From: Bacteroidia bacterium
Lineage (GTDB): Bacteria > Bacteroidota > Bacteroidia > UKL13-3
Assembly: GCA_025454975.1 (NCBI GenBank)
Contig: JALONK010000014.1
Location: 1-64,000 of the forward strand
Direction: 5' to 3'
DNA: 64,000 nt
The notes below the pieces were generated by a model that made no database searches, was not told the DNA's origin, and saw nothing but the letters and a program-made list of their open reading frames with translations. The translations under genes were made by a program, and so were the position numbers. This document shows positions 1 to 64,000 of this stretch, piece after piece (the stretch's first letter is position 1; every line of letters starts with the position of its first letter).

Positions 1-106
1 GTTTTCAATAGCGAATATAAGCTCTGTAGGAACAAAATCATCATAGAAATGAAAATACAACGTGTAAATAAATTTGGGTATACGTGTTTGCCATTATTTG
101 TATTTC

Positions 107-171
107 GCTCCTACGGAGCTTATTGGTTATTGGTTATTTTATTTTTTATTATGATGTTGCCCCTATGGGGC
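107..171. repeat. REP-like hairpin pair in unit 1
   Basis: Two perfect short hairpins lie close together. GCTCC-TAC-GGAGC is at 107-119 and GCCCC-TAT-GGGGC at 159-171. The first sits just upstream of the relic transposase start codon (minus strand, 92-94), where REP palindromes normally flank RAYT genes. An inverted partner of the first hairpin occurs near the start of the unit (degenerate at 20-32, exact at about 270-284 in unit 2). Confidence 0.7.
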
Positions 172-358
172 TGCATTAATTTACCTTCTACAATTTTTAT
201 TTCTTCTTCGGTTATCTCATAAAGTTGGTTTAACAATTGGTCTACTTGGTTTTCAATAGCGAAAAATATAAGCTCCGTAGGAGAAAAATCATTATAGAAA
301 TGGAAATACAACGTGTAAATAAATTTGGGTATTCGTGTTTGCCATTATTTTGTATTTC

Positions 359-416
359 GCTCCTACGGAGCTTATTGGTTATTGGTTATTTTATTATGAT
401 TTTGCCCCTATGGGGC
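359..416. repeat. REP-like hairpin pair in unit 2
   Basis: The same two hairpins as in unit 1, with identical stems and loops, are at 359-371 (GCTCC-TAC-GGAGC) and 404-416 (GCCCC-TAT-GGGGC). The stems are unchanged although surrounding bases differ between units. That could reflect recent duplication or selection on the hairpins. Confidence 0.7.
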
Positions 417-660
417 TGCATTAATTTACCTTCCACAATTTTTATTTCTTGTTTGGTTATCTAATAAAGTTGGTAAACCAATTGGTCTATTTGGTTTTCA
501 ATAGCGAATATAAGCTCAGTGGGAGAAAAATCATCATTGAAATTAATATGAAACGTGTAAATAAATTTAGCATGAATAACTTTGAATTATTCTTCCTCCC
601 TTTTGAGTAACGTGTATGCAACTTTAGGTGGTAATGATATAACTATGTCTAAGCAAATCA

Positions 661-1338
661 TCAACCATCACTTAAAATCCTTCCATCCTCCATTACAATA
701 TTCCTATCTGTGTTTGCTGCAAACTCCGGATCATGGGTAACAATTAATAATGTTTGGTTATACTTTTTTGATAACTCTTGGAAAATATCAAATACAATTC
801 CGCTATTCTTTTTATCTAAATTACCTGTTGGTTCATCACCCATAATTAACAACGGATCATTAATTAAAGCGCGTGCTATGGCAACACGTTGTTTTTGCCC
901 GCCACTTAAACGATTTGCAGGCTTTTCAGCTTCTTGTTCAATCCCCAAAATACGCAGCTTATCCAATGCTTTCTTCTCAATTTCGTCGGTTGAATATTTT
1001 CCAAGTTTTAAAGCCGGTAACATCACATTACGTAATACCGAAAACTCATTTAACAAATAATGAAATTGAAATACAAAACCAATTTTTTCATTGCGAACCC
1101 TAGCCAATTCTTTTTCTTTTTTATCACGCATCAAAACGCCGTCAATCCACAACTCACCCTCATAATCTGTATCCATGGTAGATAAAATATACAACAATGT
1201 TGATTTGCCACAGCCTGATTTTCCTGTGATAGATGTAAACTCACCTTTCTGAATTGCAATAGAAACATCTTTTAGCACCTGAGTTGTAACAGGGTCATGA
1301 AAATATTTATTAATACCCGAAGTTTTTAAAACTGTCAT
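661..1338 (-). CDS. ABC transporter ATP-binding protein (LolD/MacB type)
   Basis: This 225-aa ATPase should power the permease encoded just upstream. Walker A is GKSGCGKST (residues 39-47), the ABC signature is LSGGQKQRVAIARAL (about 144) and Walker B with the catalytic Glu is LLIMGDEPTGNLD. The closing His lies in VTHD. Length and motifs fit the LolD/MacB/FtsE branch, whose members work with FtsX-fold permeases in lipoprotein release or macrolide/peptide export. It is the last gene of a three-gene minus-strand operon, 2 bp after the permease stop. Substrate cannot be told; the partner adaptor lipoprotein favours MacAB-like export over LolCDE. Confidence 0.9.
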   Translation of the reverse strand: MTVLKTSGINKYFHDPVTTQVLKDVSIAIQKGEFTSITGKSGCGKSTLLYILSTMDTDYEGELWIDGVLMRDKKEKELARVRNEKIGFVFQFHYLLNEFSVLRNVMLPALKLGKYSTDEIEKKALDKLRILGIEQEAEKPANRLSGGQKQRVAIARALINDPLLIMGDEPTGNLDKKNSGIVFDIFQELSKKYNQTLLIVTHDPEFAANTDRNIVMEDGRILSDG

Positions 1339-1340
1339 AC

Positions 1341-2597
1341 CTATTTACCTCTAATGATAATAACCGGATCAATTTTACTTGCTTTACGTGCAGGAAATAA
1401 ACCAGCCAAGTAAGTAGTAATTAAAGAAAAAATGATACCTACGATATAAAACTTTGGATTATAATTTACCGGATAAGTTTTTATGGTTGGTAAAGCAGCA
1501 GTATTAAATGGAATATGGTCAATACCATACGACAAACAAAAACCAAAAAATAATCCCGACAATCCGCCTGCTAAACCTATAGCCAAAGCAATGCTTATGA
1601 AAATGCGTTTTACATCCTTACCTGCAAAACCTGTTGCCTTTAAAATAGCTATGGTATCCATTTTTTCATAAATCATCATGTTTAAAATATTATAAATACC
1701 GAATCCGGCTACAATTAATAAGGTAATGCCCACTGCATACGAGATAAGTGTTCGCACCTTTGTACCAGTTTCAAATTGTGCATTGGCAGTTTGAATATCC
1801 TCAGCTTCTATAGAAAAATGTTGGCGGTAAGTTTTTGCCATGCCGGGTGCTAAATTTATATCATGTAATTTCACCTGGATATCGGTAATATAAGTATTGT
1901 TTTTACCTAACAATTTTTGGGCAGTTAATAATGAAGTATAACTTTGAACTTTATCAATATCTTTTAAACCTGATTCAAAAAAACCAACTATCTTAAGCGA
2001 CATTTGATCACCTTTAGAAGTGGTTACTTGTATTACATCACCTAACTTTACCATCATTTTTTCAGCCGCAGCTTTACCTAAAATAATGCTGTTAGGGATA
2101 TTAACCAGATCTAAATAATTTCCGGTTGTAACATAAGTACTAAAGAAAAATAATTTATTCTCGGCCATTACATCAACCCCATTAATTGCACCGGAAATAT
2201 CAATGGCACCTACATTGTAAAACACTTGTAACGACACTTTCGGTGCCACACCTAAAACCCTGTTATCATGCAATAACGACTGCATAATGGCCGTTGCATT
2301 ATGAATATGTTGTCGGCCACTGTTAGGTTTTATTGACTCGATAAATAATTGATGATTGGCGTAAGCAGGATGCTTTTGTATGGGCTGAATAGATGCAGGT
2401 TTTATTTCACTGTAAAGTTTAATATGAGCTGTCCTGTTTAAAATCAATCCATCTAACATATCATTTAAACCGGTCATAAAGCTTAATAAGGTGATAAACA
2501 TGGTAATTCCAAAAGTTACCCCAACAGCAGCAACTAATGTTTGTTTCCATCTTGCCAAAAGCAGTGATTTTGCGATAGAAATAATCAACTTACTCAT
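1341..2597 (-). CDS. FtsX-like ABC transporter permease
   Basis: A 418-aa inner-membrane permease of the MacB/LolC/LolE fold. One membrane segment near residues 22-45 is followed by a periplasmic domain (about 45-275). Three more segments follow (about 283-308, 338-365 and 385-405), the last carrying the usual GLFPARKASKIDP ending. The start codon overlaps the last 4 bases of the upstream adaptor gene, and the ATPase follows after 2 bp, so the three products are probably translated together. The family uses ATP-driven periplasmic movement to push substrates outward without moving them through the membrane. LolC/E-type lipoprotein release is the alternative role. Confidence 0.88.
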   Translation of the reverse strand: MSKLIISIAKSLLLARWKQTLVAAVGVTFGITMFITLLSFMTGLNDMLDGLILNRTAHIKLYSEIKPASIQPIQKHPAYANHQLFIESIKPNSGRQHIHNATAIMQSLLHDNRVLGVAPKVSLQVFYNVGAIDISGAINGVDVMAENKLFFFSTYVTTGNYLDLVNIPNSIILGKAAAEKMMVKLGDVIQVTTSKGDQMSLKIVGFFESGLKDIDKVQSYTSLLTAQKLLGKNNTYITDIQVKLHDINLAPGMAKTYRQHFSIEAEDIQTANAQFETGTKVRTLISYAVGITLLIVAGFGIYNILNMMIYEKMDTIAILKATGFAGKDVKRIFISIALAIGLAGGLSGLFFGFCLSYGIDHIPFNTAALPTIKTYPVNYNPKFYIVGIIFSLITTYLAGLFPARKASKIDPVIIIRGK

Positions 2598-3670
2598 GGC
2601 TGTAAAATAATTTCATCAGATGCACTTAATCCTGAAAGAATTTCAACCTTTTCATAGTCCCTTAAACCTGTTTTCACTTCAACTTCCTCACCGGATAATA
2701 ATTTCACCTTCCCATTTGGTAAAATGGCCCGTAAAGGAATGGTAAGCGCTTGTGGTTTTGTGGATAGAATAATATTTGCTTCAACAGTAAGGTTAGGATA
2801 CAACAGTGGAGGTTGTTTAACAAAATTCGCCTCTACTTTGCATGTCTTTGTGCGTTCATTTAAATAAGGATCTATTCTGCTGACCACCGCTTCAAATACT
2901 TGGTTTTTGTAACTATCTAAAGCTATTATAATTTTCATACCGGGTTTAATCTTCACCATATCATACTCATCAACCAACAGTTCGATAGTGTAAGTTTTAG
3001 TATTGCCTATTATGGCCAAAGGTGCTTGCTGATTTATCATTTCACCTTGTTCCTTAAATACGGTAAACACAGTTCCTTCCACTTCACTTTTTACAATAAA
3101 ATCACCCTCTATAGTTTGTGATAGTAAGTAATTGTTTTGAGCTTGCTTAGCTAAGAAACTTAACTGACGATTGGTTTCATCATATTTAATTAAAGCACTT
3201 TTATAGGTGGCATCCGACGATTTTAAAGCCAAGGCTTTTTGTTCAACATCAAGCTGACTACCGACATTTTGTTTGAACAACAACAATTGTTTTGCGTATA
3301 ACGACGAATCTAATTGATACTTTAATCGTGAAGTTTCTATGGCAAGTTTAAGCTCATCAAGTTTTAATTGATTCGACTTTAACTCATTAAACGACTTATT
3401 TAATAAGGCATTTTCTTTGTTAAGACTGGAGGATTGGTGTTGAATCACAAATAATGGAGTACCTACTTTTACTTGTTCACCTTCTTGTATCAGAATTGAT
3501 TTTAAAATACCCGTAACACCTGCATAGGCTTGATACTGTTGAGAGGCCTTTACAACACCCGAGGCATATACCGAAACAGTAATGGGCTGTTGAATGGGTT
3601 TGATATGCTCTTGCTTTTTACTACAAGCAACAAGCACAGTTACCACTAATACAATTGCAATCTTATTCAT
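2594..3670 (-). CDS. Efflux adaptor (membrane fusion) lipoprotein, HlyD/MacA type
   Basis: A 358-aa periplasmic adaptor. It starts with a short lipoprotein signal (MNKIAIVLVVTVLVAC, lipid Cys at residue 16). It then shows the family order: half-lipoyl (YAGVTGILKSILIQEGEQVKVG), a long alpha-hairpin (about 85-185), the second lipoyl half (EVEGTVFTVFKEQGEMI), a beta-barrel (YTIELLVDEYDMVKIKPGM) and a membrane-proximal domain ending in ALTIPLRAILPNG. Such proteins join an inner-membrane pump to an outer-membrane channel. First gene of the operon with the permease and ATPase; no outer-membrane channel gene is nearby. A promoter-like TACCTTTG lies only 5 nt before the start codon. Confidence 0.88.
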   Translation of the reverse strand: MNKIAIVLVVTVLVACSKKQEHIKPIQQPITVSVYASGVVKASQQYQAYAGVTGILKSILIQEGEQVKVGTPLFVIQHQSSSLNKENALLNKSFNELKSNQLKLDELKLAIETSRLKYQLDSSLYAKQLLLFKQNVGSQLDVEQKALALKSSDATYKSALIKYDETNRQLSFLAKQAQNNYLLSQTIEGDFIVKSEVEGTVFTVFKEQGEMINQQAPLAIIGNTKTYTIELLVDEYDMVKIKPGMKIIIALDSYKNQVFEAVVSRIDPYLNERTKTCKVEANFVKQPPLLYPNLTVEANIILSTKPQALTIPLRAILPNGKVKLLSGEEVEVKTGLRDYEKVEILSGLSASDEIILQP

Positions 3671-3675
3671 GCTAC

Positions 3676-3683
3676 CAAAGGTA
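3676..3683 (-). promoter_or_regulatory. Bacteroidota -7-like box for the ABC operon
   Basis: TACCTTTG on the minus strand matches TAnnTTTG and ends 5 nt before the ATG at 3670. No good TTTG -33 element is seen at the expected distance, so this is a weak call. If real, the mRNA would be leaderless or nearly so. Confidence 0.35.
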
Positions 3684-3829
3684 CTGTTCGATAGGATGCT
3701 TTAATCTGACATGCATCATATTTAATGACCAATAACCGATATAACAGAGTGATTAACCTAAAAACCAATTACATGAATAAAGATTGATAAGCCATGTTAT
3801 TTTTAGTAATATCGAAACAAAAAGCCGAT

Positions 3830-4549
3830 ATGCTCGACCAATTAGAATTAACAAATATTTTAGTACTTGACATTGAAACAGTGCCACAATATGCTCACTT
3901 TGGCGATATGCCTGTACAGTGGCAACATTTATGGTACAAGAAGGCTCAGTTTTTAAGTAAAAAGGATGATGCAGGCCATGTTGAACTGTATCCGAGGGCA
4001 GGGATTTATGCTGAATTTGGCAAGGTAATATGTATTTCTGTCGGCTACTTTAATCGCAGTGGTAATCAATGGCAATTTAGGGTAAAGGCATTTTATGGAG
4101 ATGATGAAAAATTAGTACTTGAAGAATTTTCTCAGCTATTAGAACGTCATTTTAATGACCAAGAACATTTATTATGTGCGCATAATGGGAAGGAATTCGA
4201 CTTCCCTTATTTATGCAGGCGTATGATGATTAATAATTTAACAATTCCACAAAACCTAAATGTTGCAGGTAAAAAACCTTGGGAAGTGAAACATATTGAC
4301 ACCATGGAATTATGGAAGTTTGGTGATTTTAAAAACTTTACTTCGCTAGAATTATTAGCTGCCTCATTTGATATTCCAACACCAAAAGATGATATTGACG
4401 GTAGTATGGTGTGGAAAGTTTATTGGGAAGAAAAAAACCTCGAACGTATCGCCACTTATTGTAAAAAAGACGTGGTAACTGTGGCTCAACTCTTGCTTAG
4501 GTTTAAACATTTACCTTTATTAGATGAATCAGATATAATTATCAGTTAA
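3830..4549 (+). CDS. Predicted 3'-5' exonuclease, PolB-exonuclease-like
   Basis: A 239-aa DEDDy-type exonuclease. Exo I is LDIETVPQ near the N-terminus (catalytic Asp and Glu), Exo II is CAHNGKEFDFPYL, and Exo III is YCKKDVVTVAQL (Tyr-x3-Asp). There is no polymerase domain, so this is the stand-alone family related to the proofreading domain of PolB. Start chosen at the ATG at 3830 because the protein then begins MLDQLELTNILVLDIE, with the catalytic strand about ten residues in. An earlier ATG at 3794 would add 12 residues that look non-homologous. The thioesterase gene overlaps its stop by one base (TAATG), which suggests co-translation. Confidence 0.85.
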   Translation: MLDQLELTNILVLDIETVPQYAHFGDMPVQWQHLWYKKAQFLSKKDDAGHVELYPRAGIYAEFGKVICISVGYFNRSGNQWQFRVKAFYGDDEKLVLEEFSQLLERHFNDQEHLLCAHNGKEFDFPYLCRRMMINNLTIPQNLNVAGKKPWEVKHIDTMELWKFGDFKNFTSLELLAASFDIPTPKDDIDGSMVWKVYWEEKNLERIATYCKKDVVTVAQLLLRFKHLPLLDESDIIIS

Positions 4550-4968
4550 TGAGAATAAAACTCGACTTACCCCAAATATTTCCTTTCCAAACAACGATTG
4601 AAGTTAGGATTGATGACATTAATTATGGGAATCATTTAAGCAATGATTCCTATTTGAAATATATGCATGAAGCGCGCATGAGATTTTTTAATCATTTCGG
4701 ATTATCAGAAATGGATATTGGCGGAGCATCAGTAATTATGGGAGATACAGCCATTGTGTATAAAGCAGAATGTTTTTATGGTGATAAGCTTTCAATTGCT
4801 GTTGCAGCCACCGACTTTAGCAGTAGAAGTTTTAATTTATACTACCGATTTCTTAAACAAAAGGATACCATTTTAGTAGCCGAAGCCAAAACCGGTATGG
4901 TTTGTTTTGACTATCAAAACCGAAAAACCGTAGCAGTGCCCGAATCATTTAAAAGTTTATTTGCATAA
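4549..4968 (+). CDS. Acyl-CoA thioesterase, hotdog fold (4HBT/FadM-like)
   Basis: 139-aa single hotdog-domain protein. The N-terminal block VRIDDINYGNHLSNDSYLKY has the family pattern in which an Asp/Asn sits just before the 'YGNHL' helix (compare DxxxxGHVNN in YbgC and FadM). It probably hydrolyses a short or medium acyl-CoA in the cytoplasm; the natural substrate is not predictable. Its ATG overlaps the TAA of the exonuclease gene by one base, so the two are one transcription unit. The functional link between them is not obvious. Confidence 0.8.
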   Translation: MRIKLDLPQIFPFQTTIEVRIDDINYGNHLSNDSYLKYMHEARMRFFNHFGLSEMDIGGASVIMGDTAIVYKAECFYGDKLSIAVAATDFSSRSFNLYYRFLKQKDTILVAEAKTGMVCFDYQNRKTVAVPESFKSLFA

Positions 4969-5036
4969 CCCGTGAATAACTTTAACTTTTCGGTAACAAT
5001 TAACCACTTACTTTTATACTTGATAATACAATAGGA

Positions 5037-7232
5037 ATGAAACGTGAAACAAACTTGCGATTTGTAAGGAAAGAAATTGAAAAACTTTTTGGCAGCAATA
5101 GAAAAAAAGCATTTAACCACAAACAAGTGGCCGCTGCTTTAGACATTACAAGTACTGAAGGTAAAAACCACATCATCAAAACATTAAAGCTGATGGAAAA
5201 GGATGGGCTTATTGAAGAAATAATGCCCGGAAAATATTTGGCTACCTTTACCTCTCATTTTATTACCGGTAAATTAGAAGTTACCCAACGTGGTTCAGGG
5301 TTTGTAATCCCAAAAGAAGGTGGTGAAGATATTTTTATTGCCACTGAAAATATGGGTGGAGCATTGAATGGCGACGAAGTAAAAGTAAATTTATTCGCCC
5401 GTAAAACCGGTAATCGCGTTGAAGGTGAAATTATTGAAGTGCTTGAACGCAAACGAGATGTGTTTGTTGGTGTTTTGCATACCGGATATAATTTCGCAAT
5501 GGTAGTGCCTGATGATAAGAGATTGAAAATTGATATCCTAATTCCTAATGATCAGTTGAACGGCGCTAGAGCTGGTGAAAAAGTATTAGCTAAAATTACT
5601 GATTGGAATCCGTTGCAGAAAAATCCGTTTGGTGAAATAACACAAGTATTAGGTAAACCCGGCGAGCACCAAACTGAAATGCATGCTATTATTGCTGAGT
5701 ACGGATTTTCTGCTGAATTTCCTGCAGCAGTTGAAACTGAATCGGCAGCAATACCTATACAAATCACTAAAGATGAAATTAAACAACGACGTGATTTCAG
5801 AGCCATTACTACTTTTACCATTGACCCCGAAGATGCAAAGGATTTTGATGATGCTTTATCTATTCAACCCCTCACAGATGGGAACATTGAAGTTGGTGTA
5901 CATATTGCTGATGTGGCTCATTATGTAACTCCGGGAACTATGCTTGATGAAGAAGCATTTAACAGAGGTACTTCTGTTTATTTGGTTGACCGTACCATAC
6001 CTATGTTACCGGAAAAATTATCTAATGGCGTATGTTCATTACGACCCAAAGAAGAGAAATTAACCTTTAGTGTTGTATTTACATTAAATGAAAAAGCAGA
6101 AATAATAAACCATTGGACAGGTAAAACTATTATTTACAGCGACAGACGATTTACCTATGAAGAAGCACAGGAAAGGATAGAAACCGGTGAAGGTGAATTT
6201 GCCAACGAAATCATAACCTTAAACAAACTAGCTTTACAGCTACGTGAAAAAAGATTTAAAAACGGTGCGGTAAATTTTGAAACGGAAGAAGTTAAATTTA
6301 AATTGGATGAAGCTTTTAAACCAATAGGCATTTTTAAGAAAGTACGCAAAGATGCTCATAAACTTATTGAAGAATTTATGTTGTTGGCCAATCGTACTGT
6401 AGCTGAACAAGTGTATAAAATGAAAGCCGATAAACAATCGCCAACTTTTGTGTATCGTGTACATGAGCCGCCTAATGAGGATAAACTGAAAACATTTAAT
6501 TTGTTTGCAGCCAGGTTTGGTTATAGTATTGAAACTTCTTCTCAAAGAAGTATTGCTAAATCATTTAACTCGTTATTAAACGCAGTAGAAGGAAAGCCTG
6601 AACAAAACTTAATCCAAAGTATGGCAGTACGTAGTATGATGAAAGCTTACTACACCACTCAAAAAACAAGTCACTATGGATTAGCTTTTGATTATTACAC
6701 ACATTTCACTTCGCCTATCAGAAGGTATCCTGATTTAATGGTTCATCGTTTGTTGTTTGGCTATTTAAACAAATCTAAATCGCCAGAGGCCGCAGCTTAC
6801 GAAGAAAAATGCAAGCATGCTTCGCAAATGGAAATTCAAGCAGCAGAGGCTGAAAGGGCTAGTGTGAGGTATAAACAGGTAGAATATATCAAAGATTTTA
6901 TTGGTGAAACTTTTACCGGACTCATCAGCGGCGTTACTGAATGGGGTATTTATGTTGAAATAACAGATTATAAATGCGAAGGTATGATTAGATTAGCTTC
7001 GTTAACCGACGATTTTTATGATTATGATGAAACCAACCAATGGATTATTGGTCGCCGCTCGAAAAAAGTTTTTCAATTAGGTGGCGAAATTCAAGTTAAA
7101 GTAAAAGGAGCCGATCTGTTAAAAAGACAAATTGATTTTGAAATTGCCGGAACTTTCGCAGGTAAAGCCAAACCTGTGAAACGTGTTGAGAAAAGTAAAA
7201 AGCCTGAAAAACGCAAAAAACGCAGGAGATAA
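5037..7232 (+). CDS. rnr: Ribonuclease R
   Basis: 731-aa processive 3'-5' exoribonuclease. The domain order is typical: N-terminal winged helix (residues ~10-65), cold-shock OB folds (~75-225), the RNB catalytic domain, an S1 RNA-binding domain (~620-700) and a Lys/Arg-rich tail (KRVEKSKKPEKRKKRRR). The RNB active site shows as DPEDAKDFDDALS (about 262-274), with the Asp cluster that holds two metal ions, and later HFTSPIRRYPDL. It degrades structured RNA, mRNA fragments and defective rRNA. Length is slightly below E. coli RNase R (~810 aa) but normal for Bacteroidota. It stands alone, 68 bp after the thioesterase. Confidence 0.96.
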   Translation: MKRETNLRFVRKEIEKLFGSNRKKAFNHKQVAAALDITSTEGKNHIIKTLKLMEKDGLIEEIMPGKYLATFTSHFITGKLEVTQRGSGFVIPKEGGEDIFIATENMGGALNGDEVKVNLFARKTGNRVEGEIIEVLERKRDVFVGVLHTGYNFAMVVPDDKRLKIDILIPNDQLNGARAGEKVLAKITDWNPLQKNPFGEITQVLGKPGEHQTEMHAIIAEYGFSAEFPAAVETESAAIPIQITKDEIKQRRDFRAITTFTIDPEDAKDFDDALSIQPLTDGNIEVGVHIADVAHYVTPGTMLDEEAFNRGTSVYLVDRTIPMLPEKLSNGVCSLRPKEEKLTFSVVFTLNEKAEIINHWTGKTIIYSDRRFTYEEAQERIETGEGEFANEIITLNKLALQLREKRFKNGAVNFETEEVKFKLDEAFKPIGIFKKVRKDAHKLIEEFMLLANRTVAEQVYKMKADKQSPTFVYRVHEPPNEDKLKTFNLFAARFGYSIETSSQRSIAKSFNSLLNAVEGKPEQNLIQSMAVRSMMKAYYTTQKTSHYGLAFDYYTHFTSPIRRYPDLMVHRLLFGYLNKSKSPEAAAYEEKCKHASQMEIQAAEAERASVRYKQVEYIKDFIGETFTGLISGVTEWGIYVEITDYKCEGMIRLASLTDDFYDYDETNQWIIGRRSKKVFQLGGEIQVKVKGADLLKRQIDFEIAGTFAGKAKPVKRVEKSKKPEKRKKRRR

Positions 7233-7318
7233 ACACCCGATTAACATCCTTTTCTTATTCATTATCAATATTTTTAACCTTAACCAACAACAAGTTTTAA
7301 AAAATATGAACAAACCCA

Positions 7319-7326
7319 TATATTTG
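7319..7326 (+). promoter_or_regulatory. Bacteroidota -7-like box for the WG-repeat gene
   Basis: TATATTTG matches TAnnTTTG. Exactly 20 nt upstream is TTTT (7295-7298), one base from the TTTG -33 consensus. The box ends 19 nt before the ATG at 7346, a normal leader length. Confidence 0.5.
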
Positions 7327-7345
7327 GCCTTTCAATAAATAGGAA

Positions 7346-7735
7346 ATGAGAAATTTTTTACTCTGTATCTTACTTGTAGTATCATTTGGCGCATTCGCAC
7401 AAAAAGGTAAAAAACCGTCATCAGGATATGATGTGATTCACCCCTTTAAAAATGGTATTGCTAAAGTAGAAAAGGACGGTAAGCAAGGATTTATTAATGA
7501 AACCGGTGAAGAATTTGTGCCGGTAAAATATGACATGATTTATCCTTGGGAAAAAGGTAGAGCAAAGGTTGAAATTGCCGGTAAATTTGGATTTATTAAT
7601 GAAGCCGGTGAAGAATATATTCCTGTTAAATATGATTATATCGGACCATTTAAAAACGGACTTGCCATAGTTTCGTTAAATGGCAGAAGAGGTTTAATTA
7701 ATGAGGCAGGAGAAGAAGTTGTTCCTTTACAATAA
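7346..7735 (+). CDS. Secreted WG-repeat protein
   Basis: 129 aa with a Sec signal peptide (MRNFLLCILLVVSFGAFAQ). The mature part is about 110 aa and is almost entirely three WG-type repeats. Each has the core G(K/R)xGxINExGEE(F/Y/V)(V/I)PVKYD, at about residues 46-64, 77-95 and 108-126, separated by lines such as PFKNGIAKV. WG repeats form small beta-sheet units, often in cell-surface or periplasmic proteins of Bacteroidota. Family members are usually longer with more repeats; this is a minimal version. No binding partner can be named. It converges on a small lipoprotein gene 28 bp away. Confidence 0.8.
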   Translation: MRNFLLCILLVVSFGAFAQKGKKPSSGYDVIHPFKNGIAKVEKDGKQGFINETGEEFVPVKYDMIYPWEKGRAKVEIAGKFGFINEAGEEYIPVKYDYIGPFKNGLAIVSLNGRRGLINEAGEEVVPLQ

Positions 7736-7763
7736 TTCCATCTCCTACCCTACCTTTTATTGT

Positions 7764-8024
7764 TTATTGAAGTATAGCATCAAGTTTCGATTTGTTTTTA
7801 TTCAATAACGAATCTATTTCCTGAAGTTTGGCTTTTTCTGTATTGATCAATGTATCTAAAGTTAATACTTTATCTACTTCTGAATTCACCAACGAGTCTA
7901 AAGCCTCGGTTTTACTTTTAAGTTCGTTTAATTGCTTTTCAACTTCCGAATTTAACTGACCACATGAAGTGATTGTAAACAGCACAAATAAAGCTGCCAC
8001 TGATTTATAAATATTTATTTTCAT
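7764..8024 (-). CDS. Small coiled-coil lipoprotein
   Basis: 86 aa. The start at 8024 gives MKINIYKSVAALFVLFTITSCG, a clear lipoprotein signal with lipobox ITSC. An upstream start would put this signal inside the protein. The mature ~65 residues are heptad-like and Leu-rich (QLNELKSKTEALDSLVNSEV, then TLDTLINTEKAKLQEIDSLL), predicting one long helix or coiled coil like a Braun-type murein lipoprotein. Unlike Braun lipoprotein it has no C-terminal Lys for linkage to peptidoglycan. Function unknown; a spacer between outer membrane and wall is a guess. Confidence 0.65.
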   Translation of the reverse strand: MKINIYKSVAALFVLFTITSCGQLNSEVEKQLNELKSKTEALDSLVNSEVDKVLTLDTLINTEKAKLQEIDSLLNKNKSKLDAILQ

Positions 8025-8187
8025 ATTGATGTAACAAATATAACTGCTAATTGTGCTGTGTTGGTTAGGGGAATTTTCCATAATGTTTAATTGAAATTAT
8101 AATCTAACCCTTTATTTAGCCTAGTGAATTGTTTGAAACGGCGTATCATTGCATACGGTTGAAGCCAATTTATGATAGAAGCAATAA

Positions 8188-9342
8188 ATGATTTCTCTTA
8201 AAAGAATTACAAGCTCAGGTGAATATATTCCGAGCCTCGATGGATTAAGAGGTGTTGCCATATTAGCCGTAATTGGTTACCACTTGTTGGGATACTTACA
8301 AGTAAAATATGCCCAACAAATACCACCATCAACTTTATTATCTGCCTTACAAACCTTGTTTAAAAATGGTGATTTAGGTGTACAACTGTTTTTTGTAATC
8401 AGTGGATTTATGCTTGGTTTGCCCTTTGCAAAACAGTATCTGTTTCAAACTGAAAAAATATTATTATCAAAATATTATTTAAGGCGGTTAACCAGGTTAG
8501 AGCCACCATATTTTTTAGTGATGAGTATACTATTGTTAAGTACTTATATCATACCAACAAGCATTAATACCTCACAAACTTTATTAAGCTATATCGCATC
8601 AATTACGTACACACACCTGATGGTTTTCCCGAAAGATTTGCCTTGGTTAAATTGTGTAGCTTGGAGTTTAGAAATTGAAATACAGTTTTATGTACTGCTA
8701 CCATTATTGGCCAAGCTGTTTACAATAAAAAATAAAACCTATCGAAGGTTATTATTTATAGGATGTATAATTATAAGTATTGGTATCAATCAATTTGAAT
8801 TAAATCCCATACCCTTTAAAAATTTATTTGAATATATCCATTATTTCTTTGGTGGTTTATTGTTGGTGGATGTGTATTTATCATCCGAAGCAAAACCATC
8901 ATCTAATAGCGTGTTACCTGTTATTGGTATTATATTATTTATTTCATTATGGTTAAAGCACGACTTTTTACCTTACCAAAACTTATGGGCTGCTGCTAGG
9001 GAAGTTTTATTTGTGATGAGCATCATTGCTTTCTATTATTTAGTGTTGGTAAAACAACAATTTACCATACTCAGTAAACCCACATTAGCAATAATTGGAA
9101 GCATGAGTTACAGCCTGTATTTATGGCATTATCCAATCATCAGTATTACGGGAAAGATATTACATACTTTTTCATCTGCATTTAATTCAACAAACTTTAT
9201 CCTACTATTTTTGATACTCGCCCTTTTGCTCATTGCCTTGGTAAGCACTTGCTTTTATTTGATAGTTGAGCGGCCATGTATGAATAAAAATTGGGTAACC
9301 ACACTAAAAAATAACATGAAATTAATTTTAGCTAAAATGTAG
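8188..9342 (+). CDS. Acyltransferase family 3 (OafA/YrhL-like) membrane protein
   Basis: 384-aa integral membrane acyltransferase with about ten membrane segments. The N-terminus holds the family hallmark SLDGLRGVAILAVIGYH (residues 16-32), including the conserved Arg and the catalytic His. GVQLFFVISGFMLG (about 70-83), YYLRRLTRLEPPYF and WSLEIEIQFYVLLP also match. The C-terminus ends YSLYLWHYPI and a final helix with ERP. Members add acetyl or succinyl groups to surface sugars, lipids or antibiotics. The acceptor is unknown and no polysaccharide cluster is adjacent. Confidence 0.88.
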   Translation: MISLKRITSSGEYIPSLDGLRGVAILAVIGYHLLGYLQVKYAQQIPPSTLLSALQTLFKNGDLGVQLFFVISGFMLGLPFAKQYLFQTEKILLSKYYLRRLTRLEPPYFLVMSILLLSTYIIPTSINTSQTLLSYIASITYTHLMVFPKDLPWLNCVAWSLEIEIQFYVLLPLLAKLFTIKNKTYRRLLFIGCIIISIGINQFELNPIPFKNLFEYIHYFFGGLLLVDVYLSSEAKPSSNSVLPVIGIILFISLWLKHDFLPYQNLWAAAREVLFVMSIIAFYYLVLVKQQFTILSKPTLAIIGSMSYSLYLWHYPIISITGKILHTFSSAFNSTNFILLFLILALLLIALVSTCFYLIVERPCMNKNWVTTLKNNMKLILAKM

Positions 9343-9951
9343 TAGGGTTAAGGAATATACTAATAAGCGATTGGTAGGAAAATTAGGGGATGCTACATCA
9401 TTACAAAAACTAAGAACAGATGGTAGCTTCTTTAAAAAATTTAGAAGGTTGATTGAACAAATACAAAATTGTATTTTATCCAATTAAAAGGATTCATACG
9501 CTTCAATATTTTCTACCACATTTAAATTTCCGATAAGCTAACATTAAATCACGGCAACCAAAGGATTCATTTATATATGGTATTCTTGGTGTAATTAATT
9601 AAGAGTTCTATAATTCATCTGGTTGTTTTCTTAGCATCCGGCACCTGTATAATTATTTTCGTATTTGAGCTAATTGTTTATTGCATTCGGATGACTCGTT
9701 TTCATTTACGACGTGATAACAGACCAACTAGACAGTCCCAACGCACAGAACTTGAAAGAACTGCAATTAAAGATACTCAACTTATGATGAAAAAATATTT
9801 AATATTAACCATATTTAGGATTAACTATTTTATGTAAACTTGTATTAGAATTTTAATACTTATGTGTAAAGTTATTTTTGCTCGCTGTTTATTAATGACA
9901 GCCAAAGAAAATAAAGTTACATGAAATTTTTACTGAGTTAAAACATAAAGC
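9343..9951. other. 609-bp gap with coding relics, no intact gene
   Basis: No complete gene is recognised. On the plus strand 9355-9487 reads as open protein-like sequence (KEYTNKRLVGKLGDATSLQK..., then a basic helix ...FFKKFRRLIEQIQ) ending in a stop, but has no start of its own. On the minus strand around 9495-9565 there is an open stretch ...ESFGCRDLMLAYRKFKCGRKY. A 48-codon ORF (9691-9837) is competed by another open frame and is not convincing. The picture is of decayed genes at an insertion-prone site. None of the pieces could be assigned to a family. Confidence 0.4.
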
Positions 9952-10431
9952 ATGGAGCAAGATATTAGGTGGCATCAACGATTTTCTAATTATATAAAGG
10001 CATTACTTAAACTAGAAGAGGCTATAACATACCTTAAGTATAATTTAATTAACAATAAAGAAAAGGCATCAAACCCTGAAAATTTAGCAGATGTGTTAGA
10101 TGAAATAATAAAGGAAGGATTAATTCAAAGATTTGAATACACGCATGAATTAGCTTGGAATGTAATGAAAGATTATGCTGAACACCAAGGAAATAATAAT
10201 GTAGGTGGCTCAAGAGATGCGACTAGAGAAGCACTACAATTAAAGATTATAGAGAATGGAGAAGTTTGGATGGATATGATACAAAGCAGGAATAAAACTA
10301 CTCATACTTATAATGAATCAACAGCCAATGAAATTTACGTAAATATTATTGAACATTATTTTCCTCTATTTATAGCATTTAAAATAAAGATGGAAGAAAA
10401 AAGAAGTGGTGAACAACAAAAGTTATTATAA
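9952..10431 (+). CDS. HEPN-domain nucleotidyltransferase substrate-binding protein (HI0074 type)
   Basis: 159-aa all-helical protein of the HI0074 / nucleotidyltransferase-substrate-binding family. Typical features are FEYTHELAWNVMKDYAEHQG (about 60-79), the block GSRDATREALQLKII and MIQSRNKTTHTYNE. The last contains an R-x4-H motif (RNKTTH), the mark of HEPN RNases and toxins. Together with the MNT gene one base downstream it forms a two-gene unit of the HEPN-MNT kind. In characterised pairs the HEPN protein is an RNA-cutting toxin and MNT blocks it by AMPylating a Tyr near the Rx4H motif; the Tyr two residues after the His (THTY) fits that. Toxin activity here is inferred. Confidence 0.82.
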   Translation: MEQDIRWHQRFSNYIKALLKLEEAITYLKYNLINNKEKASNPENLADVLDEIIKEGLIQRFEYTHELAWNVMKDYAEHQGNNNVGGSRDATREALQLKIIENGEVWMDMIQSRNKTTHTYNESTANEIYVNIIEHYFPLFIAFKIKMEEKRSGEQQKLL

Positions 10432-10432
10432 G

Positions 10433-10741
10433 ATGCAATACGGATTATCACAATTGCAATTTGATCAAATTATAAAAGTATTCTCTAACTATAAAGAAAT
10501 TGAAGAAGTTATACTTTATGGATCAAGAGCTAAAGGAACTCAAACTCCTTATTCCGATATTGATATTACCATATTAGGCAATAACATAAATTTTAGTTTA
10601 CAACAAAAAATAGAGATTGAACTTGACGATTTATTACTCCCCTACAAATTTGATGTTTCTTTATTTAAGTCAATTGAAAATATTGCCTTAGTAGAACACA
10701 TCAATCGAGTTGGTAAAGTAATTTATAAAAAAGAGAACTAA
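10433..10741 (+). CDS. Minimal nucleotidyltransferase (MNT) domain protein
   Basis: 102 aa. It has the compact nucleotidyltransferase active site GSRAKGTQTPYSDIDI (GS-x10-DxD), and a third acidic residue in the strand KFDVSLF. It should transfer AMP to its partner and act as the antidote of the upstream HEPN protein. The ATG at 10433 follows the HEPN stop by one base. A GTG at 10406 would overlap the partner and is less likely. It ends the accessory pair; no phage or integrase gene is adjacent. Confidence 0.82.
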   Translation: MQYGLSQLQFDQIIKVFSNYKEIEEVILYGSRAKGTQTPYSDIDITILGNNINFSLQQKIEIELDDLLLPYKFDVSLFKSIENIALVEHINRVGKVIYKKEN

Positions 10742-11002
10742 TTGACATTTCTACGTAATACATCACAACTGCAATTTGTTAAAGAAGGTATTATTTCTAG
10801 CATCCTTCATTTGTTATAAGGCAAATGTAAACTTCTTTAGTTTTACAAAAGCGTACTTTAAGCATTTAGTGCTTTTTAACACTAACATTGGTATGTAATA
10901 GCACCAAATTATTTTTAGTAGGATTTATGTAAAAACAAACACTTCATTCCCCCTTTAATATTCATTGAAGTGAAATACTGCTTTACACGGGAGATTTCCG
11001 GC
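10742..11002. other. Intergenic stretch without recognised features
   Basis: About 260 bp between the MNT gene and the GC-rich element. AT-rich with no ORF longer than trivial, no clear terminator and no RNA gene recognised. Confidence 0.5.
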
Positions 11003-11110
11003 TTAGGGGTTGAAGTGGAAAGCCCGGAACGAGGCACGAGTGAGGACTTGTAACGTAAAACCCGACCCCGCCCTGCCCTGCGCGTGGCCGGGGGAAGCCC
11101 CAAACCCTAA
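11003..11110. repeat. GC-rich structured intergenic element
   Basis: A ~108-bp island of high GC in AT-rich DNA. TTAGGG at 11003-11008 is complementary to CCCTAA at 11105-11110 and would close the element. CCCGG (11023-11027) can pair with CCGGG (11088-11092) inside it. It starts GGGGTTGAAGTGGAAAGCCC and ends in GGGGGAAGCCCC. It lies 15 bp beyond the stop codon of ftsK, on its 3' side. Blocks of similar wording recur between genes in Bacteroidota as I remember them, but their role is not established. Both strands read open for a stretch but the peptides (many Arg/Pro) look non-biological. Confidence 0.6.
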
Positions 11111-11125
11111 CCATTTAAAAATGAA

Positions 11126-13726
11126 TTATCCTCTTTCTCGAAGTTCAGCCAAACGGTCTTCGAGTTGTATGATATCTGTAATTAATACTTCGCGGGCTTT
11201 ACTGCCTTTAAACGGACCAACAATTCCGGCACGTTCCAGTTGGTCAATTAATCGGCCTGCACGGTTGTATCCTAAATTTAATTTTCGCTGCAACAATGAG
11301 GTTGAGCCTTGTTGGTGTTGAACAATAATCTGTGCCGCTTCTTCAAACAAACTATCTCGCTCGCGCGGATCAAATTCGGCTGCTCCGTTTTCTCCATCTT
11401 CTTCATTTTTTACCTCAGGTAAAGGATATGGTTCTTTGCCTTGTTGGTTACCAATAAAATTAGCAATGCGATCAACTTCAGGTGTATCCACAAAAGCACA
11501 TTGCAACCTCACTAAATCATTGCCAACAGTATATAACATATCACCTTTACCAATTAATTGATCGGCACCGTTAGCATCGAGAATGGTACGTGAGTCAATT
11601 TTTTGTGATACCCTAAATGCTACACGTGCAGGAAAGTTAGCCTTAATCATACCCGTGATTACATTTACCGACGGACGTTGTGTAGCCAATATCAAATGAA
11701 TACCAATGGCACGTGCCAACTGCGCTAATCGCGCAATAGGCATTTCCACTTCTTTACCGGCAGTCATCATTAAGTCGGCCACCTCATCAATAACCACCAC
11801 TATATATGGTAAAAAACGATGCGGCATTTTATCAGTTGGCACTAACCTTCGGCTAATAAACTTTGCGTTGTATTCTTTTAAATTTCTTACTTGTGCATCT
11901 TTTAATAAATCATAGCGACTATCCATTTCAACACACAGCGAGTTAAGTGTATTTACTACCAACTTTGTATCGGTAATAATAGCATCGGCATCACCCGGAA
12001 TTTTTGCTAAGAAGTGCCGTTCAATGGTTTTATAAATACTTAATTCAACCTTCTTTGGGTCAACCAACACAAACTTAATTTGTGAAGGATGTTTTTTGTA
12101 TAACAAAGAAACTAAGATGGTATTTAACCCAACCGACTTACCTTGACCTGTTGCGCCTGCCATAAGCAAATGTGGCATTTTTGCCAGGTCGGCCACAAAC
12201 ACTTCGTTTTGAATATTTTTTCCAAAGGCCACCGGCAAATCCATATCGGCATGTTGAAATTTTGCACTGGCCAACACGCTGCGCATACTTACCATAGCCG
12301 GTTTTTCATTTGGCACTTCAATACCAATAGTACCGCGACCGGGAATTGGTGCGATAATACGAATACCCAACGCCGCTAAACTTAAAGCAATATCATCTTC
12401 AAGATTTTTTATTTTAGCAATACGCACGCCATCTTGCGGAACAATTTCATACAAAGTAACTGTTGGCCCTATGGTAGCAGATATTTTTTTGATTCCTATA
12501 TTATAATTTTTCAGCGTGTCTTCAATCATTTTCGTTTTGATTTGCAACTCACTGCTTTCAACAGTTGTTTTGGCATCACTCCCATAATCATTAAGCAAAT
12601 CAAGGGTTGGAAACTGATAACTGCTGTAATCTAATGTTGGATCAAACTCGCTATCAATTGAACCATAGTTTGACTCAACCGTTTCTTCTTCTTCATTCAC
12701 CTCATTTACTTCAATTTCTAATCCACTGGCGGTGGTAATAACTCCGGCCAATTCCGGTTCGGGTTCGGGTTCAATTGTAGGTGAAGGAGGTATAACCGGA
12801 ATAATAGGAATAACAGGTTCAACAAAAGGTTCAGGTATTAAGGTAATTTCCGGTAATTCGTCAGTCGTTTTTTTTTCCTCCTCTGCTAATGGTTCAACAG
12901 GAGGTAATTCTTCAGGTTTGGTGGTTAATACAAAATCATCAGGATTAAGTGCCTCTAACTCTTCGGGAGGAATAACTTGGTTGCGTGAATTATACACCGG
13001 AATATCAGTTGCTGTTGATGTTTCGGGTGATGCAGTTGCTTGCTCAGGCGCAGTTACAGCAGGCTTAGGTTTATAAAATACAATATTAAATGCCAATACT
13101 AAACCCACCAGCAAATAACAAATCAAGCTGAATGCAACTCCGATGGTTCCTATTAATCCTTTTAAATATAAATAGCCGAAATGGCCGAATGCACCGCCTA
13201 ATATTTGCCAATCGTTGGTGAAAATAGTTCCTGCGGTAAGGGATAACCAAATAACAGTAAAAAAACTGTATTGTATGGTTTTAAGAATAGGTAATGGAGT
13301 GGTATCTGTTAATAATTTAATTCCGGTTAAGCCAAAAATCAGTACAAAGGCAAAAGAGGCTAATCCAAAACCCTTGTACATAAACATATAACCTAACCAG
13401 GCACCTAATTTACCAAGAATATTTTCGGCGGCATCCGGAGTGTTTTCTAGAAACAAATCCCAGCTCATACCCTTAGCCAAGCTTTGGTCTTGTTGCCACG
13501 TAAATAAAAACGAGCCAAAAGAGAAAGCTAGAAAAACAGAGAATAACAGCAATACCAATCCGCTTATTTTATGAAAGCGTTCATCTTTTAAAAAAGCAAG
13601 ACGACCCGTGGCTGATGAGGCGGGTTCTTTACTCTTTTCAGCTTTTTTGGCCGGCTTTTCCTCTTGCTCAAAATCTTTAGGCTCATTACCAACAGTACTG
13701 ATTATGTTCGGTTTACTTTTTTTCAT
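11126..13726 (-). CDS. ftsK: DNA translocase FtsK
   Basis: 866-aa chromosome translocase of the division septum. The N-terminus has a basic cytoplasmic start and four membrane segments (about 50-210). A Pro/Glu-rich linker follows (about 220-370). The RecA-like motor has Walker A GATGQGKSVGLN and Walker B YIVVVIDEVADLMM. The C-terminus is the gamma winged helix (SLLQRKLNLGYNRAGRLIDQ) that reads polar DNA signals. It pumps sister chromosomes apart and activates XerCD at dif. The ATG at 13726 is preferred because a TAnnTTTG box (13736-13743) covers the region where a start at 13747 would lie. The gene is monocistronic. Confidence 0.95.
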   Translation of the reverse strand: MKKSKPNIISTVGNEPKDFEQEEKPAKKAEKSKEPASSATGRLAFLKDERFHKISGLVLLLFSVFLAFSFGSFLFTWQQDQSLAKGMSWDLFLENTPDAAENILGKLGAWLGYMFMYKGFGLASFAFVLIFGLTGIKLLTDTTPLPILKTIQYSFFTVIWLSLTAGTIFTNDWQILGGAFGHFGYLYLKGLIGTIGVAFSLICYLLVGLVLAFNIVFYKPKPAVTAPEQATASPETSTATDIPVYNSRNQVIPPEELEALNPDDFVLTTKPEELPPVEPLAEEEKKTTDELPEITLIPEPFVEPVIPIIPVIPPSPTIEPEPEPELAGVITTASGLEIEVNEVNEEEETVESNYGSIDSEFDPTLDYSSYQFPTLDLLNDYGSDAKTTVESSELQIKTKMIEDTLKNYNIGIKKISATIGPTVTLYEIVPQDGVRIAKIKNLEDDIALSLAALGIRIIAPIPGRGTIGIEVPNEKPAMVSMRSVLASAKFQHADMDLPVAFGKNIQNEVFVADLAKMPHLLMAGATGQGKSVGLNTILVSLLYKKHPSQIKFVLVDPKKVELSIYKTIERHFLAKIPGDADAIITDTKLVVNTLNSLCVEMDSRYDLLKDAQVRNLKEYNAKFISRRLVPTDKMPHRFLPYIVVVIDEVADLMMTAGKEVEMPIARLAQLARAIGIHLILATQRPSVNVITGMIKANFPARVAFRVSQKIDSRTILDANGADQLIGKGDMLYTVGNDLVRLQCAFVDTPEVDRIANFIGNQQGKEPYPLPEVKNEEDGENGAAEFDPRERDSLFEEAAQIIVQHQQGSTSLLQRKLNLGYNRAGRLIDQLERAGIVGPFKGSKAREVLITDIIQLEDRLAELRERG

Positions 13727-13735
13727 GCGAATAAA

Positions 13736-13743
13736 CAAAATTA
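13736..13743 (-). promoter_or_regulatory. Bacteroidota -7-like box for ftsK
   Basis: TAATTTTG on the minus strand matches TAnnTTTG and ends 9 nt before the ATG at 13726. No clear -33 TTTG at 19-21 nt. It supports the start at 13726 over the upstream one at 13747, which would fall inside or before the promoter. Confidence 0.4.
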
Positions 13744-13920
13744 CCATGCCGAAATAATTAACTGCATTTATTTACTCACCTTTACACATTATACTGTGGA
13801 AGTTGACTATTTTTAGCAACCATGGCAGGTGATAAAAATTGGTTGTAATTTCATGAGATAATCTTGCTTCAAAGCTATGATTTATCTATACTTGAACCGA
13901 AAGTCATAAATCAATATAAA

Positions 13921-14460
13921 ATGAAACCCGATTATATATTATCCCTTTTAGAAGTATTAAAATACTTGATTCCTGCATTAGTTGTTTTTTTAGTTGTTCA
14001 ATACATGCTTAAAAACTTTTTTGATAACGAATCGAGAAAAAGAAACATTGAATTAAAACTGGAAACCAATAAATTGATTACCCCTTTAAAACTTCAATCG
14101 TATGAGCGCATGGTTATATTAATGGAAAGGATGAGTCCGAATAATTTAATTTTTCGTGTGAGTCAGCCCGGAATTAGTGCCACACAATTAAAAATCGCTT
14201 TGATCCAAGACATCAACAATGAATTTAATCATAACGTTTCTCAGCAAATTTATATTTCGCCACAGGCATGGCAAATGATAAGAATTGCCAAAGAAGAAAT
14301 GATAAATATTATTAATACCGCATATAGCAGTTTAGGTCCTAATTCGGTTGGTATTGATTTGAGTAAGGCAATTTTCGAACACATGATGCAGAAAGAAAAT
14401 ATCCCTACTGATAATGCGCTAACCTTTTTACGTAAAGAGTTTCATTTATTATTTGATTAA
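13921..14460 (+). CDS. Conserved membrane-anchored protein beside methylmalonyl-CoA mutase
   Basis: 179 aa. One N-terminal membrane segment (LLEVLKYLIPALVVFLVVQYML, about 8-29, written here in words because of its length) is followed by a soluble helical domain with charged stretch NESRKRNIELKLETNK and later LIQDINNEFNHNVSQQIYIS. No catalytic motif is visible. A protein of this type commonly precedes the mutase genes in Bacteroidota, and it runs into mutA after 11 bp, so it belongs to the same operon. The ATG at 13921 is chosen; a TTG at 13864 would add 19 residues ahead of the membrane segment. Role unknown. Confidence 0.7.
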   Translation: MKPDYILSLLEVLKYLIPALVVFLVVQYMLKNFFDNESRKRNIELKLETNKLITPLKLQSYERMVILMERMSPNNLIFRVSQPGISATQLKIALIQDINNEFNHNVSQQIYISPQAWQMIRIAKEEMINIINTAYSSLGPNSVGIDLSKAIFEHMMQKENIPTDNALTFLRKEFHLLFD

Positions 14461-14471
14461 GCACACAGCGG

Positions 14472-15809
14472 ATGGCGAGTTCTAAATTATTTGATGCGTT
14501 TGATCCAATAAGTACTGAAAAGTGGATGCAAACCATTATTAAAGATTTAAAAGGTAAAGATTATGAACAGCTATTGCTGCATAATACAATTGATGGCGTT
14601 CAAATTAAACCTTTTTACAACCACGATGATTTACAACAGGTGCAGGAAGGTGCTTTGTTTTCTCATACAGATTGGTACACTACCATTGAAATTGACGGAA
14701 CCAATGAAGAACAAGGAAATAAAGATGCTTTAATAGGTTTGGCAAATGGGGCTGACGGACTTTTATTATATGTTTATCATCAGGTAAATTTATCGTTACT
14801 GCTTCGCCAAATTGACCTGAGTATAATTCATGTTCAATTTGTTGTGGATGGAGATGTTTTATTATTTAATGAAGCCTTAGCCAATTATTGTAGTAAGCAT
14901 CAAATTAGTCCGATGCATGTTATAATTAATAGCGACCCGGTAGAGTTTCTTGTGAGAACAGGAAGTTGGCATAAGAGTGAAGAAGAAGATTTAAAAATTT
15001 TTGCCGATTTTTCTAATAAACAATCGTCATTGGTAATTAATGGAGGTATTTATCATTTAGCCGGTGCCGGTGCCGCTTACGAAATTGGTTGTTTGCTTGC
15101 ACATGCCAATGTTTATTTAAATCATAACCACTTTAATTTACCTGAACATTTATGCATTAACATAGCAACAGGAATTAATTATTTTATTGAAATTGCTAAA
15201 TTAAGAGCCATCCGAAAAGTATTTAGTCGCATGTTCCAAGTATATAACCATCCAATATCATTATGGATACATACTGAAACATCAACCCGCTATCATAGTG
15301 CATTAGATATAAACAATAATTTATTACGTAACTCCACCATGGCAATGGCTGCGATTACCGGTGGTTGTAACAGTTTATGTATTAAGCCTCATTTGTCGGT
15401 GTTAAATATCGAACAAACTGAATCGTTGCGCTTGGCTATAAATATGCATCACCTGTTAAAACACGAATCGTATTTAAATAAAATAAGCGATGTAGCTGCC
15501 GGCAGTTATTATCTTGAAAAATTGACACAAGACATTGCTGAAAAAGCCTGGCAATATTTTACTGAAATAGAAAAAAATGGTGGTTTTGTTGCTGAGTTGT
15601 TAAGTGGAAACATTCAACAAAGAATTAATCATTTTGATGCAAAAGAACAGCACTTGTTTAACGAAGGTAAATGGGTTATGATTGGTGCTAATAAATTTAA
15701 AAATGAAAAAGAAAAGGTTGAATCAACTTCCATTGTAAAATCTCGTCGAGTTGAAAATGGAATTCATTTAATTCCAAAACGATTATCGGCCGGTATTGAA
15801 ACCAATTAA
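14472..15809 (+). CDS. mutA: Methylmalonyl-CoA mutase small subunit
   Basis: 445-aa beta subunit. It resembles the TIM-barrel part of the large subunit (for example AAYEIGCLLAHANVYLNH, ISLWIHTETSTRYHSALDINNNLLRNS and the CNSLCIKPH block), but active-site residues are not conserved. It ends after the barrel: the C-terminal cobalamin-binding-like domain found in the ~620-aa actinobacterial subunit is missing. A short small subunit is usual in Bacteroidota. It pairs with the large subunit to interconvert succinyl-CoA and methylmalonyl-CoA and lies 9 bp before it. Likely structural or stabilising. Confidence 0.92.
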   Translation: MASSKLFDAFDPISTEKWMQTIIKDLKGKDYEQLLLHNTIDGVQIKPFYNHDDLQQVQEGALFSHTDWYTTIEIDGTNEEQGNKDALIGLANGADGLLLYVYHQVNLSLLLRQIDLSIIHVQFVVDGDVLLFNEALANYCSKHQISPMHVIINSDPVEFLVRTGSWHKSEEEDLKIFADFSNKQSSLVINGGIYHLAGAGAAYEIGCLLAHANVYLNHNHFNLPEHLCINIATGINYFIEIAKLRAIRKVFSRMFQVYNHPISLWIHTETSTRYHSALDINNNLLRNSTMAMAAITGGCNSLCIKPHLSVLNIEQTESLRLAINMHHLLKHESYLNKISDVAAGSYYLEKLTQDIAEKAWQYFTEIEKNGGFVAELLSGNIQQRINHFDAKEQHLFNEGKWVMIGANKFKNEKEKVESTSIVKSRRVENGIHLIPKRLSAGIETN

Positions 15810-15818
15810 GGGATACAG

Positions 15819-17945
15819 ATGAAAAGAAAAGATTTTAGTGAACTACCTTTCGAATCAACAAGAGTAAATGATGAGGGCATTGAGGCTAAATCATTCGTAA
15901 CTGCTGAGCAAATTACCATAAAATCTATTTACAATAAAGTAGATCTTTCACCGCTTGAGCATTTGCATTTTGCTGCGGGATTGCCTCCATATCTGCGTGG
16001 ACCGTATTCCACCATGTATGCATTAAATCCTTGGACTATTAGGCAATACGCAGGTTTTTCAACTGCAGAAGAATCAAATGCATTTTATAAAAGAAATTTA
16101 GCAGCGGGACAAAAAGGACTGTCTGTTGCATTTGATTTGGCAACGCATCGCGGATACGATAGTGACCATGAGCGTGTAGTTGGTGATGTAGGTAAGGCAG
16201 GAGTAGCCATTGATTCAATACTCGACATGAAATTATTATTTGATGAAATTCCATTAAATGAAATGTCGGTATCCATGACCATGAATGGAGCGGTATTGCC
16301 TATAATGGCATTTTATATTGTGGCGGCTAGGGAACAAGGAGTAAGCGATGCCGAACTTAGCGGTACCATTCAAAATGATATATTAAAAGAGTTTATGGTG
16401 CGTAATACTTATATATACCCACCGGAACCAAGCATGCGAATTATTGCAGATATATTTGCATATACTTCTGCACACATGCCTAAATTTAATTCGATAAGCA
16501 TTTCGGGCTACCACATGCAAGAGGCCGGAGCCACAGCAGATATTGAACTTGCCTATACCTTAGCCGATGGAGTTGAATATATCAAAACCGGATTAAAAGC
16601 CGGTTTGGATATTGATCAGTTTGCGCCTCGCCTTTCATTTTTTTGGGCTATAGGCATGAATCATTATATGGAAATTGCCAAAATGCGCGCAGCACGTTTA
16701 TTATGGGCGAAATTGGTAAAACAGTTCAATCCGAAAAATGATAAATCATTAGCCTTAAGAACCCATTGTCAAACTTCAGGTTGGAGTTTAACAGAGCAAG
16801 ATGCATTTAACAATGTTGCCCGAACTACTATAGAAGCTTTAGCAGCCGCCTTAGGACATACACAAAGTTTACATACCAATGCACTTGATGAGGCCATTGC
16901 TTTACCAACTGATTTTTCGGCGAGAATTGCACGTAATACACAATTAGTACTGCAACAAGAAACAGGAATATGCACTACAGTTGATCCTTGGGGAGGTTCA
17001 TATTATATAGAAACCTTAACTCACGAACTGGTGCATAAGGCATGGAAGTTAATTGAAGAAGTTGAAGAACTTGGAGGCATGGCTGCGGCAATTGAAACCG
17101 GTATTCCAAAAATGCGCATTGAAGAATCAGCTGCAAAAAAACAAGCCAGAATAGATAGCGGTAAAGATTTAATTATTGGTGTTAACAGCTATAAAGCTGA
17201 AAAACAAACCAGCATAGAAACGTTGGAAGTTGATAATACCAAAGTAAGAGATGCTCAACTGAAAAGATTAGGTGAATTAAAAGCTAACCGTAACCAACAA
17301 GGAGTGGAACTCGCTTTAGAAGCCATCACACAATCATGCAGAACAGGAGAAGGTAACTTATTGGCACTAGCAATTGATGCCGCTGCTAAACGAGCAACTT
17401 TAGGAGAAATTTCAATGGCTTGTGAGAACGTATTCGGGCGTTATCAGGCAACCATTAGAAGTATTGCCGGTGTGTACTCAAATGAAATAAGCATGGACGA
17501 AGACTTTATACAAGCAAGGCAATTGGCAGATGCATTTGCGCTCGCTAATGGAAGAAGGCCGAGGATTATGATTGCCAAAATGGGACAAGATGGACATGAT
17601 AGAGGTGCAAAAGTAATTGCCACAAGTTTTGCTGATTTAGGTTTTGATGTTGATATCGGTCCTTTGTTTCAAACACCTGCCGAATCGGCTAAACAAGCTG
17701 TTGAAAATGATGTGCACATATTAGGTATCTCTAGTTTAGCCGGTGGTCATAAAACATTAATACCTCAAGTGATTGCCGAATTGAAAAAATATGGCAGAGA
17801 AGATATATTGATAATAGCCGGTGGTGTAATACCTCCGCAAGACTACGCCTATTTGTTTGATGCCGGGGTAACATCCGTATTTGGTCCGGGTACCATTATT
17901 CCGATTGCAGCCGGAGAAATTTTGAATAAATTGTTAAACAAATAA
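15819..17945 (+). CDS. mutB: Methylmalonyl-CoA mutase large (catalytic) subunit
   Basis: 708-aa B12-dependent mutase. The TIM barrel carries [20 protein letters not shown] (residues ~64-83, substrate channel and active-site Tyr) and [20 protein letters not shown] (the conserved His). The C-terminal cobalamin domain has the base-off/His-on signature [11 protein letters not shown] (about 589-599, axial His in DxHxxG), then [12 protein letters not shown] and [10 protein letters not shown]-like [12 protein letters not shown]. With adenosylcobalamin it rearranges succinyl-CoA and methylmalonyl-CoA, linking the TCA cycle to propionate metabolism. Its GTPase chaperone is encoded next. No cobalamin riboswitch was recognised upstream of the operon. 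Confidence 0.97.
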
Positions 17946-17949
17946 AGCC

Positions 17950-18936
17950 TTGAAAAAGCTACCTGACATAAATGAATGGAGCAATGCTATTATAGGTGGT
18001 GATATCGCTTACTTAAGCAGAGGCATAACCTTGGTTGAAAGCACACTATCCGAACATCAACAACTTGCTGAACAATTGTTGGAATTGTGTTTACCACATG
18101 CAGGAAAATCAATTCGCATCGGCATCACCGGTGTTCCGGGAGTTGGTAAAAGTTCGTTTATCGAAAAATTTGGTGTGTATTTAGCCGATACTTTACAAAA
18201 AAAAGTCGCCGTATTAGCCATTGATCCCACCAGCAGTAAATCGAAAGGAAGCATACTTGGTGATAAAACCCGCATGGAGCAATTGGCTATTCATCCCCGA
18301 GCTTTTATCAGACCGAGTGCAGCAGGAGAATCGTTAGGCGGAGTAGCGAGAAAAACACGAGAAAGCATTTATTTGTGTGAAGCTGCAGGGTACGAAATTA
18401 TTTTAGTAGAAACCGTAGGGGTTGGACAATCAGAAACCATGGTGCATGGTATGGTTGATTTCTTTTTGTTATTGATGTTATCAGGAGCAGGAGATGAATT
18501 ACAAGGCATAAAGCGCGGAATTATGGAAATGGCTGATGCATTAATTATTACAAAGGCCGATGGAGAAAATAAATTAAAAGCAAAAACTGCAGCCACTGAA
18601 TATAAGCGAGCCCTTCATTTATTACCTGCGCACGAAGCCGGATGGATTCCTGAAACTTCCATTTGCTCGTCGCTAACGGGCGAAGGCATTGATGAGGTAT
18701 GGAATATTATTGATAAATATTTCAGACACACTAACCTTAATGGTTATTTTGAGGCCAAAAGAAAACAACAAGCCATATTTTGGATGAATGAAACCATACA
18801 CAATGGTGTGATGGAATGGTTTAAACAATTACCTGACTTAAATAATAAACTTGAAGAAATAACCAAACAAGTGCAGGAGGGCAAAATAACATCATACGCT
18901 GCTGCTAAACATCTGCTTAAACAACTTCCTGTATAA
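17950..18936 (+). CDS. meaB: MeaB/ArgK-type GTPase, methylmalonyl-CoA mutase chaperone
   Basis: 328-aa G3E-family GTPase that loads and protects the cobalamin cofactor of the mutase. The P-loop is GITGVPGVGKSSF (about 58-70). Other marks are VLAIDPTSSKSKGSILGDKTRM (in two parts), the Walker B/switch block ILVETVGVGQSE, and the base-specificity motif ITKADG. The annotation 'LAO/AO transport kinase ArgK' used for this family is outdated. It starts with TTG at 17950, 4 bp after the mutB stop; no in-frame ATG lies nearby. It completes the operon: membrane protein, mutA, mutB, meaB. Confidence 0.95.
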   Translation: MKKLPDINEWSNAIIGGDIAYLSRGITLVESTLSEHQQLAEQLLELCLPHAGKSIRIGITGVPGVGKSSFIEKFGVYLADTLQKKVAVLAIDPTSSKSKGSILGDKTRMEQLAIHPRAFIRPSAAGESLGGVARKTRESIYLCEAAGYEIILVETVGVGQSETMVHGMVDFFLLLMLSGAGDELQGIKRGIMEMADALIITKADGENKLKAKTAATEYKRALHLLPAHEAGWIPETSICSSLTGEGIDEVWNIIDKYFRHTNLNGYFEAKRKQQAIFWMNETIHNGVMEWFKQLPDLNNKLEEITKQVQEGKITSYAAAKHLLKQLPV

Positions 18937-18989
18937 TAAAACATTTCAATAATTTACCATTGAATCAGATTAATTATTTTGCTTTACAA

Positions 18990-19748
18990 ATGAAGAGAAC
19001 CCTATACATATATATCAGCCTTACGTTGGTTATTGCATATACCTCATGTATAAACCAATTTAAGGTTACACATAAGAAAACAACCAATATGGTTGTAAAG
19101 GAAGATCAGCAGATTTCAGGTGATAGCTCTATTATACAATTGATCAGTCCTTATAAAAATAAATTAGATGTTTTAATGAATGAGGTGATAGGACGCACCA
19201 ATACTGATTTAGTAAAAGCAATGCCATTGGCAGGGCTTGGAAATATGGCGGCTGACGCATGTTTAACCGGTGCTCAAAAGCATACGTCAACACCGGTTGA
19301 TTTTGCTGTATTAAATAGCGGTGGCATTCGTATTCCTTCAATTAACAAAGGAGCAATAACTGTAGGACAGATTTATGAGTTGATGCCATTTGATAACCAA
19401 ATTGTGGTGGTAGAATTGAAAGGTGCTGATTGTGAGTTATTATTTGAGTGGATCACTAAATGGAAAGGAGCACCGGTAAGCAAATTAAACATGAAAATAG
19501 ATTCAGGAAAATATAGTGCGGTATTTATTAATGGTGAACCCTTTGACAAAAATAAAACATATAGGGTAGCCACTACTGATTTTATTGCTAATGGTGGCGA
19601 TGGAGCAACTTTTTTTGCCAATGGAAAAACGATTGCTACATCATATAAATTAAGAGACGCCATTATCGCTTACATAAGAACTATTGGTGAGTTAACAACA
19701 AACTACAACGAAAGGATTACCGACAATGAAAAGAAGAGAATGGATTAA
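18990..19748 (+). CDS. 5'-nucleotidase C-terminal domain lipoprotein
   Basis: 252 aa. The start at 18990 gives a lipoprotein signal (MKRTLYIYISLTLVIAYTSC). The rest matches only the C-terminal, substrate-specificity domain of UshA-type 5'-nucleotidases: LGNMAADACLTGA, FAVLNSGGIR, then ELMPFDNQIVVVELKG, and TDFIANGGDGATFF. The catalytic metallophosphatase domain is not in this protein but in the next gene, which overlaps its end by 23 bp. The normal order of the two domains (catalytic first) is therefore reversed along the DNA. Likely a periplasmic or surface-anchored half of a two-piece nucleotidase. Confidence 0.86.
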   Translation: MKRTLYIYISLTLVIAYTSCINQFKVTHKKTTNMVVKEDQQISGDSSIIQLISPYKNKLDVLMNEVIGRTNTDLVKAMPLAGLGNMAADACLTGAQKHTSTPVDFAVLNSGGIRIPSINKGAITVGQIYELMPFDNQIVVVELKGADCELLFEWITKWKGAPVSKLNMKIDSGKYSAVFINGEPFDKNKTYRVATTDFIANGGDGATFFANGKTIATSYKLRDAIIAYIRTIGELTTNYNERITDNEKKRMD

Positions 19749-20655
19749 AACCACGGTTACTTTGGGTACTTTCAGTTTATTGTCCTCATTATCAGAGGTA
19801 GCAGAAGCAGAGGAAACAGCAACTGTGATAACCATTTTACATACCAACGATTGGCACAGTAGAATTGAGCCGTTCCCACCACAATCGGGAAAGTTTGCCG
19901 GACAAGGAGGTGCAGCGGCACGAGCAGCAATTATTGAACGCATAAGAAAAGAACAAAAGCATGTGATATTATTAGATGCCGGAGATATTTTTCAAGGTAC
20001 ACCATATTTTAACTTTTTTGAAGGCGAATTAGAATATAAACTAATGACAGCCATGGGCTATGATGCTGCAACTTTAGGTAATCACGATTTTGACAATGGG
20101 ATTGAAGGCATTTTAAAACAGATGAAGCATGCCGAATTTGAATTAATTAACTGTAATTATGATTTTAATGACACGTTGTTAGCATCCAAAATCAAGCCTT
20201 ATAAAATTATTCAAAAAGGAGGCGTTAAAATAGGAATAATTGGTGTAGGTATAAACTTGAATGGATTAGTTCCTAACGAATTGTGGAAAGGAATAATTTA
20301 TCGTGATCCTGTATTTTATGCCAATCAATTTGCGCGTGAGTTAAAACATCAAAAAGGATGTGATTTTGTGATTTGTTTATCACATTTAGGGTATGAATAT
20401 CAGGATGGTAAAATAAGCGACAAAAAACTTGCCGCACAATCGAGCGATATTGATATAATTTTAGGTGGTCATACACATACTTTTTTACCTGAACCTGTAA
20501 GTGTACTAAATACACTTAATAGACAGGTGCTTGTAAATCAAGTGGGTTGGGCCGGACTTCAACTTGGCAGAATAGATGTTACCTTCGACAAAAGGAAGAA
20601 GCCTGTAAATACTGGTGTTTCGAGCGTTTTAGACGTATTTGAAAATAATGGATAA
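19726..20655 (+). CDS. 5'-nucleotidase/2',3'-cyclic phosphodiesterase catalytic half (metallophosphatase), Tat-exported
   Basis: 309 aa. A twin-arginine signal (MKRREWIKTT... ending LSEVAEA) is followed by a complete calcineurin-like phosphoesterase domain. Metal-binding motifs are LHTNDWHSRIEP (D-x-H), LLDAGDIFQGTP (GD), TLGNHDFDNG (GNHD), CLSHLGYE and ILGGHTHT (GHTH). It should release phosphate from nucleotides in the periplasm using two metal ions. The substrate-binding domain is supplied by the upstream gene. Tat export suggests the metal site is loaded and folded in the cytoplasm, while the partner is a Sec lipoprotein. Confidence 0.9.
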   Translation: MKRREWIKTTVTLGTFSLLSSLSEVAEAEETATVITILHTNDWHSRIEPFPPQSGKFAGQGGAAARAAIIERIRKEQKHVILLDAGDIFQGTPYFNFFEGELEYKLMTAMGYDAATLGNHDFDNGIEGILKQMKHAEFELINCNYDFNDTLLASKIKPYKIIQKGGVKIGIIGVGINLNGLVPNELWKGIIYRDPVFYANQFARELKHQKGCDFVICLSHLGYEYQDGKISDKKLAAQSSDIDIILGGHTHTFLPEPVSVLNTLNRQVLVNQVGWAGLQLGRIDVTFDKRKKPVNTGVSSVLDVFENNG

Positions 20656-20885
20656 AAAAGTTGATAAGTGTAGAATCAAGTGTAATTTATTCACACAAAC
20701 TGAATGCTTATGCACAATAAAATTTAGAAAGTAATTCAGATTAAAAATTTATAATCTTAATCAAAAAACAACAATAACAAGCACTTACAAATAATGTGAG
20801 GTTAACTATAAAAAAACAGCACAAAAAAAATTTTTTTATTCACAAATAATAGTTCATTTTCACAAACGAAAAGAGTATTGAATTT
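20656..20885 (+). other. DnaA-box cluster upstream of dnaA (candidate oriC or autoregulatory region)
   Basis: Three exact TTATNCACA nonamers on the same strand lie in 230 bp: 20687-20695 (TTATTCACA), 20708-20716 (TTATGCACA) and 20836-20844 (TTATTCACA). The first two start 21 bp apart, two helical turns. Between and after them the DNA is very A+T rich, with A-tracts and T-tracts at about 20813-20839 that could serve as an unwinding element. DnaA boxes directly ahead of dnaA mark either the replication origin or autoregulation of the gene. Sequence alone cannot decide between them. Confidence 0.6.
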
Positions 20886-22322
20886 ATGAACGAAAAATCT
20901 GCTGAAAGTGTTTGGAATAACTGCCTAAAATTGATTCAGGATAATGTATCCCCACAAAGTTTTAAAACTTGGTTTGAACCGATAAAACCGGTAAAACTGG
21001 ATAACAAAATTTTGACTATACAAGTTCCAAGTCAGTTTTTTTATGAGTGGTTGGAAGAACACTATGTGACTTTATTGAAAAAAACATTAAAACAAGAATT
21101 AGGACCCGGCTCCCGTTTGGAGTACAATATCATAGTTGAAAGCAGCAGTAACAATGCCAATCCATACGTTGTAAATATTCCGGGAAGCAACAGCCATAAA
21201 AGTGAAACACAGAATGTAGGGATGCCGCTGAATTTAACCAGCAACATCAAAAATCCTTTTATAATTCCGGGATTAAAGAAATTAAACATTGACAGCAATT
21301 TAAATCCTTCATTAAACTTTGATACATTTATAGAAGGCGATTGCAATCGTTTGGCACGCTCGGCAGGATATGCAGTAGCAAACAAACCCGGTGGAACATC
21401 ATTTAACCCATTGATGATATTTAGTGAAACCGGATTGGGTAAAACCCACTTGGTTCAGGCCATCGGTAACATGATTAAACAAAACAGCAAAAATAAAATC
21501 GTGCTGTATCTTCCGGTAGAAAAATTTACCAACCAATTCGTTGATGCAGTTAGAAATAATAGTCAACAAGATTTCCTAAACTTCTATCAAAACATTGACG
21601 TACTTATTGTTGATGATGTACAGTTCTTAGAAAACAAACAAAAAACGCAAGAGATATTCTTCACCATCTTCAATCATTTACATCAACAAGGAAAACAAAT
21701 AATTTTAACCAGCGATCGTGCACCTAAAGATTTAAAAGGAATGGACGAGCGTTTGTTATCAAGATTTAAATGGGGTTTATCTTGCGATTTGCAACAACCT
21801 GACTTCGAAACACGATTAGCTATTCTTGAACACATGATGTACAATGATGGCATTACTTTAAGCAGAGAAGTAGTAGAATATGTTGCGCATAATATCAATA
21901 ATAATATTCGAGAGTTAAGAGGTGCTTTAGTTTCATTGCTTGCCCAAGCATCACTTAACCGTAAAGAAGTTACTTTAGAATTATCAAAACAGATTTTGAA
22001 AAATTTCGTGAAAAATTCATCACGCGAAATTTCTATTGAGTTTATTCAAAAGTTGGTATGTGATTATTTCAGCATTCCGGTTGATTTAGTAAAATCAAAA
22101 ACTCGTAAACGTGAAATTGTTCAAGCCCGTCAAATCAGTATGTTTTACGCTAAAGATTTAACCAAGGCTTCTTTAAAAACCATTGGTATGCACTTTGGTG
22201 GAAGAGACCACTCAACTGTTATTCACGCTTGCCAAACGGTGAACGACCTAATAGAAACTGATAAAAAGTTTAAAGCAGATATTGAAGAAATTGGAAAAAG
22301 AATAAAAATAAATTTGGTATAA
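20886..22322 (+). CDS. dnaA: Chromosomal replication initiator protein DnaA
   Basis: 478-aa AAA+ initiator. Domain I (1-~85) begins AESVWNNCLKLIQDNVS and has the WFEPI block used for DnaB and self contacts. A Ser/Asn-rich linker (~85-135) follows. Domain III carries Walker A GLGKTHLV (about 183-190), Walker B VLIVDDVQFLENK (about 239-251) and sensor II RELRGAL. Domain IV has the DnaA-box-reading signature GGRDHSTVIHACQTV (about 438-452). It melts oriC and loads the replicative helicase. A hairpin terminator follows at 22341-22375, so it is transcribed alone. Confidence 0.98.
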   Translation: MNEKSAESVWNNCLKLIQDNVSPQSFKTWFEPIKPVKLDNKILTIQVPSQFFYEWLEEHYVTLLKKTLKQELGPGSRLEYNIIVESSSNNANPYVVNIPGSNSHKSETQNVGMPLNLTSNIKNPFIIPGLKKLNIDSNLNPSLNFDTFIEGDCNRLARSAGYAVANKPGGTSFNPLMIFSETGLGKTHLVQAIGNMIKQNSKNKIVLYLPVEKFTNQFVDAVRNNSQQDFLNFYQNIDVLIVDDVQFLENKQKTQEIFFTIFNHLHQQGKQIILTSDRAPKDLKGMDERLLSRFKWGLSCDLQQPDFETRLAILEHMMYNDGITLSREVVEYVAHNINNNIRELRGALVSLLAQASLNRKEVTLELSKQILKNFVKNSSREISIEFIQKLVCDYFSIPVDLVKSKTRKREIVQARQISMFYAKDLTKASLKTIGMHFGGRDHSTVIHACQTVNDLIETDKKFKADIEEIGKRIKINLV

Positions 22323-22340
22323 AACTACTTCACACATACT

Positions 22341-22375
22341 AAAAAGGCTGTATTGTTCATTCATACAGCCTTTTT
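22341..22375 (+). terminator. Rho-independent terminator of dnaA
   Basis: AAAAAGGCTGTAT (22341-22353), a 9-nt loop, then ATACAGCCTTTTT (22363-22375) and more T. This is a perfect 13-bp stem with a U-run, 18 bp after the dnaA stop. Confidence 0.9.
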
Positions 22376-22628
22376 CTTTTTTAATAGGTTCAACATTGGT
22401 TTTACCTAACAATATCAGCATCTGCCCATGATGTATAATTGAGAATACCTTATCTTACACTAACATAACTTACTGATATAGTTGAAACTGTTGTAATCAA
22501 ATTTATCTTGATATATTAGTTAATATAAAAAATAAAAATAGTACTACTTAAAATATAACCATATAAGAAACATAACTGTGCATATCGGGTGAATAATACT
22601 TCACATTGTACCTGTATACTTGTGGGCT
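22376..22628. other. Gap between dnaA terminator and tex
   Basis: About 250 bp of AT-rich DNA with no ORF, no further DnaA boxes and no clear promoter match. It presumably holds the tex promoter. Confidence 0.4.
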
Positions 22629-24767
22629 ATGCATGATTTAAATGTGACTATTCCCATATTGGCTAATGAACTGCGGTTGGGTATACAACAAATACGCAAC
22701 ACAATTAAAATGTTGGATGAAGGCAGCACTGTTCCTTTTATTTCAAGATACCGCAAGGAGGCTACCGGCAATTTAGATGAAACAGAAATTGAAGCTGTAA
22801 AAAAAGGAATTGAAAAACTGCGTGATATAGAAATCAGAAAGTTTTCGATTTTGCATACCATTGAAGAACAAGGTAAGCTCACAGATGAACTAAGACAAAG
22901 AATTGAAGCATGTTGGGATGCAAATATTTTGGAAGATATTTATTTGCCCTACAAACCTAAACGTAAAACTAAAGCAACGGTAGCAAGGGAGAAAGGACTT
23001 GAACCCTTAGCCACTTGGTTAATGGATGAACCTTCAGGAGATATATTTAACGAAGCTGCTAAATATGTGAACGAGGCTGTTGCTGATGAAGATGCTGCAT
23101 TGGAAGGTGCCAGAGATATAATTGCTGAATGGATAAATGAAAATGAATTTGCACGCGCAGCCATACGTTTACAATTTGAAAAACATGCTTTGATTAGTGC
23201 AAAAGTTGTAAAAAGTAAGGCAGAACAGGCAGCAAAGTATAATGATTATTTTGAGTATAGCGAACCGCTGGCCAAGTGTCCGTCACATCGTTTGTTGGCA
23301 GTATTCAGAGGTGAAGATGAAGGCTTTTTGCGAGTAGAAATTGCGCCGGATGAAGACCGAGCTTTGGAACAATTGGATAAGTTATTCATGAAGAAAAATA
23401 ACCAAGCCAGTGGCCATATTGCCGAAGCGATTGAAGATGCTTATGAAAGACTATTAGCTCCATCCATTGAAAATGAATTCAGATCATTAGCTAAACAAAA
23501 AGCAGACGATGAAGCCATTAGGGTGTTTGCAGAAAACCTGCGTCAATTATTGTTATCCTCTCCATTAGGGTCGAAGCGAATTATGGGTATAGATCCGGGT
23601 TATCGCAGCGGCTGTAAAGTAGTTTGTTTAAACGAAGAAGGTAAATTATTACATGATGAAGTAATTTATCCTCATCCACCACAACAAGATGTTAAAGAAG
23701 CCATTCAAACCATTAAACGTTTGGTTAAAGCGTTTAACATTGAAGCAATATCCGTTGGAAATGGAACTGCAGGAAGGGAAACAGAAGATTTGGTAAGGCG
23801 CATTATTTTTGATGAGGCCGTTGAAATTTATATGGTTAATGAGAGTGGTGCATCTGTTTATTCAGCATCAGAAGTAGCACGAGAAGAATTTCCTGATAAA
23901 GATGTAACGGTTAGAGGTGCTGTTTCAATAGGTCGACGATTGAGTGACCCTTTGGCTGAGCTAGTAAAAATTGATCCAAAATCAATTGGTGTTGGACAAT
24001 ACCAACATGATGTTGATCAAACTAAATTAAAGAAAAGTTTGGATGTGGTTGTTGAAAGTTGTGTAAACCTGGTGGGCGTAAATGTAAATACAGCAAGTAA
24101 AAGTTTATTAACCTACGTTTCAGGCTTGGGTCCTTCCCTAGCCCAAAACATCATTCAATACCGTAATGAAAATGGTGCATTTAAATCGCGCCAAGAGTTA
24201 AAGAAGGTTGCCAGATTAGGCGACAAAGCATTTGAACAATGTGCGGGCTTTTTACGCATTCCTCAAGCTAAAAACATATTGGATAATACGGCAGTGCATC
24301 CGGAGAGTTATTGGATTGTAGAAAATATGGCTAAAGATTTGGGTGCATCAGTTGCCGAATTGGTGAATAACGAATTGTTGAGAAAAAAAATCAACCCACA
24401 GCAGTATGTAAGTGAAAAAGCCGGACTACCAACAATAACAGATATTTTAAAAGAATTAGCAAAACCGGGTCGCGACCCACGAAGCAAGTTAGAGCAATTT
24501 CAGTTTGCAGATGTAAAAAAACCTGAAGACTTAACTACTGGAATGATTGTACCGGGAATAGTTACCAACATCACTAAGTTCGGTTGCTTTGTTGATATTG
24601 GCGTTAAGCAAGATGGATTAATTCATATCTCTGAATTAGCTGATAAATTTGTTAGCGATCCATCTGAGGTGGTGAAACTTCAACAGCAAGTAAAAGTAAA
24701 GGTGTTAGAGGTTGATTTAGGAAGGAAGCGAATCAGCTTAACCATGAAACCATCTGCAATGGTTTAG
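22629..24767 (+). CDS. tex: Tex-like RNA-binding transcription accessory protein
   Basis: 712 aa. Order of domains as in Tex: an N-terminal helical region (SRYRKEATGNLDE), a YqgF/RNase H-like domain (MGIDPGYRSGCKVV, about 318-331), helix-hairpin-helix repeats (GVNVNTASKSLLTYVSGLG), and a C-terminal S1 domain (GMIVPGIVTNITKFGCFVDIG, about 637-657, given here in outline). It binds nucleic acid and affects transcription and stress tolerance. The ATG at 22629 is chosen; a TTG three codons earlier is possible. Stands alone, converging with the surface protein gene 6 bp beyond its stop. Confidence 0.93.
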   Translation: MHDLNVTIPILANELRLGIQQIRNTIKMLDEGSTVPFISRYRKEATGNLDETEIEAVKKGIEKLRDIEIRKFSILHTIEEQGKLTDELRQRIEACWDANILEDIYLPYKPKRKTKATVAREKGLEPLATWLMDEPSGDIFNEAAKYVNEAVADEDAALEGARDIIAEWINENEFARAAIRLQFEKHALISAKVVKSKAEQAAKYNDYFEYSEPLAKCPSHRLLAVFRGEDEGFLRVEIAPDEDRALEQLDKLFMKKNNQASGHIAEAIEDAYERLLAPSIENEFRSLAKQKADDEAIRVFAENLRQLLLSSPLGSKRIMGIDPGYRSGCKVVCLNEEGKLLHDEVIYPHPPQQDVKEAIQTIKRLVKAFNIEAISVGNGTAGRETEDLVRRIIFDEAVEIYMVNESGASVYSASEVAREEFPDKDVTVRGAVSIGRRLSDPLAELVKIDPKSIGVGQYQHDVDQTKLKKSLDVVVESCVNLVGVNVNTASKSLLTYVSGLGPSLAQNIIQYRNENGAFKSRQELKKVARLGDKAFEQCAGFLRIPQAKNILDNTAVHPESYWIVENMAKDLGASVAELVNNELLRKKINPQQYVSEKAGLPTITDILKELAKPGRDPRSKLEQFQFADVKKPEDLTTGMIVPGIVTNITKFGCFVDIGVKQDGLIHISELADKFVSDPSEVVKLQQQVKVKVLEVDLGRKRISLTMKPSAMV

Positions 24768-24773
24768 CGATAT

Positions 24774-27182
24774 TTATCTAAGGATAGTGACGTTCCCGGT
24801 GGCATACCGAATGTCATTATCCCAACCGTCGTAGGTTATCGTATAAACATAGGTATCAGCCGCTAGTTCAGAGCCATCAACATTTAAACCATCCCACTTA
24901 TTATTTTTATCTCTTGTTTCAAACACCAATTTACCCCAACGGTTATATACTTTTAATACAAAATCCCTCACAAATACATCAGCAACATTCCAGGTATCAT
25001 TAATACCATCTCCATTTGGGGTAAAGGCATTTGGAATATAAACCTTAGGCATCTGAAATAAAGGTGTACGGTTGCTTCTACTAATGGCACGGTGATTAGA
25101 AGGCCAACCAATAGGAGTAAATTCTACATCAAGTTCATACAGATATCTTCCATCATCATAGTCTAAATTTTCATCAGCGGCAAATAACAAAGGATGATTA
25201 TATTTTCCTGTAAACAACCTTTCTGATTCAAACGGAGGATACTTCCATAAATTGAAGAAAACCTCTGATTCATCAGTGCGCGAAAAGGGAGTCCAAAATA
25301 ATTCATGGCGAAAAGGGAATGAATTCCCTTTAAGTAAGGTAGTACAAAATATTTCTCCGGCGGGACCATAATTGCCACACGTATCTAACATAACCAAATA
25401 ATAACAGTGGGAAGTATCATTCACCATTACCTTCTTATCCAAATAAGTAGTATCTGTTAGTTTAAGAAAATCCAATTCAACTACAAATTGATCCGGGGTT
25501 TGGTTTCTATAACCTTTCCATAAAAAGTATCTGGCAAAATCAAGTTCTTTGGTTTTATTCCAAATGATTTTTACGTTATCATTTTCAACCGTTACGTTAT
25601 ACATGTACTGTTTATCAGGCAATGCTTTAAGTTGATCAAATGTTCCTAAAGTATCAGAAGATAAACCTTCGAATCCACATACATTCTCTACACGAATCAT
25701 ATAACGATGATCAATATTGCGATGATTTTCGGCACGTTGATCATAATAAAAATTGGCTGTGCGATCGGCAATAGAATCTAATAAGTCGTACAAACCCGGA
25801 ATTGCAGCCGAACGATAGATATTATATTGTTTGTAATATGGAAAATTTCTGGCCGAATCACCGAAGTAAACTAAGGTTTCTTTATTATCCCTCAACTCAA
25901 TACATAACACATCAGTTTGAGGGTGCAAAGGCATTGGATTTACCTTAACTACAAAAGGATATTCAACTGTTTTTGGAATAGGACATCCCTTATCGGTTGC
26001 CACAACTTTAAAGGTATGAAATGGCTTTCCATGCAAATCACAATCTGTTTGAAAATTCCAATTATAGTTCACCTTTCTGGGAAAACGTTCGAATGCTGAA
26101 GTTAGTGCAGCTAAATTAGGTAATGTATTTGGCACAACAACATATACCGAATCCAAACTATCTTGATCGCTTACACTAATACCAAAAAAAGTTTTATTCG
26201 GAATGGTAACCTCAATGGTATCTTTATCCGTAGGCATTCCTCTCTCAAATAATTGCACCTCAGGAAATGTATTAGTAATACAATTAATTATGGTAAACTG
26301 TAATTCTAAATTTACATTGCCAATCTCTATTCCATCTCTATACTCACGAACTTTTATTGCAATTACGTAAACTCCCGTTTCTGATGGTTTTACTTTAAGC
26401 ACTCCTGTGTTTAATCCTATACCTAAGGGTGGAGAACCTTTTATGGAAGTTCTGGCCCCATAACCCGGAAGCCAAGTAATAGGTTCATACGGGCCTGCAT
26501 TTAAAATTGGTTCACCAAACATCTCCGAATTTGGATTATCACGTGTTAGTGTTCCATTCACAGGAGTTATCATTTCATAGGTAATTGAATCGCCATCGGC
26601 ATCGGTAAATTCCAGAGGATAATTAAAAACATTATCAATACATAGGACCGTAAATGGATTATTTACCAATCGAGGTGTTGAATTAACATATCGTTTCGGT
26701 GAAGGTATTTCGGCGTAAAAAGCCATGCTTGCACTTCCCGGTTGTTGAATATTTTCAATAATGTTATTTCTACAACACCTTTCCCAACTGATATAATAAC
26801 CACTATCGTTATTATAAAGCAATGGGTTAAGCGATATGACTTTTGAATATATTGCTTTTTCAGTGCATCCGGGAACAGGTATAGCGCATTTTGGTAGGCT
26901 AGGGTTAATGCGAGAAACTAAATTACGGTTTAAAGGGATTCCAACCGAATCTATTAATGCATTATTTTCTTTCGAATAAATGCCGATATACAGAGGGTCA
27001 TTAAAATCAGCCTGTCCATTTATACAATCTCTATATACAACTAAAGTTATTCTATAGTTATTAGCACCTAATGATTGCAAATCAAATCCACCACCTACAA
27101 TATGCGTTGCCTGTACCCTAGTAAAAAAAGCACTAAGAAGTAGAATACCCAACAGTTTGATATGACTAATTGATTGTTTCAA
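24774..27182 (-). CDS. Gliding-motility/T9SS type B sorting-domain surface protein
   Basis: About 802 aa. Signal peptide KQSISHIKLLGILLLSAFF...QA, then a mature protein starting THIVGGGFDLQSL. The N-terminal ~300 residues are beta-rich; the middle holds fibronectin-like segments (around 430-640). The last ~90 residues are a CHU_C domain with the hallmark IPNAFTPNGDGINDTW, then VYNRWGKLVFE and WDGLNVDGSELAADTYVY. That domain directs secretion through the type IX system. No in-frame ATG exists near the 5' end. The TTG at 27182 puts the signal peptide at the terminus; a TTG at 27239 would add 19 residues. Likely a large adhesin or surface-scaffold protein; ligand unknown. Confidence 0.85.
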   Translation of the reverse strand: MKQSISHIKLLGILLLSAFFTRVQATHIVGGGFDLQSLGANNYRITLVVYRDCINGQADFNDPLYIGIYSKENNALIDSVGIPLNRNLVSRINPSLPKCAIPVPGCTEKAIYSKVISLNPLLYNNDSGYYISWERCCRNNIIENIQQPGSASMAFYAEIPSPKRYVNSTPRLVNNPFTVLCIDNVFNYPLEFTDADGDSITYEMITPVNGTLTRDNPNSEMFGEPILNAGPYEPITWLPGYGARTSIKGSPPLGIGLNTGVLKVKPSETGVYVIAIKVREYRDGIEIGNVNLELQFTIINCITNTFPEVQLFERGMPTDKDTIEVTIPNKTFFGISVSDQDSLDSVYVVVPNTLPNLAALTSAFERFPRKVNYNWNFQTDCDLHGKPFHTFKVVATDKGCPIPKTVEYPFVVKVNPMPLHPQTDVLCIELRDNKETLVYFGDSARNFPYYKQYNIYRSAAIPGLYDLLDSIADRTANFYYDQRAENHRNIDHRYMIRVENVCGFEGLSSDTLGTFDQLKALPDKQYMYNVTVENDNVKIIWNKTKELDFARYFLWKGYRNQTPDQFVVELDFLKLTDTTYLDKKVMVNDTSHCYYLVMLDTCGNYGPAGEIFCTTLLKGNSFPFRHELFWTPFSRTDESEVFFNLWKYPPFESERLFTGKYNHPLLFAADENLDYDDGRYLYELDVEFTPIGWPSNHRAISRSNRTPLFQMPKVYIPNAFTPNGDGINDTWNVADVFVRDFVLKVYNRWGKLVFETRDKNNKWDGLNVDGSELAADTYVYTITYDGWDNDIRYATGNVTILR

Positions 27183-27432
27183 GTTATTAATAGACAATGC
27201 AATATAGTAATAAGTTTTTATTAGAGGGTAAAACAGCAACTTATATATTGATTATTGCTTTTCTTTACATTACTATGATTAATTAATTGATTACCTTAAT
27301 ATTGTTAAATCATAAGGCTAGTAGGGTAAATTGAATTTATGAAAACACAATTAAAACATCAATCCAATCAAAGTTATTCGGTGATAAATAAAATTTGTTT
27401 TTGTAAAAGTTAATATTAAATTGCCTATATCT

Positions 27433-27858
27433 ATGAAAAAAATAACAATGGCCCTAATGTTTCTGGTAAGCTGGGCTCTTACTGGAACTACCGAAGTAAA
27501 AGCTGAAACTTACTTCCTTAATGACCAAAACGTAGAAGCAGTTTTTGCACAATCAGATGTTGCACCATTAGCTGCTGAAGCAATCAACCTAGCAATCCCG
27601 GGAAATTTTGCTGAAGCAACTACCAAGATGGGAAGCAAAAACGGATGGGTAGCATTCGCTTTAGCGTTTGTTGTTGGAAATTTAGGTATTCACCGCTTTT
27701 ACCTAGGAACTAAAACATTTACCGGAATTGGTTACATCTTAACCTGTGGCGGTATTTTCGGCATCGTACCTTTTGTTGATTGGATCTTACTTTTAGTAGG
27801 TGCAATCAAAGGAGATATTAGCGATTACGAAGACAATTCTAAATTCTTCATGTGGTAA
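27433..27858 (+). CDS. TM2-domain membrane protein with signal peptide
   Basis: 141 aa. It starts with a signal peptide (MKKITMALMFLVSWALTGTTEVKA), then a ~50-residue linker and a TM2 domain. Two membrane helices (VAFALAFVVGNLGIHRFYLG and TGIGYILTCGG...DWILLLVGAI) are joined by the family's HRFYLG turn. The function of TM2 proteins in Bacteroidota is not established; several sit beside secretion or cell-envelope genes. A strong bidirectional terminator follows its stop. The ATG at 27433 is taken rather than the TTG at 27421. Confidence 0.8.
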   Translation: MKKITMALMFLVSWALTGTTEVKAETYFLNDQNVEAVFAQSDVAPLAAEAINLAIPGNFAEATTKMGSKNGWVAFALAFVVGNLGIHRFYLGTKTFTGIGYILTCGGIFGIVPFVDWILLLVGAIKGDISDYEDNSKFFMW

Positions 27859-27880
27859 CACTTGTTTGAATGAAAAGGAA

Positions 27881-27904
27881 AACCGATTGATTATTCAATC
27901 GGTT
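27881..27904. terminator. Bidirectional terminator between the TM2 gene and the YidD operon
   Basis: AACCGATTGA (27881-27890), loop TTAT, TCAATCGGTT (27895-27904). This is a perfect 10-bp stem with T-runs after it on the plus strand and A-rich DNA before it. It serves the TM2 gene rightward and, at the 3' end of the membrane-protein gene (27891), the long minus-strand operon. Confidence 0.85.
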
Positions 27905-28703
27905 TTTTTTGTGTTTCAGCTTGAATAACTAGATTACGAATGGGAACATTTAATTTTTCTTGTATTACTTTATTGCGTTTATCTACCTTAGATATAGCAT
28001 AATTAATTCCGCCACTATAAAAAGAATAAGAAAATAAAAAACCTGTGAATATCCCTGTTGCATAATAACCATTGAGTACATTGTATCCCCCCCAAGCCAA
28101 ACCACTTAAAATGATAAATGCATTGATGGTTCCGTGGGTAAATTCACCAACGTAAATTTGACCGGTTCCCGGTAAAAATGTACTTAATCCTTCGGCCTTA
28201 ACCTCTGTTTTGAATTTACGTTTAAGAGGTAATTTAAACAATTGTTTAATCGCTGTTGAATCAATATTATTTATTCTCGCCCAGTTTAATGCAATGGGTA
28301 ATGCTTGTTTGTATTTACGTTGTTCAATCAAGCTAAGTATCAAAAAACCGAGTACTTGTTTATGATGCGAAGAATCTAGTTCTTGATATACCCTATTAAA
28401 TTCAAATTCAGCGTCTGCAAATTTCCCGCATAAATAACTACAAACACCTCTTTCAATCATGAAAAAATCCTTTTCTGATTCTAATTGCATCGGTTCATTA
28501 ATCCTTTGCAAGGTTGATAATGCAAGTGCAAAATTACCTTGTTGTTTTACATAATAATATTTACGAATAATCCACTGCTTCAACTCATCAATACTTCCGG
28601 CTTGATAAATTTGTTTTTCAAACCAAATGGTACTGTCTGATTGAGCATGAAGATTATTGCAAATAATTACGAAGAACAATATGCATTTGATTCTCCAATT
28701 CAT
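27891..28703 (-). CDS. Membrane protein of the YidD operon, paralogue of its neighbour (distal)
   Basis: 270 aa. It has a signal peptide (MNWRIKCILFFVIICNNLHA), a helical, TPR-like middle (about 40-160) and a membrane region beginning STFLPGTGQIYVGEFTHG (about 174-191) with two or three further hydrophobic helices. The G-x-GQ-x-Y-x-G turn resembles TM2/DUF5683-type proteins. The upstream gene encodes the same arrangement (PGLGKVYAGR), so the two are probable ancient duplicates. The start lies 50 bp inside the upstream gene, so translation is likely coupled. Function unknown; shared operon with an exported YidD suggests an envelope role. Confidence 0.72.
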   Translation of the reverse strand: MNWRIKCILFFVIICNNLHAQSDSTIWFEKQIYQAGSIDELKQWIIRKYYYVKQQGNFALALSTLQRINEPMQLESEKDFFMIERGVCSYLCGKFADAEFEFNRVYQELDSSHHKQVLGFLILSLIEQRKYKQALPIALNWARINNIDSTAIKQLFKLPLKRKFKTEVKAEGLSTFLPGTGQIYVGEFTHGTINAFIILSGLAWGGYNVLNGYYATGIFTGFLFSYSFYSGGINYAISKVDKRNKVIQEKLNVPIRNLVIQAETQKKPIE

Positions 28704-29505
28704 ATCTTGATGATAATACTTTTTTCCTTTTATTAGTTTTAACTGCTTTTATACTTCCATAAATATTGCCTAAATAAAAAACAGAGGCAATACCTGTGAA
28801 TAAAATAGATCTAGCCGACCCCAATCCTGAACGATTAATATTTTCAAAGGCAATGCCGAATAATGCACCGTTTTGAAGAAATGATGATAAGCCTTCATAT
28901 TTTCTGCCTGCATACACTTTACCAAGACCGGGTACTAACATTGATAAACCTCCTGCTAACCAAACCGATTTCTGTCGTGCAGCAATCTTAGGATACAATT
29001 CATATTTGATATATAATCTTGCTTCATGAAACCAATAAAGTGTATCTGTAATTTTAGTATCATACATTCGATATAAAGCTGTATCCTCCTTATGCAAGGC
29101 GATCATAGAATGATAAAACCACTTTAACTGTTGCTCTTCATCGGTAAGGTTAGTTAATGAATGCAGAGCACTGTCGGCCTTAACATATTGATTGATGATA
29201 ACATGAGAAATGGTTAGATAAATAATTGCTTTTTTAAAATAAACAGAAGATTCAGTTATTTGATGAAAACAACTATTGGCTTGTGAAAATTGCTTTAGCG
29301 AAAAATAATAGACTCCTAACTCATATAAGGCCGTATCATTTTTACAAACATCATTTTGATATTCCTTAAGATATAATTCAAGTTCAGTAGTTAATCGTTC
29401 TTGTTTAAGGTGAGTAAGGAATCCATAATCAAACGGAATTAAGCATTGAGCTGATGATAGATTTGCCAAAACAACACTTAAAAAGAAAAAGAAAACCTTA
29501 TTCAT
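28654..29505 (-). CDS. Membrane protein of the YidD operon, paralogue of its neighbour (proximal)
   Basis: 283 aa. The start at 29505 gives a signal peptide (MNKVFFFFLSVVLANLSSAQ). The next ~150 residues are helical and TPR-like (ELGVYYFSLKQFSQANSCF). The C-terminal part has the membrane block LAGGLSMLVPGLGKVYAGRK followed by two hydrophobic segments (about 215-265), then a basic tail. It overlaps YidD by 8 bp on one side and its paralogue by 50 bp on the other. No catalytic motif is visible. Both copies have their own signal peptide, which argues against a frameshifted single gene. Confidence 0.72.
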   Translation of the reverse strand: MNKVFFFFLSVVLANLSSAQCLIPFDYGFLTHLKQERLTTELELYLKEYQNDVCKNDTALYELGVYYFSLKQFSQANSCFHQITESSVYFKKAIIYLTISHVIINQYVKADSALHSLTNLTDEEQQLKWFYHSMIALHKEDTALYRMYDTKITDTLYWFHEARLYIKYELYPKIAARQKSVWLAGGLSMLVPGLGKVYAGRKYEGLSSFLQNGALFGIAFENINRSGLGSARSILFTGIASVFYLGNIYGSIKAVKTNKRKKVLSSRYELENQMHIVLRNYLQ

Positions 29506-29926
29506 AAAATGGAGTATCATCAAGGGTTCGTCCCTTATTGAAATCTTTATCTTTATACTCTAATGCAGATATACGATTACATCTTTGCATACGATCGGCT
29601 GTTAACAATACACCTCTTAAAAAACCAAATCGTTTGATTGAGCGCTTACTAAATTCAGAACAACTAGGATGATACAAACAACCGGCATTAATCTGACTTG
29701 ATAATACATTTTGGTAAACATACATAAGAGATGAAAACACAATAGTTACAGGATTAAACTTAGCGGCCTTTTTTGAAGAAGAAGTTAGGCTGGTGTAGCT
29801 TTTTCTGATATACACAGCAGTATCAGATGTAGCTGCATGATAAGAAGCAATTAATTGGTAATTCGATTGAGCACTTAATGTGAACCAACTACTTAACAAC
29901 GATATGAATAATATTATTGTTTTCAT
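29498..29926 (-). CDS. yidD: YidD-like protein with signal peptide
   Basis: 142 aa. The C-terminal half is a clear YidD (membrane insertion efficiency factor) domain: LMYVYQNVLSSQINAGCLYH then PSCSEFSKRSIKRFGFLRG (about 84-105), with both conserved Cys, then DRMQRC. Ordinary YidD is a ~70-85-aa cytoplasmic amphipathic protein encoded beside yidC and rnpA. Here the domain is preceded by a cleavable-looking signal peptide (MKTIILFISLLSSWFTLSAQ) and ~45 more residues, and the operon contains neither yidC nor rnpA. It is probably a periplasmic member with a different job. A canonical copy may exist elsewhere in the genome. Confidence 0.83.
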   Translation of the reverse strand: MKTIILFISLLSSWFTLSAQSNYQLIASYHAATSDTAVYIRKSYTSLTSSSKKAAKFNPVTIVFSSLMYVYQNVLSSQINAGCLYHPSCSEFSKRSIKRFGFLRGVLLTADRMQRCNRISALEYKDKDFNKGRTLDDTPFYE

Positions 29927-30639
29927 TAGTCATTTATTGGTTTAGCATTGGCAGGGACAGTAAAATCAAAATATTTACTGTCGGCTTGCTCATTTAATTT
30001 AAGGTTTGTAAACTCTGTTCGTTCAATAGAAGAATCTTTCTCTATATAATTTATTTGAGTTATAGTAAGTGGCAATGGTTGATAACCTACCAAAGTAAAG
30101 TTAGAAAAATAAACCTTCTTAACAGGATTACCTTTAGGGTTGGTAAATTTCAAAAAAATGGGCTTCCCCTTTTGGTAAACCAATTCAGCACCGGAAAAAT
30201 GTTTCATTAAATGTGCAGGCGACAACCATTTAGTGATTAGCAAATCATTTTCATACGACGATGATTGTCGAATAAATCCTTGAGTAGATAAGCCTAATTC
30301 ATTTTTATTATCAATCAAGAAATAGTACATCAGTGAAGTTTCTGTACTATACAAATAATGAAACTTTTTACTTACCTCATTCCGTTTTGGATTATATACC
30401 AATACATCACCTTTATTATTAGCAACAGATATTAATTCGACCGGAAGTTTAAGATGCGAAACCATTTTACCTGATGCGTTAAAATAAATATCACCTTGCA
30501 TGGTAAACAGCTTACCGGCATTTGTTTTACGAGTGAGCATTTGCAGGCTTAACTTTTCAAATTTGTTATTTGATTTAAACGATAAAACAAGTATTGCTAT
30601 TAACAATACAGAAAAGTTTTTACCTACATTTACTTTCAT
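29926..30639 (-). CDS. LolA-like periplasmic protein
   Basis: 237 aa. N-terminal hydrophobic segment (KNFSVLLIAILVLSF) as a signal peptide or anchor. The rest reads as a beta-rich fold resembling outer-membrane lipoprotein carrier/LolA-type half-barrels (FTMQGDIYFNASGKMVSHL, GDVLVYNPKRNEV, ending YFDFTVPANAKPI). The LolA-like reading rests on the NxNPKxxxV and FxFxxPxxA pattern and is moderate. Its start is 1 bp after the rny stop and its stop overlaps the YidD start codon by one base. The ATG at 30639 is preferred to the TTG at 30651 inside rny. Confidence 0.6.
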   Translation of the reverse strand: MKVNVGKNFSVLLIAILVLSFKSNNKFEKLSLQMLTRKTNAGKLFTMQGDIYFNASGKMVSHLKLPVELISVANNKGDVLVYNPKRNEVSKKFHYLYSTETSLMYYFLIDNKNELGLSTQGFIRQSSSYENDLLITKWLSPAHLMKHFSGAELVYQKGKPIFLKFTNPKGNPVKKVYFSNFTLVGYQPLPLTITQINYIEKDSSIERTEFTNLKLNEQADSKYFDFTVPANAKPIND

Positions 30640-30640
30640 A

Positions 30641-32182
30641 TTATTTGGCAAAATTCACTGAACGTTTTTCTCGAATAACGGTAATTTTTATTTGTCCCGG
30701 ATAAGTCATTTCCTTTTGTATTTGTTGGCTCATTTCAAATGATATTTGATCAGCCTGTACATCAGTAACTTTTTCTGACTCAACTATTACACGTAATTCT
30801 CTACCGGCTTGAATGGCATACGCTTTTTCAACGCCGTTGTAGGTTAGGGCAATATTTTCCAAATCTCTTAATCGCTTCATGTAGTTCTCACTGTCCTCTC
30901 TGCGTGCTCCGGGACGAGAACCTGAGATCGCATCACACGCCTGAATGATTGGCGATATTGCAGCATTCATCTCAATTTCATCATGGTGAGCACCGATTGC
31001 ATTAACAACATCCGGATGTTCTTTGTATTTCTCCGCAAGTTTCATTCCCAGCAATGCATGCGGAGTTTCGGCATCATCATCAGGTACTTTTCCAATATCA
31101 TGTAACAACCCGGCGCGTTTAGCTAACTTCACATTTAATCCTAATTCAGCGGCCATTGTCGCACATAAATGCGCTACCTCCCTACTGTGTTGTAACAAAT
31201 TTTGTCCGTAACTGCTTCTATAGCGCATACGACCAACCATTCTTATTAATTCAGGATGTAAGCCATGTATACCTAAATCAATACAAGTTCTTTCACCAAT
31301 TTCTACTACTTCTTCTTCTAATTGTTTTCTAGTTTTTGCAACTACCTCTTCAATACGTGCCGGATGAATACGACCATCTTGCACCAGACGATGTAAACTC
31401 AACCTGGCTATCTCTCTTCTTATCGGATCAAAACAAGATAAAATAATCGCTTCCGGCGTATCATCTACAATAATTTCTACTCCTGTTGCAGCCTCTAACG
31501 CACGTATATTCCTACCTTCTCTACCGATAATCCTACCTTTCATTTCATCGCTATCAATATTAAAAACAGATACCGAGTTTTCAATGGCATGCTCAGCAGC
31601 AGTGCGTTGAATGGTGTTTAAAATAATTTTCTTAGCTTCTTTACTTGCAGTTAATTTAGCTTCATCAACCACATCCTTTACAAAAGTCATGGCTTCAGTT
31701 GTAGCCTCTTTAGTTAGCGTTTCTACTAATTGCTTTTTAGCTTCATCAGCAGTTAATCCTGCAATTTTTTCTAATTGTTTTACCTGTCCGGCAATCTGCT
31801 TTTCAAGGTCTTCTTTCTTTTGAGCTAAAACCTCTTGTTGGCGTTGCAGATTTTGTTTGATTTGGTCTAATTCGGCATCTTTACGTTGGGTTTGTTCCAA
31901 CTTTTGATTCAAACTTTGCTCCTTCTGTTTGATTCTATTCTCTTGTTGCGAAATTTGTTGGTTACGTTGCATAACCTCTTTTTCATGCTCAGCCTTTAAC
32001 TGTAAAAACTTTTCTTTAGCCTCTAACTGACGGTTTTTTAGTAATAAATCACCCTTGCTTTGAGCTTCTTTAATTAATTCATCTGCTTTCTTTTTAAGCA
32101 GGTTTTGGTTAACAACATACATTAACCCGGCACCGGCGCCAATAGCCACCATGGCCACAATAATCAGTAATGCAATATCCAT
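30641..32182 (-). CDS. rny: Ribonuclease Y
   Basis: 513-aa membrane-anchored endoribonuclease. An N-terminal membrane helix ([20 protein letters not shown]) is followed by a long Lys/Glu/Gln coiled coil (about 30-190). The KH domain is [19 protein letters not shown] (about 208-226), and the HD domain has [13 protein letters not shown] (about 355-367) with the metal-binding His-Asp pair. It starts bulk mRNA decay at the membrane. The gene follows zapA after 61 bp and is the first of a run of overlapping genes down to 27.9 kb. Confidence 0.96.
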
Positions 32183-32243
32183 TTGCAGTTTAATAATTTA
32201 ATAAATGATAGTAATGCCAGGTTATAAGCATTTGGCTGATGTG

Positions 32244-32528
32244 TCACACACCCTTTAATGACTCATTCAGAATATTAATTTCTTGAATGATTTCCTCTTT
32301 TAAGGTATTAGTTTCTTCCTGAAGTTTGATAAGTGTAGTAGCTAATTCTAATGCAGTCATACTTAACATATCCTGCTTATCTTTAACATCAAACTGGTTT
32401 GTCAACAGTTTTATCTTATCATTGATAAGCTTTGCAGCTTGCCTAACTACTACTTCTTCCTCAGGTGTAACCTTTAGAGGATATTGCCTTTCGGCTATAT
32501 TCACTTTTATGGATAACTCGTTTAACAA
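32244..32528 (-). CDS. zapA: Cell division protein ZapA
   Basis: 94 aa with the ZapA fold: N-terminal beta-hairpin (SIKVNIAERQYPLKVTPEEE, residues 5-24), then a helix (VRQAAKLINDKIKLL) and a long coiled-coil tail. It cross-links FtsZ filaments at the division ring. Usual length is about 95-110 aa. It is encoded between the coiled-coil gene (3 bp upstream) and rny. No 6S RNA was recognised in the 61-bp gap to rny, although that RNA accompanies zapA in proteobacteria. Confidence 0.85.
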   Translation of the reverse strand: MLNELSIKVNIAERQYPLKVTPEEEVVVRQAAKLINDKIKLLTNQFDVKDKQDMLSMTALELATTLIKLQEETNTLKEEIIQEINILNESLKGV

Positions 32529-32531
32529 AAG

Positions 32532-32828
32532 CTATTCGCTTAATAACCTGATGCTGTCATCAATTTGCCTGATATACGTTTTAAGCTCTTTTTTTAGTGC
32601 CCTAATTTCTTCAGGATTTAACGACAGCGTCTCGGCAAGTTTAACGATTTTATTTTGTGTTTGTAGCGTTTCTATCTCTTTTTTTTGCGACAAAATGATA
32701 TTTTTTGCGTTTTCAATCTGATTTTGAAGATGGAGTATTTCATGAGCTTGTTGCTCGTTTTGTTTAATTAATGACAATACCTTTGCCCTAACCACCTGTA
32801 ATTGTAATTTTATTTGATTGCCGGCCAT
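32532..32828 (-). CDS. Small coiled-coil protein upstream of zapA
   Basis: 98 aa, almost entirely heptad-repeat helix (VLSLIKQNEQQAHEILHLQ, then SQKKEIETLQTQNKIV) with a short C-terminal basic helix. No enzyme motif. Position directly before zapA (3-bp gap) and its ZapB-like makeup suggest a division-ring accessory, but sequence similarity to ZapB cannot be shown by eye. A weak promoter-like TTACTTTG is just upstream. Confidence 0.65.
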   Translation of the reverse strand: MAGNQIKLQLQVVRAKVLSLIKQNEQQAHEILHLQNQIENAKNIILSQKKEIETLQTQNKIVKLAETLSLNPEEIRALKKELKTYIRQIDDSIRLLSE

Positions 32829-32852
32829 GGTTGCAAAGTAAAATTAAATTTC

Positions 32853-33002
32853 TCAACTATGGTTAGGCCACTTCAACTTATCACCTGCTTTTGCTTTTCC
32901 AAAAATATACCCTAAGAAAAACGGAACAAATATCATTACCAAACCTATTAATGTTTGAATGTAAAAATCGCCAACTGCGGTGTAACCAATCCAAATTGTC
33001 AT
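32853..33002 (-). CDS. Small membrane protein, 49 aa
   Basis: The ATG at 33002 opens 49 codons. One hydrophobic helix (IQTLIGLVMIFVPFFLGYIF, residues 15-34) is followed by a basic, soluble tail (GKAKAGDKLKWPNHS). The pattern of one membrane segment and a short positively charged C-terminus is common in real small proteins and unlikely by chance, though no family is recognised. It lies alone in a 353-bp gap between the coiled-coil gene and the hydrolase gene, all on the minus strand. Confidence 0.5.
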   Translation of the reverse strand: MTIWIGYTAVGDFYIQTLIGLVMIFVPFFLGYIFGKAKAGDKLKWPNHS

Positions 33003-33181
33003 ACAGCGTAATTATTATTAAATGTAACAATGGTTAAAAAACAAACAGAAATTTAATGCACTAAATGGTTAATTATCCAGTATAAATGTTCTTTTTTGCT
33101 TTTAAAGTCGCAAAATTAATATTTTACCTAATAAATAATAATATATTTTAATAAACCGCTACTAAAACTTATAAATTTTAG
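33003..33181. other. AT-rich gap after the hydrolase operon
   Basis: About 180 bp, very AT-rich, with no ORF or clear hairpin. It must contain the promoter of the small membrane ORF and the end of the hydrolase operon. Confidence 0.35.
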
Positions 33182-34075
33182 TTAATTGCCAATTATAAAC
33201 ATTCTTAGTTTTTCTAAATAAGCAGTATAACCCATTACAGAAGGAAGGTTGTTATGAACCGCATTATCAACCCTGACAGCAACTCCTTTAGTTCCTTTAT
33301 AATTTTTAAACACCACTTCTCCATGTGTTTTAATACTTAAGAAATCATCTTTGGTTCCATGCAGCCACATGAATGGTTGATTAATTGACCTGATTTTATC
33401 TGCATTATTGATTTTATAATTGGTAAAGTAAGAACCGGGCAATGCTAAACCTGATGCATCATTTATCATCACCTGAGATGAAGCAAATGGCGCTTCTAAA
33501 ATAATTTTTGCCGGCGTTAATATTTTTTTACCTAAAGATATCTCACAAGCTGGTGCACTTCCTAAACTGTAGCCATATACAATCAACCTTTCGCTTTGCA
33601 ATCCTCGGGAAGCCAACCATTGCAACGCCGCGTCCGTATCTGCATATAAATTTTCTTCGCTAGGTTTTCCGGTACTTTTTCCGTATCCTCTGTAATCAAA
33701 CATTAATACTCCAAACCTATGATTAGGGACAATCTTTGATAGTAATTTGGCCCTACTCCAATACATGTCCATGTGATGCGCATTTCCATGACAATATAAA
33801 ATTACGGTATCTGTCGAAACCCGATCAATCGCACCTATATAAACACCATAGATGGTAGCTTCTCCATCACTACTCGAACTTGTAAAGGTGATGGGATGAA
33901 TTAAACTGTCGGGTATTAAATATTGTCCATTTAAATCGGCCAATTCTCTGGTTCCTGTATAGCTTTCAAATGCGTACGCCGCTATTTTTTTATTGTTAAA
34001 CAATTGATCATCTAATCGCAAACAGGAAGTAAAACCTAAACCCAAAATTATGACTAAAATAAGTTCACGTTTCAT
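33182..34075 (-). CDS. Alpha/beta-hydrolase lipoprotein
   Basis: 297 aa. Lipoprotein signal MKRELILVIILGLGFTSC. The hydrolase fold shows as ILYCHGNAHHMDMYW (oxyanion loop), FDYRGYGKSTG, the nucleophile elbow YGYSLGSAP (Ser at about 170), the acid loop WLHGTKDDFLS and a late His (VHNNLPS, about 278). It resembles the ABHD13/BEM46-like group of serine hydrolases. Substrate unknown. It is the last gene of an operon with the barrel-like lipoprotein (2-bp gap) and a DinB protein. Confidence 0.83.
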   Translation of the reverse strand: MKRELILVIILGLGFTSCLRLDDQLFNNKKIAAYAFESYTGTRELADLNGQYLIPDSLIHPITFTSSSSDGEATIYGVYIGAIDRVSTDTVILYCHGNAHHMDMYWSRAKLLSKIVPNHRFGVLMFDYRGYGKSTGKPSEENLYADTDAALQWLASRGLQSERLIVYGYSLGSAPACEISLGKKILTPAKIILEAPFASSQVMINDASGLALPGSYFTNYKINNADKIRSINQPFMWLHGTKDDFLSIKTHGEVVFKNYKGTKGVAVRVDNAVHNNLPSVMGYTAYLEKLRMFIIGN

Positions 34076-34077
34076 AG

Positions 34078-34749
34078 CTAAAATTTTTTAACCCAACCTA
34101 AATAAATACCTGTAGCACCGTAAGAAAACGGACTAATATAATCAACAACTAAATTTTGATTACTAATGCCGATGGCTAATTGCTTACATTCAATTTGCCA
34201 TTGATGCCTTGGAGTTGATAACAATACCCCAATTTGAAATGATGGTAAAAAAATATTCGGCTGAGGTTCTTGATGTGCCCGCATGGATTGTAACTCAACC
34301 CAAGTATTAAATCCCGAATAAATCGTGTGCTGTTTATCCTTTCCCCATTTACGATAAATATTTATCTCCGGTGTTGGATAAATCCTTCCGGTTCCTGTCC
34401 AAATATCCACCATAGCATGGGTATGCATTCCAACAGAAATACCGGGTAACCAAACCTTTGGCTTTAACAATCCATAGGTTATTCCAACATCGGTTTGTAA
34501 CACCCCAAATAAGCTTGATGTTACATGAAACGATGCATGTATTGTTGTTTTTGATGTTATACCATAAGCTCCATATATTGATGATAAAGGAAGTACAACC
34601 GGAGCTTTGCCTAATTTCACCACTGCTCCACCCAAATTAGCACCAATGGCTTTCTCTCCTTTTTTTAAAGGTTCAACTATCCTCACAGGATTGCATGCGA
34701 ATATGGCTAAACCTATACCACCTACAATAATAGCTTGTTTCAATTTCAT
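34078..34749 (-). CDS. Lipoprotein, probable outer-membrane beta-barrel
   Basis: 223 aa. Signal with lipobox (MKLKQAIIVGGIGLAIFAC). The remainder alternates hydrophobic and polar residues in short stretches (KTTIHASFHVTSSLFG, TDVGITYGLLKPKVWLPG, SFQIGVLLSTPRHQWQ) and ends in an aromatic residue (GIYLGWVKKF), as expected of an outer-membrane barrel. No named family recognised. It overlaps the DinB stop by 4 bp and precedes the hydrolase. Confidence 0.6.
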   Translation of the reverse strand: MKLKQAIIVGGIGLAIFACNPVRIVEPLKKGEKAIGANLGGAVVKLGKAPVVLPLSSIYGAYGITSKTTIHASFHVTSSLFGVLQTDVGITYGLLKPKVWLPGISVGMHTHAMVDIWTGTGRIYPTPEINIYRKWGKDKQHTIYSGFNTWVELQSMRAHQEPQPNIFLPSFQIGVLLSTPRHQWQIECKQLAIGISNQNLVVDYISPFSYGATGIYLGWVKKF

Positions 34750-35183
34750 AATGTTCGTCTGAAGGCTATATAGTCGGTGGAAGGTACCTTAATTTGATTA
34801 CTACTCCATAATTGAGCAACTTGTGCCCGATGATAAGTTGCATGATTGATGATATGATAAATTATATCGTAAACTGAATTTGTAAATACTAAACCCGATA
34901 GGTTCCTGTAAGTTATCAATTCATTCAATGATTTTTTATTTACCAACTCACTTGTATGCTCCATATTTATTTGATGCCGGTTAATCAACTCGTCTACAGA
35001 ATGCTCATCAAACGTACCAATAATTACATCCTTGTTTAGTATTCGATTATTCCAAATGGTATGTGCATTAATAAGGTGCGACATTAAATATTTCGTTTTA
35101 TGTACCTCATTTACCTGTAATACTTCTAAATATTTCAGGTTAGCAAAATCATGATACGCCAGCAAATGTATTAATTGCTCCAT
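34746..35183 (-). CDS. DinB-family protein
   Basis: 145 aa, four-helix DinB/YfiT-like fold. Metal-ligand His residues appear in MSHLINAHTIW (about 34-44) and in HIINHATYHRAQVAQLW (about 110-126), the usual H...HxxxH pattern. Many DinB proteins are thiol-dependent transferases or have no known activity. First gene of an operon with the barrel-like lipoprotein and the hydrolase. A second DinB gene is at 57.4 kb. Confidence 0.75.
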   Translation of the reverse strand: MEQLIHLLAYHDFANLKYLEVLQVNEVHKTKYLMSHLINAHTIWNNRILNKDVIIGTFDEHSVDELINRHQINMEHTSELVNKKSLNELITYRNLSGLVFTNSVYDIIYHIINHATYHRAQVAQLWSSNQIKVPSTDYIAFRRTL

Positions 35184-35253
35184 ACTGCAAGCTACTTAAA
35201 GAAAACCTAAATAAAAAAAGTGAAAAATGAGTTGAGTGAACAGAACTGAGCAA

Positions 35254-35281
35254 AAAAAGCCACGAGGTTTCGTGGCTTTTT
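35254..35281. terminator. Terminator of the citrate synthase-lptE-secG run
   Basis: AGCCACGA (35258-35265), loop GGTT, TCGTGGCT (35270-35277), with A-run before and T-run after that extend the stem. It lies 49 bp beyond the secG stop on the minus strand and should work in both directions. Confidence 0.85.
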
Positions 35282-35329
35282 CAATTTTATAATATACCTG
35301 AAAGATTTGTTCAGGTGTTAATTTGCTTT

Positions 35330-35683
35330 TTACTTAGGTTCTTGATTCTGTGCCGGGTTTTGAGCCGGAGCAGGATTTGGTGCAGGCGTAGTAGGAACTG
35401 AGGTGTTTTCAATTTTATCTTTCAAGCGGGATTCAGGTGTATTTTCGGTTCCTGCTTCTGATGATGGTCTTAAAAAATTGCTGCTTAAAGAGAACACAAT
35501 TAACACGATTGCTAAACCCCAAGTGGCTTTTTCTATAAAATCACTGCTACGTTTTACACCCATGATTTGGTTTGGCGCTGCAAAGTTTGAAGCTATTCCG
35601 CCTCCTTTTGGGTTTTGAATCAACACTACCAAAATAAGCAATAAACAAACAATAACAGTTAAAATTGATAATACTAAATACAT
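35330..35683 (-). CDS. secG: Preprotein translocase subunit SecG
   Basis: 117 aa. Two membrane segments (LVLSILTVIVCLLLILVVLI at 3-22 and about 50-72) flank the conserved loop QNPKGGGIASNFA, the SecG signature. A Pro/Ala/Gln-rich tail (APNPAPAQNPAQNQ) is common in Bacteroidota SecG. It helps SecYE during translocation. It follows the TPR gene by 4 bp; lptE, TPR, secG is a conserved order in the phylum. Confidence 0.92.
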   Translation of the reverse strand: MYLVLSILTVIVCLLLILVVLIQNPKGGGIASNFAAPNQIMGVKRSSDFIEKATWGLAIVLIVFSLSSNFLRPSSEAGTENTPESRLKDKIENTSVPTTPAPNPAPAQNPAQNQEPK

Positions 35684-35687
35684 ATTT

Positions 35688-36854
35688 TTAATCTTTTATT
35701 TCGCTTTTAATTTTTTGAATAAGGGATGCAAAATAAGTCATTTTGCTTGGATATAACAAACATAATTTTTCATAAGCCCGAATTGCCTTTTTGTGATTGC
35801 CTTGCTTATAATAAAGCCCTGCTAAGGTTTCCGTTACTAAGTCTTCATCCTCCTCAACACTGGTTTTAGCCATATTCATAGGATTAAAAAACTCCGCTTT
35901 AGGTCGGCTAATGCTAGGATTCTCCTTTATAAACTTATCTAAAATATCATGAAATTGATTAACGTTACTCTTTGCTACTGATGCAGCAATTTCTTTCTTT
36001 ACTTCTTCACTCACTTTAGGTTCAGGCTGAACCAAAGGGATCTCCTCTTTCTTTATTTCTTGGTTATCTAATGGTTTAGGCTGCTCCTTTGATTCTTTTA
36101 AGGTTACAGGTGCAGATTCAACCTTACCGGCCTTTAATGTTAACCATTCCAAAAAGCTATACTCTTCATTTGCAGTCGTACTCTCATCAGCCTCATTATT
36201 AATAATTGGCAACTCATCAGTGGTTGCATTCATTAACTCTTCAACGTTGTTTTCCTCAGCTACTGTTTGCTCGGTTTCTTCCACACCTGCATTTACATCA
36301 TCCTGCAATAATTGTTCAGGTATAATGTTATCCGATAGTTCAACTGGTGGCTGGTTAATTTCAACAATATCATCTTCTACTTTCTGTTCTGCAGTATAAT
36401 CAACAACCGGCTCAACTTCCTCTACGATTATTGAATCATTAGTTATTAATTCAACATGAGTATCTAAACTAGTATCTTGTGATAATAATGTTTCATGATT
36501 CTCAGGCTCATTAGGGATTATAATCGGAGTAGACTCAACGATAATGTTCGGTATATAAGCCTCAGCTTCTGCAATAGGTTGTGGTTGTTGTGCATGTTTT
36601 TGTTTTAATGCATGCAGTATATCGGGTTGATGTATATAATGATACAGTACCTCTCTATCTGGAACCCTTAAAGCTGTTTTTTTAATTTGAGCGTCTAAAT
36701 CGTAATGATTGGTATTACTTAAGGCTTTGCATAATAACATCCTTGCACCTGTAAAATAAGGGAACTGCTGAACGAGTTCTTTTAATTCCTTCACATGAGC
36801 CGTATTTAATGTGGCAGGATGATTACAATAATTATGCAAATCAGACTTATTCAT
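35688..36854 (-). CDS. TPR-repeat protein between lptE and secG
   Basis: 388 aa. The N-terminus (HPATLNTAHVKELKELVQQF, about 14-33) is helical. The long middle (about 90-310) is acidic and low in complexity (many Glu, Val, Pro), and the C-terminus is a single TPR (GLYYKQGNHKKAIRAYEKLC). The family is found at this position across Bacteroidota. It probably binds another envelope or secretion protein, but no function is known. The ATG at 36854 is taken; a start four codons earlier is possible. Confidence 0.72.
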   Translation of the reverse strand: MNKSDLHNYCNHPATLNTAHVKELKELVQQFPYFTGARMLLCKALSNTNHYDLDAQIKKTALRVPDREVLYHYIHQPDILHALKQKHAQQPQPIAEAEAYIPNIIVESTPIIIPNEPENHETLLSQDTSLDTHVELITNDSIIVEEVEPVVDYTAEQKVEDDIVEINQPPVELSDNIIPEQLLQDDVNAGVEETEQTVAEENNVEELMNATTDELPIINNEADESTTANEEYSFLEWLTLKAGKVESAPVTLKESKEQPKPLDNQEIKKEEIPLVQPEPKVSEEVKKEIAASVAKSNVNQFHDILDKFIKENPSISRPKAEFFNPMNMAKTSVEEDEDLVTETLAGLYYKQGNHKKAIRAYEKLCLLYPSKMTYFASLIQKIKSEIKD

Positions 36855-36890
36855 ACCAATCGGCAAAATAAGTAAAATATAGGAAGGTTA

Positions 36891-37397
36891 TTACCAATTA
36901 ATAAAAGATCGGTTAAAAATATCTTGTACTAAGATATCAGTAACTTGCGCTACTAATTGATTCTCAACCGAAGCAAAATTTAGTGTAGCAGGATAATCAA
37001 CAAAATTGGTAAATAATTGGGTGTAATTTTTCCCTTCTTCAATAGTATTTTCATAGGTGATTTCAATGGTTACCGTAAGACGGTTAACTGCATTTTGTTG
37101 GTTACCTTGAACGGCAACGGGCGAAGAAACATAACTGGTTATTTTACCGCTAAACCTCAAATCTCCATCACTTTGGGCTAATTTTAAATTGGTTTCATTA
37201 ATAAACTTGGTTTTTAACTTTTCCGTCATAATCTGACTTAAGGTAGGCATTACAATACTAGCCACGTTATTGATATACGACACTGAAAAAGTTTTGGCAC
37301 CAAGCGGAATTGAAGCACCGTTTTGGGAATAAAAGCGACAGCCGGTAAGTAAATACATACCGGCTGCAATTATTAACAAATTTCGAATAATTCCCAT
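36891..37397 (-). CDS. lptE: LPS-assembly lipoprotein LptE
   Basis: 168 aa. Lipoprotein signal MGIIRNLLIIAAGMYLLTGC. The mature protein has the LptE pattern SIPLGAKTFSVSYINNVASI, MTEKLKTKFINETNLKL and an FSGKITSY strand. It plugs the LptD barrel and assists LPS insertion in the outer membrane. In Bacteroidota its gene sits next to a TPR gene and secG, as here. It begins 3 bp after the citrate synthase stop, so it may share the citrate synthase promoter. Confidence 0.85.
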   Translation of the reverse strand: MGIIRNLLIIAAGMYLLTGCRFYSQNGASIPLGAKTFSVSYINNVASIVMPTLSQIMTEKLKTKFINETNLKLAQSDGDLRFSGKITSYVSSPVAVQGNQQNAVNRLTVTIEITYENTIEEGKNYTQLFTNFVDYPATLNFASVENQLVAQVTDILVQDIFNRSFINW

Positions 37398-37400
37398 TCT

Positions 37401-38723
37401 TTATTTAGCCTGAGCTTGGGTAGTAATTTTATTTTTTAACCATTCTGAAGTTACTGACTTCGGACGTTCAATTGGTAATCCTAATGCCCTGTCCCAAATT
37501 AAAGACGCCAAAACACCTAAAGCTCTTGATACTCCAAATAGTACAGTGTAGAAATCATATTCATTCATTCCATAATGCACTAATAAGGCACCGCTATGGG
37601 CATCAACATTTGGCCAAGGATTTTTAATCTTTTTGAAATTACCTAATATAACCGGAGCTACGTCATATACATCCCAAACGATATTTACTAATTCATCATT
37701 TGGCATATGTTTTTTAGCAAACTCCATTTGAGCGGTAAAACGAGGATCAGTTTTACGCAAAACGGCATGACCGTAACCTGGAACTACTTTTCCTTCGTTT
37801 ATTGTTTTATTGATATAATCTTCAATCTGTTGTTTACTTGGTTTGCCGCCACCTAAAGCTTCTTGCAACTCAAGTACCCAACGTATAACTTCTTGGTTAG
37901 CCAAACCGTGCAACGGACCGGCTAATCCATTCATGGCAGCCGAGAATGATAAATATGGATCACTTAATGCCGAACCAACTAAATGAGTGGTGTGTGCAGA
38001 AACATTACCACCCTCATGATCGGCATGAATAACCATATATAACCTCATCAATTCTTTGAAACCTTCATTATCACCGTAACCAAGCATGTGAGCAAAATTT
38101 GCTGCCCAATCTAATTTTGGGTTCGGTTCGATATGTACATTGTTTTTGTATGTCCTTCTATAAATATATGCTGCTACACGAGGTAAACGGGCAATTAAAT
38201 TCATCGAATCTTCGAAAGTGTATAACCAATAATCTTTTTTGTTGACCCCATTACGATAAGCATTTGCAAACTCACTTTCAGTTTGCATAGCCATAATTGC
38301 AATAGAGAATTGTGTCATTGGATGCGTACTGATTGGAAGTGCATCAATCACTTCAAACACATGTTTTGGAACAACTGCACGTTTAGTCCAGTTACTGCCA
38401 ACCTCGTACATATCATCATAAGAAGGTAATTCACCGGTCAACATTAAATAAAACAGCCCTTCAGGTAATGGTTCAGTAGTGCCTTCCAATTTTGGAAGCT
38501 TTTCACGTAATTCAGGAATACTGTATCCACGGAAACGAATGCCCTCTTCTGCATCTAACAAGGAAGTTTCGGTTATTAAACCAATCATTCCCTTCATTCC
38601 GGAAAATACTGAATCAACTGTGTAAGATCCAAGCTGCACTTCTGCATTAGCTTTCAAAAAATCTTTAATTTCAACCGCTTTAGGTAAGCCAATTTCTTCA
38701 AACCTATTTTTGATTTTATCCAT
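37401..38723 (-). CDS. gltA: Citrate synthase
   Basis: 440-aa Si-citrate synthase, condensing oxaloacetate and acetyl-CoA at the entry to the TCA cycle. Catalytic residues lie in GPLHGLANQEVI (His), GYGHAVLRKTDPRF (His) and VDAHSGALLVHY (Asp). HADHEGGNVSAHTTHLV is the substrate-binding block. Length and motifs match the eukaryotic-like type found in Bacteroidota rather than the ~430-aa NADH-regulated E. coli enzyme. lptE follows after 3 bp. Confidence 0.95.
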   Translation of the reverse strand: MDKIKNRFEEIGLPKAVEIKDFLKANAEVQLGSYTVDSVFSGMKGMIGLITETSLLDAEEGIRFRGYSIPELREKLPKLEGTTEPLPEGLFYLMLTGELPSYDDMYEVGSNWTKRAVVPKHVFEVIDALPISTHPMTQFSIAIMAMQTESEFANAYRNGVNKKDYWLYTFEDSMNLIARLPRVAAYIYRRTYKNNVHIEPNPKLDWAANFAHMLGYGDNEGFKELMRLYMVIHADHEGGNVSAHTTHLVGSALSDPYLSFSAAMNGLAGPLHGLANQEVIRWVLELQEALGGGKPSKQQIEDYINKTINEGKVVPGYGHAVLRKTDPRFTAQMEFAKKHMPNDELVNIVWDVYDVAPVILGNFKKIKNPWPNVDAHSGALLVHYGMNEYDFYTVLFGVSRALGVLASLIWDRALGLPIERPKSVTSEWLKNKITTQAQAK

Positions 38724-38837
38724 TTAATGTGACTTAATTAACTGATTAGATATAGAATAATCTCCCTTAAAAACCGCGTAAAATTAGTATTTGTTTTTAA
38801 AATTGAAGAATAATTAACTATAATTTATTCCTATATT

Positions 38838-39200
38838 CTATAATTTGTCTGTTTTGCGCGACAGTACAGGCTTTAAACGAAATATGAAATATATCATTAC
38901 AGCCACTAATCCTGCTATAAAAAAGATGCTTGCCAACACTTTAAAATGAAAATTTAAAAATTCGCCTGTCATCCAAATACTGTTAGCTGTTATCCAAAAA
39001 GTAATGGCAATATTTGGCCACAATAGATACTTATTGTTTTTAGTAAGAAAGCAAACAAATACCGACATACCAATTGCCGGAATAATCATTGCCATTGCCG
39101 GTAACTTCCAGCTCAACATCCAACATAAATCCTTTATTAGCCAAATCGGTATGTGAGCATTTTCTAATTCACGAATGCGGTTTTCTTGTTTGTCGGGCAT
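38838..39200 (-). CDS. Small integral membrane protein (3 TM)
   Basis: 120 aa. Three predicted helices (LPAMAMIIPAIGMSVFVCFL, WPNIAITFWITANSIWM, VLASIFFIAGLVAVMIYFIF), with a cytoplasmic N-terminus (MPDKQENRIRELEN) and a basic tail. No recognised family. It is divergent from the TonB-receptor gene, with only 23 bp between the two start codons. Confidence 0.6.
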   Translation of the reverse strand: MPDKQENRIRELENAHIPIWLIKDLCWMLSWKLPAMAMIIPAIGMSVFVCFLTKNNKYLLWPNIAITFWITANSIWMTGEFLNFHFKVLASIFFIAGLVAVMIYFIFRLKPVLSRKTDKL

Positions 39201-39223
39201 TGTTCAAAGAAATCAAATTCGTG

Positions 39224-41578
39224 ATGATTTCAAAAAAAAATTTATTTTGCTTAAAGAATTACTTTAACATTTTGCTTAAACTACTAACCTTAATATTAAT
39301 CTCTATCAGTTTTTCATTAAGCGCACAACAAACTTTTGTGCTAAAAGGAAAAGTTACGTCGCCTCAGCAACACGGAGTAGGATTTGCATCTGTTTCCTTA
39401 GGAAAATATCGCACACGATGTGATTCTACCGGTGGATTTGAAATAAAAGTCCCTTCCGGTAAGTATACCATTAGAATAACTGCTATCGGTTATAAAATTT
39501 TTGAACGAAGAATTGAAATCCTTTCAGATATAAGCTTACCTGATTTTCAAATGGAAATGGAAATAAATCAATTAAATCAGGTGGTGTTTAGCGGAGGCAA
39601 AATATCGCGTAAAGCCGCACAGGAAGTGATGAGTATGACTGTGGTAAGACCTAATTTAATTGCTTACACTAATGCAACAGATTTAAGTGAAGTGGTTAAT
39701 AAAGTTCCAGGTGTAAGTATTGTGGAAGGACAAATTACCATAAGGGGTGGCGTAGGATACAGCTATAGTGTGGGATCAAGGGTTATGGTACTGCTTGATG
39801 ATATGCCGTTAATGGGTGGTGATTTAGGTGATGTTCGATGGAAAATTCTACCCATAGAAGCAGCCGAACAAGTTGAGGTGGTTAAAGGTGCATCATCTGT
39901 ATTGTATGGCTCATCTGCCCTTAATGGAAGTGTTAATGTAAGAACAGGATGGGCCGAAAAAAAACCGGTAACTAAGTTTACCATGTATCAAGGTATAACC
40001 GATAATCCTAGAAACCGAGAAATGATTTGGTGGGAAAGAACCTCTCAACCTTTTACTACCGGCGCTTTTTTTAGTCACCGACAAATGTTTGGCCAGTTCG
40101 ACTTAGTATTAAGCGGTAATGTTAGCATGACTAGGAGTCACTTGCAATTAAATGATGAATTTAGAGGAAGGTATTATATAAAAACAAGGTATAGATCTAA
40201 AAAAATTCCCGGCCTTAGCTTTGGTGTAAATAGTATGATGTTGCTTGAAAAAGCAGGAAGATTTTTTATTTGGGAAAATTCGGACAGTGGCGCATTTAAA
40301 CCTTATGATGGAAGTGTTGGTCAAGACTTTTGGAGAATTTATACCATTGATCCACATATTACCTATGAATCACCTAACAAAAAAACAACTCATAGTGTGA
40401 AGTTAAGAAACTATAATATTGTTCGTTTTGTTGACCGTAACTTAAACCGTAATTTATATAATGCCAATGCTGATCAATATTCATTAGATTATTCGTGGCA
40501 ACAAAAATTAAGTAAACGTATTACTTCAACCACAGGTTTGTGGGGCCTTTACACTACCGCAGTTAGTAATGTTTACGCCGGAAGGTATCAAGGTTACAGT
40601 TATGCCGGATTTATTCAATTGGATTATCAATACAAACGTTGGAATATAAGCGCCGGATTAAGGTATGAAGTGAATCGTATTGACACTAATGAAGAAAATA
40701 GACGACCGCTTACTAAAATAGGTTTTAATTATCGTTTAGCGCCACAAACTTTTTTAAGGATGAATTATGGTGAAGGCTATCGGTTTCCTACAATCGGAGA
40801 AAGATATGTTGATGATGGCGTAGTAACCTTAAGAGTATTTCCAAATCCCGGTTTAAAAACTGAGTATGGTTGGACAGCCGAATTTGGACTTAAGCAAGGT
40901 TTTTCGATATTAAACTGGAACGCTCAATTTGATTATGCATTTTTTTGGCAAGAGTATAATGATTTAATAGAATTTCGTTTCGACCAGTATGTGCCTGCCA
41001 GTTTAGAAAATCCATTTGGAACTTTCGGATTTAAAGCACTAAATATTCAACAAGCTCGTGTTGCCGGCATGGAGTTCAGTTTAAGTGGCAATGGAAATAT
41101 TGGAGATGTAAATGTGAATGTGTTAGCTGGTTACACGTATTCGTACCCGGTGAATTTATCAAGAGATACAGCCGCCAGAAATGCCGGAAGATATTTGCGT
41201 GATTTTTTTAGAAGTTTGGATGGAGTTGATAGTGCTTATGCGGCTGAACAATTATTGCCTTATCGTAACAGAAATTTAGTAAAAGGTGATATTGAATTAA
41301 GTTATAAAAAAGTTAACTTGGGTTATGGTGTTCAATACTACAGTCGCTTTGATAATATTGACCAAATGTTGTACGTAGTTATTCCTGGATTACAAAACTA
41401 TATGCGAAGCGTTGGCAACGGAGATTGGGTGCATCAATTAAGAACCGGCGTTAACGTTAATCCTAATTTTACTGTTAGTTTTATTATAAATAATTTTACC
41501 AATAAAGCTTATGCTACCCGACCCGCAAGAATGGATGCTCCTAGAACATTTATTTTACAGGCAAGGGTTAATTTTTAA
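39224..41578 (+). CDS. TonB-dependent outer-membrane receptor
   Basis: 784 aa. Signal peptide (MISKKNLFCLKNYF... ending SLSAQ), a carboxypeptidase-regulatory-like N-domain (LKGKVTSPQQHGVGFASVSL), a plug (TVVRPNLIAYTNATDLSEVV, IRGGVGYSYSVGSRVMVLLD, EVVKGASSVLYGSSALNGSV) and a large barrel that ends FILQARVNF. No SusD partner is adjacent, so a siderophore, vitamin or metal substrate is as likely as a sugar. The ATG at 39224 is taken because it begins a signal peptide. An earlier start at 39089 would overlap the divergent gene. Confidence 0.9.
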   Translation: MISKKNLFCLKNYFNILLKLLTLILISISFSLSAQQTFVLKGKVTSPQQHGVGFASVSLGKYRTRCDSTGGFEIKVPSGKYTIRITAIGYKIFERRIEILSDISLPDFQMEMEINQLNQVVFSGGKISRKAAQEVMSMTVVRPNLIAYTNATDLSEVVNKVPGVSIVEGQITIRGGVGYSYSVGSRVMVLLDDMPLMGGDLGDVRWKILPIEAAEQVEVVKGASSVLYGSSALNGSVNVRTGWAEKKPVTKFTMYQGITDNPRNREMIWWERTSQPFTTGAFFSHRQMFGQFDLVLSGNVSMTRSHLQLNDEFRGRYYIKTRYRSKKIPGLSFGVNSMMLLEKAGRFFIWENSDSGAFKPYDGSVGQDFWRIYTIDPHITYESPNKKTTHSVKLRNYNIVRFVDRNLNRNLYNANADQYSLDYSWQQKLSKRITSTTGLWGLYTTAVSNVYAGRYQGYSYAGFIQLDYQYKRWNISAGLRYEVNRIDTNEENRRPLTKIGFNYRLAPQTFLRMNYGEGYRFPTIGERYVDDGVVTLRVFPNPGLKTEYGWTAEFGLKQGFSILNWNAQFDYAFFWQEYNDLIEFRFDQYVPASLENPFGTFGFKALNIQQARVAGMEFSLSGNGNIGDVNVNVLAGYTYSYPVNLSRDTAARNAGRYLRDFFRSLDGVDSAYAAEQLLPYRNRNLVKGDIELSYKKVNLGYGVQYYSRFDNIDQMLYVVIPGLQNYMRSVGNGDWVHQLRTGVNVNPNFTVSFIINNFTNKAYATRPARMDAPRTFILQARVNF

Positions 41579-41596
41579 ATTCAATTCATCCAAACC

Positions 41597-42481
41597 ATGT
41601 CAAATATTGATTTAATTATAAGTGAAAGAGCCACACAAATCGGTAAATTTTTAGTAGGTAGATTACTTCCCTTCCGTCAAAAACGTATGATAGGACCATT
41701 TATCTATATTGACCACATGGGCCCAGAACAGCTAACAGAAAACGAACAACTTGATATTGCAGTTCATCCTCATATAGGTTTATCAACCTTAACATATTTG
41801 TTGGAAGGAAGTATTTTTCATCGGGATTCTTTAGGAAATAAAGTAGAAATCAAGCCCGGTGAGGTAAATTGGATGACCGCGGGTAAAGGTATAACCCATA
41901 GTGAAAGAACACCCGAACATTTGCGAAACCAAAGAAAACAATTGCATGGACTACAAATTTGGGTTGCGTTACCTAAAGATAAGGAAGATATTGAGCCCGA
42001 CTTTTATCATGCAAATGCTGATGTATTGCCAACATGGAAAGATGATTCAGGTAATGATTATAAATTAATAGCGGGTAGCATAAAGGGATTAACATCGCCT
42101 GTTCCTGTATATAGTAAAATGTATTTAATTGAAGTGAATGTGAAAACTACAACCTCAATTAATTTTAGCGAACGACTTTATGGAGAAGCCGGTTTGTATA
42201 TTTTAAAAGGTAGTGTAATAGCCAATGAAAATTCGTTCGGAGAAAAACAACTGTTATTTACTCATCATGCAGATTTATGTGATATTACTATAACAACTGA
42301 TAGCAGTATTTATATTTTCGGAGGAGAAGTGTTTCCCGAAGAACGATTTATTGATTGGAATTTTGTTTCGTCGGATAAAGAAAAGCTAGTCGAAGCAAAA
42401 AGAAAATGGATGGCAGGAGAATTTCCAACCATTGATGATGACCATGAAAACATTCCTTACCCTGTATTTAAAAAACCATAA
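41597..42481 (+). CDS. Pirin-family protein
   Basis: 294-aa bicupin. The N-terminal cupin has FIYIDHMGPEQL, the metal-binding HPHIGLSTLTYLLEGSIFHRDSLGN (in two parts) and GITHSERTP (His ligands). The second cupin is degenerate. Some pirins are quercetin dioxygenases; others regulate transcription or pyruvate metabolism. It follows the TonB receptor by 18 bp and may share its transcript. Confidence 0.88.
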   Translation: MSNIDLIISERATQIGKFLVGRLLPFRQKRMIGPFIYIDHMGPEQLTENEQLDIAVHPHIGLSTLTYLLEGSIFHRDSLGNKVEIKPGEVNWMTAGKGITHSERTPEHLRNQRKQLHGLQIWVALPKDKEDIEPDFYHANADVLPTWKDDSGNDYKLIAGSIKGLTSPVPVYSKMYLIEVNVKTTTSINFSERLYGEAGLYILKGSVIANENSFGEKQLLFTHHADLCDITITTDSSIYIFGGEVFPEERFIDWNFVSSDKEKLVEAKRKWMAGEFPTIDDDHENIPYPVFKKP

Positions 42482-42511
42482 AAACAAGGTAAGGAAGGCA
42501 TCACAAAAATG

Positions 42512-44317
42512 TTATTGAACTGCTTTCTGGAATCTTCTTCTTTCGTGCTCCAATAAATATATTTTTCTTAATCGTAATGATTTAGGTGTAATCTCTAGAT
42601 ATTCATCATCTTGAATATATTCCATACATTCTTCTAAACTCATTTCAATCTTCGGTGCGATACGCACATTATCATCGCTACCTGCTGCGCGGAAGTTAGT
42701 TAATTGTTTAGCTCTTACCACGTTTAACACCATGTCGTCCGGACGAATATTTTGTCCAATAACCATTCCTTCATACACTTCATCACCCGGCTCAATAAAA
42801 AAGCTACCTCTGTCTTGTAGTTTATCTACCGCATAAGCAGTAACTACACCTTTATCACCGCTGATTAAAACACCTGCCAAACGATTTGGAATGGTGCCTT
42901 TCCAAGGTTCATAAGCTTTAAAGCGATGAGCCATAATAGCCTCACCTGCTGTTGCTGTTAAAATATTATTTCTTAATCCGATAATTCCACGTGAAGGAAT
43001 GGTAAATTCTAAATGTTGTAAATCGCCTTTCGGCTCCATCACCAATAATTCGCCTTTACGCTGACTAACCAATTCGATTACTTTACCTGAACTTTCCTCA
43101 GGCACGTCAACTGTTAATATTTCTACCGGTTCACATTTAACCCCATCAATTTCTTTGATAATAACACGAGGTTGACCAACCTGAAGCTCATAGCCCTCTC
43201 TTCTCATGGTTTCTATCAATACAGAAAGGTGAAGAATACCTCGTCCATATACAAGAATTGAATCAGGAGAATCAGTGTCTTCCAACTTCAACGCTAAATT
43301 TTTCTCCGTTTCTTTTTCTAAACGTTCACGTAGATGTCTACTGGTAACAAATTTACCTTCTTTACCAAAAAATGGCGAATTGTTAATGGTAAACAACATG
43401 CTCATGGTAGGTTCATCAATTGAAATTGGTTTTAATCCTTCCGGATTTTCAAAATCGGCTACTGTATCTCCAATTTCAAAACCTTCAATACCAAACACTG
43501 CGCAAATATCACCGGCATTTACCTCCTCTACTTTCATTCTTCCTAAACCCTCAAAGGTGTAAAGTTCTTTGATACGCGACTTTTCAATACGACCGTCTCT
43601 TTTCACTAAACTAATAGGTTGGTTTACTTTTAATGAACCGCGTAATAATCTACCAATGGCAATGCGTCCGGTAAATGAAGAATAATCAAGTGAAGTAATC
43701 TGCATTTGCGTGGTGCCTATTTCTACATGAGGAGGAGGAATCTGTTCTATTATATCATCTAATAATGAAGTAAAGTCTTCTGTTGGTGTTTTCCAATCAC
43801 GACCCATCCAACCCTGTTTGCTTGAACCATAAATTGTGTGAAAGTTTAGCTGTTCCTCTGTCGCATCAAGGTTAAAAAACAAATCAAATACTGCATCATG
43901 TACTTCATCGGGGCGGCAATTTGGTTTGTCAACCTTGTTGATTACAACAATAGGTTTTTTCCCAAGGCTTAATGCTTTGTGTAATACAAAACGTGTTTGT
44001 GGCATCGGCCCTTCAAAGGCATCAACCAACAACAATACACCATCGGCCATGTTTAAAACACGTTCCACTTCTCCACCGAAGTCGGCGTGACCCGGTGTAT
44101 CAATAATGTTAATTTTAACATCTTTATACCTAACCGAAACATTTTTAGCTAGGATGGTAATTCCACGCTCACGTTCAAGGTCGTTATTATCTAAAATAAG
44201 TTCACCGGTTTGTTGGTTTTCCCTAAATAATTTGGTTTGATGTAAGATTTTGTCAACCAAAGTAGTTTTACCATGGTCAACGTGAGCAATAATTGCTATA
44301 TTCCTGATATTCTGCAT
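42512..44317 (-). CDS. typA: TypA/BipA ribosome-associated GTPase
   Basis: 601-aa translational GTPase with EF-G-like domains. G1 is AHVDHGKTTLVD (about 11-22), G2 RGITI, G3 DTPGHADF, and G4 NKVDKP. The C-terminus has the typical FxxYxxxxG and GxxxxxR features (GIIGLRNNILTATAGEAI) and ends LRLRKIYL. It binds 70S ribosomes and is needed for growth in cold or under stress. A TACCTTTG box lies 19 nt before its start codon; it is transcribed alone. Confidence 0.96.
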   Translation of the reverse strand: MQNIRNIAIIAHVDHGKTTLVDKILHQTKLFRENQQTGELILDNNDLERERGITILAKNVSVRYKDVKINIIDTPGHADFGGEVERVLNMADGVLLLVDAFEGPMPQTRFVLHKALSLGKKPIVVINKVDKPNCRPDEVHDAVFDLFFNLDATEEQLNFHTIYGSSKQGWMGRDWKTPTEDFTSLLDDIIEQIPPPHVEIGTTQMQITSLDYSSFTGRIAIGRLLRGSLKVNQPISLVKRDGRIEKSRIKELYTFEGLGRMKVEEVNAGDICAVFGIEGFEIGDTVADFENPEGLKPISIDEPTMSMLFTINNSPFFGKEGKFVTSRHLRERLEKETEKNLALKLEDTDSPDSILVYGRGILHLSVLIETMRREGYELQVGQPRVIIKEIDGVKCEPVEILTVDVPEESSGKVIELVSQRKGELLVMEPKGDLQHLEFTIPSRGIIGLRNNILTATAGEAIMAHRFKAYEPWKGTIPNRLAGVLISGDKGVVTAYAVDKLQDRGSFFIEPGDEVYEGMVIGQNIRPDDMVLNVVRAKQLTNFRAAGSDDNVRIAPKIEMSLEECMEYIQDDEYLEITPKSLRLRKIYLLEHERRRFQKAVQ

Positions 44318-44336
44318 GTACTAAGCAAATGAGGCG

Positions 44337-44344
44337 CAAAGGTA
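44337..44344 (-). promoter_or_regulatory. Bacteroidota -7-like box for typA
   Basis: TACCTTTG on the minus strand matches TAnnTTTG and ends 19 nt before the ATG at 44317. No matching -33 TTTG is evident. Confidence 0.45.
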
Positions 44345-44439
44345 ATCATCTGCGTTGAACATTCATAGAAATTTTAAATACTTCTAATACTTATCATCTG
44401 ATTGCATGTTTTTAAGTATCAATTTATTCAAGTAAAAAC

Positions 44440-45854
44440 TTAATGCCCTAATGAAGTAGATAACGAATGAGTGCCGTTTTTTAATAAAAGTTTCTTTATC
44501 ACTAAACCATATATTACCAAATATGCAAAACAAAAAACTGTAACAATATAACTCATATGAATACCTATGGAAGGGATATCCGCCAGGTAACCTTGAATGG
44601 GAGGTATAATGGCACCACCAACAATCATCATGATTAAAAATGATGAGCCTTGAGAGGTATATTTACCTAAACCATGAATGGCAACACTAAAAATACATGG
44701 CCACAATACCGAACAAGCTAATCCACCACTAATAAAAGCATATAACGCTATATCACCTTTAGTAAATAATCCGACGATCATTGCCACTACTCCATATAAG
44801 CTAAATAATATCAGCGCATTCACCTGATTTTCGCCGGCTATAAATTAATTCCAATCATGATTAAAATAGGAATGATATAAACCAAAAAAGTATCAAAGGG
44901 ATGTCCGTTCATTGCGTTAATGAATAATACCACGCCAAAAGCAATAAGAGGCATCACCGCCATCAATAAATTTTTATATACTCGTGAAAGTCCAAATGCA
45001 TTAACGGCTCCTGTCCACCTGCCAATCATTAAGCTTCCCCAATACAATGAAATAAAAGGAGAGATAGCAGATATGGGTAGTTGGCCAAAATCAGAACTCG
45101 ATAATAAAGCTCCCAAATTACTTTGTATGCTTACCTCAACCCCAACATATAAAAAAATGGCAAGCATCCCCATAACCAATTGTGGGTGTTTTAATGCCCC
45201 TAAATCTGTTATTGAGTCATTATTTAATTCTTGTGAATTTGACTTACCTGATAAATTAAAGAATAAGGCCAATGCTGCAAACAATCCACCAAGTACCCAA
45301 AACAAACGAGTGATGGTTTGAATGGAGGGCACCTCAGTACTACCCAATTTTCCGAATAACAGGTAACCAACTATCACCGGTCCAACAGTTGTGCCCAATG
45401 AGTTAATACCTCCCGCTAAATTTAAACGATGAGCGCCGGTTTCAGGAGTACCTAAACTTACTGCAAAAGGTTGAGCTGCCGTTTGTTGTAAACTGAATCC
45501 TAATGCCACGATGAATAATGCTGTTAATAAAAATACAAAATAACCCGACTGAACAGCAGGAATAATGGCAAATGAACCAACCATTGATATTAATAATCCA
45601 ATAACAATTCCTTTTCTAAATCCTATCTTATTTAAGAGATCTGATTTTGTTATCAATCCATATAAAAATAACAACAATGAGCCGATAAAATATCCACCGT
45701 AAAAAGTAAAATCAATTAATTGGCTTCCGAATTGATTTAAATTGAAATGTGTTTTACAATAGGGAATTAAAATTCCGTTTGAAGCGGCCAAGAATCCCCA
45801 GAAAAAGAATACTGTTATTAAACTGTATAATTGACTTTGTTTAGATTTGCTCAT
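44440..45854 (-). pseudogene. fucP: FucP-family MFS sugar transporter broken by a frameshift
   Basis: Two adjacent open frames make one protein. The first (45854 to 44838, 338 aa) covers helices 1-9: YSLITVFFFWGFLAASNGIL, the block TPETGAHRLNLAGGINSLGT and SLYWGSLMIGRW. The second (44823-44440) covers the last helices, ending [13 protein letters not shown]. At the break the minus-strand sequence reads AATTTATAGCC. Adding one T restores the frame (...[15 protein letters not shown]...). A single-base deletion (or sequencing error) near 44841-44845 explains the split. Intact members carry L-fucose or other sugars with protons. The ATG at 45854 is taken as the start. Confidence 0.75.
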
Positions 45855-45859
45855 ATTTC

Positions 45860-45867
45860 CAAATGTA
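45860..45867 (-). promoter_or_regulatory. Bacteroidota -7-like box for the FucP-type gene
   Basis: TACATTTG on the minus strand ends 5 nt before the ATG at 45854. No -33 element is seen. If used, the mRNA would be leaderless. Confidence 0.35.
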
Positions 45868-46023
45868 TAAATACTTTTATAATTCCATTCACTAACATAT
45901 ACCAAGAATTATAGAGTGTCCACTCCAAAACACATTAAACCGCTTAACACAAAATTTTTCCTTTCAGCAATTAGTTATGCGCTACTTCATATTTTTTTTT
46001 ACTTTTGATTTCAAACAACTGCT

Positions 46024-46209
46024 ATGAAAACACTTTCAATTTTATTGCTTGGTTTTGGTTTTACCCTTCCTGTGGTTTGTGGTAAATCGAAGAAAAATAA
46101 TGGAGGTCAAACTTTAAATTATAATATTGACTCCAACACGAGCAGATCGAAAATGGCGTTATTTGGACCAATACGAACTGCAAAAGTTGAAAAAAAGCAA
46201 GTAGCTTAA
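46024..46209 (+). CDS. Small exported protein ahead of LytS-type kinase
   Basis: 61 aa. Signal peptide (MKTLSILLLGFGFTLPVVCG), then a 41-residue basic, low-hydrophobicity mature part (KSKKNNGGQTLNYNIDSNTS) ending TAKVEKKQVA. No cysteine pair and no known family. The kinase starts 3 bp after its stop, so it belongs to the two-component operon. It could be a ligand or accessory of the sensor, or simply a small envelope protein. The position, not the sequence, supports that idea. Confidence 0.6.
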   Translation: MKTLSILLLGFGFTLPVVCGKSKKNNGGQTLNYNIDSNTSRSKMALFGPIRTAKVEKKQVA

Positions 46210-46212
46210 TCA

Positions 46213-47250
46213 TTGAAACCATTACCGAAAGAAAAACTTTATTGGATTTGCCAACTAGGTGGTTGGTTAGTGTTTATCGGGATTGAACTTAGCACCTATG
46301 TTCAGTTAGATGGATTTAAGTCGCCATTAATTATTAATGCCTTAGTAAATTTTGTTCTAGGCATCACCATTACTCATCTGTACCGTTTGTTTTTAATTAA
46401 GAGCAACTGGCTTAATCTGCCTTTGTTTCAACTTATTCCCCGAGGTATTATCGCGGTTATTGCCATGTCAAGTTTGCTTACTGCCATAAATATCCCATTA
46501 GATAGATATACTTATCCCATATTCAAGGATTTAGAATTTTCTGTCTTCTTCTTTTTCGGGTACTTTTTTAACCTAAGTAAATTCGTATTGCTTTGGACAT
46601 TAACTTACCATTTATTTCAATATTGGGAAAAATCATTAAAGGCAGAAAATGAAAAGTATCAAGCTGTTGCTGCATCAAAAGAAAGTGCCTATTTAAATTT
46701 AAAGAATCAACTGAATCCTCATTTTTTGTTTAACTCATTAAATAGTATACGCACATTGGTTGATTTAGAACCTAAACTTGCTAAATCTGCCATTAATCAA
46801 CTGAGTAGTTTGTTACGATCGAGTTTAGATAGCGGCAAATCAAAAACCATAACTTTAGAAAAAGAATTAGAAACAGTAAACTATTATTTAGCAATTGAAA
46901 AAATCAGATTCGATCAACGCTTAACTTGGGAAATGGATGTTGCCTCTGATGCTAAACATTGTTTAATTCCGCCAATGATGCTTCAAACCATAGTTGAGAA
47001 TGCTGTAAAACATGGCATCTCTCAATTAAAAGATGGAGGGTTAATACAAATACATGCAGCGGTTGATCATAAGAAATTAATTATTACAATTACGAACAGC
47101 GGATATTATCAACCCAAACCAAACCATGATGGTATAGGAATTAACAATACCCTCGAGCGTTTAAAAATTTTATACGACGACCAAGCTTCTTTCTCCATAA
47201 ATAACAATGGCGAACAGTCGGTAGTTACAACTTTAACCATACCTATATGA
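46213..47250 (+). CDS. LytS/YehU-type sensor histidine kinase
   Basis: 345 aa. The N-terminal half has about four membrane helices (GGWLVFIGIELSTYV, LIINALVNFVLGITI, IIAVIAMSSLLTAI, FFFFGYFF). The kinase has the His_kinase signature KNQLNPHFLFNSLNSIRTLV (phospho-His about residue 174), the N-box PPMMLQTIVENAVKHG and the G-box GIGINNTLERL. It starts with TTG at 46213, 3 bp after the small exported gene, and overlaps the regulator by 4 bp (ATGA). The membrane half lacks an obvious extracellular ligand domain. Confidence 0.88.
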   Translation: MKPLPKEKLYWICQLGGWLVFIGIELSTYVQLDGFKSPLIINALVNFVLGITITHLYRLFLIKSNWLNLPLFQLIPRGIIAVIAMSSLLTAINIPLDRYTYPIFKDLEFSVFFFFGYFFNLSKFVLLWTLTYHLFQYWEKSLKAENEKYQAVAASKESAYLNLKNQLNPHFLFNSLNSIRTLVDLEPKLAKSAINQLSSLLRSSLDSGKSKTITLEKELETVNYYLAIEKIRFDQRLTWEMDVASDAKHCLIPPMMLQTIVENAVKHGISQLKDGGLIQIHAAVDHKKLIITITNSGYYQPKPNHDGIGINNTLERLKILYDDQASFSINNNGEQSVVTTLTIPI

Positions 47251-47972
47251 TGATTAAAACAATTATTGTTGATGATGAAAGATTAGCCCGAGAAGGCTTA
47301 AAACAGTTATTGAATGATATTCCATTTATTCAAATTATTGGAGAGGCAACTAATGCAGATGAGGCTATACAACTGGTAGAAAAAGAACATCCTGATTTAA
47401 TGTTTTTAGATATTGAAATGCCTCAAAAAACAGGATTTGATTTATTAGAAGAACTCATAGAAACACCACATGTAATTTTCACAACAGCTTATAATGAGTT
47501 TGCTATTAAAGCATTTGAGGTAAATGCGTTAGACTATTTATTAAAACCGATTGAACTGCAACGACTAAAAGAGGCAACCAACCGTGTTAAAGCCTTAATG
47601 CTTGACACCACGCCTAAAGGACAACCTGAAAAAGTACTACAAGAGGATGATCAAGTTTTTATTAGAGATGGAGACAAATGCTGGTTTGTTAAACTAACTG
47701 AGATTCGATTAATTGAAAGCGCAGGGAACTATGCTAAAATTTATTTTGATAAACACCAACCCCTTATTCATAAAACACTGAATGCTTTAGATGAACGATT
47801 AAGTCCTCAGTTGTTTTTTAGGGCTAATCGTCAACAAATTATTAACCTGCATTACATTGATAAAATTGAACCTTTCTTTAATGCTGGATTTCTAATTTAC
47901 ATGAAAGACGGGCATAAAATTGAGGTAAGCAGAAGACAGGCGGTTAAGTTTAAAGAAATGATGAGTCTTTAG
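47247..47972 (+). CDS. LytTR-family response regulator
   Basis: 241 aa. A receiver domain (1-~120) has the acidic start VDDER, phospho-Asp in DLMFLDIEMPQKTGFD (about 55), Thr in FTTAYN and the Lys loop LLKPIE. The C-terminal LytTR DNA-binding domain (about 140-240) carries DGDKCWFVKLTEIRLIESAG and ALDERLSPQLFFRANRQQII. It should bind short imperfect repeats near target promoters. The target is not known; the divergent FucP-like gene is one candidate. Its stop overlaps the converging nifU-like gene by 4 bp. Confidence 0.9.
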   Translation: MMIKTIIVDDERLAREGLKQLLNDIPFIQIIGEATNADEAIQLVEKEHPDLMFLDIEMPQKTGFDLLEELIETPHVIFTTAYNEFAIKAFEVNALDYLLKPIELQRLKEATNRVKALMLDTTPKGQPEKVLQEDDQVFIRDGDKCWFVKLTEIRLIESAGNYAKIYFDKHQPLIHKTLNALDERLSPQLFFRANRQQIINLHYIDKIEPFFNAGFLIYMKDGHKIEVSRRQAVKFKEMMSL

Positions 47973-48208
47973 TTTACTGCAACTACCCTATTAATTTGAG
48001 GGATGGCGTTTTTAAGACCATTCTCAATTCCGGCCTTCATGGTCATGTGACTCATACTACAACTGCTGCAATTACCGATTAACTTAAGCTGCACTTCCAT
48101 ATCTTCTGTAATATCTACTAGTTCAACGTCACCACCATCGGCTTGAAGAAACGGACGCATACTATTTAATGCAAGTTCAATTTTTTCCGACAACTCTGTT
48201 TTATTCAT
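47969..48208 (-). CDS. NifU C-terminal-domain Fe-S scaffold protein
   Basis: 79 aa, the NifU/Nfu C-terminal domain alone: RPFLQADGGDVELVDI then the cluster-binding C-x-x-C in IGNCSSCSMSHMTMK. It receives or carries a 4Fe-4S cluster. The upstream gene on the same strand is the Mrp-type carrier, so the two form a small iron-sulfur delivery unit. It has its own promoter-like sequence (48216-48247). Confidence 0.9.
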   Translation of the reverse strand: MNKTELSEKIELALNSMRPFLQADGGDVELVDITEDMEVQLKLIGNCSSCSMSHMTMKAGIENGLKNAIPQINRVVAVN

Positions 48209-48215
48209 ATCTGTA

Positions 48216-48247
48216 CAAACTTACTACCTAATCATGAGGTTAACAAA
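48216..48247 (-). promoter_or_regulatory. Full Bacteroidota promoter of the nifU-like gene
   Basis: On the minus strand, TTTG (48247-48244), exactly 20 nt, then TAAGTTTG (48223-48216). Both elements match TTTG-N19-21-TAnnTTTG. The ATG at 48208 follows the -7 box after 7 nt, so the predicted mRNA is leaderless or has a leader of only a few nt. Confidence 0.65.
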
Positions 48248-48274
48248 CCATCAACGCTAAACTATAATAACAGC

Positions 48275-49354
48275 TTATATGGCTTGGCTGTTTTGAGCTG
48301 ATGCCGAATGTATAGCCATTTGTTGTGCTACTTGTTGTGCCACCCCAATAAATATAGATTTAGAAGGATTCTCATCATCCAATACTGCAGGCATACCTTT
48401 GTCGCCGCCTTCTCTTACAGAAGCAACCAAAGGAACCTTTCCAAGTAATTTGGTCTTAAACATATCTGCAATTTTTTGTCCACCCCCCTCTCCAAAAATT
48501 AAATATTTATGATTGGGAAGTTCGGCAGGAGTAAACCAACTCATATTTTCAATTACGCCAATCAGCGGAATTCTGTTCGGCAATAAATCAAACATAGCAG
48601 CCCCTTTTATGGCATCAGCAACTGCAACGTCTTGAGGAGTAGTAACCAAAACAACTCCTGAAACCGGAATAATTTGGCCCATGGTTAAGTGTATATCTCC
48701 GGTACCCGGAGGCATATCCATAATTAAATAATCTAAATTTCCCCAATCAGTTTCATTTACAAACTGTCGTAATGCACTACTAACCATTGGTCCGCGCCAT
48801 ACCACTGCCTGCTCAGGTCGAATCATAAAACCAATACTCATTAATTTTATACCGTGACGTTCAACCGGAAGCATTATGTTTTTTCCATCAACTTGTTTCA
48901 TGTCAGGAGCTTCATGCACACCAAACATTAACGGTACACTAGGCCCATAAATATCAGCATCCAACAAACCCACCGAAGCTCCCAATTGATGTAATGCCAA
49001 TGCAAGATTAGCAGCCATAGTACTTTTGCCAACTCCACCTTTACCACTTATTACGGCAATAATGTTTTTAACCCCCGGAAGTACCAGTTTATCTAATCGA
49101 GCTGATAAAACCCTTGCCTCCATTTCAATGGAAATAACTAAATCCGGAGACACCAAACGATGAATAGCCTCTTTGCAATCAAGTTCAATTTTTTCTTTGA
49201 GTGGACACGCAGGGGTGGTTAATAAAACCTTAAAGCTGATATGTAACCCTTCAATCTTTATCTCCTCAATCATATTTAAGGTAATTAAATCCTTTTTTAA
49301 ATCGGGCTCTTGCACGGTTGATAGGGCTGCAATAATTTGTTTTTCCGTAATCAT
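48275..49354 (-). CDS. mrp: Mrp/ApbC-type Fe-S cluster carrier ATPase
   Basis: 359 aa. An N-terminal MIP18-like domain (MITEKQIIAALSTVQEPDLK, 1-~85) precedes a P-loop ATPase with the deviant Walker A of the family (VISGKGGVGKSTMAANLA, about 103-120). GLLDADIYGPSVPLMFG and a C-terminal P-loop NTPase core with LIMDMPPGTGD follow. Few Cys are seen for a cluster-binding pair in the C-terminal region (the usual CxxC is not obvious). It transfers 4Fe-4S clusters to apo-enzymes. The start at 49354 is chosen; upstream residues to 49423 do not fit the family. Confidence 0.9.
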   Translation of the reverse strand: MITEKQIIAALSTVQEPDLKKDLITLNMIEEIKIEGLHISFKVLLTTPACPLKEKIELDCKEAIHRLVSPDLVISIEMEARVLSARLDKLVLPGVKNIIAVISGKGGVGKSTMAANLALALHQLGASVGLLDADIYGPSVPLMFGVHEAPDMKQVDGKNIMLPVERHGIKLMSIGFMIRPEQAVVWRGPMVSSALRQFVNETDWGNLDYLIMDMPPGTGDIHLTMGQIIPVSGVVLVTTPQDVAVADAIKGAAMFDLLPNRIPLIGVIENMSWFTPAELPNHKYLIFGEGGGQKIADMFKTKLLGKVPLVASVREGGDKGMPAVLDDENPSKSIFIGVAQQVAQQMAIHSASAQNSQAI

Positions 49355-49467
49355 GATAAAATAAACAATTCGAATGCAATTTAGCTTTATTTTTGCCGTA
49401 AAAAATGGGCATAGTAAAACCATTACTAGGTAACAATGTTAAACTAAGGTATTTATAAAATTTACAG

Positions 49468-50895
49468 ATGAAACAACTGAATAATATTTCTTTAATCTTT
49501 ACTTTATCTATAGGATTATTTATAACAAGCTGTGGTACTACAAAAATTAACCCGCCAAGGCCAAGCAACTATGTGTATACCATTCCTGAAAAAGAACTTT
49601 CATCTATTATTTTACCAATAAGAATAAATCTGTTTGAAGCTGCATCAACAATCAACAATCAGTTTCCTGAGAAATTTTATTCAGATGAATTGTTTGAAGA
49701 CAATGGGAATGATAACCTTAAAGTAACAGTTTATAAGCGTCAGCCTGTTGCTATTTCAGCCAAGTCAAACTACATAGAAATTCAAGCACCTATGAGGTTA
49801 TCCGGAATTTTTCGTATTCAAAAAAAGGTTTTGGGAATGAATGTTTCACACGAGCAAAAATTTGATATCAACCTTACTGCTATTGTTCAATCAGTTGTTT
49901 CAATTGATAATAACTGGAATGTTAAGTTAAATTCGAAAACCAATTTACGTTGGGAAGACTTGCCTAATTTTGAGTTGGCTGGAATTAAGGTAGATTTCCC
50001 TAAGCTCTTCGGCCAAATTATTCAAGGACAAGTTGATAAATTAAGCCGACAAATGGATAATGAGGTGGCTAAATCTATTAAACTTCGAAACCAAATTGAA
50101 TCAAACTGGCCCAACATTACTTCTCCATTTGCTATAGATAAGCAAACCAACAGTTGGTTAACAATCAAACCCAAACAAGTATTCTACTCTCCTTTAAGTG
50201 GTTTTGATTCGGTAGCTATTATGCGTATAGGGGTGTATTCGATTGTAGAAGTGATTAGTGGTTATCAACCAAAACAAGATACTGTTCCTATTCCTTCAAT
50301 TTTAGCTTCAAGTCAATTAAATGATAAGGTTCAACTAACCTTAAATACTGAAATAACCTTTGCACAAATTAATGCTATGTTAGCTAAAGAACTAACAGGC
50401 AAGCCAATGAAATTGGAATCAAAAGATTACGAAATAAATATTCAAGATGCCCAAATATTTCCTGATGGTAAAAATTTTCTGGTAGGCTTAAAGGTTGATG
50501 GTAGAATAAAAAAAGGTTTTAAGAAAAAAATTAAAGGAATAATTTATTTAGAAGGTTTGCCTATTTATGATCCTAAAAGCAAATCAATTAAGATAACTAA
50601 TTTCGATTTTAATATAAAAACTAAGGACATATTACTTAAATCGGCTTCGTGGTTGCTAGGTTCAGTTTTATTTAAAAAACAAATTGAAGAAAAGTTAGAA
50701 TTCTCGATCAAAGATCAATTAGCAGATGCTCAAAAATTAGCTACCGAAGCGTTAAATAAACAATACGCAAAAGTTTTATCTTTAACAGGGGTAGTAAATG
50801 ATATCGCACCTCAAGCAGTTTATCTTTCTGCCGAATCTATTCGCATACAAGTAAAAACCATTGGAAAAGTTGAAGTAAAGGTTACCGGATTTTAA
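49468..50895 (+). CDS. DUF4403-family lipoprotein
   Basis: 475 aa. Lipoprotein signal ending LFITSCG. The rest matches DUF4403, a Bacteroidota-type two-lobed protein: SIILPIRINLFEAASTIN near the N-terminus, a RWEDLPNFELAGIKVDF block, LTLNTEITFAQINAMLAKEL and KKIKGIIYLEGLPIYDPKS. The fold is reminiscent of tubular lipid-binding proteins, but function is unknown. Convergent with the MBL-fold gene, overlapping by 4 bp. Confidence 0.8.
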   Translation: MKQLNNISLIFTLSIGLFITSCGTTKINPPRPSNYVYTIPEKELSSIILPIRINLFEAASTINNQFPEKFYSDELFEDNGNDNLKVTVYKRQPVAISAKSNYIEIQAPMRLSGIFRIQKKVLGMNVSHEQKFDINLTAIVQSVVSIDNNWNVKLNSKTNLRWEDLPNFELAGIKVDFPKLFGQIIQGQVDKLSRQMDNEVAKSIKLRNQIESNWPNITSPFAIDKQTNSWLTIKPKQVFYSPLSGFDSVAIMRIGVYSIVEVISGYQPKQDTVPIPSILASSQLNDKVQLTLNTEITFAQINAMLAKELTGKPMKLESKDYEINIQDAQIFPDGKNFLVGLKVDGRIKKGFKKKIKGIIYLEGLPIYDPKSKSIKITNFDFNIKTKDILLKSASWLLGSVLFKKQIEEKLEFSIKDQLADAQKLATEALNKQYAKVLSLTGVVNDIAPQAVYLSAESIRIQVKTIGKVEVKVTGF

Positions 50896-51956
50896 GGTAA
50901 TAACAAAACTTCACCAATTCGCGGGGCTTTAAACTTGCCCTTGATTTGTTGCAACTTATCCATATTTTCCAGCAAGGTTAATGGTTCCCGCAATGGTTCA
51001 TCGGCCAAATCATAGGTGCCATAATGCATAGGTATGAATACTTTTCCTTTCAAATCATGGAAGGCTTTAACTGCATCTTCGGGAGAAGTGTGGCTGGTTT
51101 TCATCATATAAGAAGGTTTATAAGCACCTACGCCCATGATACAGTAATCAATATTAGGAAAAAAAGAGGCTATTTCTTTGAAGTGTGTATTATATCCGCT
51201 ATCACCCATAAAAAATATGGTTAATCCTTTGTATTGAATAACGAAACTGCCCCACAGGATTTGATTATTATCAAACAAACCCCTTTTATACCAATGGAAA
51301 GCCGGCATGTAATAAATCTTAATATCATCTCCATCTAACTTAAATTGTTGATACCATCCTGCTTCTTGAACATTTAAATTACTGTTGAAACTTTTCAGCA
51401 ACGGAGTTGATCGTAATGGGGCAAATATTTTAACGTTTGGATTTTGGGCTGCAATAGTTTTAAAACTTTGTTTATCACAATGATCGAAATGACCATGAGA
51501 CAGTAAAACATAATCAATATTTTTTACTGAATCGCGGTGAAATGGGATACCAACTAATCTTTTTATAAATGGGATATCATTAAATACGGGATCAATTAAT
51601 ATCTGTTTCCCCCCTAAGGTTAACAAAAAAGATGCATGTCCTAACCAAACTAATTTATCCTGTTTATCAATAAACATATCGTTGTTCATGATTACATCAG
51701 GCAACCATTTATCGTTTTTCTTTTCTTCTCGTTGAGGATTTTTACTGAAACGCCACTTTAAAACTTTTGAAAAGGTAGGTAAGGCAACATCTTCATAATT
51801 CAAGAACATTTTGCCACGTATTTCATTACCTGAATAATTAGCCTTAATGGTTGTCAGGTTTGGATTATTTAAATAAATCACGGGAGCTTGTTTAAAGTTG
51901 TATGATGGTAAAATGAGAAACAACAAAAAATAAAAACTATAATTTCTTACTATCAT
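50892..51956 (-). CDS. MBL-fold metal-dependent hydrolase (UlaG/NAPE-PLD-like), exported
   Basis: 354 aa. Signal-like N-terminus (MIVRNYSFYFLLFLILPSY). Metallo-beta-lactamase fold with LLSHGHFDHCDKQS (HxHxDH motif, about 152-165), KQILIDPVFND upstream and FFMGDSGYNTHFKE (metal Asp) later, plus VFIPMHYGTYDL. WLGHASFLLTLGG is typical of the NAPE-PLD/UlaG group. The substrate could be a phospholipid-derived or lactone compound. Convergent with DUF4403. Confidence 0.85.
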   Translation of the reverse strand: MIVRNYSFYFLLFLILPSYNFKQAPVIYLNNPNLTTIKANYSGNEIRGKMFLNYEDVALPTFSKVLKWRFSKNPQREEKKNDKWLPDVIMNNDMFIDKQDKLVWLGHASFLLTLGGKQILIDPVFNDIPFIKRLVGIPFHRDSVKNIDYVLLSHGHFDHCDKQSFKTIAAQNPNVKIFAPLRSTPLLKSFNSNLNVQEAGWYQQFKLDGDDIKIYYMPAFHWYKRGLFDNNQILWGSFVIQYKGLTIFFMGDSGYNTHFKEIASFFPNIDYCIMGVGAYKPSYMMKTSHTSPEDAVKAFHDLKGKVFIPMHYGTYDLADEPLREPLTLLENMDKLQQIKGKFKAPRIGEVLLLP

Positions 51957-51965
51957 AAAAATAAA

Positions 51966-51993
51966 AACGCCAATGCTTTAAGGCATTGGCGTT
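51966..51993 (-). terminator. Terminator of the acyl-CoA dehydrogenase gene
   Basis: AACGCCAATGC (51966-51976), loop TTTAAG, GCATTGGCGTT (51983-51993). This is a perfect 11-bp stem. Read on the minus strand it is followed by a U-rich run. It sits between the dehydrogenase stop (52011) and the next gene's start. Confidence 0.88.
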
Positions 51994-52010
51994 GGTTAGT
52001 ACATTTAAAA

Positions 52011-53150
52011 TTATTTTAATATTTCACGACTAATTACAATACGTTGGACCTCGCTGGTTCCTTCATAAATCTGTGTAATTTTAGCGTCGCGCATCAGTCG
52101 TTCAACATGATATTCTTTTACATAACCATAACCACCATGTACTTGTACGGCTTCGGTTGTAACCCACATAGCTACCTCACTTGCGTAAACTTTAGCCATT
52201 GAGCTGGTTAATCCATAATCCAATCCATTATCTTTTTGCCAAGCTGCCTTCATAATTAATAACCTTGCAGCTTCTATTTGCGTAGCCATATCGGCCAATT
52301 TAAATTGAATGGCTTGATGGTGCATAATTTCTTTACCGAATGCTTTACGCTCTTTTGAATATTTCAACGCTAATTCGTAAGCACCACTTGCTATACCTAA
52401 AGCTTGTGCAGCTATACCAATTCTGCCACCGGTAAGGGTTTTCATGGCGAATTTAAATCCAAATCCATCTTCACCTATCCTATTTTCTTTAGGTACTTTC
52501 ACATCTTGGAACATAATGCTATGTGTATCACTTCCACGAATACCCATTTTATCTTCTTTCTTCCCTACCGTAACACCCGGCCAGTTTTTCTCAACAATAA
52601 ATGCGTTAATTCCTTTATGTCCTTTATCAGGGTATGTTTGCGCAATCACTAAATAATACGATGCTGTATTACCGTTGGTTATCCAATTTTTAGTTCCATT
52701 TAAAATGTAATGGTCGCCTTTGTCTTCGGCTGTAGTGCGCTGCGATGTTGCATCACTTCCTGCTTCAGGTTCGCTTAATAAAAAAGCTCCGTGGCATTTA
52801 CCACTTGCCATTGGCACTAAATATTTTTGCTTTTGTTCCTCGGTACCGAAGGTTTCTAATCCCCAACATACTAAAGAATTATTTACGGAAACAACCACCG
52901 AAGCTGAGGCATCAATTTTTGATAACTCTTCCATGGCCAACACATAAGAAACGGTATCCATCCCGGATCCTCCGTATTTAGGATCAACCATCATGCCCAA
53001 GAAACCAAGCTCACCTAATTTTTTTATCTGTTCATACGGAAACTCTTGTTTATCATCACGCTCAATAACACCAGGCAATAACTCGGTTTGCGCAAAATCA
53101 CGTGCAGCTTGTTGCACGGATAAATGTTCTTCAGTAAGTTGGAAATTCAT
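52011..53150 (-). CDS. Acyl-CoA dehydrogenase
   Basis: 379-aa FAD-dependent dehydrogenase. FAD/substrate motifs: GAFLLSEPEAGSDATSQRT (about 125-143), the central beta domain (KNWITNG, DKMGIRGSDT) and the C-terminal helices with the catalytic base in TQIYEGTSEVQRIVISREIL (Glu at about 364). Length and motifs match short-chain (butyryl-CoA) type enzymes. It makes a trans-2-enoyl-CoA and passes electrons to ETF. Monocistronic, with a terminator after it. Confidence 0.94.
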   Translation of the reverse strand: MNFQLTEEHLSVQQAARDFAQTELLPGVIERDDKQEFPYEQIKKLGELGFLGMMVDPKYGGSGMDTVSYVLAMEELSKIDASASVVVSVNNSLVCWGLETFGTEEQKQKYLVPMASGKCHGAFLLSEPEAGSDATSQRTTAEDKGDHYILNGTKNWITNGNTASYYLVIAQTYPDKGHKGINAFIVEKNWPGVTVGKKEDKMGIRGSDTHSIMFQDVKVPKENRIGEDGFGFKFAMKTLTGGRIGIAAQALGIASGAYELALKYSKERKAFGKEIMHHQAIQFKLADMATQIEAARLLIMKAAWQKDNGLDYGLTSSMAKVYASEVAMWVTTEAVQVHGGYGYVKEYHVERLMRDAKITQIYEGTSEVQRIVISREILK

Positions 53151-53399
53151 AAATCTGTTATCTTTTTATGTCAGGCGAAAATATCTTTAATAGGCTGAAT
53201 AATCAATAACCTTTCCTTATTTTGAATCATTATCAATTTCAAATAAATACAAACTGCTCATTACCAATTTGTTTTGCTTTAATTAATATTATCTGATATT
53301 GATATCATAGTAGTTTATGCCCGGTAATTGTTGCAACTACACAACTAAAATGAAAAATATCATCAGCTAAATCAATCTTTATGATGTGGTTGATGTGCT

Positions 53400-53407
53400 T
53401 ATATTTG
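53400..53407 (+). promoter_or_regulatory. Bacteroidota -7-like box for the trans-sulfuration gene
   Basis: TATATTTG matches TAnnTTTG and ends 10 nt before the ATG at 53418. A convincing -33 TTTG is missing. The short leader would leave no room for a SAM riboswitch, and none was recognised in the gap 53151-53417. Confidence 0.4.
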
Positions 53408-53417
53408 CGAACGAATT

Positions 53418-54578
53418 ATGAGAACAGAAAAAAGTAATTTAGGATTTGGCACTAAAGCCATTCATGCAGGTCAACATCCTGATGAAGTTACCGGTGCCGT
53501 GATGACGCCGATTTATCAAACCAGCACATACGCCCAAGAGAGTCCGGGAAAACATAAAGGATATGCTTATGCTAGAGGGAAAAATCCTACCAGAAATGCA
53601 CTTGAAAAATGTTTGGCAGCACTTGAAAATGCAAAACATGGTTTATGTTTTAGTAGCGGGATGGGAGCCACTGACGCAGTGATAAAATTATTAAAACCGG
53701 GGGATGAAGTAATTACAGGAAACGATTTGTATGGTGGAACTTATCGAATGTTTACCAAAGTGTTTGAGCCATTGGGTATAAAGTTTCATTTCATCAATTT
53801 ACACGATGCAGAAAATATCAAGCAGTATATCAATAACAATACAAAACTGATATGGGTTGAAACACCTACAAATCCAACTATGCAAATTGTAGATATTGAA
53901 GCTTGCAGCAAAATAGCAAAGGCACATCAATTATGGCTTGCTGTTGATAATACATTTGCATCGCCTTACTTGCAAAATCCATTCTCATTTGGAGCTGATA
54001 TTGTTATGCATAGTGTAACTAAGTACTTAGGCGGACATAGTGATGTTGTGATGGGTGCTTTATTAATGAATGATGATCAATTGTTTGAAAAATTGGCTTT
54101 TATACATAACAGTTGCGGTGCTACTCCGGGACCACAGGATTGTTTTTTGGTGTTAAGAGGATTAAAAACCTTACACTTGAGGATGAAAGCTCATTGTGAA
54201 AATGGTAGAACCATTGCACATTATTTACGTAATCATCCCAAAATAGAAAAAGTATATTGGCCCGGATTTGAAGATCATCCTAATCATGCAATAGCCAAAA
54301 AGCAAATGAAAGATTTTGGTGGCATGATTTCTATTGTATTAAAAAATGCTTCTTTGGAAGATACATTCAAAATTGCATCTTCATTTCAAATCATTACACT
54401 AGCCGAAAGTTTAGGCGGGGTTGAGAGCCTTATTAATCATCCTGCTACCATGACACATGCAAGTATTCCAAAAGCAGAAAGAGAACAAGCAGGTGTGGTA
54501 GATAATTTACTAAGAATAAGTGTTGGCGTTGAGGATATTGATGATTTATTATGGGACATAGAGCACGCTTTATCTTAA
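53418..54578 (+). CDS. Cystathionine gamma-synthase/lyase-type PLP enzyme
   Basis: 386-aa member of the Cys/Met metabolism PLP family. Marks: KAIHAGQHPDEVTGAVMTPI (about 14-33), AYARGKNPTRNALEKCLAAL, FSSGMGATDA, the cofactor-binding Lys in HSVTKYLGGHSDVVMGA (about 203) and SLGGVESLINHPATMTHASI. The family includes cystathionine gamma-synthase, gamma-lyase and methionine gamma-lyase, and sequence by eye does not separate them. Alone in its transcription unit. Confidence 0.88.
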   Translation: MRTEKSNLGFGTKAIHAGQHPDEVTGAVMTPIYQTSTYAQESPGKHKGYAYARGKNPTRNALEKCLAALENAKHGLCFSSGMGATDAVIKLLKPGDEVITGNDLYGGTYRMFTKVFEPLGIKFHFINLHDAENIKQYINNNTKLIWVETPTNPTMQIVDIEACSKIAKAHQLWLAVDNTFASPYLQNPFSFGADIVMHSVTKYLGGHSDVVMGALLMNDDQLFEKLAFIHNSCGATPGPQDCFLVLRGLKTLHLRMKAHCENGRTIAHYLRNHPKIEKVYWPGFEDHPNHAIAKKQMKDFGGMISIVLKNASLEDTFKIASSFQIITLAESLGGVESLINHPATMTHASIPKAEREQAGVVDNLLRISVGVEDIDDLLWDIEHALS

Positions 54579-54591
54579 AGCTGCTCTGTGT

Positions 54592-55365
54592 TTATTCTAA
54601 TTCAATATTTTTTATATACACATTTACCTTTCCGCTTACTAAACCCATTATTTTAGTATTTTCTTCATAGGTACTAAATCCACTATAAACAGATTTCCAA
54701 CGTGCCCCGTTTTTAAATTTTATTACGTAATACGGACTATTATAAATATTTCCTAAAATGGTTTGCCTTCTTTGTACATCCAACAGCTCTTCAACATGTG
54801 CGTAGGCGTATTTTGTTGTACCTAATCCCCAAAAAGAATTTACCTTTATTTCTTCATCACCGAAAGTGGTAAACCAATCAAACATCATTAGGGTAAACAA
54901 TATCATAATGAAAGTATATAATCGGTTGAATCGAGCCATTGTAGTAACAAAATCATTTTTGAATTTAGCGTTTACAAAATATAAAAACTCTTCCCAATCT
55001 GTTAAGATATAATTATAATTTAAGGTACTGATCAACTGAACTAGTAATAAGTATGACAATAAAATGGCATGAAGCCAAATCATTAAATCAAAAGGAACAA
55101 CAATAATTTTTACATCAGCCAAAAAGTCTAAACGTAATAGAATTAATTTATTAAGCAACCAATGTAATCCGTATGTACAAATTGGCATACCAACAATAAA
55201 TCCTATAACCGAATTGTTGTAAAATACCTTAAAGCGCTCTTTTAGTTCAGAATCAGTAAGAGTTGATGTGTAAGTAAATGGTTGAATAGGCACAAATCGG
55301 TTAAGCATTTTATATGCAAAACCTAAAATTAACAGAAGTATAGCTAAATTAATAATCGCAGACAT
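54592..55365 (-). CDS. Polytopic membrane protein of unknown function
   Basis: 257 aa, four predicted membrane segments (IINLAILLLILGFAYKML, SVIGFIVGMPICTYGLHWLL, DLMIWLHAILLSYLLLVQLI, LYTFIMILFTLMMFDWF) and a C-terminal soluble domain (about 170-257) with VNSFWGLGTTKYAYAHVEEL. No family recognised. The ATG at 55365 puts the first helix near the start; 16 further residues upstream are possible. Flanked by the trans-sulfuration gene and a 265-bp gap. Confidence 0.65.
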   Translation of the reverse strand: MSAIINLAILLLILGFAYKMLNRFVPIQPFTYTSTLTDSELKERFKVFYNNSVIGFIVGMPICTYGLHWLLNKLILLRLDFLADVKIIVVPFDLMIWLHAILLSYLLLVQLISTLNYNYILTDWEEFLYFVNAKFKNDFVTTMARFNRLYTFIMILFTLMMFDWFTTFGDEEIKVNSFWGLGTTKYAYAHVEELLDVQRRQTILGNIYNSPYYVIKFKNGARWKSVYSGFSTYEENTKIMGLVSGKVNVYIKNIELE

Positions 55366-55630
55366 AGCTCTTTTCGATGTGCAAATTAATAGCACAATGT
55401 GATTTTTTAACACAAATTTTATATTAATGGTTGAATTTTAATGTTAAAGCAACTGTAATCAATAGCTTTACTATCAAATTATCAATGAGTTCGGCAAAGA
55501 AGCATTAAAAGGTATTTTAATCTTGTTTAAGTTTATGATAAAAAGCGTATTTAAAACAATTGGCTATGCTTAGATGAACAAACGAAGGAATTGCAATTAA
55601 AGAATTTTAAACCTTCAAAACCGATGACAA

Positions 55631-55951
55631 TTATTTTCTTTTGGATTGCTTTTTCAAATATTTATCCAATTCATTAAATCCGGTATTCCAAAACTGTTCG
55701 TATTGTTTTAACCAATAAAATACTTCATCCAAGTTGTTTAAAGTTAAAGTACAATACTTTTCACGACCATATTGTTTTATTGTTACTAAACCACTCTCTT
55801 CAAGATATTTTAGTTGCTTGGTTACTGCTTGTCGGCTTATGTATGAAAAGTTTTCGGCAAGCTGATTAATATTTAACTCCTCCTTGGCTAAAGTTTCTAT
55901 AATTGCTCGCCTCGTTGGATCGGCTATTGCCGCAAATGGATCTCTATTCAT
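55631..55951 (-). CDS. ArsR-family transcriptional regulator
   Basis: 106 aa winged-helix repressor. It has PFAAIADPTRRAIIETLAKE at the N-terminus (the ArsR start) and a recognition helix in YISRQAVTKQLKYLEESGLV. No metal-binding Cys cluster (ELCVC) is present, so it belongs to the SRPBCC-partner type rather than metal sensors. It overlaps the upstream SRPBCC gene by 4 bp and is the last gene of a three-gene operon; autorepression through the palindrome at 57.25 kb is plausible. Confidence 0.88.
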   Translation of the reverse strand: MNRDPFAAIADPTRRAIIETLAKEELNINQLAENFSYISRQAVTKQLKYLEESGLVTIKQYGREKYCTLTLNNLDEVFYWLKQYEQFWNTGFNELDKYLKKQSKRK

Positions 55952-56364
55952 ACTTGAAAATATTTATTTATTTTTTTAGTTAATAACGACTCCCACCCTT
56001 TACCTAAAATATAACGAACAATATAACGATTAATGAGTCCTTCAAAACCACTGTGACTAAAATAAAGCATGGTGCCTTCTGGAACAGCAACCAACCTGAA
56101 TGTTACTAATGTAGGTTTTTTCAACGGACCACCCTGCCAAGTGTATTGTAAGAATGATGGTATGGTAAAATCAACTATTTCACAGCGTACTATCCCATCA
56201 AACCCTGGCTGTGGCTTAGTTCTAAAAGTAAATGTTCTGTTCTTTTCTAAAACAAAATCGGTAGGCATTAACCATTCTGATAAAGCATCAGCATTGGATA
56301 GAGCATTCCATACGGTTTCTATATCGTAAGGAAATAACTTGTTGATTTCAATTGTATTTTTCAT
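55948..56364 (-). CDS. SRPBCC/AHSA1-domain protein
   Basis: 138-aa START-like/AHSA1 fold: IEINKLFPYDIETVWNALSN (3-22), DALSEWLMPTDF, FLQYTWQGGPLKKPTLVTF and LYFSHSGFEGL. Such proteins have a hydrophobic cavity and are regularly encoded beside an ArsR regulator, as here. A ligand is not known. Overlaps both neighbours by 4 bp. Confidence 0.85.
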   Translation of the reverse strand: MKNTIEINKLFPYDIETVWNALSNADALSEWLMPTDFVLEKNRTFTFRTKPQPGFDGIVRCEIVDFTIPSFLQYTWQGGPLKKPTLVTFRLVAVPEGTMLYFSHSGFEGLINRYIVRYILGKGWESLLTKKINKYFQV

Positions 56365-56912
56365 TTGTTATCATTTATTGCTACTTTAACATATGCTTTT
56401 ATTTCACTCATTGTTGATTCGGTTACTGTAAGCATTTTATTAATGCGTGTTGATCCTCCAATATTAGCCGCAGGCAAAAGATTTGGTGTTGGAATTGATC
56501 GTATGTTCAATCCTAAAACCACTTCACCTTTTTTTACAGTTATCACAGCAAACTGATTCTTGGCATAAAATGGAATATAAGTTTTACAAGGTTTGATTTG
56601 CACAGCCGAATCCAATCCCATTATCAATTGTTTAATCTGATGATATATTGTTAATTGAGGTTCGGTTTTAAATATCCCCTCTTCATAGCCTGTTGTATCT
56701 ATGTAAGGTTGTTCGCCATGCATACGCCATACAATGGTTTGTGCTTGAACATGTCCTAATCCAAAATCATTCTTTAACTTATGTAAAACCTCACTATTCG
56801 ACGATTCATTCAATGATTTAGCAATAACGATCCATTGTTCTAAAGTTTTGCCTGTTTTAGTTTGCAAGTTTTTAATAATTGCTTCTTGCATCTGTGCTGC
56901 CGATAAAGCCAT
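56361..56912 (-). CDS. DUF4287/DUF5655 domain protein
   Basis: 183 aa. The N-terminal DUF4287 block (MQEAIIKNLQTKTGKTLEQW, about 7-26, and HKLKNDFGLGHVQAQTIVWR) is followed by a DUF5655-type domain (about 95-183: YIPFYAKNQFAVITVKKGEV, DKMLTVTESTMSEI-like end). It is the first gene of an operon with the SRPBCC and ArsR genes. The start at 56912 is chosen because the upstream extension reads poorly. Its promoter is probably the palindrome-bearing site 316 bp upstream, giving a long leader. Confidence 0.78.
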   Translation of the reverse strand: MALSAAQMQEAIIKNLQTKTGKTLEQWIVIAKSLNESSNSEVLHKLKNDFGLGHVQAQTIVWRMHGEQPYIDTTGYEEGIFKTEPQLTIYHQIKQLIMGLDSAVQIKPCKTYIPFYAKNQFAVITVKKGEVVLGLNIRSIPTPNLLPAANIGGSTRINKMLTVTESTMSEIKAYVKVAINDNK

Positions 56913-57416
56913 TAATTCTAAAATTAAAAAGTTGAACTCAAATATCTGACTGTAAATTTCACCACACACAGCATTTGCTTAACCATTCTGATTAAGAAAT
57001 GCATTATGCTATGAACATATACACCGTCATGTTTTTTAATTGTTGTCACCAAATTTATAAGCCTTTTTAATGTATAATTTTAAATGTGAACCTTTTACTT
57101 AATAAGAAGGAATGGTGCTCATAATACCATTAACCACTTAGCAGAAAAGATGAACAATTAAATTAAATAAAGTAACCTACAATTATTTATTGCATCATCT
57201 ATTATTACCGATGAGTAAAATAATTAATGCAACTAAACGGTTGCAAATATATATACGCAACCGTTTAGTTGCAAATGAAAAACACATTAAATTTTAATCG
57301 TACATCGCCACCATTATCTTTCATATGAATGACATTGACAATTTTATTGAGATGAGTTAGCCTTAATAACAATAACAACCGGCATAAATTGTCATGTTCC
57401 AGCGTTTAAAAATAAA
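56913..57416. other. Long upstream region of the DUF4287-SRPBCC-ArsR operon
   Basis: About 500 bp with no credible gene; only ORFs of up to 26 codons start in it on the minus strand. A palindrome laid over a consensus promoter lies at 57228-57275. If transcription starts there, the mRNA leader to 56912 would be about 320 nt. Confidence 0.5.
57228..57275 (-). promoter_or_regulatory. Palindromic operator overlapping a Bacteroidota promoter
   Basis: GCAACTAAACGGTTGC (57229-57244) and its exact inverse GCAACCGTTTAGTTGC (57257-57272) are separated by 12 bp. On the minus strand a promoter fits perfectly over them: TTTG (57275-57272), 20 nt, TATATTTG (57251-57244). One arm fills the spacer between the promoter elements and the other covers the start site. 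Each arm is itself an imperfect palindrome (GCAAC...GTTGC), so two repressor dimers could bind. The likely regulator is the ArsR protein at 55631-55951. Confidence 0.7.
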
Positions 57417-57914
57417 TTAACCTTGTGTGTGATAACGAAACTTTAAGGTAGACTTTGCCACACCAAAATCGGCAGGAAGTTCAGTTTTTTCTAATAATAT
57501 AAATCCTATTTTTATCAGCGCTTGATGATGAATACAATGCTCGATATTAAATAATAATTCACGATGATAATTGGATGCAACGATATTATGTTCGCCTAAG
57601 TATAGGCTAACTAACGAAAGGTTTTTATCAGGTAATTCTAAAGCTACGACAATTTGAGCAATACAATCAATTGCATAATCTATGTTCGATTCAATTAGTA
57701 CTTGCCGTTCCCGTTCATCATAGTTTATAACACCTGTAAAATACCCTTTATTTAGTTGTTGGAATAATTCAATAATATGACGTGTGTGACCACCAATGGT
57801 TGAATTACCAAGTAAGGATAATGGTTTAATATACTCGTCATAAGTTAATAAATTGATTGCTGACAATAATTGCAACAGCACCTCTCTTGCTTGCATGGTT
57901 ACGGTATGTTCCAT
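57417..57914 (-). CDS. DinB-family protein (redox operon)
   Basis: 165 aa, four-helix DinB-like fold. Metal-ligand type His residues lie in TIGGHTRHIIELFQQL (about 40-55) and NIEHCIHHQALIKIGF. It is the last gene of an operon with MsrB-MsrA, DoxX and YHS genes; its start codon overlaps the MsrBA stop by one base. Some DinB members use bacillithiol or similar thiols, which would fit a redox-repair operon, but this is inference. Confidence 0.75.
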   Translation of the reverse strand: MEHTVTMQAREVLLQLLSAINLLTYDEYIKPLSLLGNSTIGGHTRHIIELFQQLNKGYFTGVINYDERERQVLIESNIDYAIDCIAQIVVALELPDKNLSLVSLYLGEHNIVASNYHRELLFNIEHCIHHQALIKIGFILLEKTELPADFGVAKSTLKFRYHTQG

Positions 57915-58957
57915 TATTTATCGGTTTTAAGTTTATCAGCAAATACTTTTTTAAGTTTATCTAACTTAGGCTGTATAACAATTCTGCAATAAGGCTCATT
58001 CTTGTTTAGGTTATAATAAGCTTGATGCATATCTTCTGCTTTATAAAAAGTACTAAAAGCTACTACTTCAGTTACTATTGGTTTTGAATAAACTTTATTA
58101 TCTGTTAATGCTTTAATAGCTTGCAGTGCTTGCTGTTGTTGACTTAAATTGGTATAAAATATGGCTGAACGGTACTGAGAACCAATATCAGCTCCTTGTT
58201 GATTTAAAGTGGTTGGATCATGAATAGTAAAAAAAACTTCAAGTAAGGATGTAAAAGAAATTATACTTGGATCAAAAATAACCTGAACTACTTCGGCATA
58301 ACCCGAATTTCCTGATGATACTGTAACATAATCGGGGTGCGGAGTTTGTCCACCGGAATAGCCTGAAACAACTGATTTAACTCCTTTCAACGATTCGAAA
58401 GCTGCTTCGATACACCAAAAACATCCACCTGCAAATATTGCTGTATCCATAGACAAAACACCGTTATTTAGTGTTGCAGGTTCAAAAGTTAGTGAAGTTG
58501 AGTTAACACAATACCTTAAACCTGTTGCTGTTGGTCCGTCGTCGAATAAATGTCCTAAATGACCACCGCAATTAGCACAAGTTATTTCAACACGTTCCAT
58601 TCCATGAGAAGTATCTCTTGTTTGTTTAATTTTACCACCTGCAATTTCTTTATCAAAGCTTGGCCAACCGCAATGTGAGTCGAACTTCATTTGGTGGGTG
58701 AATAAAGCAGTTCCACATCCTGCGCATGAATAAACACCATGATCTTTTGTAAATACAAACTTACCACTATACGGTCGGTCGGTTCCTTTTTCCCTTAAAA
58801 TAAAGTATTGTTCAGGAGTAAGTCGTTGCTTCCATTCAGCCTCAGACATAGTTTTATGTGTTGATGTAGTGTCGGTAGATTGATTTGATGGTGACTGAGC
58901 ACAACAGCCCAACGTAAGTATTGATAAACACCACACCATAATTATACGATATATCAT
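57914..58957 (-). CDS. msrBA: Bifunctional methionine sulfoxide reductase MsrB-MsrA, lipoprotein
   Basis: 347 aa in the order MsrB then MsrA. A lipoprotein signal (MIYRIIMVWCLSILTLGCC) implies an outer or periplasmic location. MsrB (about 40-165) has zinc Cys pairs in CAGCG and CANCGG and the catalytic Cys in GLRYCVNSTSL. MsrA (about 170-340) has the catalytic Cys in FAGGCFWCIEAAF and GQTPHPDYVTVSSGN. Together they repair R- and S-sulfoxides of methionine in exported proteins. It overlaps DoxX by 4 bp and DinB by 1 bp. Confidence 0.94.
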   Translation of the reverse strand: MIYRIIMVWCLSILTLGCCAQSPSNQSTDTTSTHKTMSEAEWKQRLTPEQYFILREKGTDRPYSGKFVFTKDHGVYSCAGCGTALFTHQMKFDSHCGWPSFDKEIAGGKIKQTRDTSHGMERVEITCANCGGHLGHLFDDGPTATGLRYCVNSTSLTFEPATLNNGVLSMDTAIFAGGCFWCIEAAFESLKGVKSVVSGYSGGQTPHPDYVTVSSGNSGYAEVVQVIFDPSIISFTSLLEVFFTIHDPTTLNQQGADIGSQYRSAIFYTNLSQQQQALQAIKALTDNKVYSKPIVTEVVAFSTFYKAEDMHQAYYNLNKNEPYCRIVIQPKLDKLKKVFADKLKTDK

Positions 58958-59349
58958 TTGAGTAATTTTAGCACGTATGTGAATAGGTTAATTTTATTGA
59001 TTACTAAATACAATATGCTTGATATAAAAACAACCAAAGCTAGTGTAAATAATCCTCCTCCATCACCTTGAACATTAAAACCTAACACCAAAAAATGTGA
59101 ACCTATTGCTCCAATAATAATTCCTAATGATGCAATAATACCAAGTGTTTTAGTTTTAGGTAACGCCACTAAACAGGCAATTATCAATTCTAATATTCCT
59201 AATGTAATTCGTCCCCATGGTTCAACACCCAACTCAGTAAAAATATGAACAGAATCAGGATGAGCAGTAAATTTGAAATATAAAGTTTGCAACAAAATAA
59301 CAGCAATGGTTATTCTTAATAAAGATGAGATAATTATTGTCGTTTTCAT
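58954..59349 (-). CDS. DoxX-family membrane protein
   Basis: 131 aa, four helices of the DoxX/MauE kind. An N-terminal segment (LLRITIAVILLQTLYFKFTA) is followed by FTELGVEPWGRITLGILELI, a second pair with GLGIIIGAIGSHFLVLG and a last helix. DoxX-like proteins are quinone- or thiol-linked membrane redox partners. Placed directly before MsrB-MsrA (4-bp overlap), it may supply electrons to the periplasmic Msr. Confidence 0.75.
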   Translation of the reverse strand: MKTTIIISSLLRITIAVILLQTLYFKFTAHPDSVHIFTELGVEPWGRITLGILELIIACLVALPKTKTLGIIASLGIIIGAIGSHFLVLGFNVQGDGGGLFTLALVVFISSILYLVINKINLFTYVLKLLK

Positions 59350-59356
59350 AAAGTAA

Positions 59357-59824
59357 TTAATTAGATGTTAGCTTTAACCAATTTGCATCGGCTTTAATTT
59401 TTAAATTCTTTTCATCCTTATTCCAACTTGTGAGGGTATTGTTTAAATAAGCATTATAAAATAAGTACAATTTCCCATCTAAAATTTTAAATGTTTCAGG
59501 ATCAACTTCTACTTTCTTACCATAATCGCCCATTGCATAAGCGCACCATCCCCCATATTGTGGTTCGTATTTAACAGGATTGGTTAAAAATATTTTTTTA
59601 TTGGTTTCAGTACTGAAATAATAAATAGCACCCTGAACATGTGCTGATATCAGTTTGTTACCTTTAACTGCCTTCCCGGCAATAAAATAAGCAACGGGAT
59701 CATATCCCTGAATAGCTAATCCTTTTTCAAGATTGTAATGTTTTAAGCGATTAACTGTTGAGTTTTGAGCAATCAATTGAACCGTAACACCGATGCAAAT
59801 GATTAGAATAAATTGTTTCATCAT
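59357..59824 (-). CDS. YHS-domain exported protein
   Basis: 155 aa. Signal peptide (MKQFILIICIGVTVQLIAQN) then a YHS-type domain: LKHYNLEKGLAIQGYDPVAY, AGKAVKGNKL, YFSTETNKKIFLTNPVKYEP, GGWCAYAMGDYGKKV. YHS domains are thought to bind metal. First gene of the operon YHS-DoxX-MsrBA-DinB and so likely the first product of a periplasmic metal/redox repair unit. Start taken at 59824; the ATG at 59821 is equally possible. Confidence 0.82.
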   Translation of the reverse strand: MMKQFILIICIGVTVQLIAQNSTVNRLKHYNLEKGLAIQGYDPVAYFIAGKAVKGNKLISAHVQGAIYYFSTETNKKIFLTNPVKYEPQYGGWCAYAMGDYGKKVEVDPETFKILDGKLYLFYNAYLNNTLTSWNKDEKNLKIKADANWLKLTSN

Positions 59825-59846
59825 AAATTTTGTTTAATTGATGAAA

Positions 59847-59854
59847 CAAAAGTA
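59847..59854 (-). promoter_or_regulatory. Bacteroidota -7-like box for the YHS-Msr operon
   Basis: TACTTTTG on the minus strand matches TAnnTTTG and ends 22 nt before the ATG at 59824. A 9-bp inverted repeat (GTTTCATCA at 59815-59823 and TGATGAAAC at 59839-59847) overlaps the leader and touches the box. Confidence 0.45.
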
Positions 59855-59881
59855 GTAGGCACGGAAATGCTGTTTTGTAAA

Positions 59882-60580
59882 CTATTTTACATCTTGAGCA
59901 ACTTTTTTAAAAAGTTTTATATCAGGAATGGCAATTTCTTTTTGCGTGTAACTAAGTATACCTTCATGCTCCAATTCTTTAAACAAGGATATAATTGTTT
60001 GTCGGGTGGTGCATATTAACTGAGCAATGTCGAGCTGAGTTAAATAATTAGGTAATACATAAGAATTTTGTTGCACCTGTTCTTTTTCTAAAATCATATC
60101 CAACAGTAATATTAAACGGGTTTTGGCATCTTTAAACAGGATATTTTTATAACTATTCTGAATCTTTTTAAAATTAAACCCTATAAATTTTATATAGTTT
60201 AATGCAAAATCTGGCTTTTTATACATTACTTCTTCCAAGTTTTTACGAAAGAATGTACACAAGATTGCCTCATCTGATACTACTTTAAAAAATTCATTCG
60301 ATTGTTCTGACTTTTCTAAACTTAAATCACCGAACAAATCACCCTTTTGTAAAATATCTATAAGCAATTCAGAGCCATCATCATTAATTCGAACAAGTTT
60401 AATTGTGCCTTGCTTTAAAAAATAAATACGTTCGTTATCATTATAAGGCAAGTCAATAATTTCATTCTTCTTTGATTTCTTAAACTTCTTTAAAATGCAT
60501 AAAGCATCAATCTCTGCAAAGCTTAAATTCTTGAATAATTTATGTTCATGTAAATACCAATATTTTAAATCTGAATACAT
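59882..60580 (-). CDS. Crp/Fnr-family transcriptional regulator
   Basis: 232 aa. A cyclic-nucleotide-binding-like sensor domain (about 20-140; YFLKQGTIKLVRINDDGSEL, GDLFGDLSL) and a Crp-type helix-turn-helix (about 178-210; LTQLDIAQLICTTRQTIISL). No Fnr-type N-terminal Cys cluster is present. The sensor pocket lacks the usual Arg-Ser phosphate clamp for cAMP by eye. It is upstream of the YHS-Msr operon on the same strand and probably regulates it. Confidence 0.88.
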   Translation of the reverse strand: MYSDLKYWYLHEHKLFKNLSFAEIDALCILKKFKKSKKNEIIDLPYNDNERIYFLKQGTIKLVRINDDGSELLIDILQKGDLFGDLSLEKSEQSNEFFKVVSDEAILCTFFRKNLEEVMYKKPDFALNYIKFIGFNFKKIQNSYKNILFKDAKTRLILLLDMILEKEQVQQNSYVLPNYLTQLDIAQLICTTRQTIISLFKELEHEGILSYTQKEIAIPDIKLFKKVAQDVK

Positions 60581-60699
60581 GCAATAGTTTAATTAATCGT
60601 AAGATGTATATAATTTGCAATTCAAAAAACTGCATCAACCCAAAACTAATTAATTTAAGTTATCATACAAGCATTATCATCATTAAAAAACGGTTATGA

Positions 60700-61047
60700 T
60701 TACACCCGGTCGCCTACTAAAACCTTAGTGATATTACCACTTTCTTTAGTAACCAACCATAATAAATATGGAGCAAAAAAAACGATCCCCAAAACACTTG
60801 CTAAACTAGCGATTAGCCACGATGAAAGTTTATATTGATTGCGCCAAACCACCCAGACACCTGACAAAATCAGGTAACAAGAAAAATCAAGATTAAATTG
60901 TCCATTCCAATCAAGTGTTAAGATATTTTTTATAAACACCGGAAACAAATTAAATCCTTCATGATAACCTACAACAGTAGTATATAAGATTAAAAGTAGT
61001 GATTGGAAGCCGAGCAGAATGACGAACAAATGAGATTTATTTTTCAT
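60700..61047 (-). CDS. Small polytopic membrane protein A
   Basis: 115 aa, four predicted helices (LFVILLGFQSLLLILYTTVV, LNILTL-type segment near LDWNGQFNLDFSCYLI, LIASLASVLGIVFFAPYL). No family recognised. It begins 11 bp inside the upstream gene's end, so the two are co-translated. The ATG at 61047 gives the cleanest membrane topology. Confidence 0.6.
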   Translation of the reverse strand: MKNKSHLFVILLGFQSLLLILYTTVVGYHEGFNLFPVFIKNILTLDWNGQFNLDFSCYLILSGVWVVWRNQYKLSSWLIASLASVLGIVFFAPYLLWLVTKESGNITKVLVGDRV

Positions 61048-61492
61048 GATAAACATTTTCATTAATGGAAAACCAAAAAGGTCCCACAGCAATAAACAAA
61101 ACTAAAACATTAAATAACACATTAGACGCATGTGAAGATAGTATGCTCCCTATTGAGTCTAACATAAACCAAGCAATAATCCCAAATAAAACCGCTTTTC
61201 GAACCTCATTAGGTGCTTTATCAAAAACAAAATACCTTAGTGCTAAAATACATACTCCCCAACCAAACAAAAAACCTCCGGTTAATGCAGATAAAAACCG
61301 CATACTCGCACCTTCATAAAATTGTTTCCCATCTATTGGCCAACTTAATAAATCTAAAGTTATAGCAGCAGAATAATCAAAGTCAGGAATGGTACCTAAA
61401 CAAAAAACAGGACCAAATGAACCTATTATAAAGGCTGTGACGCTCAGATATTGTTTTTGAAATTTTAATGAGCGATAAAATGCAGTTTTCAT
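61037..61492 (-). CDS. Small polytopic membrane protein B
   Basis: 151 aa, about four helices (LSVTAFIIGSFGPVFCLGTI, FLSALTGGFLFGWGVCILAL, KAVLFGIIAWFMLDSIGSIL, LFNVLVLFIAVGPFWFSI). No family recognised. It lies between the TetR regulator (40-bp gap) and membrane protein A (11-bp overlap), all on the minus strand; the regulator may control this small pair. Confidence 0.6.
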   Translation of the reverse strand: MKTAFYRSLKFQKQYLSVTAFIIGSFGPVFCLGTIPDFDYSAAITLDLLSWPIDGKQFYEGASMRFLSALTGGFLFGWGVCILALRYFVFDKAPNEVRKAVLFGIIAWFMLDSIGSILSSHASNVLFNVLVLFIAVGPFWFSINENVYHEK

Positions 61493-61531
61493 GTTGCGAT
61501 ATTATCTGTCATCTTATTAAAATTTTAGACG

Positions 61532-62080
61532 CTAGCGTACATTTTCAGATTCAAATTGTTTAGTAATATCCTTAAGTTGATTAAAATACTGAAGTAACCA
61601 TTCCTTATTCAGGTTTTCTGCATTGATAAGTAAAAAAAAGTTTTCAAGTGCCAACGTAAAAATCCCCTCAGCCTGCTTAATTGTTAACTTCAATCCGGTA
61701 TCCTTTAACCACAACCTTACAAAGTCATTACCAATTATTGCATTTGATTGTTCCAGGGTATGTTTAAATTTTGGTTGATGCGCGTGCACGCGTAATTGCC
61801 GATTAAACAATAAATCAACCTTATGCTCCACCAAAATATTGATAAGGTCAGGCTCAATATGTTTGGCCTCTTTTTCTTTATTAGCCATACATAATGATTG
61901 CTTTAAATGATAGGCAAGCAACTCGTCAACAAAAATATCAATATCAGCAAAAAAATGATAAAACGAAGATTTACTTATTCCAACATTTTTAGCTATTTGC
62001 TCAACTTTTAATGCAGATAAACCATGATAAGCAAAAGCCTCATAGCCTTTGCTTATCCATACATCAGCCTTATACTTCAT
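61532..62080 (-). CDS. TetR/AcrR-family transcriptional regulator
   Basis: 182 aa. The N-terminal helix-turn-helix is LSALKVEQIAKNVGISKSSF followed by YHFFADIDIFVDELLAYHLK (about 20-60). The C-terminal ligand-binding domain is divergent and cannot be assigned a ligand. It is followed at 40 bp by two small membrane-protein genes, a common TetR arrangement for efflux or stress proteins. Confidence 0.88.
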   Translation of the reverse strand: MKYKADVWISKGYEAFAYHGLSALKVEQIAKNVGISKSSFYHFFADIDIFVDELLAYHLKQSLCMANKEKEAKHIEPDLINILVEHKVDLLFNRQLRVHAHQPKFKHTLEQSNAIIGNDFVRLWLKDTGLKLTIKQAEGIFTLALENFFLLINAENLNKEWLLQYFNQLKDITKQFESENVR

Positions 62081-62105
62081 GATAAATAATTAGTATATTA
62101 CAAAA

Positions 62106-62113
62106 CAAAAGTA
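62106..62113 (-). promoter_or_regulatory. Bacteroidota -7-like box for the TetR gene
   Basis: TACTTTTG on the minus strand matches TAnnTTTG and ends 25 nt before the ATG at 62080, a normal leader length. A -33 TTTG at the standard spacing is not seen. Confidence 0.4.
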
Positions 62114-62198
62114 AATATATCTTCTTATCAATTGAATGAATGAGCAGAATACTCATGAAGTTAAAGCAATGATCTGTACATTAACCGGTAAAAATGAT

Positions 62199-63209
62199 TT
62201 ATTTAAATGCTGTCATTAGTTTACTATCAACGTAAGTTCCGTTTGCATTTTCTACTTTTAGTTGAAATACATAATTGGCATGAGGTAAGTTTAATTCATG
62301 CATGTTTAAGTTTAATTCATGATCACCTGAATTTAAATTCTTTCTTTGCAAAGTGGCCACTTTTCGCCCTTGCAAATCATACAAATCAAGTGTAATACTC
62401 GAAGGTAAAACCAGCTTAAACGGTATGGTTGTTTCGGTAGTAAATGGATTCGGAAAATTTTGACCTAAGGTGAAGTTCTTAGCATTTTCTTTTTCAATAT
62501 GACCCATTCCAACTGTACCGGTTCCTTGTACCGTAACTTCTAAATATGATTCATATCCTCCGGTAGTTGAATTTTGGGTAAGTGAAGCCAGTTGAAATTG
62601 ATAACCATCAGAAAAAATATTATCAGCAGTTAATGCTAATGGATCGGTACCCTTAGTATAAAAAGTACTATTGGCCGAATACAAGGCTTGTTTTTCGGTA
62701 ATTGGAAAAGTAAGCTGAGAAATCGCGGAATAAGATGAACTTACATAAACTTGAAAATGAATATGACATATACGACCGGTATACCACCCCGGAAAAATAG
62801 TTTCAAATTCAACTTCACCATTTACATCGGTAAACTGATAACCTCTCAGATATGTTAAGCCTGCCTGACCTTGGTTATTTGTTTGACTATAGCCGGAATA
62901 CAATCCATCCTTATCACAGTGCCAAATATTCACCCTAACATTTTGCATCGGCCCACAGTTATTATCACCAATTATTTTTAATTTTAACTTTAATGGTACA
63001 CCTGTTTTAGTTTCTGTGATATTCTTTCGAAAAAAGGTTGTATTCTCTGTTAAATCTAAAGGAAATGGACCTGCGGTTTCGGTTGGAATAAGGGTACATG
63101 ACGCCGCCTTTTTAACCCGGGTGGAAGCAAATACTTGTTGAAAAGGTAATAATGATGCAGCACCAAATAAGCCGGTTAATTTTAAAAATTCTCTTCTATC
63201 GTTTTTCAT
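62199..63209 (-). CDS. Intradiol ring-cleavage dioxygenase with Tat signal and T9SS sorting domain
   Basis: 336 aa. A twin-arginine signal (KNDRREFLKLTGLFGAASLL) is followed by an intradiol dioxygenase domain (about 35-225). Its block is VNIWHCDKDGLYSGYS with the first Fe-binding Tyr, then FPGWYTGRICHIHFQV with the second Tyr and the two His (H-x-H). These are the four ligands of the Fe(III) site. A C-terminal ~85-residue segment is a type A T9SS sorting domain: NFTLGQNFPNPFTTETTIPF, LYDLQGRKVATL and YVFQLKVEN. It should cleave an aromatic or related compound at or outside the cell surface. Tat plus T9SS on one protein is unusual. Confidence 0.85.
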   Translation of the reverse strand: MKNDRREFLKLTGLFGAASLLPFQQVFASTRVKKAASCTLIPTETAGPFPLDLTENTTFFRKNITETKTGVPLKLKLKIIGDNNCGPMQNVRVNIWHCDKDGLYSGYSQTNNQGQAGLTYLRGYQFTDVNGEVEFETIFPGWYTGRICHIHFQVYVSSSYSAISQLTFPITEKQALYSANSTFYTKGTDPLALTADNIFSDGYQFQLASLTQNSTTGGYESYLEVTVQGTGTVGMGHIEKENAKNFTLGQNFPNPFTTETTIPFKLVLPSSITLDLYDLQGRKVATLQRKNLNSGDHELNLNMHELNLPHANYVFQLKVENANGTYVDSKLMTAFK

Positions 63210-63436
63210 AAATGTAGGTTTTAGTTATTTAAATATAAAATTTAAACATTATAACTCCGCACCTAAACCTATATTTAATTAATGATTAATATGTAAGAAG
63301 AAGATTTAATTATAAAATGGAAAAACGATGACGATTGAAGATAAAGACTATTTAAAATGCCGTGTAGATTGGAGCTTATGTAACATTAGTAGCTAAATTC
63401 TATTATATCGAAGGCATAACTTCGCTATACAAAAAT

Positions 63437-64000
63437 TTAAACAGATTTGGTTTGATTAAGTCTGATGCCATTTTCCTCTATGGTAATTTTTTTCATTTTA
63501 TACAAGGTACCAATAGTCATCTTAAATGTTTTTTTGCTCATCTCAAAAACATTATAAATATCTTCTGCTGCCGATTTATCATGGTAGGGTAGAAATCCAC
63601 CGGCTTGTTCGAGCTTTTTGATAATAATATTTTTTTCATCATCTACCCTCGAATAACCAGGCTTACCAAGCATGATATCAATCTTGTGATCTTCTTTTAT
63701 TTTTTTTACAAAGCCTTTAAAAACATCACCAACATATAATGATTTGAATACCTCATTATAATGTAACAATCCTAAATGTTTTTCATTAATGATTACCTGA
63801 TAACCTATTGGTGTATCTCGATACACAATACAATTTACTAATTCTTTTTCCTTCACAGTTAATATCTCATTCGACAGTTCATCATCTATTTTTTCTTTAG
63901 CAATAAGCTTATTTGTAGGCTCATCATATATCGCTTTCACTAAACAGAAGTCACCCTCTAATAAATCTGCTTCATGAAAAGTTCTTGGCATAAATAAGTG
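63437..64000 (-). CDS. CvfB-type S1 RNA-binding protein, 5' end outside the window
   Basis: The visible C-terminal ~188 residues match CvfB: S1 domain end (KAIYDEPTNKLIAKEKIDDE), then CIVYRDTPIGYQVIINEKHL and GLLHYNEVFKSLYVGDVF, the stretch VKKIKEDHKIDIMLGKPGY, and a C-terminal winged helix (GGFLPYHDKSAAEDIYNVFEMSKK). The frame stays open to the last base: upstream of the Met at 63991 it reads HLF. In the family this Met aligns inside an S1 domain, not at the N-terminus. The first ~95 residues are therefore beyond the right edge. CvfB affects virulence factors and RNA processing in Gram-positives; its role here is unknown. Confidence 0.8.
   Translation of the reverse strand, partial: HLFMPRTFHEADLLEGDFCLVKAIYDEPTNKLIAKEKIDDELSNEILTVKEKELVNCIVYRDTPIGYQVIINEKHLGLLHYNEVFKSLYVGDVFKGFVKKIKEDHKIDIMLGKPGYSRVDDEKNIIIKKLEQAGGFLPYHDKSAAEDIYNVFEMSKKTFKMTIGTLYKMKKITIEENGIRLNQTKSV

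What the first reader, a model, noticed from the sequence alone, without database searches (positions are those of the whole stretch)
1..569. Tandem array of internally deleted RAYT/IS200-like elements with conserved REP hairpins
A ~247-bp unit repeats 2.3 times. Each complete unit carries the first 14 codons of a Y1 (IS200-like) transposase, a deletion, and a piece resembling its C-terminus. Two hairpins of unchanged sequence (GCTCC-TAC-GGAGC and GCCCC-TAT-GGGGC) sit beside this. This looks like a non-autonomous, MITE-like descendant of a RAYT element that has spread by tandem duplication. The hairpins are identical between units while the flanking sequence differs, hinting at selection or recent copying.
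Basis: partly seen in the sequence, partly recalled or inferred. Interest (0 to 1): 0.7.

Follow-up and report, generated by a model that had tools for sequence, protein, structure and literature searches.

The report
Tandem array of gutted transposase units
At the edge of this contig lies a tandem array of stripped-down copies of a small bacterial transposase element, each unit joining its DNA hairpins and the first 14 or so codons of the transposase to the tail end of a restriction-modification gene; the same kind of unit recurs in other bacteria, so it appears to be a little-described variant of the known REP/RAYT repeats.

Summary
The array is real (window 1-569, period about 245, 2.3 copies) and continues at the end of a second contig, C68:62-701. 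Synteny in two congeners shows the two contigs adjoin. C68:1-44 encodes the last codons of a Y1 transposase, so an intact copy probably lies in the assembly gap.

The 'C-terminus piece' is not transposase: it is the last ~25 codons of an Eco57I-type restriction-modification (R-M) gene. A third, variable hairpin was missed. In this genome the unit occurs at one locus only: a local tandem array, not a dispersed MITE.

Elsewhere the pieces recur: undeleted in a congener, as an independent stub array in a Saprospiraceae MAG (L221), and as solo units without a Y1 gene nearby (L327, L309, L310). In a scan not selected for truncation, 9 of 12 truncated Y1 starts end 39-63 nt into the gene. Y1 genes of at least four clades carry R-M ends beside them, always on the same strand. 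These Y1 proteins fit subclass 1.2, reported to lack REPs; here hairpins are 20-fold enriched beside them.

The parts
1..568 (-). Tandem array of internally deleted Y1 (RAYT-like) units; period about 245 bp; coding direction of all pieces is the minus strand; runs off the contig start and continues on contig C68:62-701
   Evidence: TRF; own-genome blast; C68 sequence; synteny
183..257 (-). Orphan 3' end of an Eco57I-type R-M gene (ENQVDQLLNQLYEITEEEIKIVEG), unit 1
   Evidence: full genes ending the same way in L081/L083/L160, Pfam Eco57I
428..502 (-). Orphan 3' end of an Eco57I-type R-M gene, unit 2 (one in-frame TAG)
159..171 (.). Hairpin REP2 GCCCCTATGGGGC, unit 1
   Evidence: sequence; alignment
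404..416 (.). Hairpin REP2 GCCCCTATGGGGC, unit 2
   Evidence: sequence; alignment
107..119 (.). Hairpin REP1 GCTCCTACGGAGC, unit 1
359..371 (.). Hairpin REP1 GCTCCTACGGAGC, unit 2
51..94 (-). Y1 transposase 5' stub (MANTYTQIYLHVVF), unit 1
304..345 (-). Y1 transposase 5' stub (MANTNTQIYLHVVF), unit 2
551..569 (-). Remnant of a third Y1 5' stub at the array's outer edge (AAATTTATTTACACGTTT)
   Evidence: sequence, (family D1)
21..33 (.). Third hairpin (REP1', degenerate: GTTCCTACAGAGC on the minus strand), corresponding to a hairpin downstream of the full Y1 gene in G003
272..284 (.). Third hairpin REP1' (TCTCCTACGGAGC on the minus strand)
514..526 (.). Third hairpin REP1' (TCTCCCACTGAGC on the minus strand), stem broken

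Best explanation
A Y1 (HuH) transposase gene of the IS200-related 'subclass 1.2' type, with its hairpins, sat just downstream of an Eco57I-type R-M gene. One copy of the segment [last ~75 nt of the R-M gene - hairpins - Y1] lost the Y1 gene from codon ~15 to beyond its stop, leaving hairpins plus a 5' stub. That internally deleted, non-autonomous unit was then amplified head to tail beside a full-length Y1 copy, which most likely still lies in the assembly gap between contigs C41 and C68; the R-M gene itself is gone. Shown: composition and order of the unit, the shared deletion junction in the G000 units, one locus only in this genome, location between convergent genes, the end of a Y1 gene at C68:1-44, the undeleted arrangement in a congener, an independent array elsewhere, and solo units elsewhere. 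Inferred: that the Y1 protein nicks at the hairpins and mobilises such units in trans, that tandem growth is by unequal recombination or replication slippage between units, and that the array is selfish with no dedicated host function.
For: Array and continuation. Contig adjacency: in G004 and G007 the C41 block (MacB, ABC) and the C68 block (TPM, LemA) are on one contig with three unrelated genes and no hairpins or Y1 between. Undeleted form in congener G003: R-M gene - hairpins - 153-aa Y1 - REP1 - REP1' - orphan R-M end. R-M ends around close Y1 relatives incl. Alkalitalea saponilacus (L160) and L156, L157, L159: 5 of 11 loci with Y1 at least 75% identical, 0 of 69 others, reversed control none below E 0.3. 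Independent stub array with full Y1: L221. Solo units without Y1 in the fetched locus: L327 (hairpins - R-M remnant - hairpins - stub), L309, L310. Stub ends cluster: 9 of 12 truncated Y1 starts end 39-63 nt into the gene. Hairpins 6.0/kb within 350 nt of Y1 against 0.30/kb far away.
Against: No dispersed copies in this genome. The full Y1 in the gap is seen only as 44 nt of its 3' end. No transposition event or excised copy was observed. Units differ by roughly a tenth of their positions, so amplification is not very recent. In G018, L277 and L240 units end at other points, and the Y1-proximal downstream hairpin is missing from the G000 unit, so the unit may not have both ends of a transposable element.
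Confidence: 0.62

Rival explanations
1. Passive wreckage: the R-M - Y1 locus decayed, and ordinary homologous or replication-slippage duplication of the remaining hairpin-rich DNA made the array without any transposase action; the Y1 stub and the R-M end are simply what flanked the hairpins.
For: Single locus in this genome; [quoted passage not shown] PMC3116915); tandem arrays of period over 100 bp flank about a tenth of the Y1 loci here, most without stubs.
Against: Stub ends fall in a narrow range in six genomes and two Y1 clades, and solo units occur away from Y1 and R-M genes (L309, L310, L327), which plain slippage does not predict.
Confidence: 0.27
2. The array serves the host as a bank of bidirectional terminators or mRNA-end hairpins between two convergent genes (TPM gene and ABC-transporter gene), and is kept for that.
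For: Location between convergent 3' ends; terminator-like hits at 107 and 359; REP1 and REP2 stems invariant in four units.
Against: Congeners with the same gene pair lack it; the third hairpin decays; terminator-like hits are only slightly above shuffles (3 against 1.0, sd 1.0).
Confidence: 0.06
3. Assembly artefact: chimeric contig ends produced by a repeat.
For: The array lies exactly at two contig ends.
Against: Units on the two contigs differ (92% identity), synteny supports adjacency, and the same unit order is found in unrelated assemblies (L327, L160).
Confidence: 0.03

Closest known systems
REPtrons / tandem REPIN clusters of RAYT genes (Bertels and Rainey 2011, PMC3116915; Di Nocera 2013, PMC3733652)
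   Same: A Y1 transposase gene flanked by short hairpins; hairpins reiterated in tandem together with flanking DNA; array beside the Y1 gene.
   Different: No canonical GTAG foot on the stems, hairpins not dispersed in this genome, and the repeated flank contains the start of the Y1 gene and the end of an R-M gene.
TnpA-Y1 subclass 1.2 (Quentin et al. 2018, PMC6006769)
   Same: Y motif Y---Q--HH in 117 of 121 relatives, about 150 aa, low copy number, Bacteroidetes.
   Different: [quoted passage not shown] here 72 of 80 loci have three or more GC-rich hairpins within 350 nt.
MITE-type internal deletion derivatives of IS200/IS605 elements (own knowledge)
   Same: Flanks kept, most of the transposase gene lost; solo copies without the gene in other genomes.
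   Different: Keeps 13-20 codons of the gene; in this genome only a tandem array; ends not defined experimentally.
Mobile R-M gene complexes (IS-linked R-M movement, PMC3031569, title and abstract only)
   Same: R-M genes linked to a transposase gene.
   Different: Here a ~75-nt copy of the R-M gene's own 3' end lies on the far side of the Y1 gene; movement of the R-M gene is not shown.

Membership tests
RAYT / REPtron | Y1 transposase domain (Y1_Tnp, PF01797) in the associated gene | tested here: met
   Pfam E 1.8e-30 for the G003 relative; in G000 itself only the 5' stubs and the last codons are assembled
RAYT / REPtron | NCBIfam REP-associated tyrosine transposase model above its cut-off | tested here: not met
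   36.8 bits against cut-off 80; the IS200/IS605 model passes (78.9 against 55)
RAYT / REPtron | Hairpins clustered beside the Y1 gene | tested here: met
   6.0/kb near against 0.30/kb far and 0.12/kb shuffled, in relatives
RAYT / REPtron | Stem with 5' GT[AG]G foot | tested here: not met
   GTA(G) lies in the loop of REP1 (GCTCC-GTA-GGAGC on the minus strand), not at the foot; against the definition in PMC6006769
RAYT / REPtron | Hairpin dispersed in many intergenic copies | tested here: not met
   In G000 only at this locus; 1-14 exact copies in 12 of 57 relatives
TnpA-Y1 subclass 1.2 | Y---Q--HH motif, short protein, low copy | tested here: met
   Motif counts; 153 aa; tested on relatives, not on the G000 gene, which is unassembled
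MITE-like non-autonomous derivative | Shares flanks with an autonomous element, lacks most of the transposase | tested here: met
   Unit pieces match both flanks of the full Y1 in G003; that the full element is autonomous is not shown
MITE-like non-autonomous derivative | Dispersed copies at unrelated sites | tested here: not met
   Not in G000; met in other genomes by L309, L310, L327
MITE-like non-autonomous derivative | Mobilised in trans by the cognate transposase | not testable with these tools
   needs an excision or binding assay

The most novel reading that the evidence does not exclude
Subclass 1.2 Y1 transposases have their own non-autonomous elements, bounded on one side 40-60 nt inside the Y1 gene, and in several Y1 clades these elements have taken up the 3' end of Eco57I-type R-M genes as a working end, so that inserting at or recombining with an R-M gene leaves its reading frame intact and lets R-M genes, Y1 genes and other cargo be exchanged at a shared landing site.
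Probability: 0.17. Interest if true: 0.78.

Novelty: new variant of a known kind. Interest (0 to 1): 0.5.

Why it matters
Subclass 1.2 Y1 proteins are described as orphans with neither IS ends nor REPs. The hairpins, stub units and solo units found here give them candidate DNA partners that can be tested in vitro. The repeated pairing with R-M gene ends, in at least four Y1 clades and always on the same strand, suggests a link between this transposase group and the turnover of R-M genes that I did not find described in the papers searched.

Tried and rejected
Plasmid collection: no match. Rfam: nothing above chance. Y1_Tnp search of the own assembly: none; explained by the contig gap. The idea that hairpins evolve more slowly than spacers: P=0.049 for two hairpins, lost when the third is included. 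The idea that the C-terminal piece is transposase: rejected, it is R-M. The idea that the R-M end is a trait of one Y1 clade only: rejected, the tree forces at least four changes (several R-M-end-positive rows were picked because they had it, so the count shows independence, not frequency; the tree is the quick one). The contrast 5 of 11 against 0 of 69 concerns one scan ordered by similarity to the query. A sigma-70-like site spanning the deletion junction (319-291) is not above the shuffled number. One paper query failed for a short term and one script for unequal row lengths (repeated).

Full report
Observation. Tandem Repeats Finder gives one array at window 1-568, period 245, 2.3 copies. 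All its coding pieces read on the minus strand. In that direction a unit is: the last ~25 codons of an R-M gene, hairpin REP2, hairpin REP1, the first 14 codons of a Y1 transposase, a deletion, a third hairpin (REP1'), then the next R-M end.

The C-terminal piece. The peptide ENQxDQLxxQLYEITEEEIKIVEG matches the C-terminus of long open frames (500-1,300 aa) in many Bacteroidota, of which the one in congener G002 carries the Eco57I methylase domain. The Y1 proteins end instead in ...YNEKYLFEWIE.

Own genome. The unit occurs only at C41:1-569 and C68:62-701, and REP1 nowhere else even with one mismatch. C68:1-44 translates as ...CYDEKYLFEWIE-stop, the end of a Y1 gene, followed by REP1 and REP1' as downstream of the full Y1 of congener G003. 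No complete Y1 gene is in the 83 contigs. In congeners G004 and G007 the genes next to the array on C41 (MacB, ABC ATPase) and on C68 (two TPM-type genes, LemA) are neighbours on one contig, with three unrelated genes and no hairpins or Y1 between them. So the two contigs adjoin, the array lies between convergent genes, and a Y1 gene very probably sits in the gap. The last step is inference.

The undeleted form. In G003 (JACFNJ010000166.1) the order is R-M gene - hairpins - 153-aa Y1 - REP1 - REP1' - orphan R-M end. A scan of GTDB genomes with this Y1 returned 80 loci. A DNA profile of the R-M end hit at E below 1e-6 in five of the eleven loci with Y1 at least 75% identical (L152, L156, L157, L159, L160) and in none of the other 69; on reversed sequence nothing was below E 0.3. 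L160 (Alkalitalea saponilacus) has an R-M gene followed by three orphan ends, a full Y1, a Y1 3' fragment and an ATPase gene.

Independent arrays and solo units. L221 (a Saprospiraceae MAG) has five Y1 5' stubs in an array of 275-281 bp units upstream of a full Y1, with the same REP1 and without the R-M end. G018 repeats [R-M end - hairpin - Y1] with the second copy cut 50 nt into the Y1, in a different Y1 clade. To look at truncation without picking truncated copies, I searched 395 genomes with the first 75 nt of each of two Y1 types and followed each hit downstream. Most are full length. Of twelve truncated ones, nine end at about 39-63 nt (G018, G092 twice, G324 twice, G200, G000 twice, G212) and three at 255-281 nt. 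Several of these share a genome, so they are six independent genomes at most. Three lie in fetched loci with no Y1 gene: L309, L310 and L327. L327 has the window's order: hairpins, a decayed R-M end, two REP2-type hairpins, stub.

R-M ends and Y1 genes. Twelve Y1 loci have an R-M end within 1 kb, all on the same strand as the Y1; in eight of them R-M ends lie on both sides of the Y1 (L152, L156, L159, L160, L053/G018, L267, L270, L277). They fall in four separate parts of the Y1 tree. Six of the twelve were fetched because they had an orphan R-M end, so this shows recurrence, not frequency.

Y1 class. The Y---Q--HH motif is present in 117 of 121 relatives, the signature of subclass 1.2 in PMC6006769, for which that paper reports no REPs. 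Perfect GC-rich hairpins are 6.0 per kb within 350 nt of these genes, 0.30 per kb beyond 1.5 kb and 0.12 per kb in shuffled flanks; 72 of 80 loci have at least three. Tandem reiteration of REPs with flanking DNA is already described for other RAYTs, so the array as such is a known kind of thing; the class of Y1, the stub and the R-M end are what is new.

Selection on hairpins. Between four units, 0 of 20 stem columns of REP1 and REP2 vary against 32 of 218 other columns (P=0.049); adding REP1' gives 3 of 30 (P=0.36). The claim is not supported.

Verdict. Mobilisation by the Y1 protein is inferred, not shown.

Noticed in passing
L083:5772-6638 (G002), L130:4955-5916 (G076), L160:2454-5468, L276:3167-4149: Orphan copies of the R-M gene's last ~25 codons also flank genes other than Y1 (a 224-aa membrane-like protein, a Bro-N gene, an ATPase, a 270-aa gene), as if the R-M 3' end were a general insertion or exchange point.
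   Followed up: partly
L290 (G324:C3) and L309 (G324:C4), just after the Y1 stub: Both stubs end at the same base and are followed by another hairpin repeat, GTGGTTGGTG...CACCAACCAC, with different loops; a second repeat family may use or mark this boundary.
   Followed up: no
L281:3505-4074 (G097): What looks like an IS200/REP-type protein of another kind (RRSIRLQGYDYSSAGAYF...; no Pfam hit at 0.001) starts right after an orphan R-M end.
   Followed up: no
L050, L051, L058, L059, L070, L153, L159, L213, L216, L221, L226, L230: Tandem arrays with period over 100 bp sit beside about a tenth of the Y1 genes examined.
   Followed up: partly
window 291-319, minus strand: A near-consensus sigma-70-like site (TTTACA-17-TATAAT) spans the deletion junction of unit 2; not above the shuffled expectation for the region.
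   Followed up: no
L131:9330-9610 (G069), L240:1500-1870 (G324): R-M gene ends followed by hairpins and a Y1 5' stub but no Y1 gene: the Y1 has been lost beyond codon 13-20.
   Followed up: partly
L133 around 5322-5400 (G021): The conserved N-terminus of the same R-M family (LKPRKALNKSFLKVKPNR...) is joined almost directly to its C-terminal end, an internally deleted R-M remnant.
   Followed up: no
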